Source of the DNA: Candidatus Thalassarchaeum betae
GTDB lineage: Archaea > Thermoplasmatota > Poseidoniia > Poseidoniales > Thalassarchaeaceae
Assembly (NCBI GenBank): GCA_003193925.1
Contig: PSPG01000012.1
Span: 34,435-98,434 of the forward strand
Direction: 5' to 3'
DNA: 64,000 nucleotides
Shown here: positions 1-64,000 of the stretch, piece after piece
How the letters are laid out: each line of letters starts with the position of its first letter
How positions within the stretch are numbered: the first letter of the stretch is position 1
The notes under the pieces: generated by a model
Told to the model about the DNA's origin: nothing
Databases searched by the model: none
What the model saw: only the letters and a program-made list of their open reading frames with translations
Position numbers and translations under genes: made by a program

Positions 1-1251
1 AGTGCCCTCGAAGTCGGCGCTGACGTGCTGCGGCTTGTAGGAGACCTTGGCGTCCATCGTGCACCAGCCTTCGTCGGGGTCCATCTGGCCGGCGATGATC
101 CTAGCCATCGTCGTCTTACCAGTGGCGTTGGGCCCGACCACTCCCACGACCTCGGCCGACTTGACCTCGCCCTGTCCGGTCTTGAGGTGGAAGTCTCCAA
201 GCGTCTTCTCGATGTCACCCCACTTCAGGATGGGCATTCCGACCCCCTCTCCGCGGGTGCGCCCGCGCAGGAACTGGATTGGCTTCTCGCGAATCCTGAT
301 GTTCTCCTCCGCTAGGAAGCCGTCGAGGTAGGCGTTGATCGCCTTGCGAGTCGAGCGCGGCGGGGTGAAGACGCCGTACGCCCCCCTCTCGCCGTAGACG
401 ACGTGCAACAGGTCGCACAGCACGTCGAGTATCGCGAGGTCGTGCTCGACCACCAAGACGCGCTTGCCGCGTTTGGTCAGGTCCTGTATGATGCGCACCA
501 TGCGCAACCTCTCATAGATGTCGAGGTATGATGAGGGCTCGTCGAAGAAGTAGACCTCGGCTTCCTTGAGCAGCGTCGCGCAGATGGCGACGCGCTGCAA
601 CTCTCCGCCCGAGAGCGCACCCAACTTCCGCTCGAGGACGTGCTCGATGGAGAGTAGTTCGGCGTACTTGGGGAGCTCTGCACGGTCGTCGACCCTCTCG
701 AGCAGCTCACGGACCTCGCCATCGAAGATCTTCGGCAGTTTGTCGATGTACTGCGGCTTCACAGCGACTGCAACGTCCTCGTTTGCGACCATTCCCAGAT
801 AGTCGCGCAGTTCCCCTCGTGGGAACGACTCGAGAATCTCGCCCCAATCGCGCGAGTTGACAGTCCAGTCGCCGAGGTTAGGCTGAATGGTCCCGGCCAG
901 GAGATTCACCGCGGTGGACTTGCCCATCCCGTTTGGACCCAAGATGCCGACGACCTGCTGCTCGCGAGGAGTTGGCAGCCGGAACAGGCGGAAGCCGTTC
1001 TCGCCGTAGCGATGCGTCATCTCGCCTTTCAGCTCCTCGGGCAGGTTGGTGATGATGAGGGCGTCGAACGGGCACACGTTGACGCAGATCCCGCAGCCGA
1101 TGCACAGCGCCTCGGAGACCAGGGGCTTACCGCTCGAGTCATCGAGCACTATGCACTCGATGCCGTTTCGCACGGGAGGGCAGAAGGCCCAGCACTCTGC
1201 GTTGCACTTCTTGGGTTGGCAGCGGTCCTCCAGCAGTACTGCCACCCGCAT
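1..1251 (-). CDS. ABCE1/RLI ribosome-recycling ATPase (3'-truncated by window edge)
   Basis: Splits post-termination ribosomes in archaea and eukaryotes. The reading frame opens at an ATG ending at 1251 and is still open at base 1, giving the first 417 codons of a usual roughly 590. The N-terminus has the iron-sulfur domain: C11, C16, C20 and C24P, followed by a second ferredoxin-like cluster (CIGCGICVNVCP). Next comes the first ATPase domain with Walker A GPNGMGKS, its signature region and hinge, then the second Walker A GPNATGKT, followed by the YKPQ strand close to the cut. All of these are diagnostic of ABCE1. The gene lies on the same strand as the synthase genes to its right, about 70 bases away. 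Confidence 0.96.
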   Translation of the reverse strand, partial: MRVAVLLEDRCQPKKCNAECWAFCPPVRNGIECIVLDDSSGKPLVSEALCIGCGICVNVCPFDALIITNLPEELKGEMTHRYGENGFRLFRLPTPREQQVVGILGPNGMGKSTAVNLLAGTIQPNLGDWTVNSRDWGEILESFPRGELRDYLGMVANEDVAVAVKPQYIDKLPKIFDGEVRELLERVDDRAELPKYAELLSIEHVLERKLGALSGGELQRVAICATLLKEAEVYFFDEPSSYLDIYERLRMVRIIQDLTKRGKRVLVVEHDLAILDVLCDLLHVVYGERGAYGVFTPPRSTRKAINAYLDGFLAEENIRIREKPIQFLRGRTRGEGVGMPILKWGDIEKTLGDFHLKTGQGEVKSAEVVGVVGPNATGKTTMARIIAGQMDPDEGWCTMDAKVSYKPQHVSADFEGT

Positions 1252-1319
1252 GCTCCTTCCCCCGTTGCGATTCGTTCTATACTTCTTCTGTGTGGCTTGC
1301 CAGAGGCAGCCGCTTCTGC

Positions 1320-2570
1320 TCAGAGCGCAAGGAAGCGGTAGCGCACGTACACGTACGCGGCGAGAAACATCTTCTCGGTCTTGCTGAGTTGTATCCTCTC
1401 GGTGAAGACGTCACCGTCCTTCCTCTGTATCTTATTGAGTATCGACTGGTAGAAGGTCGCCATCGCGGCGGGTGAGTACCGAGACGACCTGTCGAGAAGA
1501 CCGAACAGCTTGAACGCCTTTTCGCGGTACCCGTCGCACCTCTCGATGTACTCATCCACGAAGGGCTTCCATCCGGGGTGATTGAGCAGCTCCTTGCCGC
1601 TCTTGACGTCGTCCTCGGTGATGCCGAAGCGAGCGAGGTCGTCCAGAGGCAGGTAGATCCTGTCACGCTCGGCGTCCTCGGCGACGTCGCGCAGGATGTT
1701 CGTGAGTTGCATGAAGACGCCCCATGACTCGGCGTACTCGCGCGCCCTCGGGTCGTCGTAGCCGTAGATCTCGATGCAGACGAGCCCGACGGTGGAAGCC
1801 ACCCTGTAGCAGTAGGAGTATAGGTCCTCGAAGGTCTGGTATCGGTTGCGGTGGAAGTCGTCCTCCATCCCGCTGACCATGTCGTCGAGCATCTGGCGCG
1901 GGATTCCGAAAGTCTCGACCGTGTCCTTCATCGCCATGAAGATCGGGTCGGTCGAGGTGACGTCGCTGTAGGCGGTGGAGAGCTTCTTCCTGTAATAGAA
2001 CAACTGCGACATCTTGTCATTGTAGGCAGAGCGGTCGACGACTGGCCTGCCGGCGCTGAGAAGCTCGATCTTAGACCTGTAGTCGACCGCTTCGGGTTCG
2101 TCCGACGAGCCACCGGGGAAGATGTCGACATAGTCACCGTCGGCGATGTCGTCGGCGCGCCGGCAGAACGCGTAGTAGGCCATGATGGCGCGGCGCTCGA
2201 GGTCAGGCAGATACTTGAACGAGTGGTAGAAGTTGCCAGCCTCCCTTCTGGTGAGCTCCTCGCAGTAGTCGTATGCGGTCTCAGTCATGCGCTCAGGGAC
2301 ATCCGGCTCGGACCAGATTGCAGCATCGATGTGGCTGAACGGGTTGACCAACTCGCCCCTGCTTCCAATCACACCCATGAAGACCGCACCTTCGCGAACC
2401 GCCTCAAGTGCGGTGATGCTGATTACGCGAGCCGCTTCCTTGGTCAGATTGACCGCAGAGCGGACCCTCTCGATGCCTCGGGGCTCCTCATCGGCATCGT
2501 ACAGGGATATGGTCCGCTCGAGGCCTAATTTGGCACCGGTGGCCAAATCTGAATCCTGACGCTGAGCCAT
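1320..2570 (-). CDS. Squalene/phytoene synthase family protein (CrtB-like)
   Basis: Predicted to join two prenyl diphosphates head to head (geranylgeranyl-PP to phytoene, or farnesyl-PP to squalene). The first Asp-rich motif is DDIAD at residues 140-144. The second is the RDVAED block followed by RDRIYLP near residue 300, and YCYRVAS lies between them, as in phytoene synthases. From the ATG ending at 2570 the protein has 416 residues, longer than typical CrtB (about 300-340) because of a roughly 100-residue N-terminal extension without an obvious domain. An upstream in-frame ATG at 2639 would add an Arg/Gly-rich stretch with no family resemblance, so the shorter start is preferred. The family is confident; the exact product is not. 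Confidence 0.88.
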   Translation of the reverse strand: MAQRQDSDLATGAKLGLERTISLYDADEEPRGIERVRSAVNLTKEAARVISITALEAVREGAVFMGVIGSRGELVNPFSHIDAAIWSEPDVPERMTETAYDYCEELTRREAGNFYHSFKYLPDLERRAIMAYYAFCRRADDIADGDYVDIFPGGSSDEPEAVDYRSKIELLSAGRPVVDRSAYNDKMSQLFYYRKKLSTAYSDVTSTDPIFMAMKDTVETFGIPRQMLDDMVSGMEDDFHRNRYQTFEDLYSYCYRVASTVGLVCIEIYGYDDPRAREYAESWGVFMQLTNILRDVAEDAERDRIYLPLDDLARFGITEDDVKSGKELLNHPGWKPFVDEYIERCDGYREKAFKLFGLLDRSSRYSPAAMATFYQSILNKIQRKDGDVFTERIQLSKTEKMFLAAYVYVRYRFLAL

Positions 2571-2674
2571 GCTACTCCCGAATCGGGCACCGCAACCTGC
2601 CTTTGAACCTCTCCCTCGTGCGCGCGGGTCCCGCGTCACGCGGTACCGCGGAGCACTATCCCTAGAGCGTTGCG

Positions 2675-3688
2675 TCAGGCACTGCGATTGACGTCGAGTA
2701 GCTTCTGACTTCGACGGCCTGAGAGCAGGGCAAGCATGGTTTTGGACTTCAGTTGCTTAATCTCAGGCCGCAGGACTTTGATGCGGTTCTCGGCGTCCAG
2801 AACGTTCTGAGTGCGCAGCAGCGTCAGCGTCCGTTGGCCGATGAGGACCGGCAACATGCACGCGCCGCGCAGCCGAAACTGGCTGTGAGGCAACAGGCCG
2901 ATGTACTCGACCGCGGCGTCCAGGTGCGCGGCGGCCTTGTCGATGTAGCCGTCGAACAGCGGACGGAAACGGCCGATGTTTTCCGGTTCAAGCAGGTCGC
3001 GTGGCTCCAAGTCGTGTTCGGTCAACACTGCGCTCGGAATGTAGCATCGGCCCATGCGCAGGTCCTCTGGCAGATCGCGCAGGATGTTGATCAGTTGCAG
3101 CGCCTTGCCGAACCGCACGCCAGTCTCGAACAGCCGTGCCTCGACCGCAGCATCGGCCTCGAACAAGTGTTCGAGCGACATGTACGTCCAGAACTCGCCG
3201 ACGCTACCGGCCACGCGGTAGGTGTAATCGTCGAGTTCCTCCTCCTTGGCGAGAGGAATGATCGTGTCGTCCGTGGCGTCTGCAAACCGTTGCAAGTCCA
3301 GGCTCTGTCCGCTGATGATGATGTCAAGGCACTGCCGGATTCGCTGCTGATCGATGGTGGAAAATTGCTCGAGGCAGGCAACAGACGAAGCGGCGTTTTC
3401 CAGCAATTTCGCCTCGGCGGGGTTGCTTTGGAGGCTGGTCAGGCTGGCGAGGTCTGGCAGCGTGCTGGCGCGACCCTGGACCCGTTCGTTGTAATGCTCG
3501 AGTGCCTGTAGTCGCTGGTCAGTCGAGCCGCCTTTCGAATCGGCGATGGTGTCGGACGAGCGTGCTAGGAGATAAAGCAAGCTGACCTGAGGCCGGATGC
3601 CGGACGGCAACGCCCGGAGGGTGAGATAGAATGAGCGTGAGGTTTCCTTGAGCAGCGAGTCGATTTCTTGGTTGATCAGTTTGGACAT
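2675..3688 (-). CDS. Squalene synthase-like protein (bacterial-type)
   Basis: A second head-to-head prenyl synthase directly upstream of the CrtB-like gene on the same strand. It has 337 residues. The N-terminus (LLKETSRSFYLTLR) and the first Asp motif DTIAD (residues 46-50) are followed by a second motif, DLPEDLRMGRCYIP, near residue 205. These look more like bacterial squalene synthases than the neighbouring protein, and the two genes are clearly divergent from each other. The likely reaction is farnesyl-PP condensation to squalene or dehydrosqualene, but phytoene synthesis cannot be excluded. Its wording differs enough from its neighbour to suggest separate acquisition rather than recent tandem duplication. 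Confidence 0.85.
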   Translation of the reverse strand: MSKLINQEIDSLLKETSRSFYLTLRALPSGIRPQVSLLYLLARSSDTIADSKGGSTDQRLQALEHYNERVQGRASTLPDLASLTSLQSNPAEAKLLENAASSVACLEQFSTIDQQRIRQCLDIIISGQSLDLQRFADATDDTIIPLAKEEELDDYTYRVAGSVGEFWTYMSLEHLFEADAAVEARLFETGVRFGKALQLINILRDLPEDLRMGRCYIPSAVLTEHDLEPRDLLEPENIGRFRPLFDGYIDKAAAHLDAAVEYIGLLPHSQFRLRGACMLPVLIGQRTLTLLRTQNVLDAENRIKVLRPEIKQLKSKTMLALLSGRRSQKLLDVNRSA

Positions 3689-3760
3689 GAACCGCTTTCC
3701 TCCACCATGCTCGATACCTCACTCTCCTAAGACCCTCGCTCAGTTCGTGAGGGAGCAAAC

Positions 3761-4684
3761 TCACCTCAGTCCGGCTTCCCTCAGGGCCTCTAGTAGCGCC
3801 TCGCCTATCTTGGATGGGTCCCTGGCTATGTGGATGCCAGCCGCCTCGAAAGCGGCGAACTTCTCCTCAGCCGTGCCCTTGCCGCCCGAGATGATGGCAC
3901 CGGCGTGACCCATCCTCTTGCCTGGCGGTGCGGTGGCCCCAGCCACGAAGCCGACGAGGGGCTTGGTGAAGTTCTCAGTGACCCATTCGGCCGCATCCTC
4001 CTCGGCTGTCCCGCCGATCTCACCGATCAACACCACGGCCTCGGTCTCAGGGTCCTCCTCGAAAGCGGCGAGGCAGTCGATGAAACCGGTCCCGCTGACT
4101 GGATCACCGCCGATGCCGATGCAGGTGCTCTGACCCTCGCCCACGCCCATCGTCTGGGCTACCGCCTCGTAGGTGAGAGTGCCCGACCTCGAGATGACCC
4201 CGATGCGCCCCTTGGCGTGGATGTACCCGGGCATGATGCCAACCTTGCAGCCACCGCTCTCTCCGGGGGTGATTATTCCCGGGCAGTTCGGCCCGATGAG
4301 CCTCACTCTCGGCCTCTGGCCGATGTGAGCGACCACGCGCACCATGTCCAGAATGGGGATACCCTCACTGATGCAGACGATTAGCCCGCCGCCGTTGAGC
4401 TCGTGGAAGGCGTCGGCAGCCTCCATTATCGCCGAGGCTGCGAACCTCGCGGGTACGTAGATGACACTGGCTTCCGCACCGGTCTCCAAGACCGCCTCGG
4501 CCATGGTGTCGTAGACAGGGACCGAGCGACCCGGTAGGCCGACTGTCTGGCCACCCTTCCCGGGTGTGACGCCGCCGACGATGTCAGTGCCGTATGCCAC
4601 CATCCTGGTCGCGTGAAACATCCCCTGGCTGCCTGTGATTCCCTGTACCAGTATCTTGCTGCCTTCGTGGATCCAGATGCTCAT
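3761..4684 (-). CDS. sucD: Succinyl-CoA ligase (NDP-forming) alpha subunit
   Basis: Citric acid cycle enzyme that makes ATP or GTP from succinyl-CoA, acting as a heteromer with SucC encoded immediately upstream. The protein has 307 residues, normal for the family. It shows the N-terminal CoA-binding Rossmann fold (VQGITGSQG), the GPNCPG loop near the middle, and the phosphorylated histidine H260 in GHAGAII. The start overlaps the stop of sucC by four bases (4681-4684), the usual sign of translational coupling. Which nucleotide it prefers cannot be read from the sequence. Confidence 0.97.
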
Positions 4685-5892
4685 GAGAAGTCACCTCCGA
4701 TGAGCTTGACGATAGCCTCTCCGGCCTCCGCGAGAGTACTGGTTGTGAGCACATCCAAGTCGCTAGCGTCGAGTACCTCCTTGCCCTCCTCGTGGTTGGT
4801 GCCCGAGAAACGGACGACCAGCGGGACCTCGAGCCCGACCTCCTCGGAAGCCTCGATGATGCTGCGAGCGACCATGTCGCATCGGATGATGCCGCCGAAG
4901 ACATTGACGAGGACCCCCCTCAGATGGGGGTCCTCGAGGATGATTCCGAAAGCGGCGGTGATCGACTCGCGGTCCGCCGCCCCGCCAATGTCGAGGAAGT
5001 TCGCCGGCTCGCCGCCGCAGAGCTTGATGACGTCCATCGTGGCCATTGCGAGGCCGGCGCCGTTGACCAGACAGCCTATGTCGCCGTCCAGATCGACGTA
5101 CGAGAGTCCGTGCCCGCGCGCTCGGACCTCGATGTCAGACTCCTCGGAGAGATCGCGCAACTCAGCCCGCCACTGGTGCCGGAACGCGGCGTTGTCGTCG
5201 AAGCTGATCTTCGCGTCGAGCGCCACCATCGTGGCGCCTTCGGTCCTGACCAGCGGGTTGACCTCGATCATCGAGCAGTCCCTGTCGACGAACATCGATG
5301 CCAGCGCGCCGATCATGTCGAGGAAGGAGTCGTGCGCCGAGCCCGAGAGGCCCAGCGAGTCGGCCAGCGAGCTCTTCTGCGAGTCCTGCAGACCCTCTAT
5401 AGGGTCAACCCAGACCTTGTGGATGGCCTCGGGAGTGTTCTCCGCGACCTCCTCGATGTCCACGCCTCCTTCGGTGGAGGCCATGATAAGCACGGAGTTC
5501 GCCTCGCGGTCGATGAGCAGTGCGAGGTAGTACTCGTGCGCGATGGCGCAGCCTGCCTCGACGTAGAGGTTGTTGACGAGCTTGCCCGAGGGGCCGGTCT
5601 GCTTGGTGATCAGTGTGTGTCCGAGGATATTCGAGGCGTACTCCCCCACATCCTCGCGGGAGAATGCGATCTTCACCCCGCCCTGCATGACGAGGTCGCC
5701 CGAGTCGGGGCGGTACAGCTTGCCCTTGCCGCGCCCGCCGGCGTGGATCTGGCTCTTGACAGCGACCACTTCCGAGCCCAGCGTCTCGTAGGCTGCCAGC
5801 GCCTGCTCGACGCTCGTGCAGTGAACTCCGTCCTGGACTGCGACCCCGGCTTCCCTGAGCAGGGCCTTGGCCTGGTACTCGTGAATGTTCAT
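4681..5892 (-). CDS. sucC: Succinyl-CoA ligase beta subunit
   Basis: Nucleotide-binding, ATP-grasp subunit of succinyl-CoA ligase. The protein starts MNIHEYQAK, the family's characteristic N-terminus, so the ATG ending at 5892 is chosen over an in-frame ATG at 5943. It has 403 residues. The grasp region ([13 protein letters not shown]), the Mg/nucleotide loop (EVNPLVRT) and the C-terminal ligase domain ([22 protein letters not shown]) are all intact. It is the first gene of the sucC-sucD pair and is divergent from the nucleotidyltransferase to its right. Confidence 0.97.
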
Positions 5893-5996
5893 AGTGCCCG
5901 GGCCGCGATTCGCGCACCGTCTTTCAACGATGCGCATACGCACCCCGCGTGGCGCGGACGCGAAGCGCTCAAACGGGGTCGCACGCCCGACCCGCC

Positions 5997-6959
5997 ATGG
6001 ATGTCATAGTTTTGGCCGGTGGCTTCGGCACCCGCTTGCGTCCGTGGACCGACGGCCGCGCCAAGCCGCTGCTGCCGCTGCTCGACAAGACCCTGCTCGA
6101 GAGGGTCGTGGAGGCGGTGCCCACCGACATGATCGACAGGGTCGTGGTCGCAGCCGGCTACGGCATCGAGGAGATGGAGGCCTACTTCATGGGCGCGAGT
6201 CTGCCTTACGAGGCAGTCCTCTCAGTCGAGGAGGAAGCGCTCGGTACCGGTGGCGCGGTGGCACTCGCGCGGCCTTACCTGAACGGCGACGGACCGGTTC
6301 TGGTGCTCAATGGCGACCTCGTCTCCAGCGTCGACGTCGCCGCTCTGGCCGCGCACCACGATGCTACCGGTGCCACCGCGACACTGTCGCTCTGGGAGGT
6401 CGAGGACCCGAGTCGCTTCGGCGTCTGCGAGCTCGACGATGCTGGCTTCATTCGCCGCTTTCAGGAGAAGCCCGAGCCCGGGACCGAGTTCTCCAACCTG
6501 ATCAATGCAGGCTGCTACCTGATCGAGCGCGACGTGCTGGCCGGCCTTGCCAGCGAGCCTCACAGCATGGAGCGCGAGGTCTTCCCGGGAATAGCCGAGG
6601 CCGGCGAGATGGCCGGACTCGTGTTCACTGGGTACTTCGTCGACGCGGGAACCCCCGACTCGTTCATCGAGGCAGCACAGGTTTGCATTGCCAACGGCCG
6701 CTATGGCAGCGGGCAGGTAACCGACGACTCCTGGCTCGGCGACGGCTCGCACTGCGAGGGAGATGTCTCGGGGAGCGCCATCGGAGCGGCCTCAAACGTG
6801 GGAGCCGACGCCTCGCTGACCGACTGCGTGGTTCTGGACGGCGCAAACATCGGAGCCGGAGCGACCCTCCACCGCTGTCTGGTGGGCGAGGGCGCTGACG
6901 TGGCTGCGGGAGCAGAGCTCTCGGATACCATCGTAGGACACCACGCTCACGTCGAGTGA
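5997..6959 (+). CDS. Sugar-1-phosphate nucleotidyltransferase with left-handed beta-helix tail
   Basis: Predicted to activate a sugar phosphate with NTP (mannose-1-P guanylyl- or glucose-1-P thymidylyl/uridylyl-transferase-like). The N-terminal signature LAGGFGTRLRPWT, the lysine in AKPLLPLL, LNGDL (metal-binding Asp) and EKPEPG are all present. The last 90 or so residues are short hexapeptide-like repeats (GAASNVGAD, GANIGAGA, GEGADVAAGA) of a left-handed beta-helix. The ATG at 5997 sits directly before the glycine-rich loop; an upstream in-frame ATG at 5949 would add basic residues not seen in the family. Substrate unknown; likely feeds glycan or glycolipid synthesis. Confidence 0.9.
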   Translation: MDVIVLAGGFGTRLRPWTDGRAKPLLPLLDKTLLERVVEAVPTDMIDRVVVAAGYGIEEMEAYFMGASLPYEAVLSVEEEALGTGGAVALARPYLNGDGPVLVLNGDLVSSVDVAALAAHHDATGATATLSLWEVEDPSRFGVCELDDAGFIRRFQEKPEPGTEFSNLINAGCYLIERDVLAGLASEPHSMEREVFPGIAEAGEMAGLVFTGYFVDAGTPDSFIEAAQVCIANGRYGSGQVTDDSWLGDGSHCEGDVSGSAIGAASNVGADASLTDCVVLDGANIGAGATLHRCLVGEGADVAAGAELSDTIVGHHAHVE

Positions 6960-6999
6960 GTCCGTCAGCGTCAAAGCAGGCCGGCTTCTCGCCCGGAGC

Positions 7000-7662
7000 G
7001 TGAGCGACTGCCTGATCGTTGTCAATTTCAAGACCTACCAGACCGCCCATGGCGCGTCTGCAGAGGAGTTGGCTCGCGCCATGGCGAGCATCGAGACCGA
7101 GGCACGACTCGTCGCCGCGGTCTCGGCCCTCGACCTCTCTGCGGTCGTCTCAGCAGCCCCGGACCTCGAGGTCTGGTGCCAACACCTCGACCCGATCAAC
7201 TCCGGCTCCAACACCGGTTGGCTCCATCCCGACACCGCGGTCGAGCGCGGTGCGACTGGCTCACTCATCAACCACGCCGAGCACAAGGTCAGCATCGAGC
7301 ACGTCGCCATGCTGCTTGACCAGGTTCCTGAGGACTTCCGCGTGTGCGCGTGCGCGTCCGACGTCGACGAGGCGCAGGCGCTCGCCGCACTCAGACCGAC
7401 CTACGTGGCAGTCGAGCCGCCCGAGCTCATCGGTGGCAACGTCTCGGTGACTTCGGCCGACCCGGGCATCGTCAGTGGCACAGTCGCTGCGGTACGAGAG
7501 GTGACCGACGAGGTAGGAATCCTCTGTGGTGCTGGCGTGAAGACCGGGGCGGACGTGGCCACGGCGATTGAGCTAGGCACGATCGGAGTCCTCCTAGCCA
7601 GTGGCGTGACCAAGGCTGACAATCCGCGAGCCGCGCTCGAGGACTTAGTCTCAAAACTCTGA
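7000..7662 (+). CDS. tpiA: Triosephosphate isomerase, archaeal short form
   Basis: Interconverts dihydroxyacetone phosphate and glyceraldehyde 3-phosphate. The protein has 220 residues, the typical length of the compact archaeal type (bacterial forms are about 250). Catalytic residues are visible: Asn and Lys in VNFKTY near the N-terminus, the His in NHAEHK, and the Glu in VEPPELIG. The phosphate-binding loops CGAGV and LLASGVTKAD lie near the C-terminus. The start is GTG at 7000, giving MSDCLIVVNFKTY, because no ATG fits the family N-terminus. It lies 40 bases after the nucleotidyltransferase on the same strand and is probably cotranscribed with it. Confidence 0.95.
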   Translation: MSDCLIVVNFKTYQTAHGASAEELARAMASIETEARLVAAVSALDLSAVVSAAPDLEVWCQHLDPINSGSNTGWLHPDTAVERGATGSLINHAEHKVSIEHVAMLLDQVPEDFRVCACASDVDEAQALAALRPTYVAVEPPELIGGNVSVTSADPGIVSGTVAAVREVTDEVGILCGAGVKTGADVATAIELGTIGVLLASGVTKADNPRAALEDLVSKL

Positions 7663-7666
7663 ACCG

Positions 7667-7774
7667 TCATTGCTTGGCGCGCTTGCGCGAGGCCTTTCTG
7701 CGTCGTAGTTTCTTCTTGCGCCACTTCCAGCGCTGCTTCCCGTGCTTCTTCCACGCACGGGAGCCTCTCTTCAT
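7667..7774 (-). CDS. Ribosomal protein L41e candidate (35 residues)
   Basis: A 35-codon frame, ATG to TGA, encodes an extremely basic peptide: MKRGSRAWKKHG, then KQRWKWRKKKLRRR and KASRKRAKQ. More than half of its residues are Lys or Arg. This composition and the W-RKK-RRR core match L41e, the smallest large-subunit protein of archaea and eukaryotes, which is often missed by annotation. A TATA-like element TCAAATAG (minus strand, 7797-7804) is centred about 26 bases upstream of the ATG, as expected for a leaderless archaeal transcript. It sits just downstream of tRNA-Arg on the same strand and converges with tpiA. Confidence 0.75.
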   Translation of the reverse strand: MKRGSRAWKKHGKQRWKWRKKKLRRRKASRKRAKQ

Positions 7775-7796
7775 GCGCGTTGCCGACCTGCTCTCC

Positions 7797-7804
7797 CTAT
7801 TTGA
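7797..7804 (-). promoter_or_regulatory. TATA-like box for the L41e candidate
   Basis: On the minus strand the sequence reads TCAAATAG, centred about 26 bases upstream of the ATG at 7774. That is the spacing between a TATA box and the start of a leaderless archaeal mRNA. Not tested; AT-rich octamers occur by chance. Confidence 0.45.
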
Positions 7805-7829
7805 GCGATTCGCGGGGGCTCGCGAGGGA

Positions 7830-7906
7830 TGGTGGGCGATACAGGATTCGAACCCGTGTCACCGGCTTAGAAGGCCGGCATGATATCCAGACTACACCAA
7901 TCGCCC
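7830..7906 (-). tRNA. tRNA-Arg (anticodon TCT)
   Basis: The minus strand folds into a full cloverleaf. The acceptor stem GGGCGAT pairs with ATCGCCC, the anticodon stem CCGGC pairs with GCCGG around loop CTTCTAA (anticodon TCT, reads AGA), and the T arm is ACGGG-TTCGAAT-CCTGT. The discriminator A is followed by an encoded CCA. No intron. It lies between the membrane-protein gene and the L41e candidate on the same strand. Confidence 0.95.
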
Positions 7907-7929
7907 TGATGTCCCCGCAGGACTCTCGC

Positions 7930-8733
7930 TCAAGAACCCTGCACATCGTCTGAGATGTCATCGAGCAGCTCTCCGATCGCTTCCTCGACCGCTTCCTGAA
8001 TCTCCTCGGCGTCAGCGTCGGCGCTGTAGTTCAGCGAGCCGTCGTCCTTGGTGTCCGCACGCACGTCATCGACGCTCCTGCCCACCGCCTGCGCTATCTC
8101 GCCCTGCATCTTCCTGCGCCGCTTGCGCTTGCGGCGGACCCTCCTGATGGTGCTGGTGATTCTCAGCAGGATCTCAAGTATGGCCAGCAGCACGAGGCTG
8201 CTGAAGAAGGACCTGGCCAGCTCGGGCAGGTTGTCCATCAGGGCCTCGAACTCGTTCCACTGGACCGAGGTCGAGCCGACTAGGAAGACACCGAGGACGG
8301 CGAACGGAAGCATCTTGGCGACATCCCTCGAGAGGTCCTCGGTCCAGTAAGCCAGTATGCGCACGGCGCCGACCACCGAGGTCGCGATGAGCGCGTTCCT
8401 CGCATGGTCCGAACTGTCCGAGAGCAAAGTGAGGATGACCGCGAGGACGAGTGTCCAGAAGGCGATGAGGATGGGTATGACCAGGATGTACTGAACGACG
8501 AAGAGGATGCTCCTGAGGTACTTCTTCACCTTGCCACCGAAGTCGTCGGCGTACTTGCTCAGGTCGAGCGTGAGCAGGTCCTTCTTGGCCAGCACCCGGT
8601 AGAACATGAACACGAATCCCGAGTACACGGCGATGGCGATTATCGCCATCAGCGTCGGGTAGGTCTCCCTGCCGAAGTCCTGTATCAGGGCGAGGAGCTC
8701 ATCGCTCGTCCGAGGTATCTCCACAGAGCCCAC
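7930..8733 (-). CDS. Multi-pass membrane protein of unknown function
   Basis: Not recognised. The protein has an N-terminal segment, then about four to five hydrophobic helices (for example AIIAIAVYSGFVFMFY, SILFVVQYILVIPILI, FAVLGVFLVGS, SFFSSLVLLAILEILL). A strongly basic cluster follows (RRVRRKRKRRRKMQ), then an acidic cytoplasmic tail (EEIQEAVEEAIGELL). The layout is loosely like small mechanosensitive-channel relatives, but no diagnostic motif is seen. The start is uncertain: the in-frame ATG at 8790 overlaps the SprT-like gene's end at 8763, so a GTG at 8733 just downstream of that stop is proposed. Confidence 0.6.
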   Translation of the reverse strand: MGSVEIPRTSDELLALIQDFGRETYPTLMAIIAIAVYSGFVFMFYRVLAKKDLLTLDLSKYADDFGGKVKKYLRSILFVVQYILVIPILIAFWTLVLAVILTLLSDSSDHARNALIATSVVGAVRILAYWTEDLSRDVAKMLPFAVLGVFLVGSTSVQWNEFEALMDNLPELARSFFSSLVLLAILEILLRITSTIRRVRRKRKRRRKMQGEIAQAVGRSVDDVRADTKDDGSLNYSADADAEEIQEAVEEAIGELLDDISDDVQGS

Positions 8734-8762
8734 ACGCCGGTGCGACTCAAGGTAGTTGCGCC

Positions 8763-9308
8763 CTACTGTGGGCTGAATGGCCGGGCGCATTTGGGGCACC
8801 TGGTAGGCGCGCTGACCCTGACTCTCTGCCAGGTGTGCCCGCAGTTGCCGCAGATCCACTGCCTCTCCGGCAGGCTGTCGAGGACCTCACGCCGCATCCT
8901 CCTCAGCACCGGCGACCGAGCCAGGCTGGGTGCCGGCGCGATCTGCTTGACCAGCTCGGCGTGGTTACCGCCGTGCGCGATCAACCCGGCAGCGTGCAGC
9001 AGTTCGTGCACGAGGGTGTGCCGGAACAGCACCTCGTCCTCAGCCAGGATCCGGTTGAGGCCGATTGTGACCGAGCCTGGTGCGACCCTCAGCCGGCGCC
9101 GCCGGAACAGTTCGTGGTGGTCGTACTCGAAGCGGGTCATCCCCAGGCGGCTTTCGTCTGCGGGCAGCCACTCGAGCCTCAGGTGCTTGCCGAGGTGACG
9201 CAGGAACGGAGCCTCGTCCTTGCTCAGCACGGCCTTGAGATCATCGAGCAGGCCGTCGGGCATCTCGGGGCCTCCCAGCACCCCGCCTCCATCGCTCCCC
9301 GCGGTCAT
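8763..9308 (-). CDS. SprT-like zinc metalloprotein
   Basis: The central motif HELLH (the HExxH zinc site) sits in HTLVHELLHAAG, with a further His in HGGNHAELV. A C-terminal zinc ribbon follows, CGNCG then CPKC. This arrangement is that of SprT/Spartan-type proteins, which in eukaryotes cut DNA-protein crosslinks; the archaeal role is inferred only. The ATG at 9308 is chosen because a TATA-like element lies about 26 bases upstream, and because longer frames would run into the divergent tRNA-Ala. An alternative ATG lies at 9326. About 181 residues. Confidence 0.82.
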   Translation of the reverse strand: MTAGSDGGGVLGGPEMPDGLLDDLKAVLSKDEAPFLRHLGKHLRLEWLPADESRLGMTRFEYDHHELFRRRRLRVAPGSVTIGLNRILAEDEVLFRHTLVHELLHAAGLIAHGGNHAELVKQIAPAPSLARSPVLRRMRREVLDSLPERQWICGNCGHTWQRVRVSAPTRCPKCARPFSPQ

Positions 9309-9330
9309 GGCCCAGCGTGCCCCCATTCTC

Positions 9331-9339
9331 CTTAAATGG
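9331..9339. promoter_or_regulatory. Shared TATA-like element between tRNA-Ala and the SprT-like gene
   Basis: CTTAAATGG on the plus strand reads CCATTTAAG on the minus strand. Its centre is about 28 bases from the first base of tRNA-Ala (plus) and about 26 bases from the ATG of the SprT-like gene (minus). Both distances fit archaeal TATA-to-start spacing, so one nearly symmetric box may serve both directions. Confidence 0.45.
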
Positions 9340-9362
9340 CCGTCGTCGGTGGCCCGCTCACT

Positions 9363-9436
9363 GGGCGTGTGGCGCAGCATGGAAGCGCGCTTCCTTGGCA
9401 TGGAAGAGGCCCCGAGTTCAAATCTCGGCACGTCCA
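9363..9436 (+). tRNA. tRNA-Ala (anticodon GGC)
   Basis: Full cloverleaf. The acceptor GGGCGTG pairs with CACGTCC and includes the G3-U70 pair that identifies alanine tRNAs. The D stem is GCGC/GCGC. The anticodon arm is CTTCC-TTGGCAT-GGAAG with anticodon GGC (reads GCC). The T arm is CCGAG-TTCAAAT-CTCGG and the discriminator is A. CCA is not encoded. No intron. Confidence 0.96.
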
Positions 9437-9555
9437 CTTTCTCTTCCTAGGATGCCGTCATGCGTAGGCTCGCAACCCCGCGATTCTGGTTAATGGGAAA
9501 GTCAATGGGGTCACCACCCCCCCAAACTGCACTACGGTGCGCATTCTACATTGAT

Positions 9556-9572
9556 ACTAAATAGTCTATACT
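9556..9572 (+). promoter_or_regulatory. Probable promoter of the peptide-binding lipoprotein gene
   Basis: AT-rich stretch with ACTAAATAG and TCTATACT in an otherwise GC-rich region. The first element is centred about 26 bases before the ATG at 9587, consistent with a leaderless transcript. Not tested. Confidence 0.45.
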
Positions 9573-9586
9573 TGCGCGCACGACGT

Positions 9587-11842
9587 ATGAAGTCTAAGCT
9601 AACAGCAACACTTCTTTGCACGCTAATGATTGTATCAACTCTTGCCGGTTGTCTCGGCGGGGATGATGGAGACGACGACCCAGACCCAACGATGGTCATG
9701 GGATGTACCTACGCGGACGCGACCAACTACAACGCCGACGCTACGATGGACGACGGATCATGTGAGTATGCGCCCGGTGAGGAGCCAGTTCTTGGCTGCA
9801 CCAACGCGGGCGCTACGAACTACGATTCCGCCGCCACTCGTGACGACGGCTCGTGTACCTACGCTGAAACCGTGATGGGCTGCATGGACCCGGCTGCTAA
9901 CAACCATAACGCAGATGCCGAAGACGATGACGGTTCTTGCGACTATGGTATGGCTCAGGGAGACATTATGGCAGCCTACTCGGCTGGCGACATGTCCTTC
10001 GAGGAGGCTCTGTACGAGCTCGAGAAGTCGAGAAAGTGCCGTGAGCAGGGTTCCAACAACCCCTGTGAGATAGTCGAGATGTCGATTGGCGACGCCTCGA
10101 CAATCGACCCCCACGATGCGTACGACTCGGCATCCGGAGACGTCATTGAGCAGGTCTACGACACGCTCTACCGCTATGCGGGTGACGGAAGCGGAAACGC
10201 CATCATCGAGCCCCGCCTCGCCACCGGCTATTCAGTCAGCGCCGACGGTCTGACCTACACGTTTGATCTACGAGATGACGTGTACTTCAGCAACGGTGAC
10301 CTGATGGAGGCCTCTGACGTTGTGTACTCATGGTGCCGCGTACTTGGCTACGGCTCGCCCGACAGCCACGTGGGCTGGATCCTAGAGCAGAGCTTCGACT
10401 GCAACGACGCTGATGGTAACCACAGCGACACTGGCGGCGAAAGTCTCACTGTCAACAGCGCGACCTCTTTCTCGGTCACACTGTTCGCTGAATCCTCGGC
10501 GTTCATCTCGACGATCGCCTACACGGTCGGCGCTGTGATCAACGCCGAGCTGTGCGAGGCCAACCGCGTCGATGCGGGCGGTGATGGCGACGACTACTGC
10601 CACGAGTGGATGGACGAGGCTCCGTTCGGAGCTGGGACCAACGCTTATCTGGTACAGTCTTGGGTCCGTGAGGACCGACTCGTCCTCGTGCCGAACTGGA
10701 TGTACTGGGAGAGCGGTGATTACAACATCAACCGCCACACCGTGTCCATAGTTACCGAGGCCACGACAAGGCTGCTCGCCTTCACCGACGGTGAGGTCGA
10801 CTTCGGCAGCATCAACATCGAGGATCTGGTGAACTTCTGCGACAACCTGGAAGACAAGCCTAACGTACAGTCCAAGGCAGGATACATCTGCAGTTACAGG
10901 GAGACCTTCACTACGACCCTGTCGGCCTTCAACCTACACCCGAAGGCCCTTGATGCAGGAGAGGACAACACCAACACTGGTGCTAACTCGTCCCTCATCC
11001 TCAACCACGACTGCAGCGGCGACGGCACCAACGACTGCAGCGTCATGGAGGTAGGAGCGGTCCGAGCGGCCATCTCCTACGCGTTCGACTACGAGACCCA
11101 CCGAAGGGACACGTACGACAACTCGCTGGCACCGCAGTACGGCCCGATCCCGACTGGCTTCCTGTATGCGGATACCCAGTACGAGGTCTTCACCTACGAC
11201 CTGGCCTACGCTGAGCAGCTCCTAGAGGACGCTGGCTTCATCCGCCAGTACGACTGCTCCTCGCTGAGCCGCAGCGGTGCGGCAGACGTGGTCGCTGAGG
11301 CAGACAGAGACGGCACCGAGTGCCGCCTGCCGAACATCCTGGGCGTAATGGCCAACGAGGGCAACGACTACCGAATCGCCATGGCCGGCCAGCTCGCTGA
11401 GGCCCTGGGGACCATCGGAGTCGCCACCGCCGGAGATGCCAAGCCATGGGCAGAGTACCTGACCATGTACTACACCAGGACATGGGACATCAGGTTCAGC
11501 GGATGGGCCCCTGACTACCTCGACCCCGACAACTACTGGTCGCCGTTCGCCGGCGGTTACTCCATCGGCGGCGACGCCTATGGTACGGGTTACGAGAACG
11601 CGGACGTCAACGCCGCCCTGCTCATTGGCAGGACCTCGCAGGACGACGCTACGCGCGAGCAGGCGTACGTCGATGCCTTCGAGGCCTGGATCCTAGATCC
11701 CAACATGATCATCATTGGACAGTACAACGGCGTAGGTGTCAAGCACGACGACATCTGCAGCCCGGACTGGGTCGCCATTGGGTCCGCCCACTGGTTCGAC
11801 TACGACAAGCTGCCAATGGTCAAGTCGGCTCCTGCTGATTAA
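9587..11842 (+). CDS. Peptide ABC transporter substrate-binding lipoprotein (OppA/DppA family) with N-terminal Cys/Asp repeats
   Basis: Cell-surface receptor for the transporter encoded downstream. The signal peptide (TATLLCTLMIVSTLAGC) ends in an LAGC lipobox, so it is probably lipid-anchored. About residues 35-125 hold three copies of a 28-32-residue unit of the form GC-x-x-x-A-x-NYN-x-x-A-x-x-DDGSC-x-Y, each with two Cys and an Asp pair. The remaining roughly 620 residues are an SBP_bac_5 domain (IDPHDAYDSASGDVIEQVYDTL, YTFDLRDDVYFSNGD, FSGWAPDYLDPDNYW). An upstream in-frame ATG at 9551 is rejected because it overlaps the promoter and spoils the signal peptide. A pair of strong hairpins separates this gene from the permeases. 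Confidence 0.95.
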   Translation: MKSKLTATLLCTLMIVSTLAGCLGGDDGDDDPDPTMVMGCTYADATNYNADATMDDGSCEYAPGEEPVLGCTNAGATNYDSAATRDDGSCTYAETVMGCMDPAANNHNADAEDDDGSCDYGMAQGDIMAAYSAGDMSFEEALYELEKSRKCREQGSNNPCEIVEMSIGDASTIDPHDAYDSASGDVIEQVYDTLYRYAGDGSGNAIIEPRLATGYSVSADGLTYTFDLRDDVYFSNGDLMEASDVVYSWCRVLGYGSPDSHVGWILEQSFDCNDADGNHSDTGGESLTVNSATSFSVTLFAESSAFISTIAYTVGAVINAELCEANRVDAGGDGDDYCHEWMDEAPFGAGTNAYLVQSWVREDRLVLVPNWMYWESGDYNINRHTVSIVTEATTRLLAFTDGEVDFGSINIEDLVNFCDNLEDKPNVQSKAGYICSYRETFTTTLSAFNLHPKALDAGEDNTNTGANSSLILNHDCSGDGTNDCSVMEVGAVRAAISYAFDYETHRRDTYDNSLAPQYGPIPTGFLYADTQYEVFTYDLAYAEQLLEDAGFIRQYDCSSLSRSGAADVVAEADRDGTECRLPNILGVMANEGNDYRIAMAGQLAEALGTIGVATAGDAKPWAEYLTMYYTRTWDIRFSGWAPDYLDPDNYWSPFAGGYSIGGDAYGTGYENADVNAALLIGRTSQDDATREQAYVDAFEAWILDPNMIIIGQYNGVGVKHDDICSPDWVAIGSAHWFDYDKLPMVKSAPAD
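9680..9950 (+). repeat. Three tandem coding repeats (GC...NYN...DDGSC)
   Basis: Three units within the binding lipoprotein, each of 28-32 codons. They share a leading GC, an A-x-N-[YH]-N core and a closing DDGSC followed by aromatic Tyr. Similar Cys-Asp repeats are known to me from secreted proteins of marine Bacteroidetes; here they form a stalk between lipid anchor and binding domain. Confidence 0.75.
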
Positions 11843-11862
11843 CGCCGTGAAGACGTAAGGCC

Positions 11863-11892
11863 GACGGCAGCCGCCCTCGGGCGGCTGCCGTC
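11863..11892 (+). terminator. Strong hairpin after the binding-lipoprotein gene
   Basis: GACGGCAGCCGCC (from 11863) pairs over 13 bases with GGCGGCTGCCGTC (to 11892) around the four-base loop CTCG. It lies 20 bases after the stop codon. There is no long T tract, so it may be a processing or attenuation element rather than a full terminator. Confidence 0.65.
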
Positions 11893-11910
11893 GTACCGTC
11901 AATCGACTTT

Positions 11911-11937
11911 CTCCTGCCTGCCTATGGCAGGCAGGAG
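11911..11937 (+). terminator. Second strong hairpin upstream of the permease genes
   Basis: CTCCTGCCTGCC pairs perfectly over 12 bases with GGCAGGCAGGAG around loop TAT. It lies 18 bases after the first hairpin and about 48 bases before the first permease. The pair probably lets the lipoprotein message accumulate above that of the downstream genes. Confidence 0.6.
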
Positions 11938-11984
11938 GCAACTGTGATAGAGCAGTCTCAGCATGGTCTTCGCGGGGGGTCACG

Positions 11985-13169
11985 ATGAAGCTGCACGAGT
12001 TCGTAGCTCGCCGCCTGCTCCTGCTGATCCCTGTGATGGTGGGAGTCACGGTCCTGACATTCACCATCTCTCATCTCATCCCCGCAGATGCCGCCGCCGC
12101 ACAGTGTGGCGACAAGTGTGGCGTCGTCGTTGATTACACCGAAGATGGTGATCCCATAACCGCTTATGCGGCCAACAGGGAAAGGCTGGGGATGAACGAA
12201 CCGCTCACCACGCAGTTCAGGCTCTACGTGACCCATCTCTTACAAGGCGACTGGGGGGAATCGAGCACCTATCACCGTCCCGTCGCAGATGTGGTGAAAG
12301 ACGCGGCCCCGATCACCTTGGAGATGTCCTTCTTCGCTCTACTCATAGCCTATCCCCTGGGGATCTCCCTCGGCATCCTCAGCGCTGTTCGGCAGGACCG
12401 GATGTTCGATCACATCTCGCGATTCTTCGCCATAGCGTTCGTCAGCCTGCCGATATTCTGGTTCGCGATGGTCCTGCAACTATTGTTCGCTACCCAAGCC
12501 CCCGAATCAGGAGTTGGAGGTATCTGCGACCCGCTCACGAAGTGGCTCCCGCTCGTCCCCGACACGGATGGAGGCTGCTTCCCTATCTACGGGAGGCACG
12601 ACCCCAGCCTCACGTACCCCGAAGACGGATTCGCCTCTTTCTACCCTGCAGGAGGGACCGGGTTCCACCTGATCGACAGCTGGTTCGTGACCGACGGGAA
12701 GCTGGCCACACTGCCGGCCAAGTTTGGCTCCAACCGGCTGCTCTTCAAGGACACCCTGTTGCACCTAGCACTGCCCTGCGCATGCCTGGGCATCGCCTCC
12801 TCCGGTTCCCTGCTGAGGTACATGCGCGCCAGCCTCCTCGAGGTCCTACACGAGGACTACGTGAGGACTGCCCGCGCTAAGGGACTCTCTGAGTTCAGGG
12901 TGGTCATAGTACATGCATGCAGGAACGCTCTGGTCCCGATAGTCACCATCCTCGGATTCTCAATCGGCGGAGCGATAGGCGGCGCTGTACTGACTGAGAC
13001 AATTTTCGCCTTCAACGGCATGGGCCGGGTGGCTGTCAAGTCAATCCAGTACCTCGATTTCCCCGTCATAATGGGTGTGACGCTGATTACTGCGGCCATC
13101 TTCCTGCTGTCCAACCTCGTTGTGGACATATTGTATGCAATCATAGATCCAAGGGTGAGGCTTGAATGA
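11985..13169 (+). CDS. Peptide ABC transporter permease, DppB type
   Basis: First membrane subunit of the peptide importer. The protein has 394 residues. The N-terminal helix (LLLLIPVMVGVTVLTF), the periplasmic segment with LGMNEPLTTQF, the core helices and the ATPase-contact (EAA) loop DYVRTARAKGLSEFRVVIVHACRNAL are all present, and the C-terminus IDPRVRLE is typical. The extracellular loop between core helices is longer than usual by about 60 residues (from near residue 170 to 250) and contains several Cys. The stop overlaps the next gene's ATG (ATGA at 13166). Confidence 0.94.
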   Translation: MKLHEFVARRLLLLIPVMVGVTVLTFTISHLIPADAAAAQCGDKCGVVVDYTEDGDPITAYAANRERLGMNEPLTTQFRLYVTHLLQGDWGESSTYHRPVADVVKDAAPITLEMSFFALLIAYPLGISLGILSAVRQDRMFDHISRFFAIAFVSLPIFWFAMVLQLLFATQAPESGVGGICDPLTKWLPLVPDTDGGCFPIYGRHDPSLTYPEDGFASFYPAGGTGFHLIDSWFVTDGKLATLPAKFGSNRLLFKDTLLHLALPCACLGIASSGSLLRYMRASLLEVLHEDYVRTARAKGLSEFRVVIVHACRNALVPIVTILGFSIGGAIGGAVLTETIFAFNGMGRVAVKSIQYLDFPVIMGVTLITAAIFLLSNLVVDILYAIIDPRVRLE

Positions 13170-14923
13170 GGGGCTGGGACGAAGGCAAAGAGGATCGCAA
13201 GGAAAGCCTGAGGAGGCTTGTCGAGGCTCTATCTCAATCCAGGAGCGACATTTCGCGGAGCTGGAGGATATACCGCCGGTCCCTGCTTGCAGTAGTAGGG
13301 CTCATGCTGGTAATGTCCGTCGTCACGGTCTCGATTTTCGCCGACGATATAGCAGTCGAGCACCCCTACCGGAACCTGCAGGACACGGAGGACCTCTGGA
13401 CCATCGACTACGAGCCCCGGAGGGCCCACCCGTTCTCCGAGGAGTGCGACTGGCACGAACAGTCTATCACCGTGGACACCAGATCCCCCCTCTTCTCGGA
13501 GACCGTAGTCGCCGTGTCAGACAACAAGGTAGGAGACGACAACAAGTACTACCGCGACACCCTCTCTGTAATCGAGCTCCTCAGCCTGAAGGATGACCTG
13601 GGCTACGGCCTCAACATCTCATTGATTAGCATAGACCCGAACAACTCCTCTATCCTCATCGTGTCCGAGGAGCTCTACAACAACTCGTCAATGACAGGCA
13701 AGGTCTGGCTCACCTACGAGTTCGAAAACGAGGCCATGCACATCTGGTGGATGCCGGAGGGCTACGAACATTGCATCTTCGGAACCAACGATCAGGGGCA
13801 GGACATGTTCAGCAAGGTCCTGTACGGATCCCGTGTCTCTCTGAAGATCGGAATCACCGTTGCCATGCTCACAGTGACCATAGGGACCATCGTCGGCAGT
13901 GTGAGCGGCTACTTCGGCGGCAGGGTGGACGAGGTAATCATGAGGATCTGTGACGTCTTCTTCGCAATACCCGGGCTGATCCTCGCCATGGCCTTCGTCA
14001 CGGCGATGTCTGCGATGACGAGCCTCACTATGCCAATGTGGTTGGGGATCCTGATTCCGATATTATTCCTGGCCGTGGTTTTCAGGTCATACCTGGCATC
14101 AACCATCGCAGGAGACCGAATCAGCGACCAAGTGATGGGGTCATTAATGCGAAACCGGAACATATTCCTAGGTTTATTCTTACTCTTCTTCTTCGTTGGC
14201 TTGTTCCCCGGTGCTTCGTGGTCAGACCTCTTTGGAATCTCAGACAGCCAGGGATGGAGAATCGGTGCTGCCACGGGTATAATCCTCATCCTCGGAATGT
14301 TAGCGCTAGCAGACAAGCGCTTCATCGAGAAGACAAGCTTCGATGGCGCCGGGGAGCGTCTGAGCAAATCCCTCGATTGGACAAACCCGTGGAGGTACCT
14401 CACACTGAGGACCGTGGCGATCTTCGTTGCTGCAGTAGTCATCTATCGCTTCTCAGGTAGCCCCGGGGATGAGATAGTCGTGATCAAGGACTTCGACCGA
14501 CTCTGGAAGATACAGGCCGCCCTGATTTTCACCGGATGGCCAGGCTATGCCAGGCTGATCAGGGGACAGGTTCTGTATGTCAAGGAGATGACATTCGTCG
14601 AGGCAGCTAGGAGCGTGGGCGCTCCTTCGGGGAGGATAATGTTCAGGCACATCCTTCCCAATGCTTGGGCCCCGCTCCTCGTCGCCTTCACTCTCGACAT
14701 CGGAGGGACCATTCTGACAGCGTCCGGGCTGTCGTTCATCGGACTGGGGGCTGCCCCGGGCACAGCGGAGTGGGGCATCCTTGTATCGGAGAGCAGGCGG
14801 TACTTCGTCCCCGACCCACACCTGATGCTCTTCCCCGGACTCGCTATCGCAGTCACCACTCTCGGTTTCAATCTGCTCGGTGACGGGATCAGGGACGTAG
14901 TGGACCCCAAGAACAGGAGGTGA
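13166..14923 (+). CDS. Peptide ABC transporter permease, DppC type, with large internal membrane insertion
   Basis: Second membrane subunit. The protein has 585 residues against about 300 for ordinary DppC. Canonical pieces are the first helix (residues 40-58), GTNDQGQDMFSKVLYGSRVS (about 206-225), YFGGRVDEVIMRICDVFFAIPG (249-270), then TGWPGYARLIRGQVL (456-470) and the EAA loop YVEAARSVGAPSGRIMFRHILPN (477-499). Two expansions explain the length. One is an extracellular domain of about 140 residues after helix 1. The other is about 165 residues (near 283-450) with four to five extra hydrophobic helices, placed where ordinary DppC has only a short loop. There is no frameshift; both halves are in one frame. 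Confidence 0.9.
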   Translation: MRGWDEGKEDRKESLRRLVEALSQSRSDISRSWRIYRRSLLAVVGLMLVMSVVTVSIFADDIAVEHPYRNLQDTEDLWTIDYEPRRAHPFSEECDWHEQSITVDTRSPLFSETVVAVSDNKVGDDNKYYRDTLSVIELLSLKDDLGYGLNISLISIDPNNSSILIVSEELYNNSSMTGKVWLTYEFENEAMHIWWMPEGYEHCIFGTNDQGQDMFSKVLYGSRVSLKIGITVAMLTVTIGTIVGSVSGYFGGRVDEVIMRICDVFFAIPGLILAMAFVTAMSAMTSLTMPMWLGILIPILFLAVVFRSYLASTIAGDRISDQVMGSLMRNRNIFLGLFLLFFFVGLFPGASWSDLFGISDSQGWRIGAATGIILILGMLALADKRFIEKTSFDGAGERLSKSLDWTNPWRYLTLRTVAIFVAAVVIYRFSGSPGDEIVVIKDFDRLWKIQAALIFTGWPGYARLIRGQVLYVKEMTFVEAARSVGAPSGRIMFRHILPNAWAPLLVAFTLDIGGTILTASGLSFIGLGAAPGTAEWGILVSESRRYFVPDPHLMLFPGLAIAVTTLGFNLLGDGIRDVVDPKNRR

Positions 14924-14927
14924 GAAG

Positions 14928-16613
14928 GTGTCGGATAACTTGCTCGAGATCGAGGGTCTCAGAGTCCACTTCGACACTCTGGACGGGCCAATTGAGGCTC
15001 TCCACTCCGTAGACCTGAAGGTCAAGCAGGGCCAGATAATGGGGCTGGTCGGTGAGTCGGGGTGCGGGAAGTCAGTCACTTCACTGGTGACGATTGGTCT
15101 GGCTACCTGTGATGTCGACGAGGGCAGCGTGAAGTACGAAGGCGAGGAAATGCTGTTCAGTGTTTCAGAGCACGACAAGAAAATCCAAGACGTCTCAGGA
15201 CGGATAACCGTGCTCGGGGTATTGGCATCGATAGTAGCGGTTTTCTGGACGATTCTGATAAACCCCATTCAGGGCATTACCCTCCTTGTCATATTCTTGT
15301 TCGTGGCAATAGTCTCGTGGATTTTTGGGTTTATCGCTAAGAGCGAATACCGACGCCATCAGAAGTTCATGCAATCGGTGCGCGGCAACAAGATCAGCAT
15401 GATCTTCCAGGAGCCCATGACGGCCCTCAACCCGCTTTACACGGTGGAGAAGCAGATCTCCGAGGTGATGCGCGTGCACGACAGGCTTGTCGAGGCCGAG
15501 ACTCCGCGTTACGTCAGAGTCGGTCAGGCACTTGTCAGCCCTGCCACCCTCATCCGCGACGCCTTTTCCTCACGGCCACAAGCGTCGATTGCCACCTCCT
15601 CCGTTCTCGCCTTTGTCCTCGTCGCCCATCTGTCTGGCTTCGCCGACTCCGCTGCAGAGGCAGTCACCGCTCCCTTCGTCTTCGTCTTCAAGGATCTCTT
15701 CTGGGTCCTCATCGTCCTCCTTAGCGGATATCTTGTGAATTCACGGGCACAAATCGAGGCGTTGAACGCCTTGTACCGGCCTCTAAAGTACGCCGCCCCT
15801 CAGGTTCCTCTTGTCTCCGCCGTGGCTTTGGTCATCTTCCTGATGCTCTGGATGCCGCTCTCCGCTTTCCTCGGGATGGCTGTAATCAGCACTCTCCTGG
15901 CCCTGCCGGCGATCATAGTCCTGGACTATCTGAGACTTGACCCCGCGCACACCCGACAGGTCATCGGACTCCTCGAGGAGGTCAGGATTCCGGATCCGAG
16001 CGCAGTTGTGAAGATGTACCCGCACGAACTCTCCGGAGGGATGCGTCAGAGGGTGATGATCGCCATGATGATGGCTTGCGAGCCCAAACTGCTCATCGCC
16101 GACGAGCCGACAACCGCCCTCGACGTTACAATTCAGGCCCAGATTCTACAGTTGATGCGAGACCTGCGCGACGAGAAGGACACGGCTATCCTGCTTATCA
16201 CACACGACTTGGGGGTTATCGCCGAGATGTGCGACGCAGTCACCGTGATGTACGCCGGGGCGGTGGTCGAGACAGGCAGTATCGAGGATGTTCTTTCTAA
16301 ACCTCGGATGCCCTACTCAATCGGCTTGCTTCACAGCATTCCAACGATCGATGAAGAGGCTGGTCGCAGGGAGGTACTGCCTATCATCCCGGGCCAAGTC
16401 CCGGATCCCAACCTACACTTCGATGGTTGTAGGTTCCACCCTCGCTGCCCGTTCGCGGACGCAACATGCATCTCAACTCCGCCACCGATGAAGGAGGTCG
16501 AACCCGGTCACTTCGCAGCCTGCCACCACACCAATAGGACGGAGAACGTTGCAGACGTGCAGGCCTCATTCGACGTTTTCGCAGCCGAGTACGATTTGGA
16601 AGGAGTTGCCTGA
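14928..16613 (+). CDS. Peptide ABC transporter ATPase, DppD type, with two membrane-segment insertions
   Basis: Nucleotide-binding subunit of 561 residues against about 330 normally. All ATPase motifs are intact: Walker A GESGCGKS (42-49), Q-loop IFQEP (Q161), signature LSGGMRQ (368-374), Walker B LLIADEP (388-394), H-loop H426, and the C-terminal oligopeptide-family tail with Cys-rich CRFHPRCPF. Unusually, residues about 80-150 (between Walker A and Q-loop) contain two hydrophobic helices. Residues about 190-345 (between Q-loop and signature) contain about four more. The flanking sequence on both sides of each insertion is normal DppD. The start is GTG at 14928 after a GGAGGTGA ribosome site. 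The stop lies just before the next ATG. Confidence 0.92.
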
Positions 16614-16614
16614 G

Positions 16615-17679
16615 ATGCCAGATGACAGCAAGACCGACGAGGTCCTCATAGAGGTCGAGGGAATGAGGAAGTGGTTCCCGATCAAGAGCGGTATGCTGAC
16701 TACGGTGAAGAGCCACGTCCGCGCAGTTGACGGGGTCGATCTGCAGGTAATGCGAGGTGAGACCCTCGGGATCGTCGGCGAGTCGGGTTGCGGTAAGACC
16801 ACGCTGGGACGAGTCATACTGGGACTCACCCATATGACCGAGGGGTCGGTCCACTACGCCGGAGAGGACATCCGGATGATGACAAACAGAGACCTCAGGA
16901 GGAGGCTCCAGATTGTGTTCCAGGACCCCGGAGGCTCGATGAACCCGAGGATGTCGGTGCGATCCATAGTGGGGGAGCCACTCCAGGTGAATGGAATGGC
17001 CCAGGGTGCCGAGTTGACGCAGAGGGTAGCTGATTTGCTTGATTCCGTGGGCCTCAAGCGCGAGCACATGAACAGATTCCCCCACGAGTTCTCCGGTGGA
17101 CAGAAGCAGAGGATCGCCCTAGCGAGGGCACTATCTCTGGACCCTGAGTTCATTCTCCTCGACGAGCCAACCAGCGCATTGGACGTGTCCGTTCAGGCCC
17201 AGGTTCTGAATCTGCTCGAGGAGATAAAGGCGAAGCACGGCCTCACTTTAGTCTTCATCACTCACGCACTCAACGTCGTCAACCACATTTGCGACAGAGT
17301 CGCAGTGATGTACCTCGGAAAGATCGTCGAGATTGCCAATACGAACGACCTGTTCAGTAAGCCAGCCCACCCATACACGCATGCTCTGATGTCGGCTATC
17401 CCAGAGCCCTCACTAGAAAAGGCCGCTAGGAGGAGGGTAGTTCTGAGTGGTGACGTACCCAGTCCCACAGACCCTCCTCCGGGATGCAGGTTCCACACCC
17501 GTTGCCCCATCGCTGAGGAGGGGCTCTGCGATGTCGAGGAGCCGAAACTTGAGTCCATCGGTGAAGGCCATGAGGTCGCGTGCCACTTCCCACTGGGTCC
17601 CGGGATGAAACTCCCAATGCTAGACGATGCCGAGAACCCCTCTGAGGAAGACCACGGGCCGAAGACGATCGTATTCTGA
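16615..17679 (+). CDS. Peptide ABC transporter ATPase, DppF type
   Basis: Second ATPase of the importer, of ordinary architecture and length (354 residues). It has Walker [10 protein letters not shown]-loop VFQDP, signature FSGGQKQR (a mild variant of LSGGQ), Walker B ILLDEP, H-loop ITHAL, and the C-terminal tail with [11 protein letters not shown]. It lacks the membrane insertions of its partner, which makes the partner's insertions stand out. The ATG at 16615 follows the previous stop by one base; an upstream in-frame ATG at 16549 would overlap it. Confidence 0.95.
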
Positions 17680-17688
17680 GGGACACCA

Positions 17689-18063
17689 ATGGCTGAGAAG
17701 GAATCCGACACAGACGGAACCGAGGCCACTCCCCCTCCGATGCACGACAAGAAAGAGGAGGCAGAGGCCGCCTTCTGGAGACTGAAGAAGGCCTCTGACA
17801 AGAGCAGAGAGGAGCGAGTCAAGCGAGTTCTGGCTCAGGAGGGGGAAGGGCTTCTGACTACACTCGGCAGAGTGGTGTACATTTCGGCGTGCATAGTGTT
17901 CGATGGCGTGGTGCTGCTGCAAGTTCCAGCCGGCATGGGCAGGACCTTAGCCGCCTGGTCCCTGTATGTGGTCTTGCTAGTAGTCGCCATCAAGCTACAG
18001 CACGACCTCTACGAGAAGTGGTTCGATGTCGACATCAGTCCGATCGACTTTGATCGGCAGTGA
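17689..18063 (+). CDS. Small membrane protein, last gene of the peptide-transporter operon
   Basis: Not recognised. The protein has 124 residues: a charged, probably cytoplasmic N-terminal half rich in Lys and Glu, then two hydrophobic helices (LGRVVYISACIVFDGVVLL and LAAWSLYVVLLVVAIKL) and a short acidic tail. It begins nine bases after dppF, so it is likely cotranscribed. Its 3' end overlaps the convergent MFS gene by 29 bases. Could be a transporter accessory subunit, on position alone. Confidence 0.7.
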   Translation: MAEKESDTDGTEATPPPMHDKKEEAEAAFWRLKKASDKSREERVKRVLAQEGEGLLTTLGRVVYISACIVFDGVVLLQVPAGMGRTLAAWSLYVVLLVVAIKLQHDLYEKWFDVDISPIDFDRQ

Positions 18064-19297
18064 TCGGGAAGCGCTCAGTGGCGATTCGCTCGAAGCGCCT
18101 GAACGAAGGCACGACGATACCGATTATCGTGGCGGCGACCATGATCGACACCGCCACAACAAAGGCCGCCTCGAGCCCCAATCTCTCGATCATCATCCCG
18201 CCGAGGACCATAGCGGGTGGAATCAGGATGAAGGAGCCGATTGCATCGATAGAGTTGACCCGGCCACGCAGATGCTGCTCTACGCTGTCCCCTATCGTCG
18301 TGTTCCAGATGACTCCCAACACCCCCACGAGGAGGCCTTGGAACAGCGAGATCAGCAGAATGAGCGCGAACCAGGGCACGAACACGAACAGCAGGTCCAA
18401 CCAAGCGGCGAAGCCGACGGTGACGTAGAATACCGTCCCACGTGAGCTCTTCGGAATCGGATTACTGCCTGCATAAAGGGCACCCACGGCGGCTCCGATC
18501 GGGAAGACGGCGCCCCAGATTCCGTAATAGAAACCATTCCAGCCGTTATTCAAGGCGATGGAGGGGATGCCGACATCTACTATCGCAGCACCAACGTGGA
18601 ATGCCATGAACACGAGGATTCCGACGAACAGCCAAGGCTGGCTGCGAGTGAAAGACAGAGCATGACTCATCTCCGACTTGAAGTCGGAATCCTCTTCCTC
18701 ATCCCTGACGATTGGGACCTCCTCCATGTTGTACAGCACATACGCACTGACGAGGAAGGTGACCATGTCGATGAAGAGCGCGACTTCGATGCTTGAATAG
18801 GTGATTATTGCACCACCGATCAGACCACCGAGCGACCACGAGATAGTACGAATGGAATTGAGCAAACCGGTCGCAGAGGCCAGGATCTCCTCGTCTACTA
18901 GGTCTGGCACAAGGGCCTGAGTCGCGGGTATCGAGAAAGCTGTAGACGCTCCCATCATCACGGCGGCGAAGAGCAACACCTTCAGCACGGGGAGGCCGAT
19001 GAGGAGGAGGCTGATGAAAAGGAGAGCGAAGCTTGCCTGTACATAGTCGGTGTACAGCGCGACGGTCCGCCTGGGTATTCGGTCGACCACCATCCCGCCA
19101 ACTGTCAGAAGGGGCAGGTGAGCGACGAAATATGCGACTCCGAACCACGCGAACCACACCGGTCCGGCTAGCTCATTCACACGCCATCCTGCCGCGACCA
19201 TGAAGCCGGCTCGGCCGACCTTGCTAACGCCGTCCCCAATCAGGAAACGCCGCAGGTCGCGGACTTCCCAAGCCTCTCGGAGACCCATTGCCAACAT
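18035..19297 (-). CDS. Major facilitator superfamily transporter
   Basis: 420 residues with about twelve hydrophobic helices, an N-terminal LRRFLIGDGVSKVG segment and the loop 2-3 motif VVDRIPRRTVALYTD. This resembles the MFS_3/EntS-type exporter branch. The middle loop (EEVPIVRDEEEDSDFKSEMSHAL) separates the two six-helix halves. Substrate unknown. The start could also be the ATG ending at 19288. It converges with the peptide-transporter operon. Confidence 0.85.
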   Translation of the reverse strand: MLAMGLREAWEVRDLRRFLIGDGVSKVGRAGFMVAAGWRVNELAGPVWFAWFGVAYFVAHLPLLTVGGMVVDRIPRRTVALYTDYVQASFALLFISLLLIGLPVLKVLLFAAVMMGASTAFSIPATQALVPDLVDEEILASATGLLNSIRTISWSLGGLIGGAIITYSSIEVALFIDMVTFLVSAYVLYNMEEVPIVRDEEEDSDFKSEMSHALSFTRSQPWLFVGILVFMAFHVGAAIVDVGIPSIALNNGWNGFYYGIWGAVFPIGAAVGALYAGSNPIPKSSRGTVFYVTVGFAAWLDLLFVFVPWFALILLISLFQGLLVGVLGVIWNTTIGDSVEQHLRGRVNSIDAIGSFILIPPAMVLGGMMIERLGLEAAFVVAVSIMVAATIIGIVVPSFRRFERIATERFPITADQSRSD

Positions 19298-19432
19298 CGC
19301 GGGAACAGGCGCATTTCAAGATGTCTTGAGGGCAATCTGAGCAATCCTCGGAGTACAGTGAATGGACAGATGAACGAAGGCAGTAATATTGATATTTCAA
19401 TTGTTCTCATTTGAACATATTATTCTACGAGA

Positions 19433-19450
19433 ATTGTACAAACGTACAAT
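19433..19450. promoter_or_regulatory. Inverted repeat ATTGTAC-N4-GTACAAT
   Basis: Perfect seven-base arms around AAAC. The size and symmetry suit a dimeric transcription-factor operator, for example an Lrp/AsnC- or ArsR-type regulator, though the regulator is not identified. Confidence 0.5.
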
Positions 19451-19499
19451 AATCATCTAATTGAGTGAATATTCTGCTAGTATCAACGTCATGTGATGT

Positions 19500-19515
19500 T
19501 CATTCGACCGAATGA
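19500..19515. promoter_or_regulatory. Inverted repeat TCATTCG-AC-CGAATGA next to the TATA-like box
   Basis: Perfect seven-base arms with a two-base spacer, touching ATTATAG. A protein bound here would cover the promoter recognition element and the TATA box, the usual layout of an archaeal repressor site. Confidence 0.5.
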
Positions 19516-19559
19516 TTATAGCACTCTCTCGCACGCATGCGCGCGTTCGGGGGAGTAAG

Positions 19560-21062
19560 ATGTTTGAGTCAGCGGCGCAGGTAGGCCTGGAATCCCAAGA
19601 CGGCCCGTTGACACTCGACAGATTCGGGGCCGAATCGGCGCGAATCGGTAGGGAGGTCGCAGACCGCTACCACCGCTATCGCATCGAGACCGAGGAGGTC
19701 GACGACGCCCAGCCGCTGCCTCACAGGTTCCTTGTCAAGGTCGGTAAGGTCGGTCTCGCGAAGTTCATCGCCAAGGAGATGCTGATGTACTTCGGACAGT
19801 TCGATGTCATCCTCTCCAGGCCGTGCACCTATGGTGTATTCTCAGGGCCGGTGGGCGGCTTCGCTCCTAGGCCCAAACTGTGTGTTGGATGCCTGCGCTG
19901 CTGCGTCCAGCACCCGGATTTCGTCAAGGTCCTGCCAAACCCAGATCTTCTGGCCCTGGGAGACTCGTACACCACGCACGGGCACATCACCGCCATCGAC
20001 GAGGAGGCGAGGAAGGGCATGGTCCCGGTTCGCGGCCAGGGCTATAGGGGGCGCTTCGGCGGACCTGGCTTCGATGGGATGCTGACCGACATGTCCGAGA
20101 TCGTCCGCCCGAGCAGGGATGGCATCCACGGACGCGAACTCATCGGCACCTCCGTGGACGTCGGCAGCAAGCCGATGCACCTCTCGTTCGACTCCAGCGG
20201 CAACCTCTCCGGAAGCACCCCCGAGATGTTCACCATTCAGGTTCCGTTCGTCTTCGACCTGCCCCCTGGCAACCTCGGCTCGACCGGCCTAGTCAAGGTG
20301 GTCGACACAACGAGCAGGCGCATCGACACCCTCGCGTGCCTCGATGCGCACACCGTCGTACGGCTCAGAATGGACGCGCCTCACATCGTCCCGGTGCTCG
20401 ATACCGCTGAGGCCGCGCACGCATCCGAGTTCCCAGCCGCGAGGCTGGTCGAGCTCGATGGTTGGGACGCTGACGCTTTCGAGGCGGCAAACGAGGCTAC
20501 CGATGCCATGGTCGGAGTGCGCCTGCACTTCGAGGAGGGCTGGCAGGAGCGCTTGAACGCCGCAGTGGACGCCGGCGCCAAGGTCATCCACCTGCTCGCC
20601 GACCTGCACGCACGAGGCACTGACGGGACCTTTGTCTCTGAGTTGTTCAAGGAGGCACACATGATGCTCATTGAGCAGGGCAGACGCGACACGGTCACCC
20701 TGTTCGGAGGGGGTGGCATAGTCGGCGCTGACCACGTCCCCAAGGCGATTATCAGCGGACTTGACGCAGTTGCGCTGGACCTGGCTGTGCTGTTCGCACT
20801 GCAAGGGCGTTCGCACGGCTCTCTGGAGAAGCGGGATAGGGTCTCAGGTACCCTGCCTAGGATGCTCGACCACGGGTGGGCCGAGCAGAGGCTCGCCAAC
20901 CTGTGCGGCTCGTGGAGAGACCAACTGCTGGAGATTCTCGGCGCGATGGGCATCCGCGAGGTGCGCCGCCTGAGGGGCGAGTTCGGTCGTTCGATGATAG
21001 TCAAGCACCTCGAGGACGAGGCCTTCGAGGGAATAGCGGGCTACACCGGAGGTGGTGCTTGA
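19560..21062 (+). CDS. Glutamate synthase-related protein (FMN-domain-like, divergent)
   Basis: First gene of a three-gene glutamate synthase operon; 500 residues. It has a short Cys cluster (LCVGCLRCC, about residues 113-121), a block TDMSEIVRPSRDGIHGRE, and a C-terminal part with GGGGIVGADHVPKAIISGLDAV, GWAEQRL and LLEILGAMGIREVRRLRGE. These match the family of archaeal FMN-binding glutamate synthase relatives. It lacks the GGYGGTGAAP active-site stretch seen in the next gene, so it is probably a non-catalytic or electron-transfer partner. The ATG at 19560 follows GGGGGAG. An upstream ATG at 19512 lies inside the inverted repeat. Confidence 0.8.
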   Translation: MFESAAQVGLESQDGPLTLDRFGAESARIGREVADRYHRYRIETEEVDDAQPLPHRFLVKVGKVGLAKFIAKEMLMYFGQFDVILSRPCTYGVFSGPVGGFAPRPKLCVGCLRCCVQHPDFVKVLPNPDLLALGDSYTTHGHITAIDEEARKGMVPVRGQGYRGRFGGPGFDGMLTDMSEIVRPSRDGIHGRELIGTSVDVGSKPMHLSFDSSGNLSGSTPEMFTIQVPFVFDLPPGNLGSTGLVKVVDTTSRRIDTLACLDAHTVVRLRMDAPHIVPVLDTAEAAHASEFPAARLVELDGWDADAFEAANEATDAMVGVRLHFEEGWQERLNAAVDAGAKVIHLLADLHARGTDGTFVSELFKEAHMMLIEQGRRDTVTLFGGGGIVGADHVPKAIISGLDAVALDLAVLFALQGRSHGSLEKRDRVSGTLPRMLDHGWAEQRLANLCGSWRDQLLEILGAMGIREVRRLRGEFGRSMIVKHLEDEAFEGIAGYTGGGA

Positions 21063-22381
21063 TGACGATAGTCAAGCCCAGCGACGCGCTGATCCACAAG
21101 ACGACCCACCTGATGCAGGAGGGGATGAACGCGAGGGCGTTCGGGGAGTACGAGATGCCGGAGGCCCTCGGCGATGCGCGCTGGACCGACGAACTGATCC
21201 TCTCGACATGGTACATGGCCGAGACCGGCGAGGTCCCGGACGATATGAACTTCAAGACCGGCAAGAGCGACGGCGGCTTCGACAGGCTGCGCTTCCGGTT
21301 CTTGGCGGAGGGCGAGTGGCTGGATCACTCGGAGGACATCGACACCAGCCTGCCTCTGAACCGCCGTGACGATGGGAAGAACGAGATCGAGATCGACATC
21401 CCCTGGTACGGCGGCGGGATGTCCTATGGCTCGGTATCGATCAACGTGATGATGTCCAGGGCCAAGACCGCGAAACTCTGGAACACCTTCATGTCAACTG
21501 GCGAGGGCGGCTATCCGACGGAGCTTTACGAGGTCAAGGAGAACATCATCACCCAGGTCGCCACCGGGTACTTCGGCGTCGAGGAGGAGACCATCCAAGC
21601 CGCGCCCATTGTCGAGCTCAAGTACGCTCAGGGCGCGAAGCCCGGCCTCGGCGGGCACCTGCTCGCAGCCAAAGCCGGCGAGGAGGTCGCCAAAATACGC
21701 GGCTCTGTGCCCTTCGTCAGCCTGTTCAGCCCGTTCCCATTCCACTCCACCTATTCGGTCGAGGACCACTCGAAGCACCTCGACTGGATTGAGATCATCA
21801 ACCCCACAGCACTGCTCGCGGTCAAGGTAAGCACACCCCACGACGTCGACATGGTCGCCGTCGGCTCGTACTACGCCGGCGCTCACATCATACACATGGA
21901 CGGTGGCTACGGCGGTACCGGAGCGGCTCCTGAGATAGCCAAGAAGAACATCGCGATGCCAATCGAGCTCGCCATCCCGAAGGTGCACAAGTTCCTGCAG
22001 AAGGAGGGCGTCCGCGACGAGGTCACACTGATTGCAAGCGGCGGCGTTCGCACCGCCGACGATATCGCCAAGGCCATCGCCTTGGGTGCGGACGGCTGCG
22101 TGCTGGGAACCACCGACCTCGTTGGGATGGGGTGCACCAGGTGCGCCAATTGCGAGGGAGGCCCGTCCGGCCGCGGTTGCCCATGGGGCCTGACGACAAC
22201 CGACATCGAACTGCAGGAATGGCTCCAGCAGGACTGGGGCGTCAAGAGACTCGACAACCTGTACACCGCCATGCAGTGGAGGCTGCGCGATATTCTGCGC
22301 AAACTCGGCCTGAACAGCGTTCAGGAGCTCACGGGCCGTACGGACCTGCTGAGGTACATCGGCAAGGAGGACGGCGAATGA
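21062..22381 (+). CDS. Glutamate synthase, FMN-binding catalytic domain subunit
   Basis: Makes glutamate from 2-oxoglutarate and ammonia. The 439-residue TIM-barrel subunit carries the hallmarks of the central glutamate synthase domain: WYGGGMSYGSVS, GAKPGLGGHL, HMDGGYGGTGAAP, TLIASGGVRTADDIAKAIALGAD, and the Fe-S cysteines in MGCTRCANCEGGPSGRGC. It overlaps its neighbours by ATGA at both ends, so the three genes are translationally coupled. In bacteria these domains are one 1500-residue GltB chain; here they are separate. Confidence 0.93.
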   Translation: MTIVKPSDALIHKTTHLMQEGMNARAFGEYEMPEALGDARWTDELILSTWYMAETGEVPDDMNFKTGKSDGGFDRLRFRFLAEGEWLDHSEDIDTSLPLNRRDDGKNEIEIDIPWYGGGMSYGSVSINVMMSRAKTAKLWNTFMSTGEGGYPTELYEVKENIITQVATGYFGVEEETIQAAPIVELKYAQGAKPGLGGHLLAAKAGEEVAKIRGSVPFVSLFSPFPFHSTYSVEDHSKHLDWIEIINPTALLAVKVSTPHDVDMVAVGSYYAGAHIIHMDGGYGGTGAAPEIAKKNIAMPIELAIPKVHKFLQKEGVRDEVTLIASGGVRTADDIAKAIALGADGCVLGTTDLVGMGCTRCANCEGGPSGRGCPWGLTTTDIELQEWLQQDWGVKRLDNLYTAMQWRLRDILRKLGLNSVQELTGRTDLLRYIGKEDGE

Positions 22382-24957
22382 TTGACCCCGAGGTGATTAT
22401 ACGGGCTCGCCGTGAGATGACGGCCAGCCATCCGAGGTTCGAGCGCCGCGAGGATGACGCTGCCGAGGGCGGATGCGGGGTGATCGGACTCGCCTCAGAG
22501 GTGCCTGTGGCAGGTCGCCACCTATTCGACTCCCTCGGCCAGATGAGGAACAGAGGCAATGGCAAGGGCGGCGGCGTCGCGATGGTCGGACTCGATCCGG
22601 AGCAGTTCGGAGTCGACGCCGCGACCCTCTCAGGCTCATACATCTATACCGTGGCATATCTCGACTCGAGCAATCGCGATGCGGTCGAGGAGGTCTGCAT
22701 ACATCCGAATTTCCACGTCGACCACGTGCACGAGATGCCGGCTCTGTCGACTTGGCAGACCGATCTACCGGCACTCGACACACAGCCCCCCGACGTGGTC
22801 TGCTACTTCGTCAGACCACGCGAGGAGGAGCTGGACCGGTTCATCGCCGAGAAGCTCGACGACGTCATTGACCCGAATGACAGGGCGGCAGCCTCGGAGG
22901 AGTTCGTCTTCCACATCACCCACGCGCTCAACGTCGAGTTCTACGCCAAGGACGGGCGAACCGACGCCTTCGTGCTGAGCCACGGACGCGACATCCTGAT
23001 CCTCAAGATAGTCGGCTACGCCGAGGACGTCATCCGCTACTACAGCCTCGAAGAGATGACCGCCCACGTCTGGATCGGCCACCACCGATACCCTACCCGG
23101 GGCAGGGTGACGCACCCGGGAGGGGCTCATCCGTTCGGTCAGGGGATAGACTCTGCTCTGGTCCACAACGGAGACTTCTCGAACTATGTCTCAGTCACCG
23201 ATTACCTCGCCCAGAGGGGGATGGAGCCGTTGTTCTTCACCGACACCGAGGTCGGCGCCTTGGCCTTCGATCTGCACCGCCGGGTCTACGGCTACAAGAT
23301 GGAGTACGTCATCGAGAGCCTGGCCCCGACCAGCGAGCTCGACTACGTCATGCTCCCCGAGGACAAGCAGGAGGTGTACTCCGCCATCCAGAGGACACAC
23401 ATCCACGGCAGCCCCGACGGACCCTGGTTCTTCATCATCGCACAGTCCGAGGGTCCGACCCACCGACTGATTGGAATCACCGACACCAGCATGCTGCGCC
23501 CGCAGGTGTTCGCCTACCAGCGCGGCGAGGTCGCGATTGCGTTCTGCGGCTCCGAGAAGCAGGTCATCGACGCGGTGCTGGAGAGCCTCGCATCCGAGGA
23601 CAAGCGGTTCTGGCGCCGCGCCGACGAGTACTGGAACGCCAGAGGTGGCTCGTACACCGACGGCGGCGCCTTCCTGTTCGACGTCAAGCCCACCGAGGAC
23701 GGCGGCAAGGAACTGGTCATGACCAACAAGTTCGGTGATGTGGTCGACACCCACCCCCGCGGCGACTGCAAGCTGGTCCCAGCCGCAGACCATTCTCCAG
23801 TCGAAGTTACCAAGATGGGCTCCAACCTGGCCTACTTCGCCGTCCTCGAGGCACTGCCTCACATGGGTTGGGCCGAGGCCTTGGCCACGCTCGAAGCCAT
23901 AGAGGCCCACTCTGCCATGGCCGGGCGCGAGTGGGCTTGGGACCTGCTCACCCGATTGCTCGACAGGAGGTACGACACCGGGGGGCTGCGTCGCAGTTTG
24001 TGGCTCGACTTTGTCGGGGCAGCACTCAATCGAACCCTCGCCTCAGCGACCCACGAGCCCTGCGACGGCTTCGTCGGACAGCGCACCGTCGGTCACCGGC
24101 CTCAGCCTGCCTCGCATTCGCAGAGGATCGTGGTTGATGCTAGGCCATACTCATCCGAGGGCACGGAATCGCTCGCCCTCGAGCTCGTCGCTCTGTATCG
24201 GGAGGGCTGGAAGCGGTTCGTCCTCCTGCACTGCCGTGGTCACCGATTCATCGGCAACGGCTTCGGGCCGGGTACGTCTGGCGTCAGCATAGATGTCTTC
24301 GGCGCCATCGGCGACTACCTCGGAAGCGGCAGCGACGGCATGGAGATCCACATGCACGGGAACGCGCAGGACCAAGTCGCCCAGATACACAAGGCGGGCG
24401 AGCTGGTCGTCCACGGCGATGTCGGCCAGTGCTACGGTTACGGCGCCAAGGGGGGACGCCTGTTCGTGCTCGGCAACGCTGCCGGTAGGCCGATGATCAA
24501 CGCCGTCGGTAGCCCCAAGGTGGTCATCAACGGGACAGCTCTCGACTACCTCGCGGAGTCGTTCATGGCCGGCGACCCGCTGGACGGCGGTGGTTTCATC
24601 ATCATCAACGGGATGCGGTTCGACGAGCGCGGAGAACTCGAACCGCTGGAGACACCCTATCCCGGGGGGAACCTGTTCTCTCTAGCCAGCGGTGGTGCGA
24701 TTTACGTCCGCGACCCGTACCAGCGACTCTCCGACTCGCAGCTCAACGGCGGGGCTTTTACCGATATGACCGAGGCAGACTGGGCAGTCGTCGAGCCGAT
24801 GCTTCAGCGCAACGAGAAGCACTTCGGAATCTCCCTTCAGAGGCTGCTGACAGTCGACGGTGAGCTAACGAGCCCAGCCGAGGTATACCGCAAGGTCATC
24901 CCGGTGAAGTCGAAGATCCTGCACGCCGAAATCGCTTGGGGCGGGCATCACGACTGA
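22378..24957 (+). CDS. Glutamate synthase, fused glutaminase (class II GATase) and GXGXG subunit
   Basis: 859 residues. The N-terminal half is a class II glutamine amidotransferase. The nucleophile is probably C33 in EGGCGVIGL, exposed by removal of a 32-residue propeptide; HHRYPTRGRVTHPGGAHPF and LVHNGDFSNY are substrate-site motifs. From about residue 580 onward is the GXGXG beta-helix domain (GNGFGPGTSG, HMHGNAQDQVAQ, VVHGDVGQCYGYGAKGG, GSPKVVINGTALDYL). Together with the previous two genes this completes a glutamate synthase in an order unlike bacterial GltB (glutaminase plus beta-helix fused, FMN barrel apart). The 3' end overlaps the convergent oxidase gene by ten bases. Confidence 0.93.
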   Translation: MIDPEVIIRARREMTASHPRFERREDDAAEGGCGVIGLASEVPVAGRHLFDSLGQMRNRGNGKGGGVAMVGLDPEQFGVDAATLSGSYIYTVAYLDSSNRDAVEEVCIHPNFHVDHVHEMPALSTWQTDLPALDTQPPDVVCYFVRPREEELDRFIAEKLDDVIDPNDRAAASEEFVFHITHALNVEFYAKDGRTDAFVLSHGRDILILKIVGYAEDVIRYYSLEEMTAHVWIGHHRYPTRGRVTHPGGAHPFGQGIDSALVHNGDFSNYVSVTDYLAQRGMEPLFFTDTEVGALAFDLHRRVYGYKMEYVIESLAPTSELDYVMLPEDKQEVYSAIQRTHIHGSPDGPWFFIIAQSEGPTHRLIGITDTSMLRPQVFAYQRGEVAIAFCGSEKQVIDAVLESLASEDKRFWRRADEYWNARGGSYTDGGAFLFDVKPTEDGGKELVMTNKFGDVVDTHPRGDCKLVPAADHSPVEVTKMGSNLAYFAVLEALPHMGWAEALATLEAIEAHSAMAGREWAWDLLTRLLDRRYDTGGLRRSLWLDFVGAALNRTLASATHEPCDGFVGQRTVGHRPQPASHSQRIVVDARPYSSEGTESLALELVALYREGWKRFVLLHCRGHRFIGNGFGPGTSGVSIDVFGAIGDYLGSGSDGMEIHMHGNAQDQVAQIHKAGELVVHGDVGQCYGYGAKGGRLFVLGNAAGRPMINAVGSPKVVINGTALDYLAESFMAGDPLDGGGFIIINGMRFDERGELEPLETPYPGGNLFSLASGGAIYVRDPYQRLSDSQLNGGAFTDMTEADWAVVEPMLQRNEKHFGISLQRLLTVDGELTSPAEVYRKVIPVKSKILHAEIAWGGHHD

Positions 24958-25880
24958 GCGACGAGGCGAGCTACCTCGTCTGCGCACCCCCAAGACAGCG
25001 TGACACCGGCTCCGCCGTGGCCGTAGTTGTGTATCACAGGCCTTCCTGAGATCGTCTCGGCCACGAGCCGGACCTCGGTACGGGAAGGTCGCAAACCGAC
25101 GGCGCTGCCGACAATCTTCGAGCGGTCGAGGTCGGGCCACAGAGCCTCGACCTTCTGTAGTATGGCCTCGGTGTCCTCAGCCCTGATGTCCAGCCCCCAG
25201 TCGCCAATCTGAGAAGTTCCTCCTAGAACGGTGACGTCACTGCGGGGAATTGTGTAGGTCAGGCTCTCCGGCTGCTGGTCGAAGTGCCCGATACCCGGGT
25301 CCTGGTCGAGCAAGATGACCTGGCCGCGAGAGGGGCGGATCTCCTCGTCTCCGCACAATTCCCGCGCCCCCAGTCCGACGCAGTTGATCACGATGTCACC
25401 CGGGACCTCGGAAAGGTCGCTGACGAAGGCCTGCCTGAATGAACCGCCCATCGACTCGACCTTGGAGCGAAGCCAAGGCATGTATCGATGCATTTCAATC
25501 ACTGGCGCCCTGAACTCCCAGCCGAACACGTAACCCTGTGGAATCTCAACGGCTTCGAGGACTCGGAACAAAGCGATATCGTCCTTCCACGAGGGTAGTT
25601 CGACTACTTCCCTGAGGTACTCTCTGCCATCTCTCATCACGACGCCCGAATCCGGTGCCTCGCGAGCCAGCCTCTCCAACTCGGAGTACGTGACCGTGGC
25701 CCAGGCTTCGACCCTCTTCGCCGGTGCGGTGAGGAATGGATACCAGATTGCTGCAGCAACATCGGACACGGTGTCCGGGCTGAATCTGTCCGAGACGACT
25801 TCGACCTCGTGCCCCTCCTCTAACAGCCTCGCTGCGCAGCTCAATCCCGAGACGCCGGCGCCGACTACCGTGCAACGCAT
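24948..25880 (-). CDS. D-amino-acid oxidase-like FAD flavoprotein
   Basis: 310 residues. The N-terminal FAD-binding motif is VVGAGVSGLSCAARLLEEGHEVEV. AAAIWYPF is the second conserved block, NCVGLGARELCGD the third. RPSRTEVRL and the C-terminal YGHGGAGVTLSWG match eukaryotic-type D-amino-acid and D-aspartate oxidases closely. Predicted reaction: oxidative deamination of D-amino acids, giving a keto acid, ammonia and hydrogen peroxide. Its position beside glutamate synthase fits a role in nitrogen recovery, but this is inference. Confidence 0.88.
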   Translation of the reverse strand: MRCTVVGAGVSGLSCAARLLEEGHEVEVVSDRFSPDTVSDVAAAIWYPFLTAPAKRVEAWATVTYSELERLAREAPDSGVVMRDGREYLREVVELPSWKDDIALFRVLEAVEIPQGYVFGWEFRAPVIEMHRYMPWLRSKVESMGGSFRQAFVSDLSEVPGDIVINCVGLGARELCGDEEIRPSRGQVILLDQDPGIGHFDQQPESLTYTIPRSDVTVLGGTSQIGDWGLDIRAEDTEAILQKVEALWPDLDRSKIVGSAVGLRPSRTEVRLVAETISGRPVIHNYGHGGAGVTLSWGCADEVARLVAQS

Positions 25881-25937
25881 GCTCCGCGATGGCCGTACTC
25901 TTCATGATAACGTCGGCTGACGTGTTCGCCTCTCGGG

Positions 25938-26168
25938 GTGAACCTCTTGAGTGACGGCCTCCCCCGGGTACACGGTGGAGTCTTGCCGAAGGTGAAGCGA
26001 CCGAAGAAGGGCTGGTTCAGGCCCGACAAGAAGAAGCCCCGCATGGGCACTCGTGTCAAGCCGAGCGAGAAGGGCCTGCCTCCGTGCCCGGCCTGCGGCC
26101 AGTGGAGCATGCAGAGGGACAACGCGAAGAGCGAGTTGTACTGCGGCTCGTGCGGCGCGATACTGTGA
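25938..26168 (+). CDS. Small zinc-ribbon protein
   Basis: Up to 76 residues. The C-terminal half has a four-Cys zinc ribbon: CPACG, then CGSCG 18 residues later, preceded by a very basic stretch (PKVKRPKKGWFRPDKKKP). The GTG at 25938 is the first start, but a TTG at 25983 giving PKVKRPKKGW is more convincing, because the intervening 15 residues look like non-coding sequence. Could be a nucleic-acid-binding or ribosome-associated protein; function unknown. Divergent from the oxidase gene. Confidence 0.65.
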   Translation: MNLLSDGLPRVHGGVLPKVKRPKKGWFRPDKKKPRMGTRVKPSEKGLPPCPACGQWSMQRDNAKSELYCGSCGAIL

Positions 26169-26274
26169 GCGAGTAAACCCAATACGCGACCGCCCTCCCG
26201 TCCATCTCGCCGCAGTGATGAGGAACCGCACCGGGCGCTTCGGGCGCCGCGAGTGATGGGCGATCTGAGCGGCA

Positions 26275-27405
26275 CTACAGATAGGTCCAGACTAGAGCAA
26301 GCATATTCCACATCATGTGACAAGCAATAGATGGCAATAGACTGCCAGTCCTCATTCTAATCCATCCCCACAGGATTCCGCCAATGAAGATCGCACCCAC
26401 AGAAAAAGGATCGACATGAACCAAACCAAACAGTATAGCGCTCCAAATAATGGCGGTCCAATCACTGTGTTTCCTATTGATTGCGTCAAGAACATATCCG
26501 CGGAAAAATAGCTCCTCTGCGATCGGAGTTACGATTGCGATTGAAAGAAACAAGAAAGCGATATCGATCGAACTTGACTCCCAATCGGTTCCCAAGTCAA
26601 TATTGGTAGAAGGCTCACCAAATATTCCAAACCACGCAATACCGTAAATCGTAGTAAGAACGAAATTGATTATGGTGACGACGATTGGGATTGCTAAGAC
26701 TAGAATTAGAGCTCTCTTCACTGAACCGAATTTCAGCATCTCCTTAATCCTGTCCAAACTGCCATCGACATAGATGTACAGGAGTACGAGAGGAATCAGA
26801 ATGATTTCTATCAATAGTGCGGATATTGAAAATGCCAAACCATCAGACAGACCTGCCCAATAAAGGGCAAACCAAAGTGCCAAGATACCAATAATCGTCA
26901 GTAGCCACCATCCTATGAGGAATGTGATGATGATTAGCCACGAGACCCATGTTTTGTCACTAGCACCGACGGACTTTTGTTCGACAGATAAGTCAGCTGG
27001 AACTCCTTCAAATGCCTCTCTAAGTGAGCCCTTTCCAGATAGGTCCCAGACCTGCCCAACTGCTGATTTACCATATCCATGCAGCAACCTGCCGATATCC
27101 CCCATAGCCAAGTGATCCGGGTCCTTTGTAATCCGGGAGAGTTTTTTTTCCCGTTCCACTCCGATTCTTGAATTGAAATGCGGTTCGATGTAATTGTAGC
27201 AGAAATATATCGCCAAATATATCGATAAGATAGACATTAGCAGGAAGGATAGCCAGCCCCCTGCTATCCAAGCATCCACCAAGATTGCAAGGGCGATGAT
27301 CGACAGAGTCCCTTTAGTGGGGAAATCTCCAATGAATGCCCTTCCAAACGGCCCCAAAACCTCTTGATTCTCGCCTTGAGGAACGAGTTGAAAATCCTGG
27401 TTCAC
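26275..27405 (-). CDS. CPBP family intramembrane protease
   Basis: 376 residues with about eight to nine hydrophobic helices. The C-terminal CPBP/CAAX-protease motifs are clear: EELFFRGY, then ILFGLVH, then HMMWN, providing the Glu and His residues of the metal site in the membrane. Bacterial relatives act in CAAX-like processing or bacteriocin immunity; the archaeal substrate is unknown. The gene is visibly more AT-rich, and uses more A- and T-ending codons, than the metabolic genes either side. Confidence 0.88.
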   Translation of the reverse strand: MNQDFQLVPQGENQEVLGPFGRAFIGDFPTKGTLSIIALAILVDAWIAGGWLSFLLMSILSIYLAIYFCYNYIEPHFNSRIGVEREKKLSRITKDPDHLAMGDIGRLLHGYGKSAVGQVWDLSGKGSLREAFEGVPADLSVEQKSVGASDKTWVSWLIIITFLIGWWLLTIIGILALWFALYWAGLSDGLAFSISALLIEIILIPLVLLYIYVDGSLDRIKEMLKFGSVKRALILVLAIPIVVTIINFVLTTIYGIAWFGIFGEPSTNIDLGTDWESSSIDIAFLFLSIAIVTPIAEELFFRGYVLDAINRKHSDWTAIIWSAILFGLVHVDPFSVGAIFIGGILWGWIRMRTGSLLPSIACHMMWNMLALVWTYL

Positions 27406-27411
27406 GGAGAT

Positions 27412-28722
27412 CTATTCCTCTGAAGAATCACCAATTATCTGCTGCTTCCTCAACTCAGCTTGAAGGGTAACCAGCTCAAGATAAGAAGTTCTAGCCTCGA
27501 GGTACTTCTTCATCTCATCCAAGTAGGACTGCTTCTCGGCGGCGTAAAGACTCCCGTCCCTAGCGTTTGCGTCCATCTTGTACAGTATGGTGAAGAAGAA
27601 AAGAGTGAGGACTAGGGGCCCCAGGAGCATGAGGTAATTATCATCCAGATTGTAGGTGCTACCCTTCACTTCGGTACCGGACCCTAGGATGATGGAAATA
27701 ATCACTACACTAGGCCATAGGATCAGATTCGCGAGCAGCAGGACCCACTCGTAGAGCTCATACTCAGATCTCCTACTGGGTCTGCGTGGTTTGGTAACCG
27801 GGGCCTGTTCCATGCGACTATCTAACTCGCCCACATGGGGGGTGAGATATGAGGATTCTGCACCATCGTCGGCCGAATCAATGAGTAGAGAGGTATCGAT
27901 TTCAGAGTCCCTCTTGGGACCCTTCACTCTATCCCTGTAAAGTGGTATGGAAACAGCAGAGAAGAAACCGAACAGACCTACCGCCGAGGAAACAATAACT
28001 GTCCAATCGTAGGAATATTCTCCTACGTCCACCATCCTGAGGACGAAAGATCCAATGAATACCAATGATAGGTAGTACAACGACTGAAATTTCTTCAGTA
28101 GGTAAAGCACAGAGGATAGGAGCAGAAGAACGACCATCACATCGACGACGCCAGAATGCAATGAGAGCGCGTCAAAGGCCTGGTGAGAATCGAAATCTAA
28201 CGAAATCAGTTTGGCCCCGATTAAGCCGAAGATGGAAATCAGAATCGCAACGTCCTGGCCGGTTTCACCTAATCCCTCAACCATTGAGGAAACAAGACCA
28301 TGCGAGACTGAGCCCTCGGAGAGATACGCCAGCCAGAGCGCAGTTTGGAATATCACGGTGGCAGGGATGATGTAAGGAAGGTGAGTACCTACTGCCTTCA
28401 AGCCGGATACGATCTTTTTCCCAGCACCCCTCATCCAGTCCCCCAATCCCGAGGCTTTCTCCGGGATATTGGCATTCTCTACCGAAGACGTGATCCTGCT
28501 GCCGAACTTCTCAATCCCCTCCTGGGTCCTCACCAGAAGAGACTCGGTGTCGGATGAGTCGGAAGCCCCCTCCTCTTCTCCGAAACCTCCCCCTTCTGGT
28601 TTCGGGTCCTTGCTGAACTTCTCCCTTATCGAATCCTCCAGTTTTCTGGAAGCCGCATCCACGGTGTCCAATGCCTTCTTCACCCTAGACTCAAATGAGT
28701 CGTCATTGGACTCATCCGCCAT
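27412..28722 (-). CDS. Multi-pass membrane protein with coiled-coil N-terminus
   Basis: Not recognised. 436 residues from the ATG ending at 28722 (MADESNDDSF); an upstream frame to 28785 is rejected because it overlaps the divergent gene. The N-terminal 110 residues are hydrophilic and helical (VKKALDTVDAASRKLEDSI). Five or so helices follow, then an acidic linker, two further helices (WVLLLANLILWPSVVIISIIL and LMLLGPLVLTLFFFTILY) and a C-terminal helical tail rich in Glu and Lys that could form a coiled coil. It lies six bases upstream of the CPBP gene, so they are likely one operon. Confidence 0.72.
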   Translation of the reverse strand: MADESNDDSFESRVKKALDTVDAASRKLEDSIREKFSKDPKPEGGGFGEEEGASDSSDTESLLVRTQEGIEKFGSRITSSVENANIPEKASGLGDWMRGAGKKIVSGLKAVGTHLPYIIPATVIFQTALWLAYLSEGSVSHGLVSSMVEGLGETGQDVAILISIFGLIGAKLISLDFDSHQAFDALSLHSGVVDVMVVLLLLSSVLYLLKKFQSLYYLSLVFIGSFVLRMVDVGEYSYDWTVIVSSAVGLFGFFSAVSIPLYRDRVKGPKRDSEIDTSLLIDSADDGAESSYLTPHVGELDSRMEQAPVTKPRRPSRRSEYELYEWVLLLANLILWPSVVIISIILGSGTEVKGSTYNLDDNYLMLLGPLVLTLFFFTILYKMDANARDGSLYAAEKQSYLDEMKKYLEARTSYLELVTLQAELRKQQIIGDSSEE

Positions 28723-28774
28723 GTCCGGTGCAACGCATCGCAACCCTTGAATCTCTCGTCGCCTTGGAATCATC

Positions 28775-29176
28775 ATGCAGGACATCGCGAGTGAAGTACC
28801 AGCATCGAGTGGCGATTCAACGAAAGTGAAGCAAAGGGACCTAGGGGCAGTGGTGCATATCGTTTCTGCCTTACTGATGCCTTTTAGACTTGGAATCGCG
28901 ATACTAATTCCAGCATTCCTCTACTTCTATCATAATCGCGAATACGGGGGTGACCAGAGGGACGAATTCATGATCGGACACTTCAGAGAGGCCCTAAACG
29001 CAAACGTCACCTTCCTATTGGCAGCAGTCATCCATGCGATCCTGACCTTGGTGTTGGTCGGTTTCCTGACTGCGATTGTTCACTGGATAGCTCTACTTTC
29101 TTGGTCCTTCAGCGCCCAGTCAGCTCTGAAGTCAGAACGGCCCTATCGGTACCCCCTGACTCTAAGGATATTCTGA
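28775..29176 (+). CDS. DUF4870/Tic20-like small membrane protein
   Basis: 133 residues. The segment EFMIGHFREALNANVTFLLAAVIHAIL is the family's hallmark, flanked by helices near residues 26-48 and 85-110. Function is unknown in the family. Divergent from the coiled-coil membrane protein and shares its lower GC content. Confidence 0.75.
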   Translation: MQDIASEVPASSGDSTKVKQRDLGAVVHIVSALLMPFRLGIAILIPAFLYFYHNREYGGDQRDEFMIGHFREALNANVTFLLAAVIHAILTLVLVGFLTAIVHWIALLSWSFSAQSALKSERPYRYPLTLRIF

Positions 29177-29239
29177 ATCTCTCTCGCCATTGGATCATTC
29201 CGTTCCGTCAGGAACGGACTTCCTCAAGGGGAATCCTTC

Positions 29240-30028
29240 ATGACCGCCCCATCAGGCAGCGTAGAGCGAGACAGAATGGTGGATGCATCGGCCTACCTAA
29301 CCGACGACCAGATGATTTCACTGGGCCTGGTGGCAGCCCTGCTGCTGATATCCAAGTTGCGCGACATGCTGGACTCGAGCGGCCTTCTGGCAGCTATGGC
29401 GGTGGGCCTCACTGTCTCTCTCCTGGGTCACTGGACCTGGCTGATTATTCTCATCGTTTTCTTCGTAGTGGGCTCATTTGCCACGAAGTGGCGCTTCGAG
29501 GAGAAGCAGGCTCTTGCGATCCAGGAGGCCAACGAGGGAGTCAGAGGCTGGCGCAACGTGATGGCGAACGGCGCCGTGGCATCGATGATCGCCATTTTCA
29601 GCTGGTACTTCGGCGAGGGGGACTGGTACTACATCGCCGCGGCCTCTTGTATCGCTGTGGCAGCATCGGACACACTCGCCTCGGAGATAGGCAGCATCGA
29701 TCCGAGGACTCGCAGCATCATCAACCTCGAGGCCGTCCCCCCTGGGACGAACGGGGGAATGTCCCCCACTGGGACTGCTGCGGCCCTGTTCGGCGCTTCC
29801 CTCATCGCAGTGATTGCTGTGCTCCTGGCCCCCACAGCAGGCGAACCGACCGATTCCTTTACCCTACTTGCGATTATCACGACGATCGGCTGGCTCGGTT
29901 GCCAAGTCGATTCGGTGCTAGGGGCCCTGCTGGAGAACAAGGGGTACATCGGCAAGCACACTGTGAATTTCCTGGCCACCCTGTCCGGGGCTGTCATGGC
30001 GGTCTATGTGGCATTCAGATTCCTTTGA
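29240..30028 (+). CDS. DUF92/TMEM19 family membrane protein (VTE6-like)
   Basis: 262 residues with about six helices. Diagnostic blocks are WRNVMANGAVAS, AASDTLASEIG, PPGTNGGMSPTGT, the Asp-containing QVDSVLGALLENKG, and HTVNFLATLSG. The plant member VTE6 is a phytyl-phosphate kinase, so a role in recycling isoprenyl phosphates for lipid synthesis is possible but not shown. The start could also be the ATG 12 codons later. Confidence 0.85.
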   Translation: MTAPSGSVERDRMVDASAYLTDDQMISLGLVAALLLISKLRDMLDSSGLLAAMAVGLTVSLLGHWTWLIILIVFFVVGSFATKWRFEEKQALAIQEANEGVRGWRNVMANGAVASMIAIFSWYFGEGDWYYIAAASCIAVAASDTLASEIGSIDPRTRSIINLEAVPPGTNGGMSPTGTAAALFGASLIAVIAVLLAPTAGEPTDSFTLLAIITTIGWLGCQVDSVLGALLENKGYIGKHTVNFLATLSGAVMAVYVAFRFL

Positions 30029-30073
30029 ACCGGAGAGCGTGAGGTTTGTACTGTACGAAAAGAGGGAGTTGAC

Positions 30074-32416
30074 ATGGCAGAGGGCTTCAGCACACCTAGG
30101 ACGAGCGTGCTGACCCTCATGCTCATGCTCCTGATGGCTGTCACGGCGAGTTCGATAACGTATGCACAGGACGCCGATGATTCGGCAGGCCCCGGAATCA
30201 CATGGGATATGCCCGAGCATCACATGCTCTACCTCAAGGGCACGGAGGCGGCGCCCTTCCTAGACAGGAACTGGACCACTAACACCGGCGAGCCCCTAGG
30301 CAAGGCGGAGTTCACCAAGACCAGTTCGGCGCTGTCACCCACTCTGTTGGACATACAATCCGCCCCGCTCGCCGAGTCCTTCCACTTCGAAGGCAACATC
30401 ACAGTCAGGCTGTTCGCCTCGCTCGAGTCGAGCAATGACGGCTGCAGGTTCACCAACATCGTCCCCGGATCGCCGGCGGGGGCTGAGACCCAGTTCGAAG
30501 TCACGCTGTCTCTGGGCAGCACGACCGTTCTGTCCCAAGCTCCGACCAACGCGGTCGTCATGGAGGAGTCTTACCTGTCGGCACATGTGTTCACCGTCCA
30601 GGCTATCGACGTGAATGCCACCATGAGCCAAGGCGACTTGGTCTCTCTGAGGGTGGACGCCCAGCATAACTGCTTCCTGACAGGAGTGTTGTGGTGGGGT
30701 ACATACGACGCTACTTCGGGCATTATTCTGAACGGTGACGTCGTCGACCCTCTGTTGGATTACAGCATCGACTCGAATAGGATGGTGAGGGTGGAGTTCA
30801 CCCCCATCTCGCCGTGGGGCCCTGATGACTTCCACCAACAGGTTCTGGAGATTGTCGGTCCTATGGATTGGGACGGGATGTTGCACGGCTTCGGCAAGGA
30901 GGATCAGCGCCTCGAGCACTTCGAGGCGCCGCACGGAACCCGGGTCGGAGAGGCCAATAGGACGATCCTCACATGGTCCTCGGAGAACCCGTTGCAACCT
31001 GGGAGGTACATGGTCGACGCTTGTTTCACCGTCACCGATCAGGATCCAGGGCAGTTGTGCGATGTGATTGCGGTGCTGCGTTTCGAAGTACCCGAGGACC
31101 CGAGGCCGATGGTGGTAGCAATGTGGGCCGCGGTCATCGTCCCTCTGGGGATGATCGTGTGGATCGGAGCTTCGATGCGAGAGGCTATGCTGCCTATCCA
31201 GACGTACGGCGTCATACTCCTGCTGGCACTCGCCGCACTCGGGCCGGCCCTGCATCTCCCCGACATCGATGCCAACGCCCCCCGGAGCGATGGTGCTGCG
31301 CCCTCATTCGCGCTCCTCTCTCACGGCGGAGGTGACCTGGTCAAACTGTCTGACCTGCTCTCTGATTCCGATGCTGTCGTCGTCGGCCTATTCCGGACGA
31401 GCTCGCCAAACGCAGAGCGTCAGCACAAAGACTTCGAAGGCGCCGCCATCATGATCGATGCTGACATAGCCTTTGTGCAGATAGCGACCGGAGAGGGGGT
31501 CCAATCAGTAGATCTGGACACCTACGCCCTGTCGCTGAACGAGTTATGGCCCCTGTTGATGGACGAGGCTGACGCTTCGGTAGGAGAGGCGTTCCCCAGT
31601 GGCGCGACAGACGCTGTGATCGTGATCGATTCCGCGGGTTTCATCACGCACTGGCAACCGGGGACCATGTCCGCCTTGGAGATTGAGAAGGCAGTCTCAT
31701 CAGCATCCAAGGGCTCTGGGAACAACCCCTTGGCCCTGTTCTCGATGATTCTCAGCACGGCTGTACTGCCTCTAGTGGTGCTGGCTATGCCCCGAGAGAG
31801 AGAGATTGTGCTGCCCGAAGGGCCGCTCTTCCCCGCCGCAGGCTCCCTAATGACAGCCGCCGCTGCGGCTCTCGGGTTCGGCATGTGGGCGCTTCCGGTG
31901 GCCCTGATGGCCGCCCTTGGCCTGGGTTCGGTGTGGATTTGGATTGAACTGCTGCTGGCCGCAGTGCTGGTCTATCACGGTCTCTCGGTCCTGCTGCGTG
32001 GCAGGATAGCCGAGGTCGAGACACTTGCGACCAAGGCGTATTCGCGCCTGCCCGCGGGATACCGCGCTTGGCGCGACTCAGCCAGTTTCAGCGAGGACGT
32101 GTATCTCGGGCTCTGGCTCGCATGGTTGCTCTGGCTGCGAAACCCCTCCATGATCCCCCAAGGCGTGGGCGCCGTGGCGCGCTCGGACCTGATTGGCATC
32201 CCCCTCTCGATTCTGGCCATGCTGGGGTTCCTATTCGCTGCCGGTATCATAGTCATCCTAGCCCGATCCCTGGCCATGGCTCCCGGAGGGGTATCGCGCG
32301 TTTTCGGATGGCTCAGCGTCGGTATGCGCCCGCGCGCGTGGGGACTGGCCTCAGCCACGCTCGGCGCTTGGGTCTTCCTCAGCCTGCTCGTAGGCCCGGT
32401 TCTCGGCTCCCTCTGA
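30074..32416 (+). CDS. Secreted/membrane protein with redoxin-like domain lacking catalytic cysteines
   Basis: 780 residues. A signal peptide (TLMLMLLMAVTASSITYA) leads into a roughly 320-residue extracellular beta-rich domain. Two helices follow near residues 350-395. Next is a thioredoxin/redoxin-like segment (APSFALLSHGGGDLVKLSDLLSDSDAVVVGLFRTSSPNAERQHKDF). In active members the turn after the strand holds CxxC; here it reads RTSSPN, with no Cys. The last 260 residues hold five to six helices, reminiscent of DsbD/CcdA-like membrane domains but without recognisable Cys pairs. Function unknown, perhaps a scaffold. Confidence 0.75.
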   Translation: MAEGFSTPRTSVLTLMLMLLMAVTASSITYAQDADDSAGPGITWDMPEHHMLYLKGTEAAPFLDRNWTTNTGEPLGKAEFTKTSSALSPTLLDIQSAPLAESFHFEGNITVRLFASLESSNDGCRFTNIVPGSPAGAETQFEVTLSLGSTTVLSQAPTNAVVMEESYLSAHVFTVQAIDVNATMSQGDLVSLRVDAQHNCFLTGVLWWGTYDATSGIILNGDVVDPLLDYSIDSNRMVRVEFTPISPWGPDDFHQQVLEIVGPMDWDGMLHGFGKEDQRLEHFEAPHGTRVGEANRTILTWSSENPLQPGRYMVDACFTVTDQDPGQLCDVIAVLRFEVPEDPRPMVVAMWAAVIVPLGMIVWIGASMREAMLPIQTYGVILLLALAALGPALHLPDIDANAPRSDGAAPSFALLSHGGGDLVKLSDLLSDSDAVVVGLFRTSSPNAERQHKDFEGAAIMIDADIAFVQIATGEGVQSVDLDTYALSLNELWPLLMDEADASVGEAFPSGATDAVIVIDSAGFITHWQPGTMSALEIEKAVSSASKGSGNNPLALFSMILSTAVLPLVVLAMPREREIVLPEGPLFPAAGSLMTAAAAALGFGMWALPVALMAALGLGSVWIWIELLLAAVLVYHGLSVLLRGRIAEVETLATKAYSRLPAGYRAWRDSASFSEDVYLGLWLAWLLWLRNPSMIPQGVGAVARSDLIGIPLSILAMLGFLFAAGIIVILARSLAMAPGGVSRVFGWLSVGMRPRAWGLASATLGAWVFLSLLVGPVLGSL

Positions 32417-32479
32417 TGGCCTGTATTCGCCCGACCGAGAGCATCATAAGAGTGAGGCCCTAGGGCAAAGCACTCCTCC

Positions 32480-32667
32480 GGGGGTATAGTATAACCTGGT
32501 AGTACCGCGGGCTCCAGTTGCACGGGAATGACGACGAGAGGGTTTCTGATGGCTTTGATGACCAACTGGAGCACCGACCTGTCGCAACCCGAGAGCGTGC
32601 GCAATCCAGGTGCACGCTAAGTGGAAGACACCCGCTGATCTGGGTTCAAATCCCAGTGCCCCCACCA
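32480..32667 (+). tRNA. tRNA-Trp (anticodon CCA) with 112-base intron
   Basis: Exons fold into a cloverleaf. The acceptor GGGGGTA pairs with TGCCCCC, the D arm is GTAT/GTAC, the anticodon stem GCGGG pairs with CCCGC with anticodon CCA at 32514-32516, and the T arm is CTGGG-TTCAAAT-CCCAG. The discriminator A is followed by an encoded CCA. The intron, about 32518-32629, lies at the canonical archaeal site after position 37. The exact splice edges may be off by a base or two. Confidence 0.94.
32518..32629 (+). ncRNA. tRNA-Trp intron acting as a C/D-box guide RNA for C34
   Basis: The intron has a box C-like ATGACGA (32528-32534), D' CTGA (32546-32549), C' TTGATGA (32555-32561) and a D-like CCGA (32574-32577). 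The ten bases before the D box, CAACTGGAGC (32563-32572), are the exact complement of the anticodon region GCTCCAGTTG of the same pre-tRNA. The fifth base upstream of D (G32569) pairs with C34. By the D-plus-five rule this directs 2'-O-methylation of C34, as established for tRNA-Trp introns of haloarchaea. Confidence 0.8.
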
Positions 32668-32746
32668 TCTCCGGTCTCAGCGTTCAGCATGTCGCGCTGC
32701 TCCCTTAAAGGTTGGATTGAAAGACTACGCGCAGTTCGCGTGGTCG

Positions 32747-34882
32747 ATGGATGCCAAGATGATTAACGCGCTCCTGTGCGCCTTCCTGGTGATTCCGCTC
32801 GCTGGAAGCATAGCCCCGCCTCCGATGGTGACGATGGACGAGCACGGCTTGCAACTGATTGGGGAGGGGCAGACGACTCTCGTGCCAGCACAAGCGCCGG
32901 TGACGTGGGCGAACCCGGGCCCATGGTGGTCATGGACATCGCTTGACGCGGACCGCAACGGCATCCACGACTCCCTGCAACTCGCGACCGGACCAGTCAA
33001 CGTCGGACTCTCATATCATCGCGCCATCACCGGTTCCGACAGGACCGCTCTCGCTCAGCTCGGACACCAGATTCACCTCGAGCTACCAGTTGTCGACGCG
33101 TTGCTGATCGGCGCTGTCGACGCCTCCGAGGTGCCTGTGCTCGCCCAATTGGACGGCGTCGTGATGGTCGAGCGCTACGGCTCGCTGGTGTTCTACGGCG
33201 ATGTCCAGACGCCCGCGGTCAAGGCTCGCAACTCGACCGAGTATCCAATCGGTGCATGGGACCTCGGAGTCAGTGGTCACGGAGTAAACATCGCCGTGAC
33301 CGACACTGGGGTCGACAACGAGCACCCCGGTCTTTCGGGCAAGTTCGTCGCCGGCTACGATGCCGTGTGCTACATGCACACCGATCCTCAGTGCCTGCTA
33401 GCGGGAGGGCGCGAGGAGGACGGCTCCTTCGACCCTGACGACGGCAATCAGCACGGCACCGCTTGCATGGGGATGGCCAGCGCCACCGGGCTCGAGGCTG
33501 ACGGCAGCCAGTCCGAATATTACGGCTCGGCGCCGAATGCATCCCTAATCGATGTGCGCATCGGCACCGACGTCGGCGCCGGCCCCTTCGAGAACTACCT
33601 CCTCGAGCAGGAGTTCTACGAGTCTGCCATGAACGGCCTGCAGTGGATCATCGACCACAGGGACGATGCTTGGCCGGGAGTCGACGAAGCCAGCCACGGC
33701 ATCGACATCATCTCCCTTTCATGGGGCATCACCAGCCACGAGAACGGCGGCTCGGACGGCACCGATATGCACAGCAGGATCCTCGACGAGGCAATGGAGA
33801 TGGGAGTGACGGTCTCGAACGCCGCCGGCAACGACGGGCCTGACAACGACGGCCTCTCTGGCATGAGTGCCTCATCTCTCTCGATAACCGTCGCAGCCAC
33901 GGACGACCACAACACCGTCGACCGCTCCGACGACACCATCGCATCCTACTCGTCTCGCGGCCAGCGCAGGGACAACGGGGACGGCAACCCAGTGAACGAG
34001 CTCATCCCCGAGATTAGCGCACCCGGGACCAACATCATCCAAGCAGAGGGATGCGTCACCAGCGGTGGCTGCAACAACTTCCTCGGCGGGGACGCTTCTG
34101 GTAACACCTACACGGGTAGGGGGAGCGGAACCTCGTACGCCACCCCGGCGGTAAGTGGGGTTGCAGCACTGGTCATCGAGGCGAACGGGAACCTGACGCC
34201 GCTGCAGGTCAAGGAGGTCCTCAAGCAGACTGCCGAGCGCCGCGGCGAGCCGAGCGCTCCCGAGGTCGACCCATACTGGAACCAAGACTTCGGTTACGGC
34301 TACGTCGACGCACACGCCGCGGTTACGCTCGCACTGTATCTGGCGGCCAGCGGCCAGTCCGAGTCCATCGACACGAGCCTGCAGAACCACCTGTTGAGCG
34401 TCATCGACGCCAACGGCACCATCAACATCACGGGCCACGCTTGGGGCCAACTCAGCAGTGTCGAGCGCGTGGAGTACCGAATCGACGGCAGTGACTGGAA
34501 TGAGGCGACCTACTCGTCCGAGCCTAGCGAGATAGGCGCACTGACCCCGTTCACGTGGCATGTCATCCTGAACCCGGAAAAGCTCAGCGAGGGTGCTCAC
34601 GAGATCGAGGCGAGGGCAGTCTCCGGCGAGGGCAACTCCTTGCCCGTCTTGGCAACCGTACACGGCTCGGGCAGCGAAGGTGACGGATTCTCAGTCCCTC
34701 CGCTGTTGATCTTGGTGATTGTTGTGGTGTTCGCCATCTGGGTAGCATCACTGGGCTTGGTGAGGTTCCGCTCCGACGGTGAGATAGACATCATGCTGTC
34801 CACTCTGCGCAGGAAGGAGGAGGAATCCGCCGTCGAAGGGGTACTGGATGCGGAAATCGTCGAAGAAGGGTCATCAGACTAA
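32747..34882 (+). CDS. Subtilisin-like (S8) serine protease, membrane-anchored
   Basis: 711 residues from the ATG at 32747. A signal peptide (MINALLCAFLVIPLAGSIA) is followed by a propeptide-like region, then the catalytic domain: Asp186 in VTDTGVD, His236 in NQHGTACMG, oxyanion Asn362 in NAAGNDG, and Ser463 in GTSYATPAVSG. After a beta-rich domain, a C-terminal helix (LLILVIVVVFAIWVASLGLV) and a short charged cytoplasmic tail anchor it. It probably degrades proteins outside the cell, supplying peptides to the ABC transporter. A TTG at 32717 is a weaker alternative start. Confidence 0.93.
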   Translation: MDAKMINALLCAFLVIPLAGSIAPPPMVTMDEHGLQLIGEGQTTLVPAQAPVTWANPGPWWSWTSLDADRNGIHDSLQLATGPVNVGLSYHRAITGSDRTALAQLGHQIHLELPVVDALLIGAVDASEVPVLAQLDGVVMVERYGSLVFYGDVQTPAVKARNSTEYPIGAWDLGVSGHGVNIAVTDTGVDNEHPGLSGKFVAGYDAVCYMHTDPQCLLAGGREEDGSFDPDDGNQHGTACMGMASATGLEADGSQSEYYGSAPNASLIDVRIGTDVGAGPFENYLLEQEFYESAMNGLQWIIDHRDDAWPGVDEASHGIDIISLSWGITSHENGGSDGTDMHSRILDEAMEMGVTVSNAAGNDGPDNDGLSGMSASSLSITVAATDDHNTVDRSDDTIASYSSRGQRRDNGDGNPVNELIPEISAPGTNIIQAEGCVTSGGCNNFLGGDASGNTYTGRGSGTSYATPAVSGVAALVIEANGNLTPLQVKEVLKQTAERRGEPSAPEVDPYWNQDFGYGYVDAHAAVTLALYLAASGQSESIDTSLQNHLLSVIDANGTINITGHAWGQLSSVERVEYRIDGSDWNEATYSSEPSEIGALTPFTWHVILNPEKLSEGAHEIEARAVSGEGNSLPVLATVHGSGSEGDGFSVPPLLILVIVVVFAIWVASLGLVRFRSDGEIDIMLSTLRRKEEESAVEGVLDAEIVEEGSSD

Positions 34883-34899
34883 CGAATCCGCAGGATTCG
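34883..34899 (+). terminator. Hairpin directly after the protease stop codon
   Basis: CGAATCC pairs perfectly with GGATTCG around GCA and begins at the base after the TAA. It is a likely transcript-end or stabilising hairpin; there is no T tract. Confidence 0.45.
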
Positions 34900-34939
34900 A
34901 GGCACCGTGTTCAAAGCCTAGAGCACTCGTCCGCAGGCC

Positions 34940-36100
34940 ATGGTGAGGTTCTCCGAACGAGCGAACAGCATCCGTCCGACCGGGGTGCGCAGGATGTTCG
35001 ACATGGCGTTCGATATGGCCGGCGACGACGCGGTGCAGTTCGGGCTCGGCGAGCCCGACTTCCAACCCCCATCAGTCGCCATCGAGGCCTTCACCAGAGC
35101 CATGAATGAGGGCAAGAACAAGTACACCACGACCGCAGGCCTGCCTGCTCTCAGGCAGAAGATAGCCGAGACATGGCATCACCGCATTCCGGACTTGGAT
35201 GAGTCCAACGTCTGCATAACGATGAGCGGCACCAACGGGCTCCTCGACATCTTCCTCGCCTTGGTAGGACCGGGTGACAATGTACTGATTCCCGAACCCT
35301 ACTTCCCTCTCTATCCTCCAGACGTCGTGATCTGCGGGGGCGACCCGAATCTCTACCCATGCACCTTCGAGAACGACTTCGTCCCGACCATCGACGACCT
35401 CGAGTCGAGAGTCGACGACAACACCGTGGCGATCCTGTACAACTTCCCGAGCAACCCAACGGGTGGCAACGTGACCGAGGCCCAGCGGGACGAACTGATC
35501 GCCTTCGCTAGTGACCACGACCTTTGGCTGATCACTGACGAGGTCTACGACCGCATCGTCTACGACGGCCCTCACGTGTCCTTCCTCGGCGCTGGCTACG
35601 ACAAGGTGATCATGGTCCAGTCATTCTCCAAGACCTTCGCCATGACCGGCTGGAGGATCGGCTACATTCTCTCCCCGGACATGGATGCCATGGCCCAATT
35701 GACCAAGATGCAGTACTACGTCACGGCGTGCAGCAACGATGCGATGCAGTACGCCGTGCTAGAGGCGCTCGAGAGGGCGCCGGAGTACCCCGAGGAGATG
35801 TGTGCCGAGTTCAAGGCCCGGCGTAATCTGATATGCGAGCGCCTCAATGCGATGCCAGGAGTCTCTTGCCACGTGCCTACGGGCGCGTTCTACGTGTTCC
35901 CCAAGGTGGACGTACCCGGCATGAACAGCGAGGAGATTGCGATGGCTCTGCTCGAGGGTGGTGTCTTGTGCTCGCCGGGAACCTCCTTCGGCGCCGCCGG
36001 GGAGGGACATCTGCGCTTCGCTTACACCATCGGGCGGGAGGACATCGCGAGAGGCATGGACCGAGTCGAGGCCGTGCTAGCCGGGCTGAGAGGGGACTGA
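34940..36100 (+). CDS. Class I/II aminotransferase (aspartate aminotransferase-like)
   Basis: 386 residues, the normal length. The PLP-binding lysine is K231 in SFSKTFAMTGWRIG. FGLGEPDF, YTTTAGLPALRQKI, FPSNPTGG, TDEVYDRIVYDG and the C-terminal substrate Arg in HLRFAYT are all present. Belongs to fold type I, subgroup I-gamma; probably uses 2-oxoglutarate and Asp, Ala or an aromatic amino acid. Exact substrate not determined. Confidence 0.93.
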   Translation: MVRFSERANSIRPTGVRRMFDMAFDMAGDDAVQFGLGEPDFQPPSVAIEAFTRAMNEGKNKYTTTAGLPALRQKIAETWHHRIPDLDESNVCITMSGTNGLLDIFLALVGPGDNVLIPEPYFPLYPPDVVICGGDPNLYPCTFENDFVPTIDDLESRVDDNTVAILYNFPSNPTGGNVTEAQRDELIAFASDHDLWLITDEVYDRIVYDGPHVSFLGAGYDKVIMVQSFSKTFAMTGWRIGYILSPDMDAMAQLTKMQYYVTACSNDAMQYAVLEALERAPEYPEEMCAEFKARRNLICERLNAMPGVSCHVPTGAFYVFPKVDVPGMNSEEIAMALLEGGVLCSPGTSFGAAGEGHLRFAYTIGREDIARGMDRVEAVLAGLRGD

Positions 36101-36107
36101 GTCGCCA

Positions 36108-36326
36108 ATGAGCCCGTCCGCCTCCCTCGCAACCTGCATCCTGTCGCTGCTCGTCGGATGGTACCTCTCCCAACTGAGGCCGAAGCATTATCCTGCGATC
36201 ATACTCTGCCTCTCACTCGCTTGGCTCTGGTTCACCGGGCCCAGTGCGTCCGGCTTCGGACTGAGCATAGGCTCTGGATGGGTTCTGCTGAACCAGGCCG
36301 TCGACCAACTCGTTCCTGTGGATTGA
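36108..36326 (+). CDS. Small membrane protein
   Basis: 72 residues with two hydrophobic stretches (LATCILSLLVGWYLS and AIILCLSLAWLWF) and a Gly/Ser-rich C-terminus. It begins seven bases after the aminotransferase and ends one base before the convergent membrane-protein gene, so it fills the gap exactly, which supports it being real. No family recognised. Confidence 0.5.
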   Translation: MSPSASLATCILSLLVGWYLSQLRPKHYPAIILCLSLAWLWFTGPSASGFGLSIGSGWVLLNQAVDQLVPVD

Positions 36327-36327
36327 G

Positions 36328-37437
36328 CTAGTCGTCGAACAGCCTGAAGGGCAGGTCGATCATCCTGCTGCCTTCCTCGTCCGACTCGTCCCCATCATCC
36401 TCTCCGTCTTCCTCAGGCTCCTCGGGCTCCGAGAACTCAGAAGAGGCGAAAGGGGACGACTCGTCCTCAGCCCCAGAGTCCTCCTGCGGGGCGTCCAGCA
36501 ACTCCATCTGCAAGTTCTCCAGACCGTGCTCCTGCCCCTTCATCCAGTCTGGCATGTCGTGTGATCCACCCAGTACTGACAGGGTGGTGAAGGTGGCCAT
36601 CGGAAGCACTGACATCGCCACTAGGAAGTCGATGACAGCGGTATCCGGGATAACCGCGTCAGGCACGATGGCGTGCAGGATGACGGTCTCCAGTTGCACC
36701 TCGTTCCACTGCGTCACGTCGACTTCGAGCCAGCTCAGAGAGGCCGCTAGGAAGGTCCTCGCTATGAGCCAGAACAACAGGATGGGGAGCACCCACGAGA
36801 AGCGCGAGACGCGCCATAGTACTGTTCGGAACATAGCCGCGTAGCCCACTAGCCTCCATGAGATGACGGGCTGTATCCTCACTGCTATCCACAATGCGAT
36901 CAAGTATCCCGCCATTCCCAACTCGAAAGCCCGGTCCGGTTGTATGATTCCCTCGGGCACGCCCTCCATGATCAGCAGCGGGACTGCAATCAGCAGGACC
37001 TGCATCGGCACCGCGAGGAGGTGCAGCCCGCCATGCACTGAAATGAGGTCGTACTCGTCATCCGAAGTCTTGCTGTGGACCAGCCGAGCCATCCTTCCGT
37101 ACGGGCTGCCGTGGAGGGAGAGCCTTGCCCGATCTATCAGCTCCGGGTCACTCTTCCTCCCGCTGAGTCCGAGGACCGGCAACCAGCCACCTCGGTCGGC
37201 TACCGCCGTCGGCTGGAACCCCCCGAAGAAGAGCGCGAGCACTAGCGAGAGCACTCCGTACAGAAGCCCGGCGACGATTATCCAGTGCACCAGCTCGGTG
37301 CGGACCGCCATCGAGAAGTTCTCCTTGTCTATCTCCAGCAGGTAGGTCAGCGAGAATCCGACTATGGGGATCAGGGTAACCTGCAGGACAACCACCGTGT
37401 ACAGCATGAACCTCTGGAGCGGATTCTGGCTCGCCAT
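36328..37437 (-). CDS. Multi-pass membrane protein with long acidic tail
   Basis: Not recognised. About 369 residues from the ATG ending at 37437 (MASQNPLQRF). Seven or so hydrophobic helices are followed by a tail of about 75 residues dominated by Asp, Glu and Ser (EDDGDESDEEG), closing with a short basic/hydrophobic end. The tail looks intrinsically disordered. Divergent from the large surface-protein gene. Confidence 0.7.
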   Translation of the reverse strand: MASQNPLQRFMLYTVVVLQVTLIPIVGFSLTYLLEIDKENFSMAVRTELVHWIIVAGLLYGVLSLVLALFFGGFQPTAVADRGGWLPVLGLSGRKSDPELIDRARLSLHGSPYGRMARLVHSKTSDDEYDLISVHGGLHLLAVPMQVLLIAVPLLIMEGVPEGIIQPDRAFELGMAGYLIALWIAVRIQPVISWRLVGYAAMFRTVLWRVSRFSWVLPILLFWLIARTFLAASLSWLEVDVTQWNEVQLETVILHAIVPDAVIPDTAVIDFLVAMSVLPMATFTTLSVLGGSHDMPDWMKGQEHGLENLQMELLDAPQEDSGAEDESSPFASSEFSEPEEPEEDGEDDGDESDEEGSRMIDLPFRLFDD

Positions 37438-37537
37438 GGGAGCCACGCCTCATCAAGCGACCATAAGCCCTTCATTGCGCTTCCAGCCCCATTGCGCGGT
37501 TAGCCTACTGGAATCAAACCGCCAATTGCACGGGCCT

Positions 37538-37554
37538 GCCGCCCTACGGGCGGC
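37538..37554. repeat. Perfect hairpin in the divergent intergenic region
   Basis: GCCGCCC pairs with GGGCGGC around TAC, midway between two divergent genes. It is not placed as a terminator for either gene, so it may be a protein-binding site or part of the leader of the surface-protein mRNA. Confidence 0.4.
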
Positions 37555-37609
37555 GAACGCGTCAACCGAACCTTGATACATGGTTTAGAGCCCCCCGAAT
37601 TCGTTCGTC

Positions 37610-40600
37610 ATGCGTAGCTTGACACCATTCCTCCTGGTCTCCCTCATGCTCATGATGAGTATGGCACCCCTAGCTGTCAACTCTATGATGGACGGGCCTG
37701 CGCCCGACCGTTCGGCGACCCCCAAGGCGCTCATCGATTTCGAAGTGACCTCGATTGAGGTAGGTGAATGGTGGAACTTGGCCGAGCAATGGACCCAGCC
37801 GGACAACTCGACAGCGGATTACGTGATACGGGATGAGCTCATCCAAGTCAATGTCACATTCACCCAAGCCGGCACCTCCAGCCAGCCCGCGTACGCAGAG
37901 GGGTGGATGCAGGTGTGGCACCCCGTAGGTTTCCTCATCGAGCAGCATCCCGTCAACATGACCCTGTCGGGGCTCCAATCGGTCACGGAGTCCTTCTACT
38001 GGACTCCCGATGCCGCTCACAGCGCCATTGACGATGACGGCTACCTGTACGGCGGGATAATCCTGCGCGGCACCATCGACGGCGGCCTCGCTGATGACAA
38101 CGGGGACAACGACGTGCTCGACAGGGAAGTTCCGGTAGCCGTCTGGGACGATCCCATGGAGAATGGCTTCTGCGGTGATGTGGACGGCGACCAGATCGTC
38201 GACTGCCCCAATATACTCAGCGCCAACGAGCCCACTTGGGCCGGCGCCGGTTACAATTTAGACGGAACCCTCTCCTCGAACCCCAACCACTACGGGCACT
38301 GGAGGATGGACAACGCTTCGAGCAGCGAGGGCGACATGCATTGGCGAGTGTCCAAGCCTGGTGACAACTACGCCAGCAACAGGCATGACAGGCTGTGGTG
38401 GGGCTGGTTCACTACCCTCGGCACCTGCGAGGATCCGGGCCACGGGCTCAACTTCGGCACTCTCGACTCATCCGTCTCGTCGGTCTACGGGAACGACTTC
38501 TGCAAGATCAGAATCAGGTCGTTCGACTTCATCTCGATGCAATTGGTCACCAACGCTTGGGGCGAGATGGCTGCCGGCGACAACATCCGTATTGAGGCGG
38601 ACGCGGGCGGGGCGCTGGAGTACTACGACTACTCCGCACAGAACATCTCGAAGAACCAAGGTGACTGGACCAAGCTGGTCTGGAACATGACCGACATCCA
38701 TCCCAATGGCGACTACACCCTGGCTTTCCGCTTCGATTCGAACAGCTCGTTCGCGAATCAGGGCATCCACCTCGACTCGTTCCTGCTGTTCGGCTTCGAG
38801 AAGGTGGCCGAATATACACTCGACGTCGACTGCAACGACCCCCTGCCGAATGCGTACATGGTAGTCCCCGACGACTCCTGGCCACCCTCGCTCTTCTGTC
38901 GCATCAAGAACAACGGATACGTCGACATCACCCTGCGTCTCTACACCGAGGTCTCGAACAGTACCTGGATGAACGGATACCCACTGAGAATCGACTCCAA
39001 CAACCAGTTCGACCACGACAACTACGTCGTCACAGAGGTCATCCACGCACTCGAATCGATGGACACCTGGTTCAACCTCAGCATCCCAGCAGGCGCCAGT
39101 GTCCAGGAGCTGGACTGGTTCGTCTGGATCAACGACGGGATCACCAACCTCTCCAAGGTCTTCTTGGAGCTGCCCGTATCGGTCATTGCCGCATACTCGG
39201 CCAAACTGGAGCAGAAGACCCTCGCCAATCCCGCTGCGGTACTCTATCCCGGAACCTCCGACAGCGTAGCCATGACGCTGAGGAACACGGGAAATCAAAT
39301 TGCTACTTGGAACCTCGGCGCGACCTTCGGTGACAACCGCTGGGGCGCCGAGAATCTGGTGTGGTACGATTCGAACGGCACGGTGATCACAAGTCTGGAG
39401 ATGAACATCACCGATGACATCGAGCTGACCGCAGGCCTGACCGCCCCGGATGAGATCACACCGGGAACTTACTCGATTACGCTCCTGGCCAACGGCAGGC
39501 CTCCGGCGAACTTCGTGGCGGACTGGACCATCTACATCGAGGTACCTGTCTCCCACGACCTCGAGTTGGAGCCCGAGATCACTCATATCATGGCACCAGC
39601 CGACGGCTTCCTCAGGCTCATCGAGATCAGGATGGTGAACAACGGCAACTCGGAGGAGGCCTTCGGCCTCTCCATACTGGCGGACTGGAAGCTTGGCCTC
39701 TCTCTCAACGCGGAGCAGAGCCTCGGCATCGACCCGTTCGGAGGCGATGCCACGGTCATGCTGCTGCTGCCGATGCCCTACGGCATCGCCAACGAGACCT
39801 ATGAGATATTCGTGCTGGCATCGAGCCTAGACGGATCCGGATACTGGTCCAGCGTGCGGATTCTGCTCACTGTGCCGGTCACGAACCTCGTCGAGGTGGA
39901 GGATCTCGACATGCTCCAGGAGGTCTTCAGAGGTGGAGACGATGCTAGGACGGTAAACTGGGAGATCACGAACAACGGCAATGTGAACGATGCCTTCACC
40001 ATAGGTTTCGAAACCAGTCACCCCGATGTCTGGGTGCAGGCCGCCAGCCTGTCGAACGGCAGGACCCCCTACATCGCACCCGGCTCGTCGCACAACCTGA
40101 CGGTGCTCTACTCGTTCGGCGACACTGCGTTCGGGGACCGCGACATCACCCTCATAGCGACCAGCGTAGGAGCAGCCGATGAGGGCCTTGTTGTTACCGG
40201 CAGCGGCACTGCTGAGTTCCGGGTCGGAAATCAGGGCTGGATTGGACTGGTTCCAACCAATTCACCCCTGACAATCACCGAGAGCGGCGACGACTACGCA
40301 TTGGTCTTCACCGTGATGAACCGCCATCCGACCGACGACCAGCTGCTCCGAGCTGACATCAATCGCAATTCTGACATCTTCTTCAACATTTTCGACGCGC
40401 GCGTGCACCAGGACGACAGGAACTTCGTCCTGCCCTCGCAGGAGTCCAGGACGATCACGGTGTTCCTCACCGTGACCGATGACAATCTAATGAACCTCGC
40501 CGAGAATGAGATGTCGTTCGACATCACCCTCGAAGTGGACAGTGACGTGGACAAGGCCTCGAGCAACGCCACGATAGTGATGGTCAAACCGGAACCCGTG

Positions 40601-41083
40601 AACACCGGGCCCGACGTCGAGGAGTACGCTTGGCTGACCGGCAACATCCTGTTCCTGCTGATTGGCCTTGGGGTGATTACCGCCGTCCTCGTCGTATCGT
40701 TCAGGATTTTCAAGACCGCGACCGCCCCGATGGAAGAGATATCGACGCTCGACACGTACGAGATGACGGTCGATGGAAGCGGTTGGGGCGGGCCCGAGGG
40801 GGAGATCCCGGAGGCCCCGATGCTACCGGCCGACGACGAAGTGGCGAATTCGATGTACGGCGGTGCTCAGGAGATCTTTGAGCAGTCCCCGGAGATGCCG
40901 TCTCCGCCGCCGATGCCCGAGCCGGAGCCTGAGCCCGAGCCGGAGCCCGAGCCCGAGCCAGAGGGGCCAGAGCTGCCGCCTGGCGTCCCGCCGATACCAG
41001 ATGATGGCCTTCCTGAGGGCTGGAGCACCGAGCAGTGGATTCACTACGGTCAGCGTTGGCTGGACCAGCAGAATCGTGAATAA
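37610..41083 (+). CDS. Large surface protein with beta-sandwich repeats, C-terminal membrane anchor and PEPE tail
   Basis: 1157 residues. A signal peptide (LTPFLLVSLMLMMSMAPLAVN) leads into a long, Asn/Thr-rich extracellular region. From about residue 530 it contains NEW/CARDB-like immunoglobulin folds (TLRNTGNQIATWNLG, MVNNGNSEEAFGLS, EITNNGNVNDAFTIG), spaced about 125 residues apart. A helix near residue 1005 (ILFLLIGLGVITAVLVVSF) anchors it. The cytoplasmic tail has a Pro-Glu run (about 1103-1119) and ends in GLPEGWSTEQWIHYGQRWLD. Probably a cell-envelope or adhesion component; no enzymatic motif seen. Confidence 0.82.
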   Translation: MRSLTPFLLVSLMLMMSMAPLAVNSMMDGPAPDRSATPKALIDFEVTSIEVGEWWNLAEQWTQPDNSTADYVIRDELIQVNVTFTQAGTSSQPAYAEGWMQVWHPVGFLIEQHPVNMTLSGLQSVTESFYWTPDAAHSAIDDDGYLYGGIILRGTIDGGLADDNGDNDVLDREVPVAVWDDPMENGFCGDVDGDQIVDCPNILSANEPTWAGAGYNLDGTLSSNPNHYGHWRMDNASSSEGDMHWRVSKPGDNYASNRHDRLWWGWFTTLGTCEDPGHGLNFGTLDSSVSSVYGNDFCKIRIRSFDFISMQLVTNAWGEMAAGDNIRIEADAGGALEYYDYSAQNISKNQGDWTKLVWNMTDIHPNGDYTLAFRFDSNSSFANQGIHLDSFLLFGFEKVAEYTLDVDCNDPLPNAYMVVPDDSWPPSLFCRIKNNGYVDITLRLYTEVSNSTWMNGYPLRIDSNNQFDHDNYVVTEVIHALESMDTWFNLSIPAGASVQELDWFVWINDGITNLSKVFLELPVSVIAAYSAKLEQKTLANPAAVLYPGTSDSVAMTLRNTGNQIATWNLGATFGDNRWGAENLVWYDSNGTVITSLEMNITDDIELTAGLTAPDEITPGTYSITLLANGRPPANFVADWTIYIEVPVSHDLELEPEITHIMAPADGFLRLIEIRMVNNGNSEEAFGLSILADWKLGLSLNAEQSLGIDPFGGDATVMLLLPMPYGIANETYEIFVLASSLDGSGYWSSVRILLTVPVTNLVEVEDLDMLQEVFRGGDDARTVNWEITNNGNVNDAFTIGFETSHPDVWVQAASLSNGRTPYIAPGSSHNLTVLYSFGDTAFGDRDITLIATSVGAADEGLVVTGSGTAEFRVGNQGWIGLVPTNSPLTITESGDDYALVFTVMNRHPTDDQLLRADINRNSDIFFNIFDARVHQDDRNFVLPSQESRTITVFLTVTDDNLMNLAENEMSFDITLEVDSDVDKASSNATIVMVKPEPVNTGPDVEEYAWLTGNILFLLIGLGVITAVLVVSFRIFKTATAPMEEISTLDTYEMTVDGSGWGGPEGEIPEAPMLPADDEVANSMYGGAQEIFEQSPEMPSPPPMPEPEPEPEPEPEPEPEGPELPPGVPPIPDDGLPEGWSTEQWIHYGQRWLDQQNRE

Positions 41084-41163
41084 GAGCGTGATGCAGCTTG
41101 CCTGCGCCCATGCGAGGGCTTATGACCCCCCATCGGTCGCCGGATTCCGGAGCGTGATTTCCG

Positions 41164-42777
41164 ATGTACAGCGGTCAACAGCCGATTTTCATCCTCAAGG
41201 AGGGCACTGACAGGACCACTGGCCGCTCGGCGCAGAGCAACAACATCGCGGCTGCCAAGGCCGTGGCCGACTCGGTTCGTTCGACTCTGGGCCCCAAGGG
41301 AATGGACAAGATGCTGGTTGACAGCATGGGCGACGTGGTGATAACAAACGACGGCGCTACCATCCTCAAGGAGATGGACATCGAGCACCCGGCTGCCAAG
41401 ATGATTATCGAGATCGCCAAGACTCAAGAGCAGTACTGCTACGACGGCACGACCAGCGCTGTCGTCATCGCTGGCGAACTTCTCAAGCGCAGCGAGGACC
41501 TGATCGAGCAGAACGTTCACCCGACTGTCATCTGCGAGGGTTTCAGGCTGGCTGCTGACAAGGCTTCCGAGATAATTGACTCGCACTCCTTAGCCGTCGA
41601 TAAGTCGATGCTCGAGGAGGTCGCCAAGACCGCACTCACCGGTAAGAGCGCAGGGCCCGTGAAGGAGTTCCTCGCCGACATCAGCGTGCGCGCCGTGCTC
41701 TCAGTCGCCCAGGAGGTCGACGGCGAGACCGTCGTGGACCTCGACGACATCAAGGTCCATAAGAAGCAAGGCGGCTCAATCCGAGACAGCAACCTCGTCG
41801 ATGGCATAGTCCTCGACAAGGAGCGCGTGCACAGTGGGATGCCTCGCAGCGTCTCCGACGCCAAGATAGCGCTCATCAACTCGGCCATCGAGGTCAAGAA
41901 GACCGAGGTCGATGCGAAGATCCAGATCACCGACCCGGGCATGCTCTCGCAGTTCCTCGACGAGGAGGAGCAGTTCCTCAGGTCCCTCGTCGACAAGATG
42001 CAGGCCTCAGGTGCCAATGTGGTCATCTGCCAGAAGGGGATAGACGACCTGGCCCAGCACTACATGGCCAAGGCCGGTGTCTTCGCCATCCGTCGCGCCA
42101 AGAAGAGCGACATGGAGGCGCTGTCCAAGGCCACTGGCGGGCGGATAGTGACTAACATCGACGATCTCTCCTCGGATGATTTGGGCGCAGCCTCGAAGGT
42201 CGAGGAGCGCAAGATCGGCGAGTCCGACATGGTCTTCGTCACCGGCTGTCCCGAGGCAAAGAGCGTCTCGGTGCTTCTGAGAGGGGGCACGGAGCACGTG
42301 GTCGACGAGATTCGAAGGGCCTTCACCGACGCCATGGGCGTCGTCGCGGTCGCTCTCGAGGACGGCGAGGTCCTGACTGGTGGCGGTTCTGTGGTAGCTG
42401 CGATCAGCCGTGACCTGCGCTCGTACGCAGAGGGGATTGGCGGCAGGGAGCAGATGGCCATCGAAGCCTTCTCCGGTGCCCTCGAGGTCATCCCCCGCAC
42501 TCTCGCCGAGAACGCAGGACTCGATCCGATTAACACCATCATCGACCTGAGGAAGGCGCACTCTGAGGGCAAGTCGCACTACGGGGTCAACGTCTATGAT
42601 GGCGGCGTGACCGACATGAAAAAGGAGAGGGTCTTCGAGCCGAGCAGGGTGGTCGAGCAGGCCATCCTGAGCGCTTCGGAGACCGCAGTGATGATTCTGA
42701 GGATCGACGACGTCATCTCCAGCCGAAGCACCACGCCCGCTCCCGATGGCACTGACTTCGACGGCCTCGGCATGTGA
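41164..42777 (+). CDS. Thermosome (group II chaperonin) subunit
   Basis: ATP-driven protein-folding chamber subunit; 537 residues, the usual length. [25 protein letters not shown], the nucleotide motif DGTTSAVV and [17 protein letters not shown] are present. In the ATP-site motif the first Gly of the usual GDGTT is Tyr (CYDGTT), a small deviation. The Gly/Met-rich C-terminal tail typical of thermosomes is replaced by a short tail ending DGLGM. Preceded by about 80 bases of leader. Confidence 0.96.
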
Positions 42778-42805
42778 GGCTGCCAAATCCCGATTCAGGT
42801 GGAAT

Positions 42806-42820
42806 ACGGCCTGTGGCCGT
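42806..42820 (+). terminator. Short hairpin after the thermosome gene
   Basis: ACGGCC pairs with GGCCGT around TGT, 29 bases after the stop codon. Possible transcript end; weak evidence because no T tract follows. Confidence 0.35.
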
Positions 42821-42891
42821 GGACTTGAGATGCACTAGATTCAATAATCGTGTTCCGGTGCCAGAAGCGCCGATAGGCAGGAGTTGTTGGC

Positions 42892-44292
42892 ATGACCATA
42901 TTCAGCGTTTACATCGATGACGGCTGCATCGTCTGCGATGCCTGTGAGGAAACGGCTCCGGATGTCTTCGAAGTGACCGAGGATACCTGCTTCATCAAGC
43001 CGGACGTCAGACTCGACGGCGGCTACGACCGGAACGTGGGCAAGGCAGGCCTGAAGGACGATGTCATCTCCGCCCTCTCAGACGACATCCTCGACGCTGC
43101 AGACGGCTGCCCAGTAGACGTCATCATCGTGGTCGAAGAGGGCGCCGTCGAGGAGCCCCCCGAGCCGGAAGAGGCTGCGGCCCCAGAGCCAGAGGGGGTA
43201 GTGGTCGAGGAGGTCGCCGCAGAGCCAGTGGAGATGAGCGGTATTACGGCCGCGGTGATCCAAGCCGAGATCAGCATATTCCGCTATGACCCGGTCACGG
43301 CCACCACTGGCAGGGACACCTGGATCTGCGCGCTCCCCGGCCACATGTCCGTCTTGGAGGCGCTCAGGGTGCTCAAGGCGACCCACGACGGGAGCCTGAC
43401 CTTCAGGGACGGTCCTTGCGACGACCCGACCACTGCAATCTCGGTGAACGGCAGGCTGGTCCTGCCGGGCAACGTCCGACTCGACTCGGTCGCCCCGAAC
43501 CGCGAGGGCGGGCTCCGACTCCGCATCGAACCGCTTCCAGCGTTCGATGTACTGCGCGACCTCACAGTCGACCACTGGTCGCTGGAGCGCAAGCGTGAGT
43601 CGGCAAAGCCATGGATGGTGGCAGCGACCCGTGAGGGGGCTGACACCGCACAGGGGGTCATGGGGACCATGGACCCCGTCAAGGCGACTGGGCTGCACTC
43701 GATGACCGACTTCGCGAGCGCCCCCCTCCTGCACGCCTGCTCTGATGCCACGCCCTACTCCGACGATTACCTCGGGCCGTCCGTGTTGGCAGGCTGCTGG
43801 GCTAGGATCAACGACCCGCGGACGGCCGACTCGAGCCGCGCCGCGCTGCAGGCGGTGCTGGACTCCCGGAGCGGCATCAAGGCCGAGACTGACTTAGCAT
43901 CGATCCGCCGTCAGAACGGCTCCTCGAGGGCCGTGGCCGAGGCCTTGCTGGTTGCACGCACATCGACCCTGTCGAGAGACGCGTTCAACGGCAGGCACGG
44001 CAAGCACGTCTGGTGGTACTGCTGGACGGTCAAGAGCAGCGGCAGGGTCAATGACACAGTCATCTACAGGCAGGTGCTCGGCCCTGTGGGGCTGATGGGC
44101 AACCTGTTCTCCGGTGTCACCGCGCGCATGGTCTTCGGATTCACCCGGACCGGTGGCAGGATGTTCAACGACATGCTCGGCATGTTCGCTCCCCCGGCCG
44201 GCATAGGCAAGATGCCCAAGCAGTTCAATTCCTCAGTCAACAATCATCACGAGGTGGTCGCGATATTCAACGAAGTGGACGGTAGGTTCTGA
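42892..44292 (+). CDS. Ferredoxin fused to an SdhB-like protein that has lost its iron-sulfur ligands
   Basis: 466 residues. Residues 1-80 are a small ferredoxin with a probable single cluster (C12, C15, C18 and C73P). An acidic Pro/Glu linker (84-115) follows. From about 125 the fold is that of succinate dehydrogenase/fumarate reductase subunit B: AEISIFRYDPVT, MSVLEALRVLKATHDGSLTFRDGPC, VNGRL, LPAFDVLRDLTVD, and DDYLGPSVLAGCWARINDPRTAD. The Cys sets that normally hold the 2Fe-2S cluster, and the C-terminal CxxCxxC groups, are replaced (for example PTTAISVNGR where GSCAMNING is usual). It overlaps the next gene by one base. Role unknown. Confidence 0.75.
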   Translation: MTIFSVYIDDGCIVCDACEETAPDVFEVTEDTCFIKPDVRLDGGYDRNVGKAGLKDDVISALSDDILDAADGCPVDVIIVVEEGAVEEPPEPEEAAAPEPEGVVVEEVAAEPVEMSGITAAVIQAEISIFRYDPVTATTGRDTWICALPGHMSVLEALRVLKATHDGSLTFRDGPCDDPTTAISVNGRLVLPGNVRLDSVAPNREGGLRLRIEPLPAFDVLRDLTVDHWSLERKRESAKPWMVAATREGADTAQGVMGTMDPVKATGLHSMTDFASAPLLHACSDATPYSDDYLGPSVLAGCWARINDPRTADSSRAALQAVLDSRSGIKAETDLASIRRQNGSSRAVAEALLVARTSTLSRDAFNGRHGKHVWWYCWTVKSSGRVNDTVIYRQVLGPVGLMGNLFSGVTARMVFGFTRTGGRMFNDMLGMFAPPAGIGKMPKQFNSSVNNHHEVVAIFNEVDGRF

Positions 44293-45152
44293 TGGCTGTC
44301 AAGTACGCTTACCACCCTGGCAACGTGGCCCACAGCAGCGCTATCGAGGTGGCCGAGACGATGCCCCCAGTCGCAGATTCCCTAGGTATCGAGCTGGTGC
44401 CCCTCAAGGGTGCGACGAGTTGCGGTGCCGGCATCATCCGACAAGCCGGCAGGCGCCTTCAGCTCACCCTCAACGCGCGTACCTTTGCGATGGCCGAGGG
44501 ACTCGGCCTCGACATCATCACCCCCTGCGCCGCCACCGCTGGGAACCTGCACGAGGACCTGACGGTGCTGAAGGAGGACCCAAATCTGCTGGCCGAAATC
44601 AACGTGGTGCTGCAGAAGACCTGCGGCATGACCTTCTCCGGCGAGACCAACGTCCATCACCTTCTGCACGTCATCGTCGACGAAATCGGCCTCGAGAAGC
44701 TCGAGGCCGTGGCCAAGAACCCGATTGACTTCAACGTCGCCGGTTTCTACGGCCCGAACATCCAGCAGTCGGGCGCCTGCGGAGGCGACGATGTGTACGA
44801 CCCCAGCTACCTCGAGCAGGTCATAAAGATCCTCGGCGGTACTCCGGTCGAGTGGGAGAGCCGGACCCAGAGCGTCGGAGTCCCCGGTTTGTTCTCTGAG
44901 GAGCCGACGGTACTGCGTCAGTCCGCCGCTGTCCTGTCCGAGGCCAAGTGCGAAGGGGCTGATCTGATTGTCAGTGCCTGCACCCTCTCGCACTCCATCC
45001 TCGACGTCTACCAGGGAAAGGCCTCGCGCACCACGGGGCTTGCGACCAACATACCGGTCATCCACCTGACTGAAATGCTGTCTTACTCGATGGGCCACCA
45101 CAACTCCAGGCTGGCTCAGTTGCGCACACGGATCGCAATCATCGGCGACTGA
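44292..45152 (+). CDS. HdrB/SdhE-like CCG-domain protein with depleted cysteines
   Basis: 286 residues. The overall pattern follows the heterodisulfide reductase B / SdhE family: YHPGNVAHSSAIEVAETMPPV at the start (usually YYPGC), LKGATSCGAG (usually CCGA), TPCAATAGNLHED (usually CPACY), a second half with FYGPNIQQSG (usually YGC), and SACTLSHSILDVYQ (usually CPLC). In each case the Cys set is reduced to one or none. Such proteins normally bind a special 4Fe-4S cluster with CCG motifs; this one probably cannot bind it in the usual way. Coupled to the SdhB-like gene. Confidence 0.72.
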   Translation: MAVKYAYHPGNVAHSSAIEVAETMPPVADSLGIELVPLKGATSCGAGIIRQAGRRLQLTLNARTFAMAEGLGLDIITPCAATAGNLHEDLTVLKEDPNLLAEINVVLQKTCGMTFSGETNVHHLLHVIVDEIGLEKLEAVAKNPIDFNVAGFYGPNIQQSGACGGDDVYDPSYLEQVIKILGGTPVEWESRTQSVGVPGLFSEEPTVLRQSAAVLSEAKCEGADLIVSACTLSHSILDVYQGKASRTTGLATNIPVIHLTEMLSYSMGHHNSRLAQLRTRIAIIGD

Positions 45153-47732
45153 TCACGGGTTAATCTGCTCGCCGCTGCGGAAGGTCCGACATATCTCACG
45201 AACCTGGTCTTCCGAGATTCCATCGATCTCGCGCAACTCGCCTTCTTCCGCCCATGCGAGAGCTGCGATCGTACCGAACCTGTCCAGCAGACACGCAGCC
45301 AGCTCATCGTCTACGCTGGGTATGGCCTCCAGCAGTGCTCGTGCGGCGGCTCTGTGATCATCGTGCCGCTGCCGCAACTCCTTCGCACCAGCGGCCGCCT
45401 GAGTGACCGGGTCGTTCCAGAACTCTGGTCTGACAGCCTCCAACCGCTCGCGCGCGGACTCGCTCAGCCCATCGAGCATCGACTCCTCCCTGCGCGCGGC
45501 CACGGTGAGGAATCTGGCGGTCTCGGACCCGTCCTTCGTGGTGACCACGGGTATCCCGAAGTCAAGGGTCAGGGTGGTGAGCGCACCCATCAGGGCATGA
45601 GGGTGGACCCTCGAGTTCTGGAACAGCCCCTCGCCCTCGATTAGGATCAGCGTTCTGGGGGCGGCTCCGACGAGGCGCGACGCCTGCTCGAGGAGCCGAC
45701 CGTCGACCAATGAGTCGACGAAGTCTCTGACAGTCTTCCTCTCGACCAGGATCCTCTCACCGATGCAGAAGTCGCCGGTCTTCAAGCGCTCAATCACCAC
45801 GTCAGAGCCCAAGGCCCTCAAACGGGCTATTACGGCGCTGTTCAACTCACGGTCATCGGCAGTGATGGTAGAGCCGGGAACATCGGGCGGCCCAATCTCC
45901 TCCAAGGCGATTAGGTCTCTTGCGATCGATATCGGGGAGTGGGTCTCCTCGACCTCCTCCTTGGGTTCGGGAGGCTCCCCGACGAACTGCTCGAGCCCGG
46001 TCTGACCGCGCGCCCTGAAGGTCTGCGGGGAGAGGGGGTCAGGGGGACCTCTGACCTCCTTGGACTCGCTGGAATCGACCTCTGAGATCTCCGTTCGGTG
46101 GAGTCCTCGCTCCTCGCGGACGAACTGCTCTGCCGCGACAGTCGATGCGTCTCCGCGGACTTCGAACTCACCGAGGTTGGATAGGTCGACGTGCGGACTG
46201 CGAGGGAGCCTCCTGCGAACGCGGTGAACAGCGCGCTGCATGAACTCCTCCTTCCTCTCAGCAGCCGCTCTAGCCCCTTCGTCACGGGTGTCCTCGGCGA
46301 TCAACACGACTACCTCGCCCTCGCGGTGCCTCCCAGTCCTCCCCCGTCTCTGGATCGTGCGAATCTCACTGGGCACTGGCTCGTAGAAGACGACGAGGTC
46401 CGCCCTCGGGATGTCGAGCCCCTCCTCACCCACCGAGGTGGCGATGAGGACATTGGCCGAGCCGGACCTGAACTCGTCCAGCCTCTCTACCTGCTGCTTC
46501 GGGCTCAGCCCGTCTCTGCCGCCCCGACTCGATTGGCCGACGAACTGTATCGGACGCGCCCCCTCGACCCCCCCCAACGCCTTCTCAATCGCAGCGACGG
46601 TGTCGCGGTAGGTGGCGAAGACGATGATGCGGGAATCAGCGTCGCGGCGCAGCCTCTCGCGAATTAGCCTCCTGACTGCTCCGACCTTGGTGTGGACCTC
46701 TCTCATCTTCTCCAGGCTCCTGAGCAGACTGGACACCCGTTGGTCCCTCAGGAAGTTCCGAGTCGACTTGGTCCCCGACTGCTCGCCCCGAGACATGCGC
46801 TTGAGGAACTGGCTGGAAGCGGCGATGCCCTGGCACAGCAGGTGGTTGATCAGATGGTGCAGCCTCATCGCCGTAGCGATCCGTGAGACGGACTGGTAAG
46901 CGCTGGACTCGCCCCTGGATATCGCCGTCTGGGCGCGCTCCATCGCGTTGGAGAGCCCAGCATGGCTGATGAGTCCGGGCATGACGTACCTGCCCAGCCT
47001 CTTCTCCCGGTCTACAATCCCGCTCTGCCACATGACCAGAGGCTCTGCGAGCTCCCTGATCTGGTCCGGCACCCTGACTCTCACCTCCTGTATCTTGAGG
47101 CCAGCTAGATGCTTGGACAGCATGGCCTCGCTGGCGGCCCTCAGGTGAATCCTCCCGATACCGAGTCTGGAGCAGATCTCCTCGACCTGGTCGGTCTTGG
47201 AGCCCGGGCTCGCCGTGGTGGCGAGGATGAGTGGCTGCGAGGCCTGGGACAGGTATAGGTCACCGACTTGTGCCATCGCGTGGTTACCCGTCGCGTGATG
47301 GGCTTCGTCGACTACCAGCAGTGAGCAGTCAGAGAGGTCGAGAACGCCTCTGAGAACGTCGTTCCTGACGACCTGTGGAGTGGCGACGACCAGTCTGGAC
47401 GAGCCCCACATGCCGAGGCGCTTCTTGGCCACGTTCTGCCCGGTAATCGAAATCGGGTTGACAGCCGCGCTGTCGGCGAGGACAGGTTCGATACCGCGCA
47501 GGTGCTGGTCCACTAGAGCTACGGTAGGGGCGACTATCAGGATCCAGCCATCATCGGTCGCGAGCCTATCGGCGATGACCATCCACGCGACCACTGTCTT
47601 TCCAGCCGCAGTGGGCAGTACCAGCATCATCGATCCAGACAGCGCCTCATCGGCCGCTTCGAGTTGGTAAGCACGAGCCTCGATGACCTCTGATGAGAGG
47701 CCCGGATGGCATACCGTACGCTGCATGGACAC
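45153..47732 (-). CDS. hef: Hef-type helicase-nuclease (FANCM/XPF relative)
   Basis: Repairs or remodels stalled replication forks. 859 residues. The N-terminal superfamily 2 helicase has Walker A PTAAGKT (40-46), DEAH in VVDEAHHATG, TTASPG, and the C-terminal helicase motif QRRGRTGRHREGEVVVL. An acidic linker follows. The XPF-type nuclease has TGDFCIG and VERKTVRDFVDSL (ERK at 664-666), so the catalytic motif is intact. Tandem helix-hairpin-helix elements close the protein (IPSVDDELAACLLDRFG, EIDGISEDQVREI). Convergent with the SdhE-like gene. Confidence 0.95.
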   Translation of the reverse strand: MSMQRTVCHPGLSSEVIEARAYQLEAADEALSGSMMLVLPTAAGKTVVAWMVIADRLATDDGWILIVAPTVALVDQHLRGIEPVLADSAAVNPISITGQNVAKKRLGMWGSSRLVVATPQVVRNDVLRGVLDLSDCSLLVVDEAHHATGNHAMAQVGDLYLSQASQPLILATTASPGSKTDQVEEICSRLGIGRIHLRAASEAMLSKHLAGLKIQEVRVRVPDQIRELAEPLVMWQSGIVDREKRLGRYVMPGLISHAGLSNAMERAQTAISRGESSAYQSVSRIATAMRLHHLINHLLCQGIAASSQFLKRMSRGEQSGTKSTRNFLRDQRVSSLLRSLEKMREVHTKVGAVRRLIRERLRRDADSRIIVFATYRDTVAAIEKALGGVEGARPIQFVGQSSRGGRDGLSPKQQVERLDEFRSGSANVLIATSVGEEGLDIPRADLVVFYEPVPSEIRTIQRRGRTGRHREGEVVVLIAEDTRDEGARAAAERKEEFMQRAVHRVRRRLPRSPHVDLSNLGEFEVRGDASTVAAEQFVREERGLHRTEISEVDSSESKEVRGPPDPLSPQTFRARGQTGLEQFVGEPPEPKEEVEETHSPISIARDLIALEEIGPPDVPGSTITADDRELNSAVIARLRALGSDVVIERLKTGDFCIGERILVERKTVRDFVDSLVDGRLLEQASRLVGAAPRTLILIEGEGLFQNSRVHPHALMGALTTLTLDFGIPVVTTKDGSETARFLTVAARREESMLDGLSESARERLEAVRPEFWNDPVTQAAAGAKELRQRHDDHRAAARALLEAIPSVDDELAACLLDRFGTIAALAWAEEGELREIDGISEDQVREICRTFRSGEQINP

Positions 47733-47862
47733 GTGACTTGAGAGTCAGGGTTCAAAATCGTTGCACAGACCCATCTGTTCACTTACACCCCGTAGGGGTG
47801 CTGCGGCTCCTACCCCGATTCGTTCAAATAGGGTATGTCAGTCGCAAGTCCGCTCACTACGT

Positions 47863-47948
47863 GAGGAACCAGACACCATAAGGCACTGCAGCAGCATCCT
47901 GTACACTGGGTCCGCGCTCGCGGACCGGGTTCGGTGTCACGGTTCCTC
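47863..47948 (+). ncRNA. Structured RNA element in the leader of the ribosomal L3 operon
   Basis: GAGGAACC (47863-47870) pairs with GGTTCCTC (47941-47948). Inside it GACACC (47872-47877) pairs with GGTGTC (47933-47938), with one base and two bases bulged, making a 14-pair stem. Within is GGTCCG/CGGACC (47909-47926). The element is about 86 bases long and lies about 70 bases before the L3 ATG. It could be an independent small RNA or a leader to which a ribosomal protein binds; no known family recognised. Confidence 0.5.
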
Positions 47949-47970
47949 CCTAACGCAGTGGCCCGGCAGA

Positions 47971-47987
47971 ACGCCGCTGTGCGGCGT
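47971..47987 (+). promoter_or_regulatory. Second hairpin in the L3 leader
   Basis: ACGCCGC pairs perfectly with GCGGCGT around TGT, 30 bases before the L3 start codon. It may act with the larger upstream structure as an autoregulatory target, or as its 3' boundary. Confidence 0.45.
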
Positions 47988-48016
47988 GATGACGGTAAAC
48001 GCATGGAGGACCCAAG

Positions 48017-49093
48017 ATGGCCTACCCCAGCAAGCCCCGCCGTGGTAGCATGGGCTATAGCCCCCGTAAGAGGGCATCTCGCCAATACGGTCGAATCACC
48101 TCCTGGCGCGACTCGAATTCCTCGGAGGTCAGAGTCCAAGGCTTCGCTGGCTGGAAGGCGGGGATGACCCACGTCCTGATTCGCGACAACAACCCCCACT
48201 CCTCCTCCGCCCGTCAGGAGGTCCGCAAGGCTGTCACAGTCGTCGAGACCCCTCCGATGAGCGTCCTCGCCATCCGTGGCTACAGGATGACCCCCTACGG
48301 CGTGCAGACCGCCGGCGAGGCGTGGTCTGACTCTGACAGCGGCCCCGACGGCCTGATGCCTCGCTTAGCCAACCAGAGCCGAGGTGAGCGCGACATCGAG
48401 GAGGGCCGCAAGCCCTCCATGCGCGGCGGCCGCATCCCGTCTCGCAGCGACAGCTCGTCGGACGCCGCCCTAGAGGCTCTGCGCAACGCGGACCTGTGCG
48501 AGGTCCGACTGATCGTATCCACTCAGCCGGCCCTCGTGAAGAGCGTGACCAGCAAGACCCCCGAGATCATGGAGGTCGCGCTGGCTGGCGGCGACAACGG
48601 CGCCAAGCTGGAGTGGGCCATTGAGAGGCTCGGTGGCACCATCTCCCTCGACGATGTCTACCAGACTGGTCAGGAGATCGACGTCGTCGGCGTCACCAAG
48701 GGCAAGGGCTGGCAGGGCTCCATCAAGCGTTGGGGCATCAAGCTCCTGTCGCACAAGAACAGCAAGCGCCGACGCCAAGGCGGCAACATGGGCGACTTCG
48801 GGACTGGCTACGTCCGCAAGACCATCCGCCAGGCCGGCCAAGTCGGTTACCACCAGCGCACCGAGCTGAACAAGCGCATCCTGAGGGTCTCGAACCCCGA
48901 GGAGTCTGACATCACTCCCGCGGGCGGCTTCCTGAACTACGGCGAAGTCACTAACCCATACATGATCATCCAAGGCAGTCTGCCCGGCCCGGCCAAGCGC
49001 ATGCTCCGGTTCCGCGACGCCATTCGACCGAGACCGTCCAAGCCAAAGGACGACATCACCTACGTGAGTACATCGAGCAAGCAGGGAGTGTGA
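48017..49093 (+). CDS. rpl3: Ribosomal protein L3
   Basis: Large-subunit protein that organises the peptidyl-transferase region, and first gene of the S10/spc cluster. 358 residues; archaeal L3 features include the N-terminal SKPRRGSMGYSPRKRA, the DVVGVTKGKGWQGSIKRWG loop (central hairpin reaching the active site) and QVGYHQRTELNKRI. A structured leader lies upstream. Confidence 0.97.
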   Translation: MAYPSKPRRGSMGYSPRKRASRQYGRITSWRDSNSSEVRVQGFAGWKAGMTHVLIRDNNPHSSSARQEVRKAVTVVETPPMSVLAIRGYRMTPYGVQTAGEAWSDSDSGPDGLMPRLANQSRGERDIEEGRKPSMRGGRIPSRSDSSSDAALEALRNADLCEVRLIVSTQPALVKSVTSKTPEIMEVALAGGDNGAKLEWAIERLGGTISLDDVYQTGQEIDVVGVTKGKGWQGSIKRWGIKLLSHKNSKRRRQGGNMGDFGTGYVRKTIRQAGQVGYHQRTELNKRILRVSNPEESDITPAGGFLNYGEVTNPYMIIQGSLPGPAKRMLRFRDAIRPRPSKPKDDITYVSTSSKQGV

Positions 49094-49097
49094 TTAC

Positions 49098-49976
49098 ATG
49101 AAGACGAAGACTTACAACCTGGTCAATTTGGTCGAGCAGGAGGAGCTCGACGCGGGTCTTCTGGCTGAGTATTACATCGTCGAGGCCAGCGACGGCAAGA
49201 GCATAACGCTGCCCGACGCCTTTTCTTCCGAAGTCCGCGAAGACGTAATTCGCGCGGCGGTCCTCGCCTCGCGCGCCAACCGCCGCCAGCCATACGGCCA
49301 TCGCGAGCACGACGGCAAGCGAGCCCCCCAGCCCGGCATGAAGCACTCCGTGGAGTGGTGGGGCAAGGGCCGGGGCGTCTCGAGGATCATGCGCAAGACC
49401 GGACAGCGCACCGGTGCCCAGAACCCACACACCCGCGGCGGTCGCAGGGCGCACGGCCCGTTGGTCGCCAAGGACTGGTCGCAGAAGCTCAACACGAAGC
49501 AGCGTAGGCTGGCCCGCGACTCCGCCATCGCCGCTACCGCCGTTGCCGAGATGGTCTCCACACGCGGGCACCGCTTCGAGGATGGCGTTCGGTTCCCAAT
49601 CGTCATCGACGGCTACGTCGAGTCGCGTGACGGCTCCGACGAGAAGTACGAGGTCGAGTCGCTGCCCCCGCAGTACTCGACCCGCAAGTTCGTCGCGATG
49701 ATGGAGGGACTCGGACTCGGAGCGGACCTCGACCGAGCCAAGGGCGGCAGGAACATCCGCGCCGGCAAGGGGAAGATGCGAGGCCGCAGATACAGGACCC
49801 CGAAGAGCATTCTAGTCGTAGTCTCCAATCGAGACGGCCTGCACAAGGCCGCTCGCAACGTCCCCGGTGTCGACGTCGTCGTCGCCAAGGACCTGAGCGC
49901 AGAGGATTTGGCGCCCGGCGGTGACGCTGGCCGCCTGACAGTCTGGACGAAGCCGGCGATAGAGGAACTGGAGTGA
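49098..49976 (+). CDS. rpl4: Ribosomal protein L4 (L4e/L1e)
   Basis: 292 residues, archaeal/eukaryotic type. The extended internal loop (SVEWWGKGRGVSRIMRKTG, QNPHTRGGRRAHGP) reaches into the exit tunnel. In bacteria L4 represses its own operon; whether that is so here is unknown, though the L3 leader structure makes it worth asking. Starts five bases after the L3 stop. Confidence 0.96.
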   Translation: MKTKTYNLVNLVEQEELDAGLLAEYYIVEASDGKSITLPDAFSSEVREDVIRAAVLASRANRRQPYGHREHDGKRAPQPGMKHSVEWWGKGRGVSRIMRKTGQRTGAQNPHTRGGRRAHGPLVAKDWSQKLNTKQRRLARDSAIAATAVAEMVSTRGHRFEDGVRFPIVIDGYVESRDGSDEKYEVESLPPQYSTRKFVAMMEGLGLGADLDRAKGGRNIRAGKGKMRGRRYRTPKSILVVVSNRDGLHKAARNVPGVDVVVAKDLSAEDLAPGGDAGRLTVWTKPAIEELE

Positions 49977-49981
49977 TTTAG

Positions 49982-50272
49982 ATGGTAGACCCGTATGACA
50001 TCATCCTGATGCCTTGGATCACGGAGAAGACCCTAGAGGCACGCAGGGTGGCCGACGAGGACAGCGGCTACAGGGAGAACAACAACAGGATCGAGTTCAT
50101 CGTCCGCCGAGAGGCGACGAAGAAGCAGATCCGCGAGTCGGTCGAGCAGATGTTCGACGTCAAGGTCGTCAAGGTCAACACAAGGATCACCATCACCGGC
50201 AAGCACGCCAGCGTCCGCCTTGCCGACGGTTACGACGCAGAGGATGCCGCGCTCAAGCTGGGCGCGTTCTGA
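49982..50272 (+). CDS. rpl23: Ribosomal protein L23
   Basis: 96 residues. Sits at the tunnel exit and docks SRP. MPWITEKTLEARR, RIEFIVRREATKKQIRE and VEQMFDVKVVKVNT are the family core. The start follows the L4 stop by five bases. Confidence 0.95.
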   Translation: MVDPYDIILMPWITEKTLEARRVADEDSGYRENNNRIEFIVRREATKKQIRESVEQMFDVKVVKVNTRITITGKHASVRLADGYDAEDAALKLGAF

Positions 50273-50285
50273 TGAGGTGAGGAGA

Positions 50286-51011
<726 letters not shown>

Positions 51012-51012
51012 G

Positions 51013-51513
51013 ATGGCCCGTCGTAGGTCGAAGAAGATGTTCCGCTCGCCCAAGCTGGCGAGGCGCCAGGCTCGCAAGCGACGCTCAATGATCAGCGAGC
51101 GCCGCAAGAAGGAGTTCCTTTGGCGCGGCTACACGCTGGACCAGCTCCACGAGCTTCCGCTCTATCCCCCGGAGGACGACCCGGAGGCTGCGTGCATCGC
51201 CACGCTGATGCCGGCTCGGGCCAAGCGCTCGCTGTCGCGCGGCCTCAGCTCGGAATGCCAGAAGTTCCTCGATCGAGTACGCTCGAACAACGACGGAGTC
51301 GTCAAGACGCACTGCCGAGGCATGTACGTCCTCCCGGAGATGATCGGCACCACCGTCGGAATCCACAACGGCAAGGGCTTCGTCAATGTCGAGATAGTCC
51401 CCGAGATGATCGGCCACGCACTGGGCGAGTTCGCTCGGACCCGCAAGTCCGTGACTCACACTGGACCTGGTGTCGGCGCTACCCGCTCGTCCCAGCACGT
51501 GGCACTGAAGTGA
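51013..51513 (+). CDS. rps19: Ribosomal protein S19 (S15e type)
   Basis: 166 residues, longer than bacterial S19, as in archaea. LSRGLSSECQKFLDRV, TVGIHNGKGFVNVEIVPEMIGHALGEF and the conserved TRKSVTHTGPGVGATRSS are present. The stop codon is part of TGAGGTGA, the ribosome site for L22. Confidence 0.96.
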   Translation: MARRRSKKMFRSPKLARRQARKRRSMISERRKKEFLWRGYTLDQLHELPLYPPEDDPEAACIATLMPARAKRSLSRGLSSECQKFLDRVRSNNDGVVKTHCRGMYVLPEMIGTTVGIHNGKGFVNVEIVPEMIGHALGEFARTRKSVTHTGPGVGATRSSQHVALK

Positions 51514-51523
51514 GGTGAGAAGA

Positions 51524-52048
51524 ATGAGCAGGATACCAGGAAAGCCGCAGTCTGGATACACCCAGCTTCTGGAAGGCTCGAACCTGGTCACCGCTCGCAC
51601 TGTCGACGTCGACTGCCACCACAAGCACTGCTACCACATCGCCAAGGCGATTCGCGGCATGAACGCGACCGCCGCCGTGGAGTACCTCGAGGAAGTCATC
51701 GCCAAGAAGAGAGCGATACCCTACACCCGACGCTCTCGCAGAGGCCGCGGCGGCAACACCATGGCGGGGCACCGCAAGGGCAAGATGGGCCCCGGGAGAT
51801 ACCCGAGCAAGGCCTCGAAGGAATTCGTCAAACTCATCAACAGCGCGATGGACAACGCCCGCCAGCGCTTCGACACCCTCGATGCCGAGGACATGACGAT
51901 CACTCACGTGGCCGCCCACCGCGGGCAGGTCGCGACCAACTGGCGTCCCCGTGCCATGGGCCGCGCCACGCCGAGCAACCACTACCAAGTCAATCTCGAG
52001 ATCTTCCTCGAGCACTTCGGCGAGGGAGAGGGAGAGGACGAATTCTGA
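51524..52048 (+). CDS. rpl22: Ribosomal protein L22 (L17e type)
   Basis: 174 residues. The start at 51524 (MSRIPGKPQSGY) fits the ribosome site; an in-frame ATG at 51515 is too close to it. NHYQVNLEIFLE and KKRAIPYTRRSR are the tunnel-lining family blocks. Acidic C-terminus (EGEGEDEF). Confidence 0.95.
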   Translation: MSRIPGKPQSGYTQLLEGSNLVTARTVDVDCHHKHCYHIAKAIRGMNATAAVEYLEEVIAKKRAIPYTRRSRRGRGGNTMAGHRKGKMGPGRYPSKASKEFVKLINSAMDNARQRFDTLDAEDMTITHVAAHRGQVATNWRPRAMGRATPSNHYQVNLEIFLEHFGEGEGEDEF

Positions 52049-52057
52049 GGTGAGTGC

Positions 52058-52837
52058 ATGAAGCAGCATAACACAATCCGGGCATTCATCCACCGCAATG
52101 TCGAGCGCCAGCTCGTCCGCGAGTACCTGCTCAGGGAGACCGAGCGCGCCGGCTTCGGCGGCCTGAGTTTCAACCGTACCCCGGAGGGCACCAAGGTGAC
52201 TCTGCGGGCCGAGCAGGTCGGTCGCGTGATAGGCCGCCGCGGCAAGATCATCCACGAGCTGCAACGGCGCCTCAAGAACGATTTCTTCCTCGAGAACCCG
52301 CATCTGGATGTTGAGGAGGTCACCGAGTCTCGCCTCAACGCGCAGATCATGGCCAGCCGCCTCGCGAGCTCGCTCGAGCGCGGCTGGTTCTTCCGCCGTG
52401 CCGGTCACAGCACCGCTCAGAACGTCATGGACGCAGGCGCCCGCGGCTGTCTGGTCATCCTGAGCGGCAAGATCACGGGCGCTCGCCACCGCGTTGAGAA
52501 GTTCCAGCAGGGACACATCAAGTTCTGTGGCGAGACCGCTCTCGAGTTCATGGACTGCGGCTTCTCGACCGCTGTCAAGAAGCTCGGAACAGTCGGCTGT
52601 ACCGTCAGGATCATGCGACCGGGGGTCAAGCTACCGCACGAGATCATGATCGTCGAGCGCGCGGACTCCGGCCTGCCTTCTTTGGCAGAGGTCGTGATGA
52701 TCGAGGCCTCGGACGAGGAGACCGTCGAGGAGATGCCCGTTCTCTCCGAGGAGCCCGAGGCCGACGCAGAGGACGAGGTCGACCCGGTCGTCGAGAAGAC
52801 GGCGGGCATCGAGGACCAGACACAGGAGGAGGAGTGA
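52058..52837 (+). CDS. rps3: Ribosomal protein S3
   Basis: 259 residues. KH domain with GRVIGRRGKIIHEL, then the S3 C-terminal domain (GARGCLVILSGKITGARHRVEKF). A long acidic tail of about 45 residues (from EASDEETVEEM) extends beyond the bacterial protein. Confidence 0.96.
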   Translation: MKQHNTIRAFIHRNVERQLVREYLLRETERAGFGGLSFNRTPEGTKVTLRAEQVGRVIGRRGKIIHELQRRLKNDFFLENPHLDVEEVTESRLNAQIMASRLASSLERGWFFRRAGHSTAQNVMDAGARGCLVILSGKITGARHRVEKFQQGHIKFCGETALEFMDCGFSTAVKKLGTVGCTVRIMRPGVKLPHEIMIVERADSGLPSLAEVVMIEASDEETVEEMPVLSEEPEADAEDEVDPVVEKTAGIEDQTQEEE

Positions 52838-53041
52838 ATGGCGCACGTCAGGTCGAGGGACATCGAGACGATGAGCCCCGAGCAGCGCCAGGACACGCTG
52901 GAAGAGCTTCGGGAGGAGCTCCTCCAACTGCGAGCACAGCAGGCGCTGGGAGGCTCGGCATCAAACTCAGGAGCATACAAGCAGACGCGCAGGAGCATAG
53001 CTCGCTTGCTCACCAGGATGAACCATGGGACGAAGGAGTAG
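52838..53041 (+). CDS. rpl29: Ribosomal protein L29
   Basis: 67 residues, two-helix protein at the tunnel exit. SPEQRQDTLEELREELLQLRAQQ and QTRRSIARLLTRMN match the family. Starts at the base after the S3 stop. Confidence 0.93.
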   Translation: MAHVRSRDIETMSPEQRQDTLEELREELLQLRAQQALGGSASNSGAYKQTRRSIARLLTRMNHGTKE

Positions 53042-53046
53042 AGTGG

Positions 53047-53346
53047 ATGGCTGGGATTTGCAATCTGTGTGGACTGCCCGATGAACTTTGCATATGTCAG
53101 GAGATAGCGAAGGAGCAGCAGAAGGCGACGATCTCGATTGTTAGAAGGAGGTACGGCAAGATGGTTACGATAGTAGAGGGAATTGACGACTCGGCCATCG
53201 ATCTGGGCCAGCTCGCCAAGATTCTCAAGGGCGCCTGCGCCAGCGGAGGCACCGTCAAGGGACGGACCATCGAACTGCAGGGGAACCACAAGAAGAGGGC
53301 CGCCAAGGTGCTCGAGCAGAACGGCTACCAGGTGGAGGTGCGCTAG
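53047..53346 (+). CDS. Translation initiation factor aIF1 (SUI1) with N-terminal Cys motif
   Basis: 99 residues. The SUI1 core (ISIVRRRYGKMVTIVEGID, KILKGACASGGTVKGRTIELQGNH) aids start-codon selection. The first 20 residues hold CNLCGLPDELCIC, a likely zinc site as in other archaeal aIF1. The start is the ATG at 53047. Placed between L29 and Rpp29, as in other Euryarchaeota. Confidence 0.95.
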   Translation: MAGICNLCGLPDELCICQEIAKEQQKATISIVRRRYGKMVTIVEGIDDSAIDLGQLAKILKGACASGGTVKGRTIELQGNHKKRAAKVLEQNGYQVEVR

Positions 53347-53604
53347 ATGAGCGACGCGATTCACATGACTTGGCTGGCCCGCACAATCACCGTCGTGGAC
53401 TCGTCCGACCCCACCTTGGTTGGGCTGAGCGGCACTGTGCTCGACGAGACCCGACGCACCATCCACGTTCAGACCGACGACGGCGAGGTCCGGCTGGCGA
53501 AGAACGTGATCACATTCACCATCGACTCGGGAGACGCAATCGTCGGTTCTACCGTCACCCAGCGCCCCGAGGACCGCATCAACCGCAGGTACAGGAGGGG
53601 GTGA
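53347..53604 (+). CDS. RNase P protein component 1 (Rpp29/Pop4)
   Basis: 85 residues. Small Sm-like beta-barrel that helps RNase P RNA trim tRNA 5' ends. GLSGTVLDETRRTIHVQTDDGEVRLAKNVITF is the family core. It begins at the base after the aIF1 stop; its location inside the ribosomal cluster is standard in archaea. Confidence 0.9.
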   Translation: MSDAIHMTWLARTITVVDSSDPTLVGLSGTVLDETRRTIHVQTDDGEVRLAKNVITFTIDSGDAIVGSTVTQRPEDRINRRYRRG

Positions 53605-53605
53605 G

Positions 53606-53938
53606 ATGAGGGACATAGGCGTTGACGTCAAGACCCCTGTGGGGGAGTGGGACGGCAGCGACAGTTGCCCGTTCTACGGCAGTCTGAGGCTCCGCGGACA
53701 GATTATCGGGGGCACTGTATCCTCTTCCGGAATGACCGACTCTATCGTCGTCGAGCGCGAGACTTCTCGCTACATGAAGAAGTACGAGCGCTACGAGAAG
53801 CGCACCCGACGCTACGCTGCCCACCTGCCTTCGTGCATCGGCGGCGTCAGCCCGGGCGACAGGGTCCGCATCATGGAATGCCGACCGCTCTCGAAGACCA
53901 TCAAGTTCTGCGTGATTGAGAAGGAGGCGGCCGAATGA
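53606..53938 (+). CDS. rps17: Ribosomal protein S17
   Basis: 110 residues. CPFYGSLRLRGQIIGGTV and SRYMKKYERYEKRTRRYAAHLPSC, then GDRVRIMECRPLSKTIKFCVIE, are the archaeal S17 (S11e) blocks. Its stop overlaps the L14 start by ATGA. Confidence 0.95.
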   Translation: MRDIGVDVKTPVGEWDGSDSCPFYGSLRLRGQIIGGTVSSSGMTDSIVVERETSRYMKKYERYEKRTRRYAAHLPSCIGGVSPGDRVRIMECRPLSKTIKFCVIEKEAAE

Positions 53939-54333
53939 AGGGGATAGCAGGCCGTGTGACGGCAGGACTGCCGACTCAGGCTCGCCTGGTCTGCGTGGAC
54001 AACACCGGCGCCAAGGTCGTGCAGCTGATCACCGTCCTGAAGAAGGGCGGGGTCCATCGCCGCTATCCCGCAGCCGGGGTCGGCGACATGATTCGCGTGA
54101 CAGTGCGCCGCGGCACCCCCGAGACCCGACGCCAGATTTTCACCGCCGTGATCGTCCGCCAAGCGCGCCCCTTCAGGCGCGTCGACGGCACGTGGGTGCA
54201 GTTCGAGGACAACGCCTGCGTCATAACGAACGACCGCGGCGAGGTGCAGGGCTCGGACATCAAGGGCCCAGTCAGCCGAGAGGCCGCCGAGCGCTGGCCG
54301 CGCATCGCAGCCACGGCGAAGCAGATAGTGTGA
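53935..54333 (+). CDS. rpl14: Ribosomal protein L14
   Basis: 132 residues. CVDNTGAKVVQLI, HRRYPAAGVGDMIRVTVRRG and FEDNACVITND are conserved. The stop is part of TGAGGTGA preceding L24. Confidence 0.96.
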   Translation: MKGIAGRVTAGLPTQARLVCVDNTGAKVVQLITVLKKGGVHRRYPAAGVGDMIRVTVRRGTPETRRQIFTAVIVRQARPFRRVDGTWVQFEDNACVITNDRGEVQGSDIKGPVSREAAERWPRIAATAKQIV

Positions 54334-54342
54334 GGTGAGAGG

Positions 54343-54783
54343 ATGGCAAGCAAGAGCCCTGGAAAGCAGCGTCGAACCAACAGCAAGGCGGCTCTGCACG
54401 TCCAGCGCAAGCGACTTCGCGCGCGCCTCGTCACCGACGACCCCGAGTTGCAGGCGATTCGCTCCGTGACGGTGCGCACGGGCGACGAGGTCGAGGTCCT
54501 TCGTGGAGACTTCGGCAACCCCAACAGCGTCAAGACAGACTCCCGAGGCAAGCGTCTGGGCCAGTCGAGAGGTCGCGCCGGGGTCAAGGCAAAGGTCGCG
54601 CGAGTCGACACCAACAGGGGCATGATCTACGTCGATGGGCTCACTATCTCCACCGCTGACGGCAAGGAGGAGGGAGTGCCCATCAGGCCCTCCAACCTCG
54701 TAGTGACCAACCTGTATGATGGCGACCCGCTGCGAATCAAGAGACTCATGGAGAGATCAGAGGGAGGTGAGATCGATGAGTAG
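54343..54783 (+). CDS. rpl24: Ribosomal protein L24 (L26e type)
   Basis: 146 residues. SKSPGKQRRTNSKAALHVQRK at the start, then the KOW-domain core VRTGDEVEVLRGDF and VDTNRGMIYVDGLT. The 3' end overlaps S4e by eight bases. Confidence 0.94.
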   Translation: MASKSPGKQRRTNSKAALHVQRKRLRARLVTDDPELQAIRSVTVRTGDEVEVLRGDFGNPNSVKTDSRGKRLGQSRGRAGVKAKVARVDTNRGMIYVDGLTISTADGKEEGVPIRPSNLVVTNLYDGDPLRIKRLMERSEGGEIDE

Positions 54784-55471
54784 TAGTCACATCAAGCGTC
54801 TGGTGATGCCACGAAGCTGGGCCCTGCCCAGGAAGACCTCGATCTGGGTCCAGAAGCCCAACCCGGGCGGCCACAGCATCGAGAACTGCATGCCTCTGGC
54901 GCTGATTCTGCGCGACGTCCTCGGCGTTGCTCACACCCGGCGCGAGGCCAAGCGGATACTACACTCGCGACAGGTCATGGTGGATGGCATGACCGAGACC
55001 GACGGAGGCCGCGGAGTCGGCCTGATGGACATCCTAACCGTAGGCGAGAACAACTACCGATGCGTGCTCGACACCAACGGCAAGCTGCGATACCGCCTCA
55101 TCCATGTGAGGGACTCGGGCAGCAAGACCTGCCGCGTCATGGGCAAGACCACCCTCCGCGGCGGAAAGACCCAGCTTCACCTGCACGACGGCAGGAACCT
55201 GCTCATGGACGACACCTCGACGTACAAGAGTGGCGACTCCGTCGTCATCTCGCTGCCCGAGCAGCAGATCTCCTCCCACTACCCATTCAGGGAAGGGGCT
55301 CTAGCCTACCTCACCGGAGGCAGCCACATCGGCGAGACCGCTGCGGTCCGCGGACGTGACGTCAAGCGTTCCTCCAAGCCGAACGAGGTCCAGTTCGAGG
55401 AGTTCCACACCATTGCCGACTACGTATTCTTGATTGGCAGCGAGTCAGACATACCGGGGGCTGAGTCATGA
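54776..55471 (+). CDS. rps4e: Ribosomal protein S4e
   Basis: 231 residues, a family absent from bacteria. The ATG at 54776 (MSSSHIKRLVMP) is used; the 20 residues of the longer frame come from L24's region. RSWALPRKTSIWVQKPNPG, an S4 RNA-binding domain (HTRREAKRILHSRQVMVDG) and KOW domain are present. Confidence 0.95.
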   Translation: MSSSHIKRLVMPRSWALPRKTSIWVQKPNPGGHSIENCMPLALILRDVLGVAHTRREAKRILHSRQVMVDGMTETDGGRGVGLMDILTVGENNYRCVLDTNGKLRYRLIHVRDSGSKTCRVMGKTTLRGGKTQLHLHDGRNLLMDDTSTYKSGDSVVISLPEQQISSHYPFREGALAYLTGGSHIGETAAVRGRDVKRSSKPNEVQFEEFHTIADYVFLIGSESDIPGAES

Positions 55472-55995
55472 GCACGGAGGCGAACGCTATGCTCGCGCCT
55501 GCCATCACCAAGGTCACCGTGAACATCGGAGTCGGCGAGGGCGGCCAGCGCCTGCAGCTCGCCGAGAGGGTACTCGAACTGCTGACCGACATGAAGCCGG
55601 TGCGAACGCTGGCCACCCAGACCAACCGCGACCTCGGCACCCGCAGGGGGGCCCCCATCGGCTGCAAGGTCACGATTCGCGAGCAGGACGCCATCCAGTC
55701 GTTCCTCAAGGATGCCTTCTGGGTCCGCCAGAACACCCTTCCTGCGTACAACTTTGACTCACAGGGCAACCTGTCGTTTGGAATCTCGGACTACACCGAC
55801 TTCCCGAAGCAGAAGTACGACCCGGACATCGGCATCTACGGGATGGATGTCAACATCGTTCTCGAGAGGCCGGGTCACCGCGTATCACGCCGACGCCAGC
55901 GCAGTTCCAGGGTTGCACTCAGCCACCGTGTCAGCCGCGACGAGTGCAAGCAGTGGTTCGCGGAGCGTTACGAGCTCGAGATCGTGGAGGAGTGA
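55468..55995 (+). CDS. rpl5: Ribosomal protein L5
   Basis: 175 residues; binds 5S r[43 protein letters not shown] and [25 protein letters not shown] are conserved. Overlaps S4e by ATGA. Confidence 0.96.
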
Positions 55996-56000
55996 GAGGA

Positions 56001-56153
56001 ATGGCACATACTCACGGAAAGGACATCGGGCGATCCGACGGCTGCCGCCGCTGCGGCCGCAAGAGGGGCATGATTCGACGTCACGGCCTGAGGCTGTGCC
56101 GGCAGTGCTTCCGCGAAGTAGCTCCCGATATAGGATTCAAGAAGTACTCATGA
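56001..56153 (+). CDS. rps14: Ribosomal protein S14 (zinc-binding S29e type)
   Basis: 50 residues. The four zinc cysteines are intact in CRRCGRKRG and LCRQCFRE. The ATG at 56001 gives [11 protein letters not shown]; the longer frame lies within L5. Stop fused with TGAGGTGA for S8. Confidence 0.95.
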
Positions 56154-56163
56154 GGTGAAATAT

Positions 56164-56553
56164 ATGCAGTTCGACCCCCTAAGTGACGCATTTACACAGA
56201 TATTCAACGCTGAGCAAGCAGGACACTACGAAGTGACCGTCAACCCGGCCAGCAAGATGCTGGGAAGCATGCTCTCCATAATGCAGACCTCCGGTTACGT
56301 CGGGGAGTACGAGAGGATCGACAACGGACGCGGTGGGGCCTACCGCATCGAACTCATCGGAGCCATCAACCGCTGCGGGGTCATCAAGCCGCGACACTCC
56401 GTCAAGCGCGCCGAGTTCGACAAGTGGGAGTCCAGGTACCTGCCTGCCCGCGACTTCGGCCTGCTCATCCTAACCACCAATCAAGGCGTCATGAACCACT
56501 ACGACGCCAAGAAGGAGAGAGTCGGCGGACGACTTCTCGCTTACATTTTCTGA
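56164..56553 (+). CDS. rps8: Ribosomal protein S8
   Basis: 129 residues. The ATG at 56164 (MQFDPLSDAF) is well spaced from the ribosome site GAGGTGA; a GTG at 56155 inside that site is unlikely. SMLSIMQTSGYVGEYERID and LLILTTNQGVMNHYDAKKERVGGRLLAYIF are family blocks. Confidence 0.95.
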   Translation: MQFDPLSDAFTQIFNAEQAGHYEVTVNPASKMLGSMLSIMQTSGYVGEYERIDNGRGGAYRIELIGAINRCGVIKPRHSVKRAEFDKWESRYLPARDFGLLILTTNQGVMNHYDAKKERVGGRLLAYIF

Positions 56554-56566
56554 AGGAGGGAGCAAG

Positions 56567-57118
56567 TTGCCTAAGCTAGACCACATCTCGCACTCCATCG
56601 CACTCCCCGAGGGCGCGAGCGCGAGCATCGACGACGACGTCGTGACCATCTCGAAGGACGGCGAGTCGCTGTCCCGAGAGTTCCGCCACCACAGGGTGGA
56701 GATCAGGTCCGCCGAGGGCGGCCTGGAGGTCTTCGTCAACCTGCCTCGCCGCTCCGACAAGGCACTGGCGGGAACCTGGGCAGCCCATCTGCGCAACATG
56801 GCTCGCGGCGTCGACGAGGGCTTCGAGTACCGCCTCAAGGCCGTCTTCAGTCACTTCCCGATGAGCCTCAAGGTGGAGAGCAAGCAGTTCACCATCAGCA
56901 ACCTGTTCGGGGAGAAGGTCCCTCGGGTCGCCAAGCTGCCCTGGACACCTGCCGAGGTCGAGGTGCGCGTCGAGAACAAGACCGATGTCGTAGTGAAGGG
57001 CGCGGACCGCGAGAAGGTCGGACAGACCGCCGCCAACATCGAGCGCGCGTGCAGAATCAAGAAGCGAGACAGGCGCGTCTTCCAGGACGGCGTCTACATC
57101 GTCTCGAAGGGAGCATGA
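56567..57118 (+). CDS. rpl6: Ribosomal protein L6 (L9e type)
   Basis: 183 residues. Start codon is TTG at 56567 after GAAGGAGGG. Two-fold repeat structure; LAGTWAAHLRNMARGVDEGFEYRLKAV and the C-terminal GQTAANIERACRIKKRDRRVFQDGVYIV are diagnostic. Confidence 0.95.
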   Translation: MPKLDHISHSIALPEGASASIDDDVVTISKDGESLSREFRHHRVEIRSAEGGLEVFVNLPRRSDKALAGTWAAHLRNMARGVDEGFEYRLKAVFSHFPMSLKVESKQFTISNLFGEKVPRVAKLPWTPAEVEVRVENKTDVVVKGADREKVGQTAANIERACRIKKRDRRVFQDGVYIVSKGA

Positions 57119-57130
57119 GGAGGAAGTGAG

Positions 57131-57778
57131 ATGACGGAATACGAGGAAATGACCGTCGCCCAACTGAAGGACGTGCTCCGCGAGCGTGGCCTGCCCGTCT
57201 CAGGCAGGAAGGCCGAACTCATCGAGAGGCTCCAGGAGGCACCTGAGGAGGAGGCCCCTGAGGCCACCGACGAGGACGTCGATGACTTCGACGAAGACTT
57301 CGATGCCGACGACGAGTTCTTCGACGACGAGTGGGACGACTTCCACGTCGCTCGCCAAAAGCCGGTCCTAGACGAATCCACGATCTCCGACATCGAGATC
57401 CTCAACGCCCAGAAGAAGAAGCAACCCGCCTTCCGCAGACAGGAGTGGTTCCGCTACAGGAGACTCTCCAAGACCGGCTGGAGGAAGCCGAAGGGCATGC
57501 ACTCCAAGCAGCGCACCAACCGCAAGTACCGCTCGCCCGTTGTCCGCATCGGCTACAGGAAGATAGCCTCGGTCAGAGGCCTGCACCCATCCGGCTTCGA
57601 GGAGGTGCTCATCCACAAGCCCGGCGAGCTCGAAGGCATCGACCCGGAGCGCCAGGCCGTTCGAATCGGTTCCAGGGTGGGCAACAGGAAGAGGATGCAG
57701 ATCCACGACCGCGCTGACGACCTCGGCCTCAGGATCCTCAACCGCAGGCGCATAGAGCGCAGGGGGGACTTGCTGTGA
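57131..57778 (+). CDS. rpl32e: Ribosomal protein L32e with N-terminal SAP domain
   Basis: 215 residues against about 130 for plain L32e. The L32e core runs from about residue 95 (RRQEWFRYRRLSKTGWRKPKGMHSKQR, VRIGYRKI, RGLHPSGFEEVLIH, AVRIGSRVGNRKR). Residues about 7-35 are a SAP motif (MTVAQLKDVLRERGLPVSG then RKAELIERLQE), a helix-turn-helix-like fold that usually binds DNA or RNA. A very acidic linker (about 38-75) joins the two. The stop overlaps the next start (GTGA). Confidence 0.93.
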   Translation: MTEYEEMTVAQLKDVLRERGLPVSGRKAELIERLQEAPEEEAPEATDEDVDDFDEDFDADDEFFDDEWDDFHVARQKPVLDESTISDIEILNAQKKKQPAFRRQEWFRYRRLSKTGWRKPKGMHSKQRTNRKYRSPVVRIGYRKIASVRGLHPSGFEEVLIHKPGELEGIDPERQAVRIGSRVGNRKRMQIHDRADDLGLRILNRRRIERRGDLL

Positions 57779-58251
57779 ATATTACGAACCAGAAGCGCAT
57801 GGCCGCCGCGATCCTCTCTCAGAGGCAGGGTCGCGAAGTCGGCGTCCACCGCGTCTGGATACACCCGGACTACCTCGACGAGGTTTCTGGCGCGGTCCAG
57901 AAGGACGACGTCCGCAATCTCATCGAAGAGGGTCTGATCAAGGCCAAGCCGATTCAGGGGACGAGCCGCTCCCGCGCCCGCAAGGCAGCAGCACAGAGGG
58001 CCAAGGGGCGCCGCAAGGGGCACGGCTCGCGCAAGGGCAGCGCCAACTCTCGCAATCCCAGGAAGGCGCGCTGGATGAGCCTCATCCGGGCGCAGCGCAG
58101 GGAGCTCAAGGAGTTGCGCGCCGACGAGTCGCTCAATCCCTCGCAGTACAGGTACTACTACCGCAAGTCGAAGGGCGGCTCATACCGCTCCATCGGGCAC
58201 ATGCGCTCTAACATCGAACTCGATGGGATCAAGCTGGGAGGCGGGAAGTGA
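57775..58251 (+). CDS. rpl19e: Ribosomal protein L19e
   Basis: 158 residues, GTG start overlapping the L32e stop. NQKRMAAAILSQRQGREVGVHRVWI, DVRNLIEEGLIKAKP, GSRKGSANSRNPRKARWM and the long C-terminal helix are the archaeal/eukaryotic L19e features. Confidence 0.95.
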   Translation: MNITNQKRMAAAILSQRQGREVGVHRVWIHPDYLDEVSGAVQKDDVRNLIEEGLIKAKPIQGTSRSRARKAAAQRAKGRRKGHGSRKGSANSRNPRKARWMSLIRAQRRELKELRADESLNPSQYRYYYRKSKGGSYRSIGHMRSNIELDGIKLGGGK

Positions 58252-58757
58252 TGGCACACGGCAAGAGCCAGAGGCTCCGCTTCAAGCGCCGACGCAACGG
58301 CAAGACCGACTACCGCCGCCGCATGAGGATGCTCAGGGGCGGAGTCCCCAGGGCAGTCGTGCGATTGTCCAACACACAAGTGACCTGCCAACTGGTCGAG
58401 TTCGGCATGGAAGGGGACAGGATCCTCGCTTCGGTCAACGGCAAGAGCCTCGCCAAGTACGGTTGGCCGGCCGGCGCTTCGAGGAAGTCCGTGCCCGCCT
58501 GCTACGTCGCGGGCTACGCTCTGGCCAAGTCGGCCACGGCCGACGGCCACGGCGAGGCCATTCTTGACATCGGACTCGCCGCATCGTCACCCGGTAGTCG
58601 GGTCTTCGCAGCCCTCAGGGGCATGGTCGACGCCGGTCTCGACATCCCTCACGGCGAGGGCGTCCTGCCAGATGACGACAGGATCAACGGCACGCACATC
58701 GACGAATCGATAGCCGCCGCAGTCGAGGCGGCCAGGAAAGCGATAGAGGAGGCTTAG
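58251..58757 (+). CDS. rpl18: Ribosomal protein L18
   Basis: 168 residues; binds 5S rRNA with L5. Start at the ATG 58251, overlapping the L19e stop; the GTG three bases upstream is an alternative. KRRRNGKTDYRRRMRML, LSNTQVTCQLVEF and GLAASSPGSRVFAALRGMVDAGLDIPHGE are conserved. Confidence 0.95.
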   Translation: MAHGKSQRLRFKRRRNGKTDYRRRMRMLRGGVPRAVVRLSNTQVTCQLVEFGMEGDRILASVNGKSLAKYGWPAGASRKSVPACYVAGYALAKSATADGHGEAILDIGLAASSPGSRVFAALRGMVDAGLDIPHGEGVLPDDDRINGTHIDESIAAAVEAARKAIEEA

Positions 58758-58759
58758 TG

Positions 58760-59548
58760 ATGAGTGAAGAGGAGATGACTGAAGCCACTGCCACTGAGGA
58801 GGCAAAGCCCCCCCTGGCACCCGGCCTCGAAATGGCCCTTGCTCCTCCGGAGGAGCAGGAGGGCGATGCGCGACGCCGACGCGGCCCGGACCCGCTGGCC
58901 GGTCTGAGGGTATGGCAGCCACGCACCCGTCTGGGCCGGATGGTGAGGAACGGGCAGGTCTACACCTACGAGCAGGCCATCGACACCGGTCTGCCGATAC
59001 GCGAGGTCGAGATCGTCGACGCGCTGCTCCCCGAACTGACCGACGACGTGCTCTCGGTCAACATGATCCAGAGGATGACCGACTCGGGCCGCAGGGTCCG
59101 GTTCAACGTCCTCTGCGTCGTCGGCAACGGCGACGGCTACGTCGGACTCTCCGTATGCAAGGGCAAGGAGGTCGCAAGCACCATCCGCAAGGCCATCGAC
59201 AGGGCCAAGCTCAATCTGATTCCAGTGATGCGAGGAAACGGCTCATGGGAGTCCTCAGAGGGTCCCGGCAACAGCGTCCCGTTCAAGGTGACCGGGCGCT
59301 CGGGCTCCACCCGCGTCACCCTGATGCCCTCCCCTATGGGGAAGGGTCTGGTCATCGGTGACTACGGCCGCCGCGTCCTGAACCTCGCGGGAATCACCGA
59401 TGTATGGTCGCGCACTGCCGGCCAGACCCGGACAACCATCAACTTCGCTCGCGCGACCTTCAACGCGCTCATCGAGCTGAACCTCACTCGAATCACCGAC
59501 GAGGACCGACGTCGGCTGAACATCACCAAGGGGAGGACGATGAGATGA
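58760..59548 (+). CDS. rps5: Ribosomal protein S5
   Basis: 262 residues with an acidic N-terminal stretch before the core WQPRTRLGRMVRNGQVYTYEQAI. RVRFNVLCVVGNGDGYVGLSVCKGKEVASTIRKAI is the dsRNA-binding region. Start ATG at 58760; the GTG at 58757 is less likely because it overlaps the L18 stop. Confidence 0.95.
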   Translation: MSEEEMTEATATEEAKPPLAPGLEMALAPPEEQEGDARRRRGPDPLAGLRVWQPRTRLGRMVRNGQVYTYEQAIDTGLPIREVEIVDALLPELTDDVLSVNMIQRMTDSGRRVRFNVLCVVGNGDGYVGLSVCKGKEVASTIRKAIDRAKLNLIPVMRGNGSWESSEGPGNSVPFKVTGRSGSTRVTLMPSPMGKGLVIGDYGRRVLNLAGITDVWSRTAGQTRTTINFARATFNALIELNLTRITDEDRRRLNITKGRTMR

Positions 59549-60015
59549 CTTTCCTGGTGATACGCGTACGAAGCGACCGCGGCGTCAGGCCGAAGATCCG
59601 CGATACCATGTCGATGCTGAACCTCACTCGCGTCAACCACGCCGTGCTGGTTCCCGACACCCCTGCCTACGCCGGGATGCTCCGCAAGGCCAAGGACTAC
59701 GTCACTTGGGGGGAGATCGAGGCCGGCACCATCGCCAACCTGCTTTCGGAGCGTGGCCGGATGACCGGCGACAAGCCCGTCAACGATGCGGTGATCAAAG
59801 CAGGCAGCGAATACTCCACCATCAAGGCGCTCGCCGAGGCGATTGCTTCTGGTGAGGCCAAGACGGGCGACGTCGACGGGCTCAAACCGGTCTTCCGCCT
59901 GCACCCGCCCAGGGGCCCCAAGGGCTGGGGTGGCATCAAGCGCAGCTTCTCCGTCGGCGGCGCCCTCGGCTTCCGGGGCGAGGCCATCGCCGACTTGGCC
60001 GGAAGAATGATCTGA
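59545..60015 (+). CDS. rpl30: Ribosomal protein L30 (L7e type)
   Basis: 156 residues, the longer archaeal form. FLVIRVRSDRGVRPKIRDTMSMLNLTRVNHAVLV is the family N-terminus and FRLHPPRGPKGWGGIKRSF the C-terminal signature. ATGA overlap with S5. Confidence 0.95.
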   Translation: MTFLVIRVRSDRGVRPKIRDTMSMLNLTRVNHAVLVPDTPAYAGMLRKAKDYVTWGEIEAGTIANLLSERGRMTGDKPVNDAVIKAGSEYSTIKALAEAIASGEAKTGDVDGLKPVFRLHPPRGPKGWGGIKRSFSVGGALGFRGEAIADLAGRMI

Positions 60016-60024
60016 GGTTCTCAC

Positions 60025-60450
60025 ATGGTTTCACGCACTAACAAGTTCCGGGGACGCAGCCGCTACCACGGCCGCGGCAAGAAGGCCGGCCGGGGCGCTG
60101 GCAAGCGCGGCGGCCGAGGCAACGCGGGGATCAACAAGCACCGATTGATGACCCGTCTGAAGTACATGCCAGGACACTTGGGCATGTTCGGCTTCAACCG
60201 ACACCCCAGCCTGCGCAGCATCAACGTCTCGATCAACGTCCAGGAGGTCCAGAACCTAGCAGATGGCGACTCCATCGATCTCGGGGAGGCTGGCTATGAC
60301 AAGCTCCTCGGCAAGGGTCGGATCGACCGCGCCGTCCACATCACCGTGGCCGAGGCGAGCGCACGTGCAATCGAGAAGGTCGAGGCTGCGGGCGGCTCGG
60401 TGAGCATCGGGGACGACGATAATGACCGGGGCGAGTGGGAAGAGGAGTGA
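60025..60450 (+). CDS. rpl15: Ribosomal protein L15
   Basis: 141 residues (archaeal L15/L27a type). NKFRGRSRYHGRGKKAGRGAGKRGGRGNAG, then HLGMFGFNRHP and the C-terminal GKGRIDRAVHITVAEASARAIEKVEAAGG match. Acidic end. Confidence 0.95.
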   Translation: MVSRTNKFRGRSRYHGRGKKAGRGAGKRGGRGNAGINKHRLMTRLKYMPGHLGMFGFNRHPSLRSINVSINVQEVQNLADGDSIDLGEAGYDKLLGKGRIDRAVHITVAEASARAIEKVEAAGGSVSIGDDDNDRGEWEEE

Positions 60451-60455
60451 GCCCG

Positions 60456-62378
60456 ATGGTTGAGCGCCGACCGAATGCGATTGGCCTCGCAATCGTGGCC
60501 ACCGTTTACTGGGGAGCTCTGTTCTACTGGCTGAGGGATGATCTCCTCGATGGGGCTGCGGACGAGCAGACCCGCGCGCTCAAGATGTTCCTCGTCTCGT
60601 TCCCTTACGTCGGTTACATCATGTGGAGCTCGATGACCGACCTGCCTGAGAACATCCGGGAGATCCCATACATCGGCAGGGCGCTGAAGCCAGTGCTTTG
60701 GCTCCTATTCGTCATCGTACTCGCCTACTGGGGCTGGGTCGACGAGGCAGCGGTCGGCTTCCTGCTGGTCGGTGTCGCTCTGCTCGGACTGGGCGCAGCG
60801 CTCGCGCTGACGTGCCTGCTGTACACAGGAACCGAGTCGAGCCGACTCTACGGTATGTCGCGCTTGGTCGACGTCTACCCCAGCATCACCAAACCCGAGG
60901 GGCACGTCCGATTCAACCAGAAACTGTGGACCACCATTCTCGTCCTGATCATCTACTTCATGATGACCAACGTGATGATCTACGGTGTATCCGAATCGAC
61001 CCTCGACATCTTCTCGTCGTTCCGAGCCATCATGGCGGGAGCCGCGGGTTCGATCATGCACCTAGGAATCGGGCCGATCGTCACCGGCTCGATCATCATG
61101 CAGCTGTTCGCCGGTGCGAAGATCATCAATCTCGACATGCAGGACTCCGGCGACAAGCAGCTGTACCAAGGGGTCCAGAAACTGCTCGTGCTGTTCATGA
61201 TCCCAATCGAGTCGATCCCGCAGGTCTACGGCTTCCTCGATCCGAGCGAGTCCCTCATACTCGGGTTCGGCATAGGATGGGCAAACGCCATCATCGTCGC
61301 CCAGTTGTTCCTAGGCTCGTATCTCGTGTTCCTGCTGGACGAGCTGGTGAGCAAGTGGGGGATCGGCAGCGGTATCTCGCTGTTCATCGCCGCAGGCGTC
61401 GCCCAGTCGACCTTCGTCGGCACCCTGTCCCCCCTGCCCACCGTCAAGGGCGTTCCCCTGTCTTTCGACAACCCGCCTTCCGGCGTCCTGCCGATGATCT
61501 TCTACACGCTGCGCACTGCGACCAACTCGCAACTGGTCTCGCAGAACGGCTTTGAGCTGATTCTGCTCAATCACGCCAACCCGGTAGCAGCGCTTGTCTC
61601 CTCGATCATCGTGTTCCTAGTGGTAGCGTTCGCTGAATCGAGCAAGCTCGAGCTGCCGCTCACTCACGGCAAGGTCCGCGGGCACAGGGGGCAGTACCCG
61701 ATTCGCCTCGTCTACGCGAGCAACATTCCAGTGATTCTGATGGCCGCTCTGCTGGCCAACGTCAACATGTTCACTCTCCTGTTCTGGAGCCACCCCGTCC
61801 TGTCCACCGTTCCGATATTAGGTCGGAACGGCGCTTGGAGCAAGGCGCACTGGTTCGGTGCCTACGAGGTCGGAGCGACCACTCCCTCGGACGGCTTCGC
61901 CTGGTACTCCTCCATGGTCAACGGCGTGGGCGACTGGCTCATACCGCTGCTGAACCAGACAGGCGACGCCTACGGTCATAGCCTAAGCCAGATCATGATC
62001 CACGTCTTCGTCTACGTCTTCTTCATGACCGCCGGCTCCACCGTCTTCGCCAAGTTCTGGATCGAGACCACGAACATGGGCGCCAAGGACGTCGCCAAGC
62101 AGATCGAGAGGACCGGTATGCAGATTCCCGGGTTCCGCAAGAACCCGGTCGTGCTCGAGCGCATCCTCGAGCGCTACATCCCGCCTGTGACCCTGTTCTC
62201 CGGTGCCTTCGTGGGGCTGCTCGCATCCGGCGCTGACCTGCTCGGGACGGTGGGCAACGCGACCGGCACCGGACTGCTGCTGGCCGTAGGCATAATCCTG
62301 CGAACCTACGAGCAGATCCAGAAGGAGCAGGCCATGGAGATGCACCCGGTTCTGCGAGAGTTCTTCGGTGCAGACTGA
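60456..62378 (+). CDS. secY: SecY protein-translocation channel with four-helix N-terminal extension
   Basis: Membrane channel for protein export. The ATG at 60456 gives 640 residues, about 150 more than usual archaeal SecY. Canonical SecY begins near residue 135 (SRLVDVYPSITKPEGHVRFNQKLWTT) and includes the plug and pore region, GIGSGISLFIAAGVAQ, PIRLVYASNIPVILMAAL and KQIERTGMQIPGFRKNP. Before it lie four extra hydrophobic helices (about residues 8-25, 42-60, 78-94, 98-123). An earlier GTG at 60435 is less likely. It is the last gene of the cluster; the adk and cmk genes common in other archaea are not here. Confidence 0.95.
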   Translation: MVERRPNAIGLAIVATVYWGALFYWLRDDLLDGAADEQTRALKMFLVSFPYVGYIMWSSMTDLPENIREIPYIGRALKPVLWLLFVIVLAYWGWVDEAAVGFLLVGVALLGLGAALALTCLLYTGTESSRLYGMSRLVDVYPSITKPEGHVRFNQKLWTTILVLIIYFMMTNVMIYGVSESTLDIFSSFRAIMAGAAGSIMHLGIGPIVTGSIIMQLFAGAKIINLDMQDSGDKQLYQGVQKLLVLFMIPIESIPQVYGFLDPSESLILGFGIGWANAIIVAQLFLGSYLVFLLDELVSKWGIGSGISLFIAAGVAQSTFVGTLSPLPTVKGVPLSFDNPPSGVLPMIFYTLRTATNSQLVSQNGFELILLNHANPVAALVSSIIVFLVVAFAESSKLELPLTHGKVRGHRGQYPIRLVYASNIPVILMAALLANVNMFTLLFWSHPVLSTVPILGRNGAWSKAHWFGAYEVGATTPSDGFAWYSSMVNGVGDWLIPLLNQTGDAYGHSLSQIMIHVFVYVFFMTAGSTVFAKFWIETTNMGAKDVAKQIERTGMQIPGFRKNPVVLERILERYIPPVTLFSGAFVGLLASGADLLGTVGNATGTGLLLAVGIILRTYEQIQKEQAMEMHPVLREFFGAD

Positions 62379-62721
62379 AGGGGATAATCGACGTACTTCT
62401 CCGCTTCCAGTATGCGAGCGCGCCTCGTCATGTTGAAATACCGTAGGAAGGTCGGCGAAACGCTGCGTCAAACCGGCGTTGGAGATTGAGCACCTGGTGC
62501 GATGATATCCTCCTTCAGGTAGGACGCTGCCGAGGAAGTGCGGCCACGAACCTTTCGTGGTTGAGGAGGTTAACCACAATTATGACTTGACCCCCGTTTC
62601 AGGGGGTGCAAGAAGCAGATAATTACATTCAATCAATTGAAGGTGCATCTGCGCCAATAACCAATTAGTGACAACTTGTGATAAACAGACTCTGAAGGGA
62701 TCGGTGATTCCGCTCACGCGA
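62379..62721 (+). other. Spacer between secY and 16S rRNA with hairpins and an AT-rich likely rRNA promoter
   Basis: 343 bases without a credible gene. It contains CCACGAA-CCT-TTCGTGG (62544-62560) and ACCCCC/GGGGGT around GTTTCA (62590-62607), which could end the secY transcript. An AT-rich stretch (about 62610-62690) likely contains the rRNA promoter and leader. I could not identify the 16S processing stem because its 3' half lies beyond the window. Confidence 0.5.
62590..62607 (+). terminator. Hairpin ACCCCC-N6-GGGGGT after the ribosomal-protein cluster
   Basis: Six-pair stem with loop GTTTCA, about 210 bases after the secY stop and just ahead of an AT-rich segment. It may separate the spc operon from the rRNA promoter. 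Confidence 0.4.

Positions 62722-64000
<1,279 letters not shown>

Follow-up and report, generated by a model that had tools for sequence, protein, structure and literature searches.

ATPase cassettes of ABC transporters, which are among the most conserved protein domains, are regarded as soluble modules that dock on a permease. A gene in the window analyzed here (the whole 64,000-nucleotide stretch of Candidatus Thalassarchaeum betae DNA, whose positions are used throughout) raises the question whether such a cassette can be interrupted by membrane helices and still belong to a genuine importer. This gene, dppD (14928..16613, + strand), encodes 561 aa in a single open frame, and a preliminary description had read it as a DppD-type ATPase retaining every motif but split by two hydrophobic blocks.

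The protein is, judged by its sequence, a genuine Opp/Dpp-type importer ATPase, with ATPase and uptake functions that are predicted: motifs, Pfam matches, and fold agree, a C-terminal oligo_HPY domain and cluster cysteines are present, and DppA, DppB, DppC, and DppF partners are encoded alongside. dppD starts with GTG, with a Shine-Dalgarno-like site (AGGAGGTGA) just 5' of it, and the dppC stop codon lies four bases before. The order of motifs is that of Opp/Dpp-type ATPases (Walker A, Q-loop, LSGGQ-type signature, Walker B, H-loop). As located by sequence and invariant alignment columns, they correspond to residues 42-49 (GESGCGKS), Q161, 368-372 (LSGGM), D392-E393 (Walker B/catalytic), and H426. 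Pfam ABC_tran (PF00005, 1.4e-24) matches in two pieces, and oligo_HPY (PF08352, 4.1e-17) matches at the C terminus. OppD and DppD are the top NCBIfam models, but both score far under their cut-offs because the match is fragmented. The four-cysteine [4Fe-4S] tail (CX5CX6CX17C) is kept, at C501, C507, C514, and C532 (284, 290, 297, and 315 in Escherichia coli). Like E. coli DppD (DppBCDF, PDB 8z1v-8z1y) and OppD (8z21), the protein has, as modeled, an entire nucleotide-binding fold with all motifs, and it shares with E. coli Dpp the oligo_HPY tail, the cysteine spacing, and the operon order A-B-C-D-F. In E. coli Dpp, by contrast, the subunit is soluble and uninterrupted, DppC has no extra helices, and there is no sixth protein. 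Walker A and signature are separated by 318 residues in the window DppD versus 75-100 in the other cassettes read from the same genome, and six hydrophobic helices with a positive-inside pattern set it apart from a soluble subunit without transmembrane (TM) segments.

The additional residues form two inserts. Insert 1 (∼65 aa), visible in the Walker A-Q-loop spacing, lies between these two motifs, with its hydrophobic part at residues 94-137; with flanks (residues 77-151) it covers 15156..15380 (+ strand) and would form hairpin 1. Insert 2 (∼150 aa) lies between Q-loop and signature, in the helical subdomain, with its hydrophobic part at residues 217-335; with flanks (residues 185-351) it covers 15480..15980 (+ strand) and would form hairpins 2 and 3. 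Kyte-Doolittle and Wimley-White scales both place hydrophobic segments where the preliminary description had put them (about two helices at residues 94-137 and about four at 220-335). The Kyte-Doolittle segments are 93-111/119-137 and 221-239/246-264/293-311/314-332, in a numbering that begins three residues upstream of the protein. The six helices, all on the + strand, are a (residues 94-110, 15207..15257), b (117-137, 15276..15338), c (217-237, 15576..15638), d (248-268, 15669..15731), e (292-310, 15801..15857), and f (311-335, 15858..15932). Helix e terminates in a conserved WMP tip, of which W and P are almost invariant. The octanol energies of helices a to f (-10.8, -16.2, -4.8, -9.6, -13.1, and -5.2, i.e. 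-4.8 to -16.2 kcal/mol) match those of the true TM helices in the adjacent DppB and DppC, and their helical moments are low (0.04-0.27), unlike those of buried amphipathic helices. In 29 full copies, hairpin tips carry on average 0.07, 0.24, and 0.00 Lys+Arg per sequence, compared to 1.9-5.4 for the cytosolic flanks. Hydropathy, low moments, the even number of helices, and the strong positive-inside bias therefore indicate three membrane hairpins with their tips outside. No hydrophobic window was found between Walker A and signature in any of 133 DppD/F-like cassettes from 80 bacterial loci, nor in the other cassettes read from the window genome, which argues that the six segments are not due to chance. 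No PDB sequence matches insert 2, and the inserts have only single, weak Pfam matches to TM-type families (promethin, Na/H antiporters, ArsP). An origin by duplication of one another, or from the DppC insert or the small protein described below, was rejected, since profile comparisons (insert 1 against insert 2, the DppC insert, and the small protein; the DppC insert against insert 2) gave no signal, with a probability <1%.

An AlphaFold2 model of DppD, built on 49 natural sequences (pLDDT 89.6, pTM 0.77), supports a cassette that closes despite these inserts. Over 322/326 residues it fits E. coli DppD (8z1x_C) at 2.2 Å (VIA-align, Z 39.1), so that the predicted fold is closed, with both inserts external to it. 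The preliminary description had placed the inserts in the two lobes, and this is supported: insert 1 is in the RecA/beta lobe and insert 2 in the helical lobe, with the core fold kept. Helices are predicted at 81-110 and 113-137 for insert 1, and at 194-215, 217-235, 248-269, 273-308, and 311-334 for insert 2, pairing as 81-110 with 113-137, 217-235 with 248-269, and 273-308 with 311-334. Several overrun their hydrophobic part and are long enough to span the distance between nucleotide-binding domain (NBD) and membrane, e.g. helix 273-308.

The arrangement is shared by relatives. Among 148 genomes of the (probably marine) archaeal family to which the window genome belongs, 45 match at E < 1e-30, of which about 41, as read by eye, have inserted DppD or its paralogue; the inserted system is absent from most species of the family. 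Independent assemblies, all of this one family, provide 31 complete or near-complete copies with both inserts at identical sites, and samples of the order (318 genomes) and phylum (389 genomes) contain no inserted DppD outside it. A single scan of genome contigs revealed ordinary DppD only, save for Clostridial copies with soluble inserts. Across forty operon regions, the gene order dppA-B-C-D-F is invariant wherever the contig extends far enough. In full copies, the Walker A-Q-loop spacing is 104-110 aa, hence nearly constant, whereas the length of insert 2 differs between copies. In pairwise comparison, core stretches are 73-84% identical and the hydrophobic insert helices only 16-38%, although the latter keep their hydrophobicity. 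For pairs with sufficient change, dN/dS is about 0.07-0.48 in the inserts and 0.005-0.06 in the core. By this measure the inserts are true coding sequence subject to purifying selection, and they evolve ∼10 times faster than the core. Lipid-facing helices usually evolve fast. Two aberrant copies were noted. One operon copy is decaying (contig 37 of G118, L131): its dppD contains three TGA codons, its dppA and dppF are broken, and the genome has a second, intact copy alongside. An apparent DppC-DppD fusion of 899 aa in G141 was left out because it spans a scaffold gap (N-run).

A sister paralogue, found in three operons (G079, G112, and G139), has part of this equipment. It lacks insert 1 (Walker A-Q-loop spacing of 41 aa), its insert 2 consists of the last hairpin alone, and it is accompanied by a DppC without insert. 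Hairpin 3 is therefore common to both types, and hairpins 1 and 2 are present or absent together with the DppC insert. In a tree computed without the C-terminal tail, full (31) and partial (3) copies are sister clades with joint support of 100/100; polyphyly of the partial paralogues was rejected as an artefact of including the swapped tail. These tails (16420-16540 in DppD and 17480-17620 in DppF of the window; compared in L118-L157) come in two types, one with the classical CxFHxRCPx cysteine motif and the other with CRFCQRM..CPxC in DppD and CAFGHR..CPCC in DppF. Tail types match within each operon where both were read and cut across the core tree, as if the DppD and DppF tails had been swapped jointly. 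Separately, DppC of partial-paralogue operons (L151 and L152) has an extra hydrophobic N-terminal stretch, reaches up to 1034 aa overall, and has a very long extracellular TM1-TM2 region with DxDxDG calcium-binding-like repeats.

Inserted DppD is encoded in an operon on the + strand that is itself altered. It comprises a DppA-like solute-binding lipoprotein (9551..11842; SBP_bac_5, 5.5e-51; lipobox LAGC; likely start ATG near 9587), the permeases DppB (11985..13169; BPD_transp_1, 9.7e-44) and DppC (13166..14923, 585 aa; BPD_transp_1, 4.6e-28), and, 3' of dppD, the partner ATPase DppF (16615..17679, 354 aa; ABC_tran, 1.1e-34; oligo_HPY). DppF is ordinary, as had been proposed, with no Kyte-Doolittle TM window. 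The AlphaFold2 core of DppC superposes on that of E. coli over 281/282 residues at 1.7 Å, but spacing and charge pattern reveal an insert between TM3 and TM4 (residues 282-444, 14009..14497) with about four hydrophobic helices, modeled at low confidence (pLDDT mostly 50-78). Its inner loops carry 2.9 and 5.2 K+R per sequence and its outer loops 0.15 and 0.77, i.e. a positive-inside pattern. The TM3-TM4 spacing is 203-274 aa in 29 full operons and 64 in two partial-paralogue operons; three operons of the standard type, from the same archaeal family, have 49, and the third partial-paralogue operon also lacks the insert. Presence in 29/29 full operons measured, 0/3 partial, and 0/3 standard amounts to a small number of independent events, in essence two sister clades. 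DppC also has a ∼150-residue, beta-rich, predicted extracellular domain between TM1 and TM2 (residues 60-213, 13340-13800).

A sixth gene (17689..18063, + strand), conserved 3' of dppF, encodes a small protein with a cytosolic helix (motif FWRLKxA..RVLAQEGE) followed by two TM helices, for which the window copy has no Pfam or NCBIfam match. It occupies the same place in 33 further regions that carry the full or the partial operon, and in L224. In a scan of the phylum it is confined to genomes with inserted DppD, with two exceptions, a genome of the same genus from which dppD was not recovered and a chance-level match elsewhere. Because the DppD inserts accompany both the DppC insert and this small membrane protein, it is the whole transporter that is altered. 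The operon is adjoined by an MFS-like transporter gene in opposite orientation (18035-19297, minus strand). An MFS-like gene also adjoins the partial paralogue of G139 (on the + strand of L224, from position 2), which makes it a possible conserved neighbor.

The premise of the preliminary description that no such cassette is interrupted in its interior is too broad. In Bacilli and Mollicutes (L209-L223), inserts about 100-400 residues long occur in OppD at the site of insert 2 and in OppF at the site of insert 1. Two Clostridial OppD (L076 and L084, ORFs of 608 and 443 aa) have a long charged, probably disordered insert at the site of insert 1, just before the Q-loop. Both sites, with the same sequence junctions, are thus shared with the window DppD and are recurrent insertion points. 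The bacterial inserts differ in being soluble, charged, and coiled-coil-like or acidic, with no hydrophobic window in those read, against six here. Consequently, only the membrane nature of the hairpins is new, and among everything compared they were found at these sites only in this archaeal family. Other architectures resemble the window DppD in part. In half-transporters with fused TM domain and NBD (exporters, MsbA/ABCB), the ATPase is covalently held at the membrane, with the membrane domain at the end of the cassette, whereas every hydrophobic segment of DppD lies between Walker A and signature. In Rad50/SMC heads, an ABC-type cassette is split by long helices between these same motifs, but these form a soluble coiled coil in DNA-repair and structure proteins that are not transporters. 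In the open-access literature, consulted mostly as titles and abstracts, no ABC importer is described whose cassette contains a TM insert, and an ATPase motor split by membrane hairpins appears to be without earlier description.

We consider it probable, although well short of certain, that this is an oligopeptide importer of the Opp/Dpp type whose DppD has become an integral membrane protein, with a cassette predicted to close normally. That the hairpins insert in the membrane is very likely. The NBD would be built from three cytosolic stretches (residues about 1-93, 138-216, and 336-561) with membrane hairpins between them, one exiting from and returning to the RecA/beta lobe and two doing so from the helical lobe. 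Since hairpin tips would be outside, the cassette would remain on the cytosolic face, where it would close together with the ordinary DppF. Most likely, the hairpins sit at the periphery of the permease, packed with the four extra DppC helices and the sixth protein; the odds that these together form an added membrane module, in contact with one another, appear about even. In E. coli, DppD is located beneath DppB, not DppC (PMC12136057), so a contact with the DppC insert is no given. There, stability of the complex requires the [4Fe-4S] tails of both DppD and DppF, oxidation dissociates it, and the helical lobe rotates by ∼20 degrees per cycle (PMC12136057). Hairpins could keep the ATPase at the permease without reliance on its usual points of contact, the coupling helix and the oxidizable tails, whatever the state of the cluster. 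With each lobe separately anchored, a second mechanical link, passing lobe rotation (∼20 degrees) to membrane helices, would be possible. A mechanical role for the hairpins is a tentative proposal, and equally speculative is the wider scheme of a new importer architecture, in which a polytopic ATPase with separately anchored lobes, the four additional helices of DppC, and a two-helix subunit dedicated to this importer provide a second mechanical and assembly link beside the coupling helix. Three observations count against the explanation as a whole: fast divergence of the inserts is also compatible with a loose, lipid-facing decoration, the partial paralogue apparently works with a single hairpin, and most species of the family do without the system.

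The main rivals of this explanation are neutral expansion and monotopic hairpins. Loops tolerant to insertion might have gained hydrophobic hairpins as mere ballast, soluble in lipid and irrelevant to transport, as could be expected from the very different soluble inserts tolerated at both sites in Bacteria, the rapid divergence of the inserts, and the variable length of insert 2. We find this rather unlikely in view of purifying selection, the near-constant spacing of insert 1 across the family, the conservation of the WMP tip and of an LDxAH junction, and the strict association with both the insert of DppC and the sixth protein. Slightly less likely again, the hairpins might be re-entrant, dipping into the inner leaflet and attaching the ATPase without crossing. 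Two tips are indeed short and uncharged (INPIQG and WMPLSA), and hairpins 2-3 weakly match promethin, a hairpin membrane protein (E 0.01 for the window, 0.003 at best), but each helix has 17-25 hydrophobic residues, sufficient for crossing, octanol energies are on par with real TM helices, and hairpin 2 has a polar, acidic tip (D+E 1.6 per sequence), as is typical of outside loops. Soluble helices decorating the cassette, either buried or forming a coiled coil like those of Mollicute OppD/OppF, would account for the identical insertion sites but are very improbable considering the six low-moment, positive-inside hydrophobic segments that the bacterial inserts read do not have, and a DppD core fold that is complete without the inserts. 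An assembly chimera or decaying gene, for which only the copy with three TGA stops speaks, is refuted by the relatives, with 31 independent open copies and dN/dS <0.5 in the inserts and <=0.06 in the core. Of the explanations that had been named as fatal to the membrane reading, a chimera and absence of the inserts from relatives are refuted by these open copies, and soluble buried helices are very improbable.

If the reading of DppD as an integral membrane protein is true, an ABC fold can form from pieces set apart by membrane passages. The two sites, common to soluble bacterial inserts, would be general insertion points of the cassette, and the family would offer a natural test case for the effect of tethering the NBD to the membrane on coupling. 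The sixth protein is a candidate new subunit for a well-studied class of transporters.
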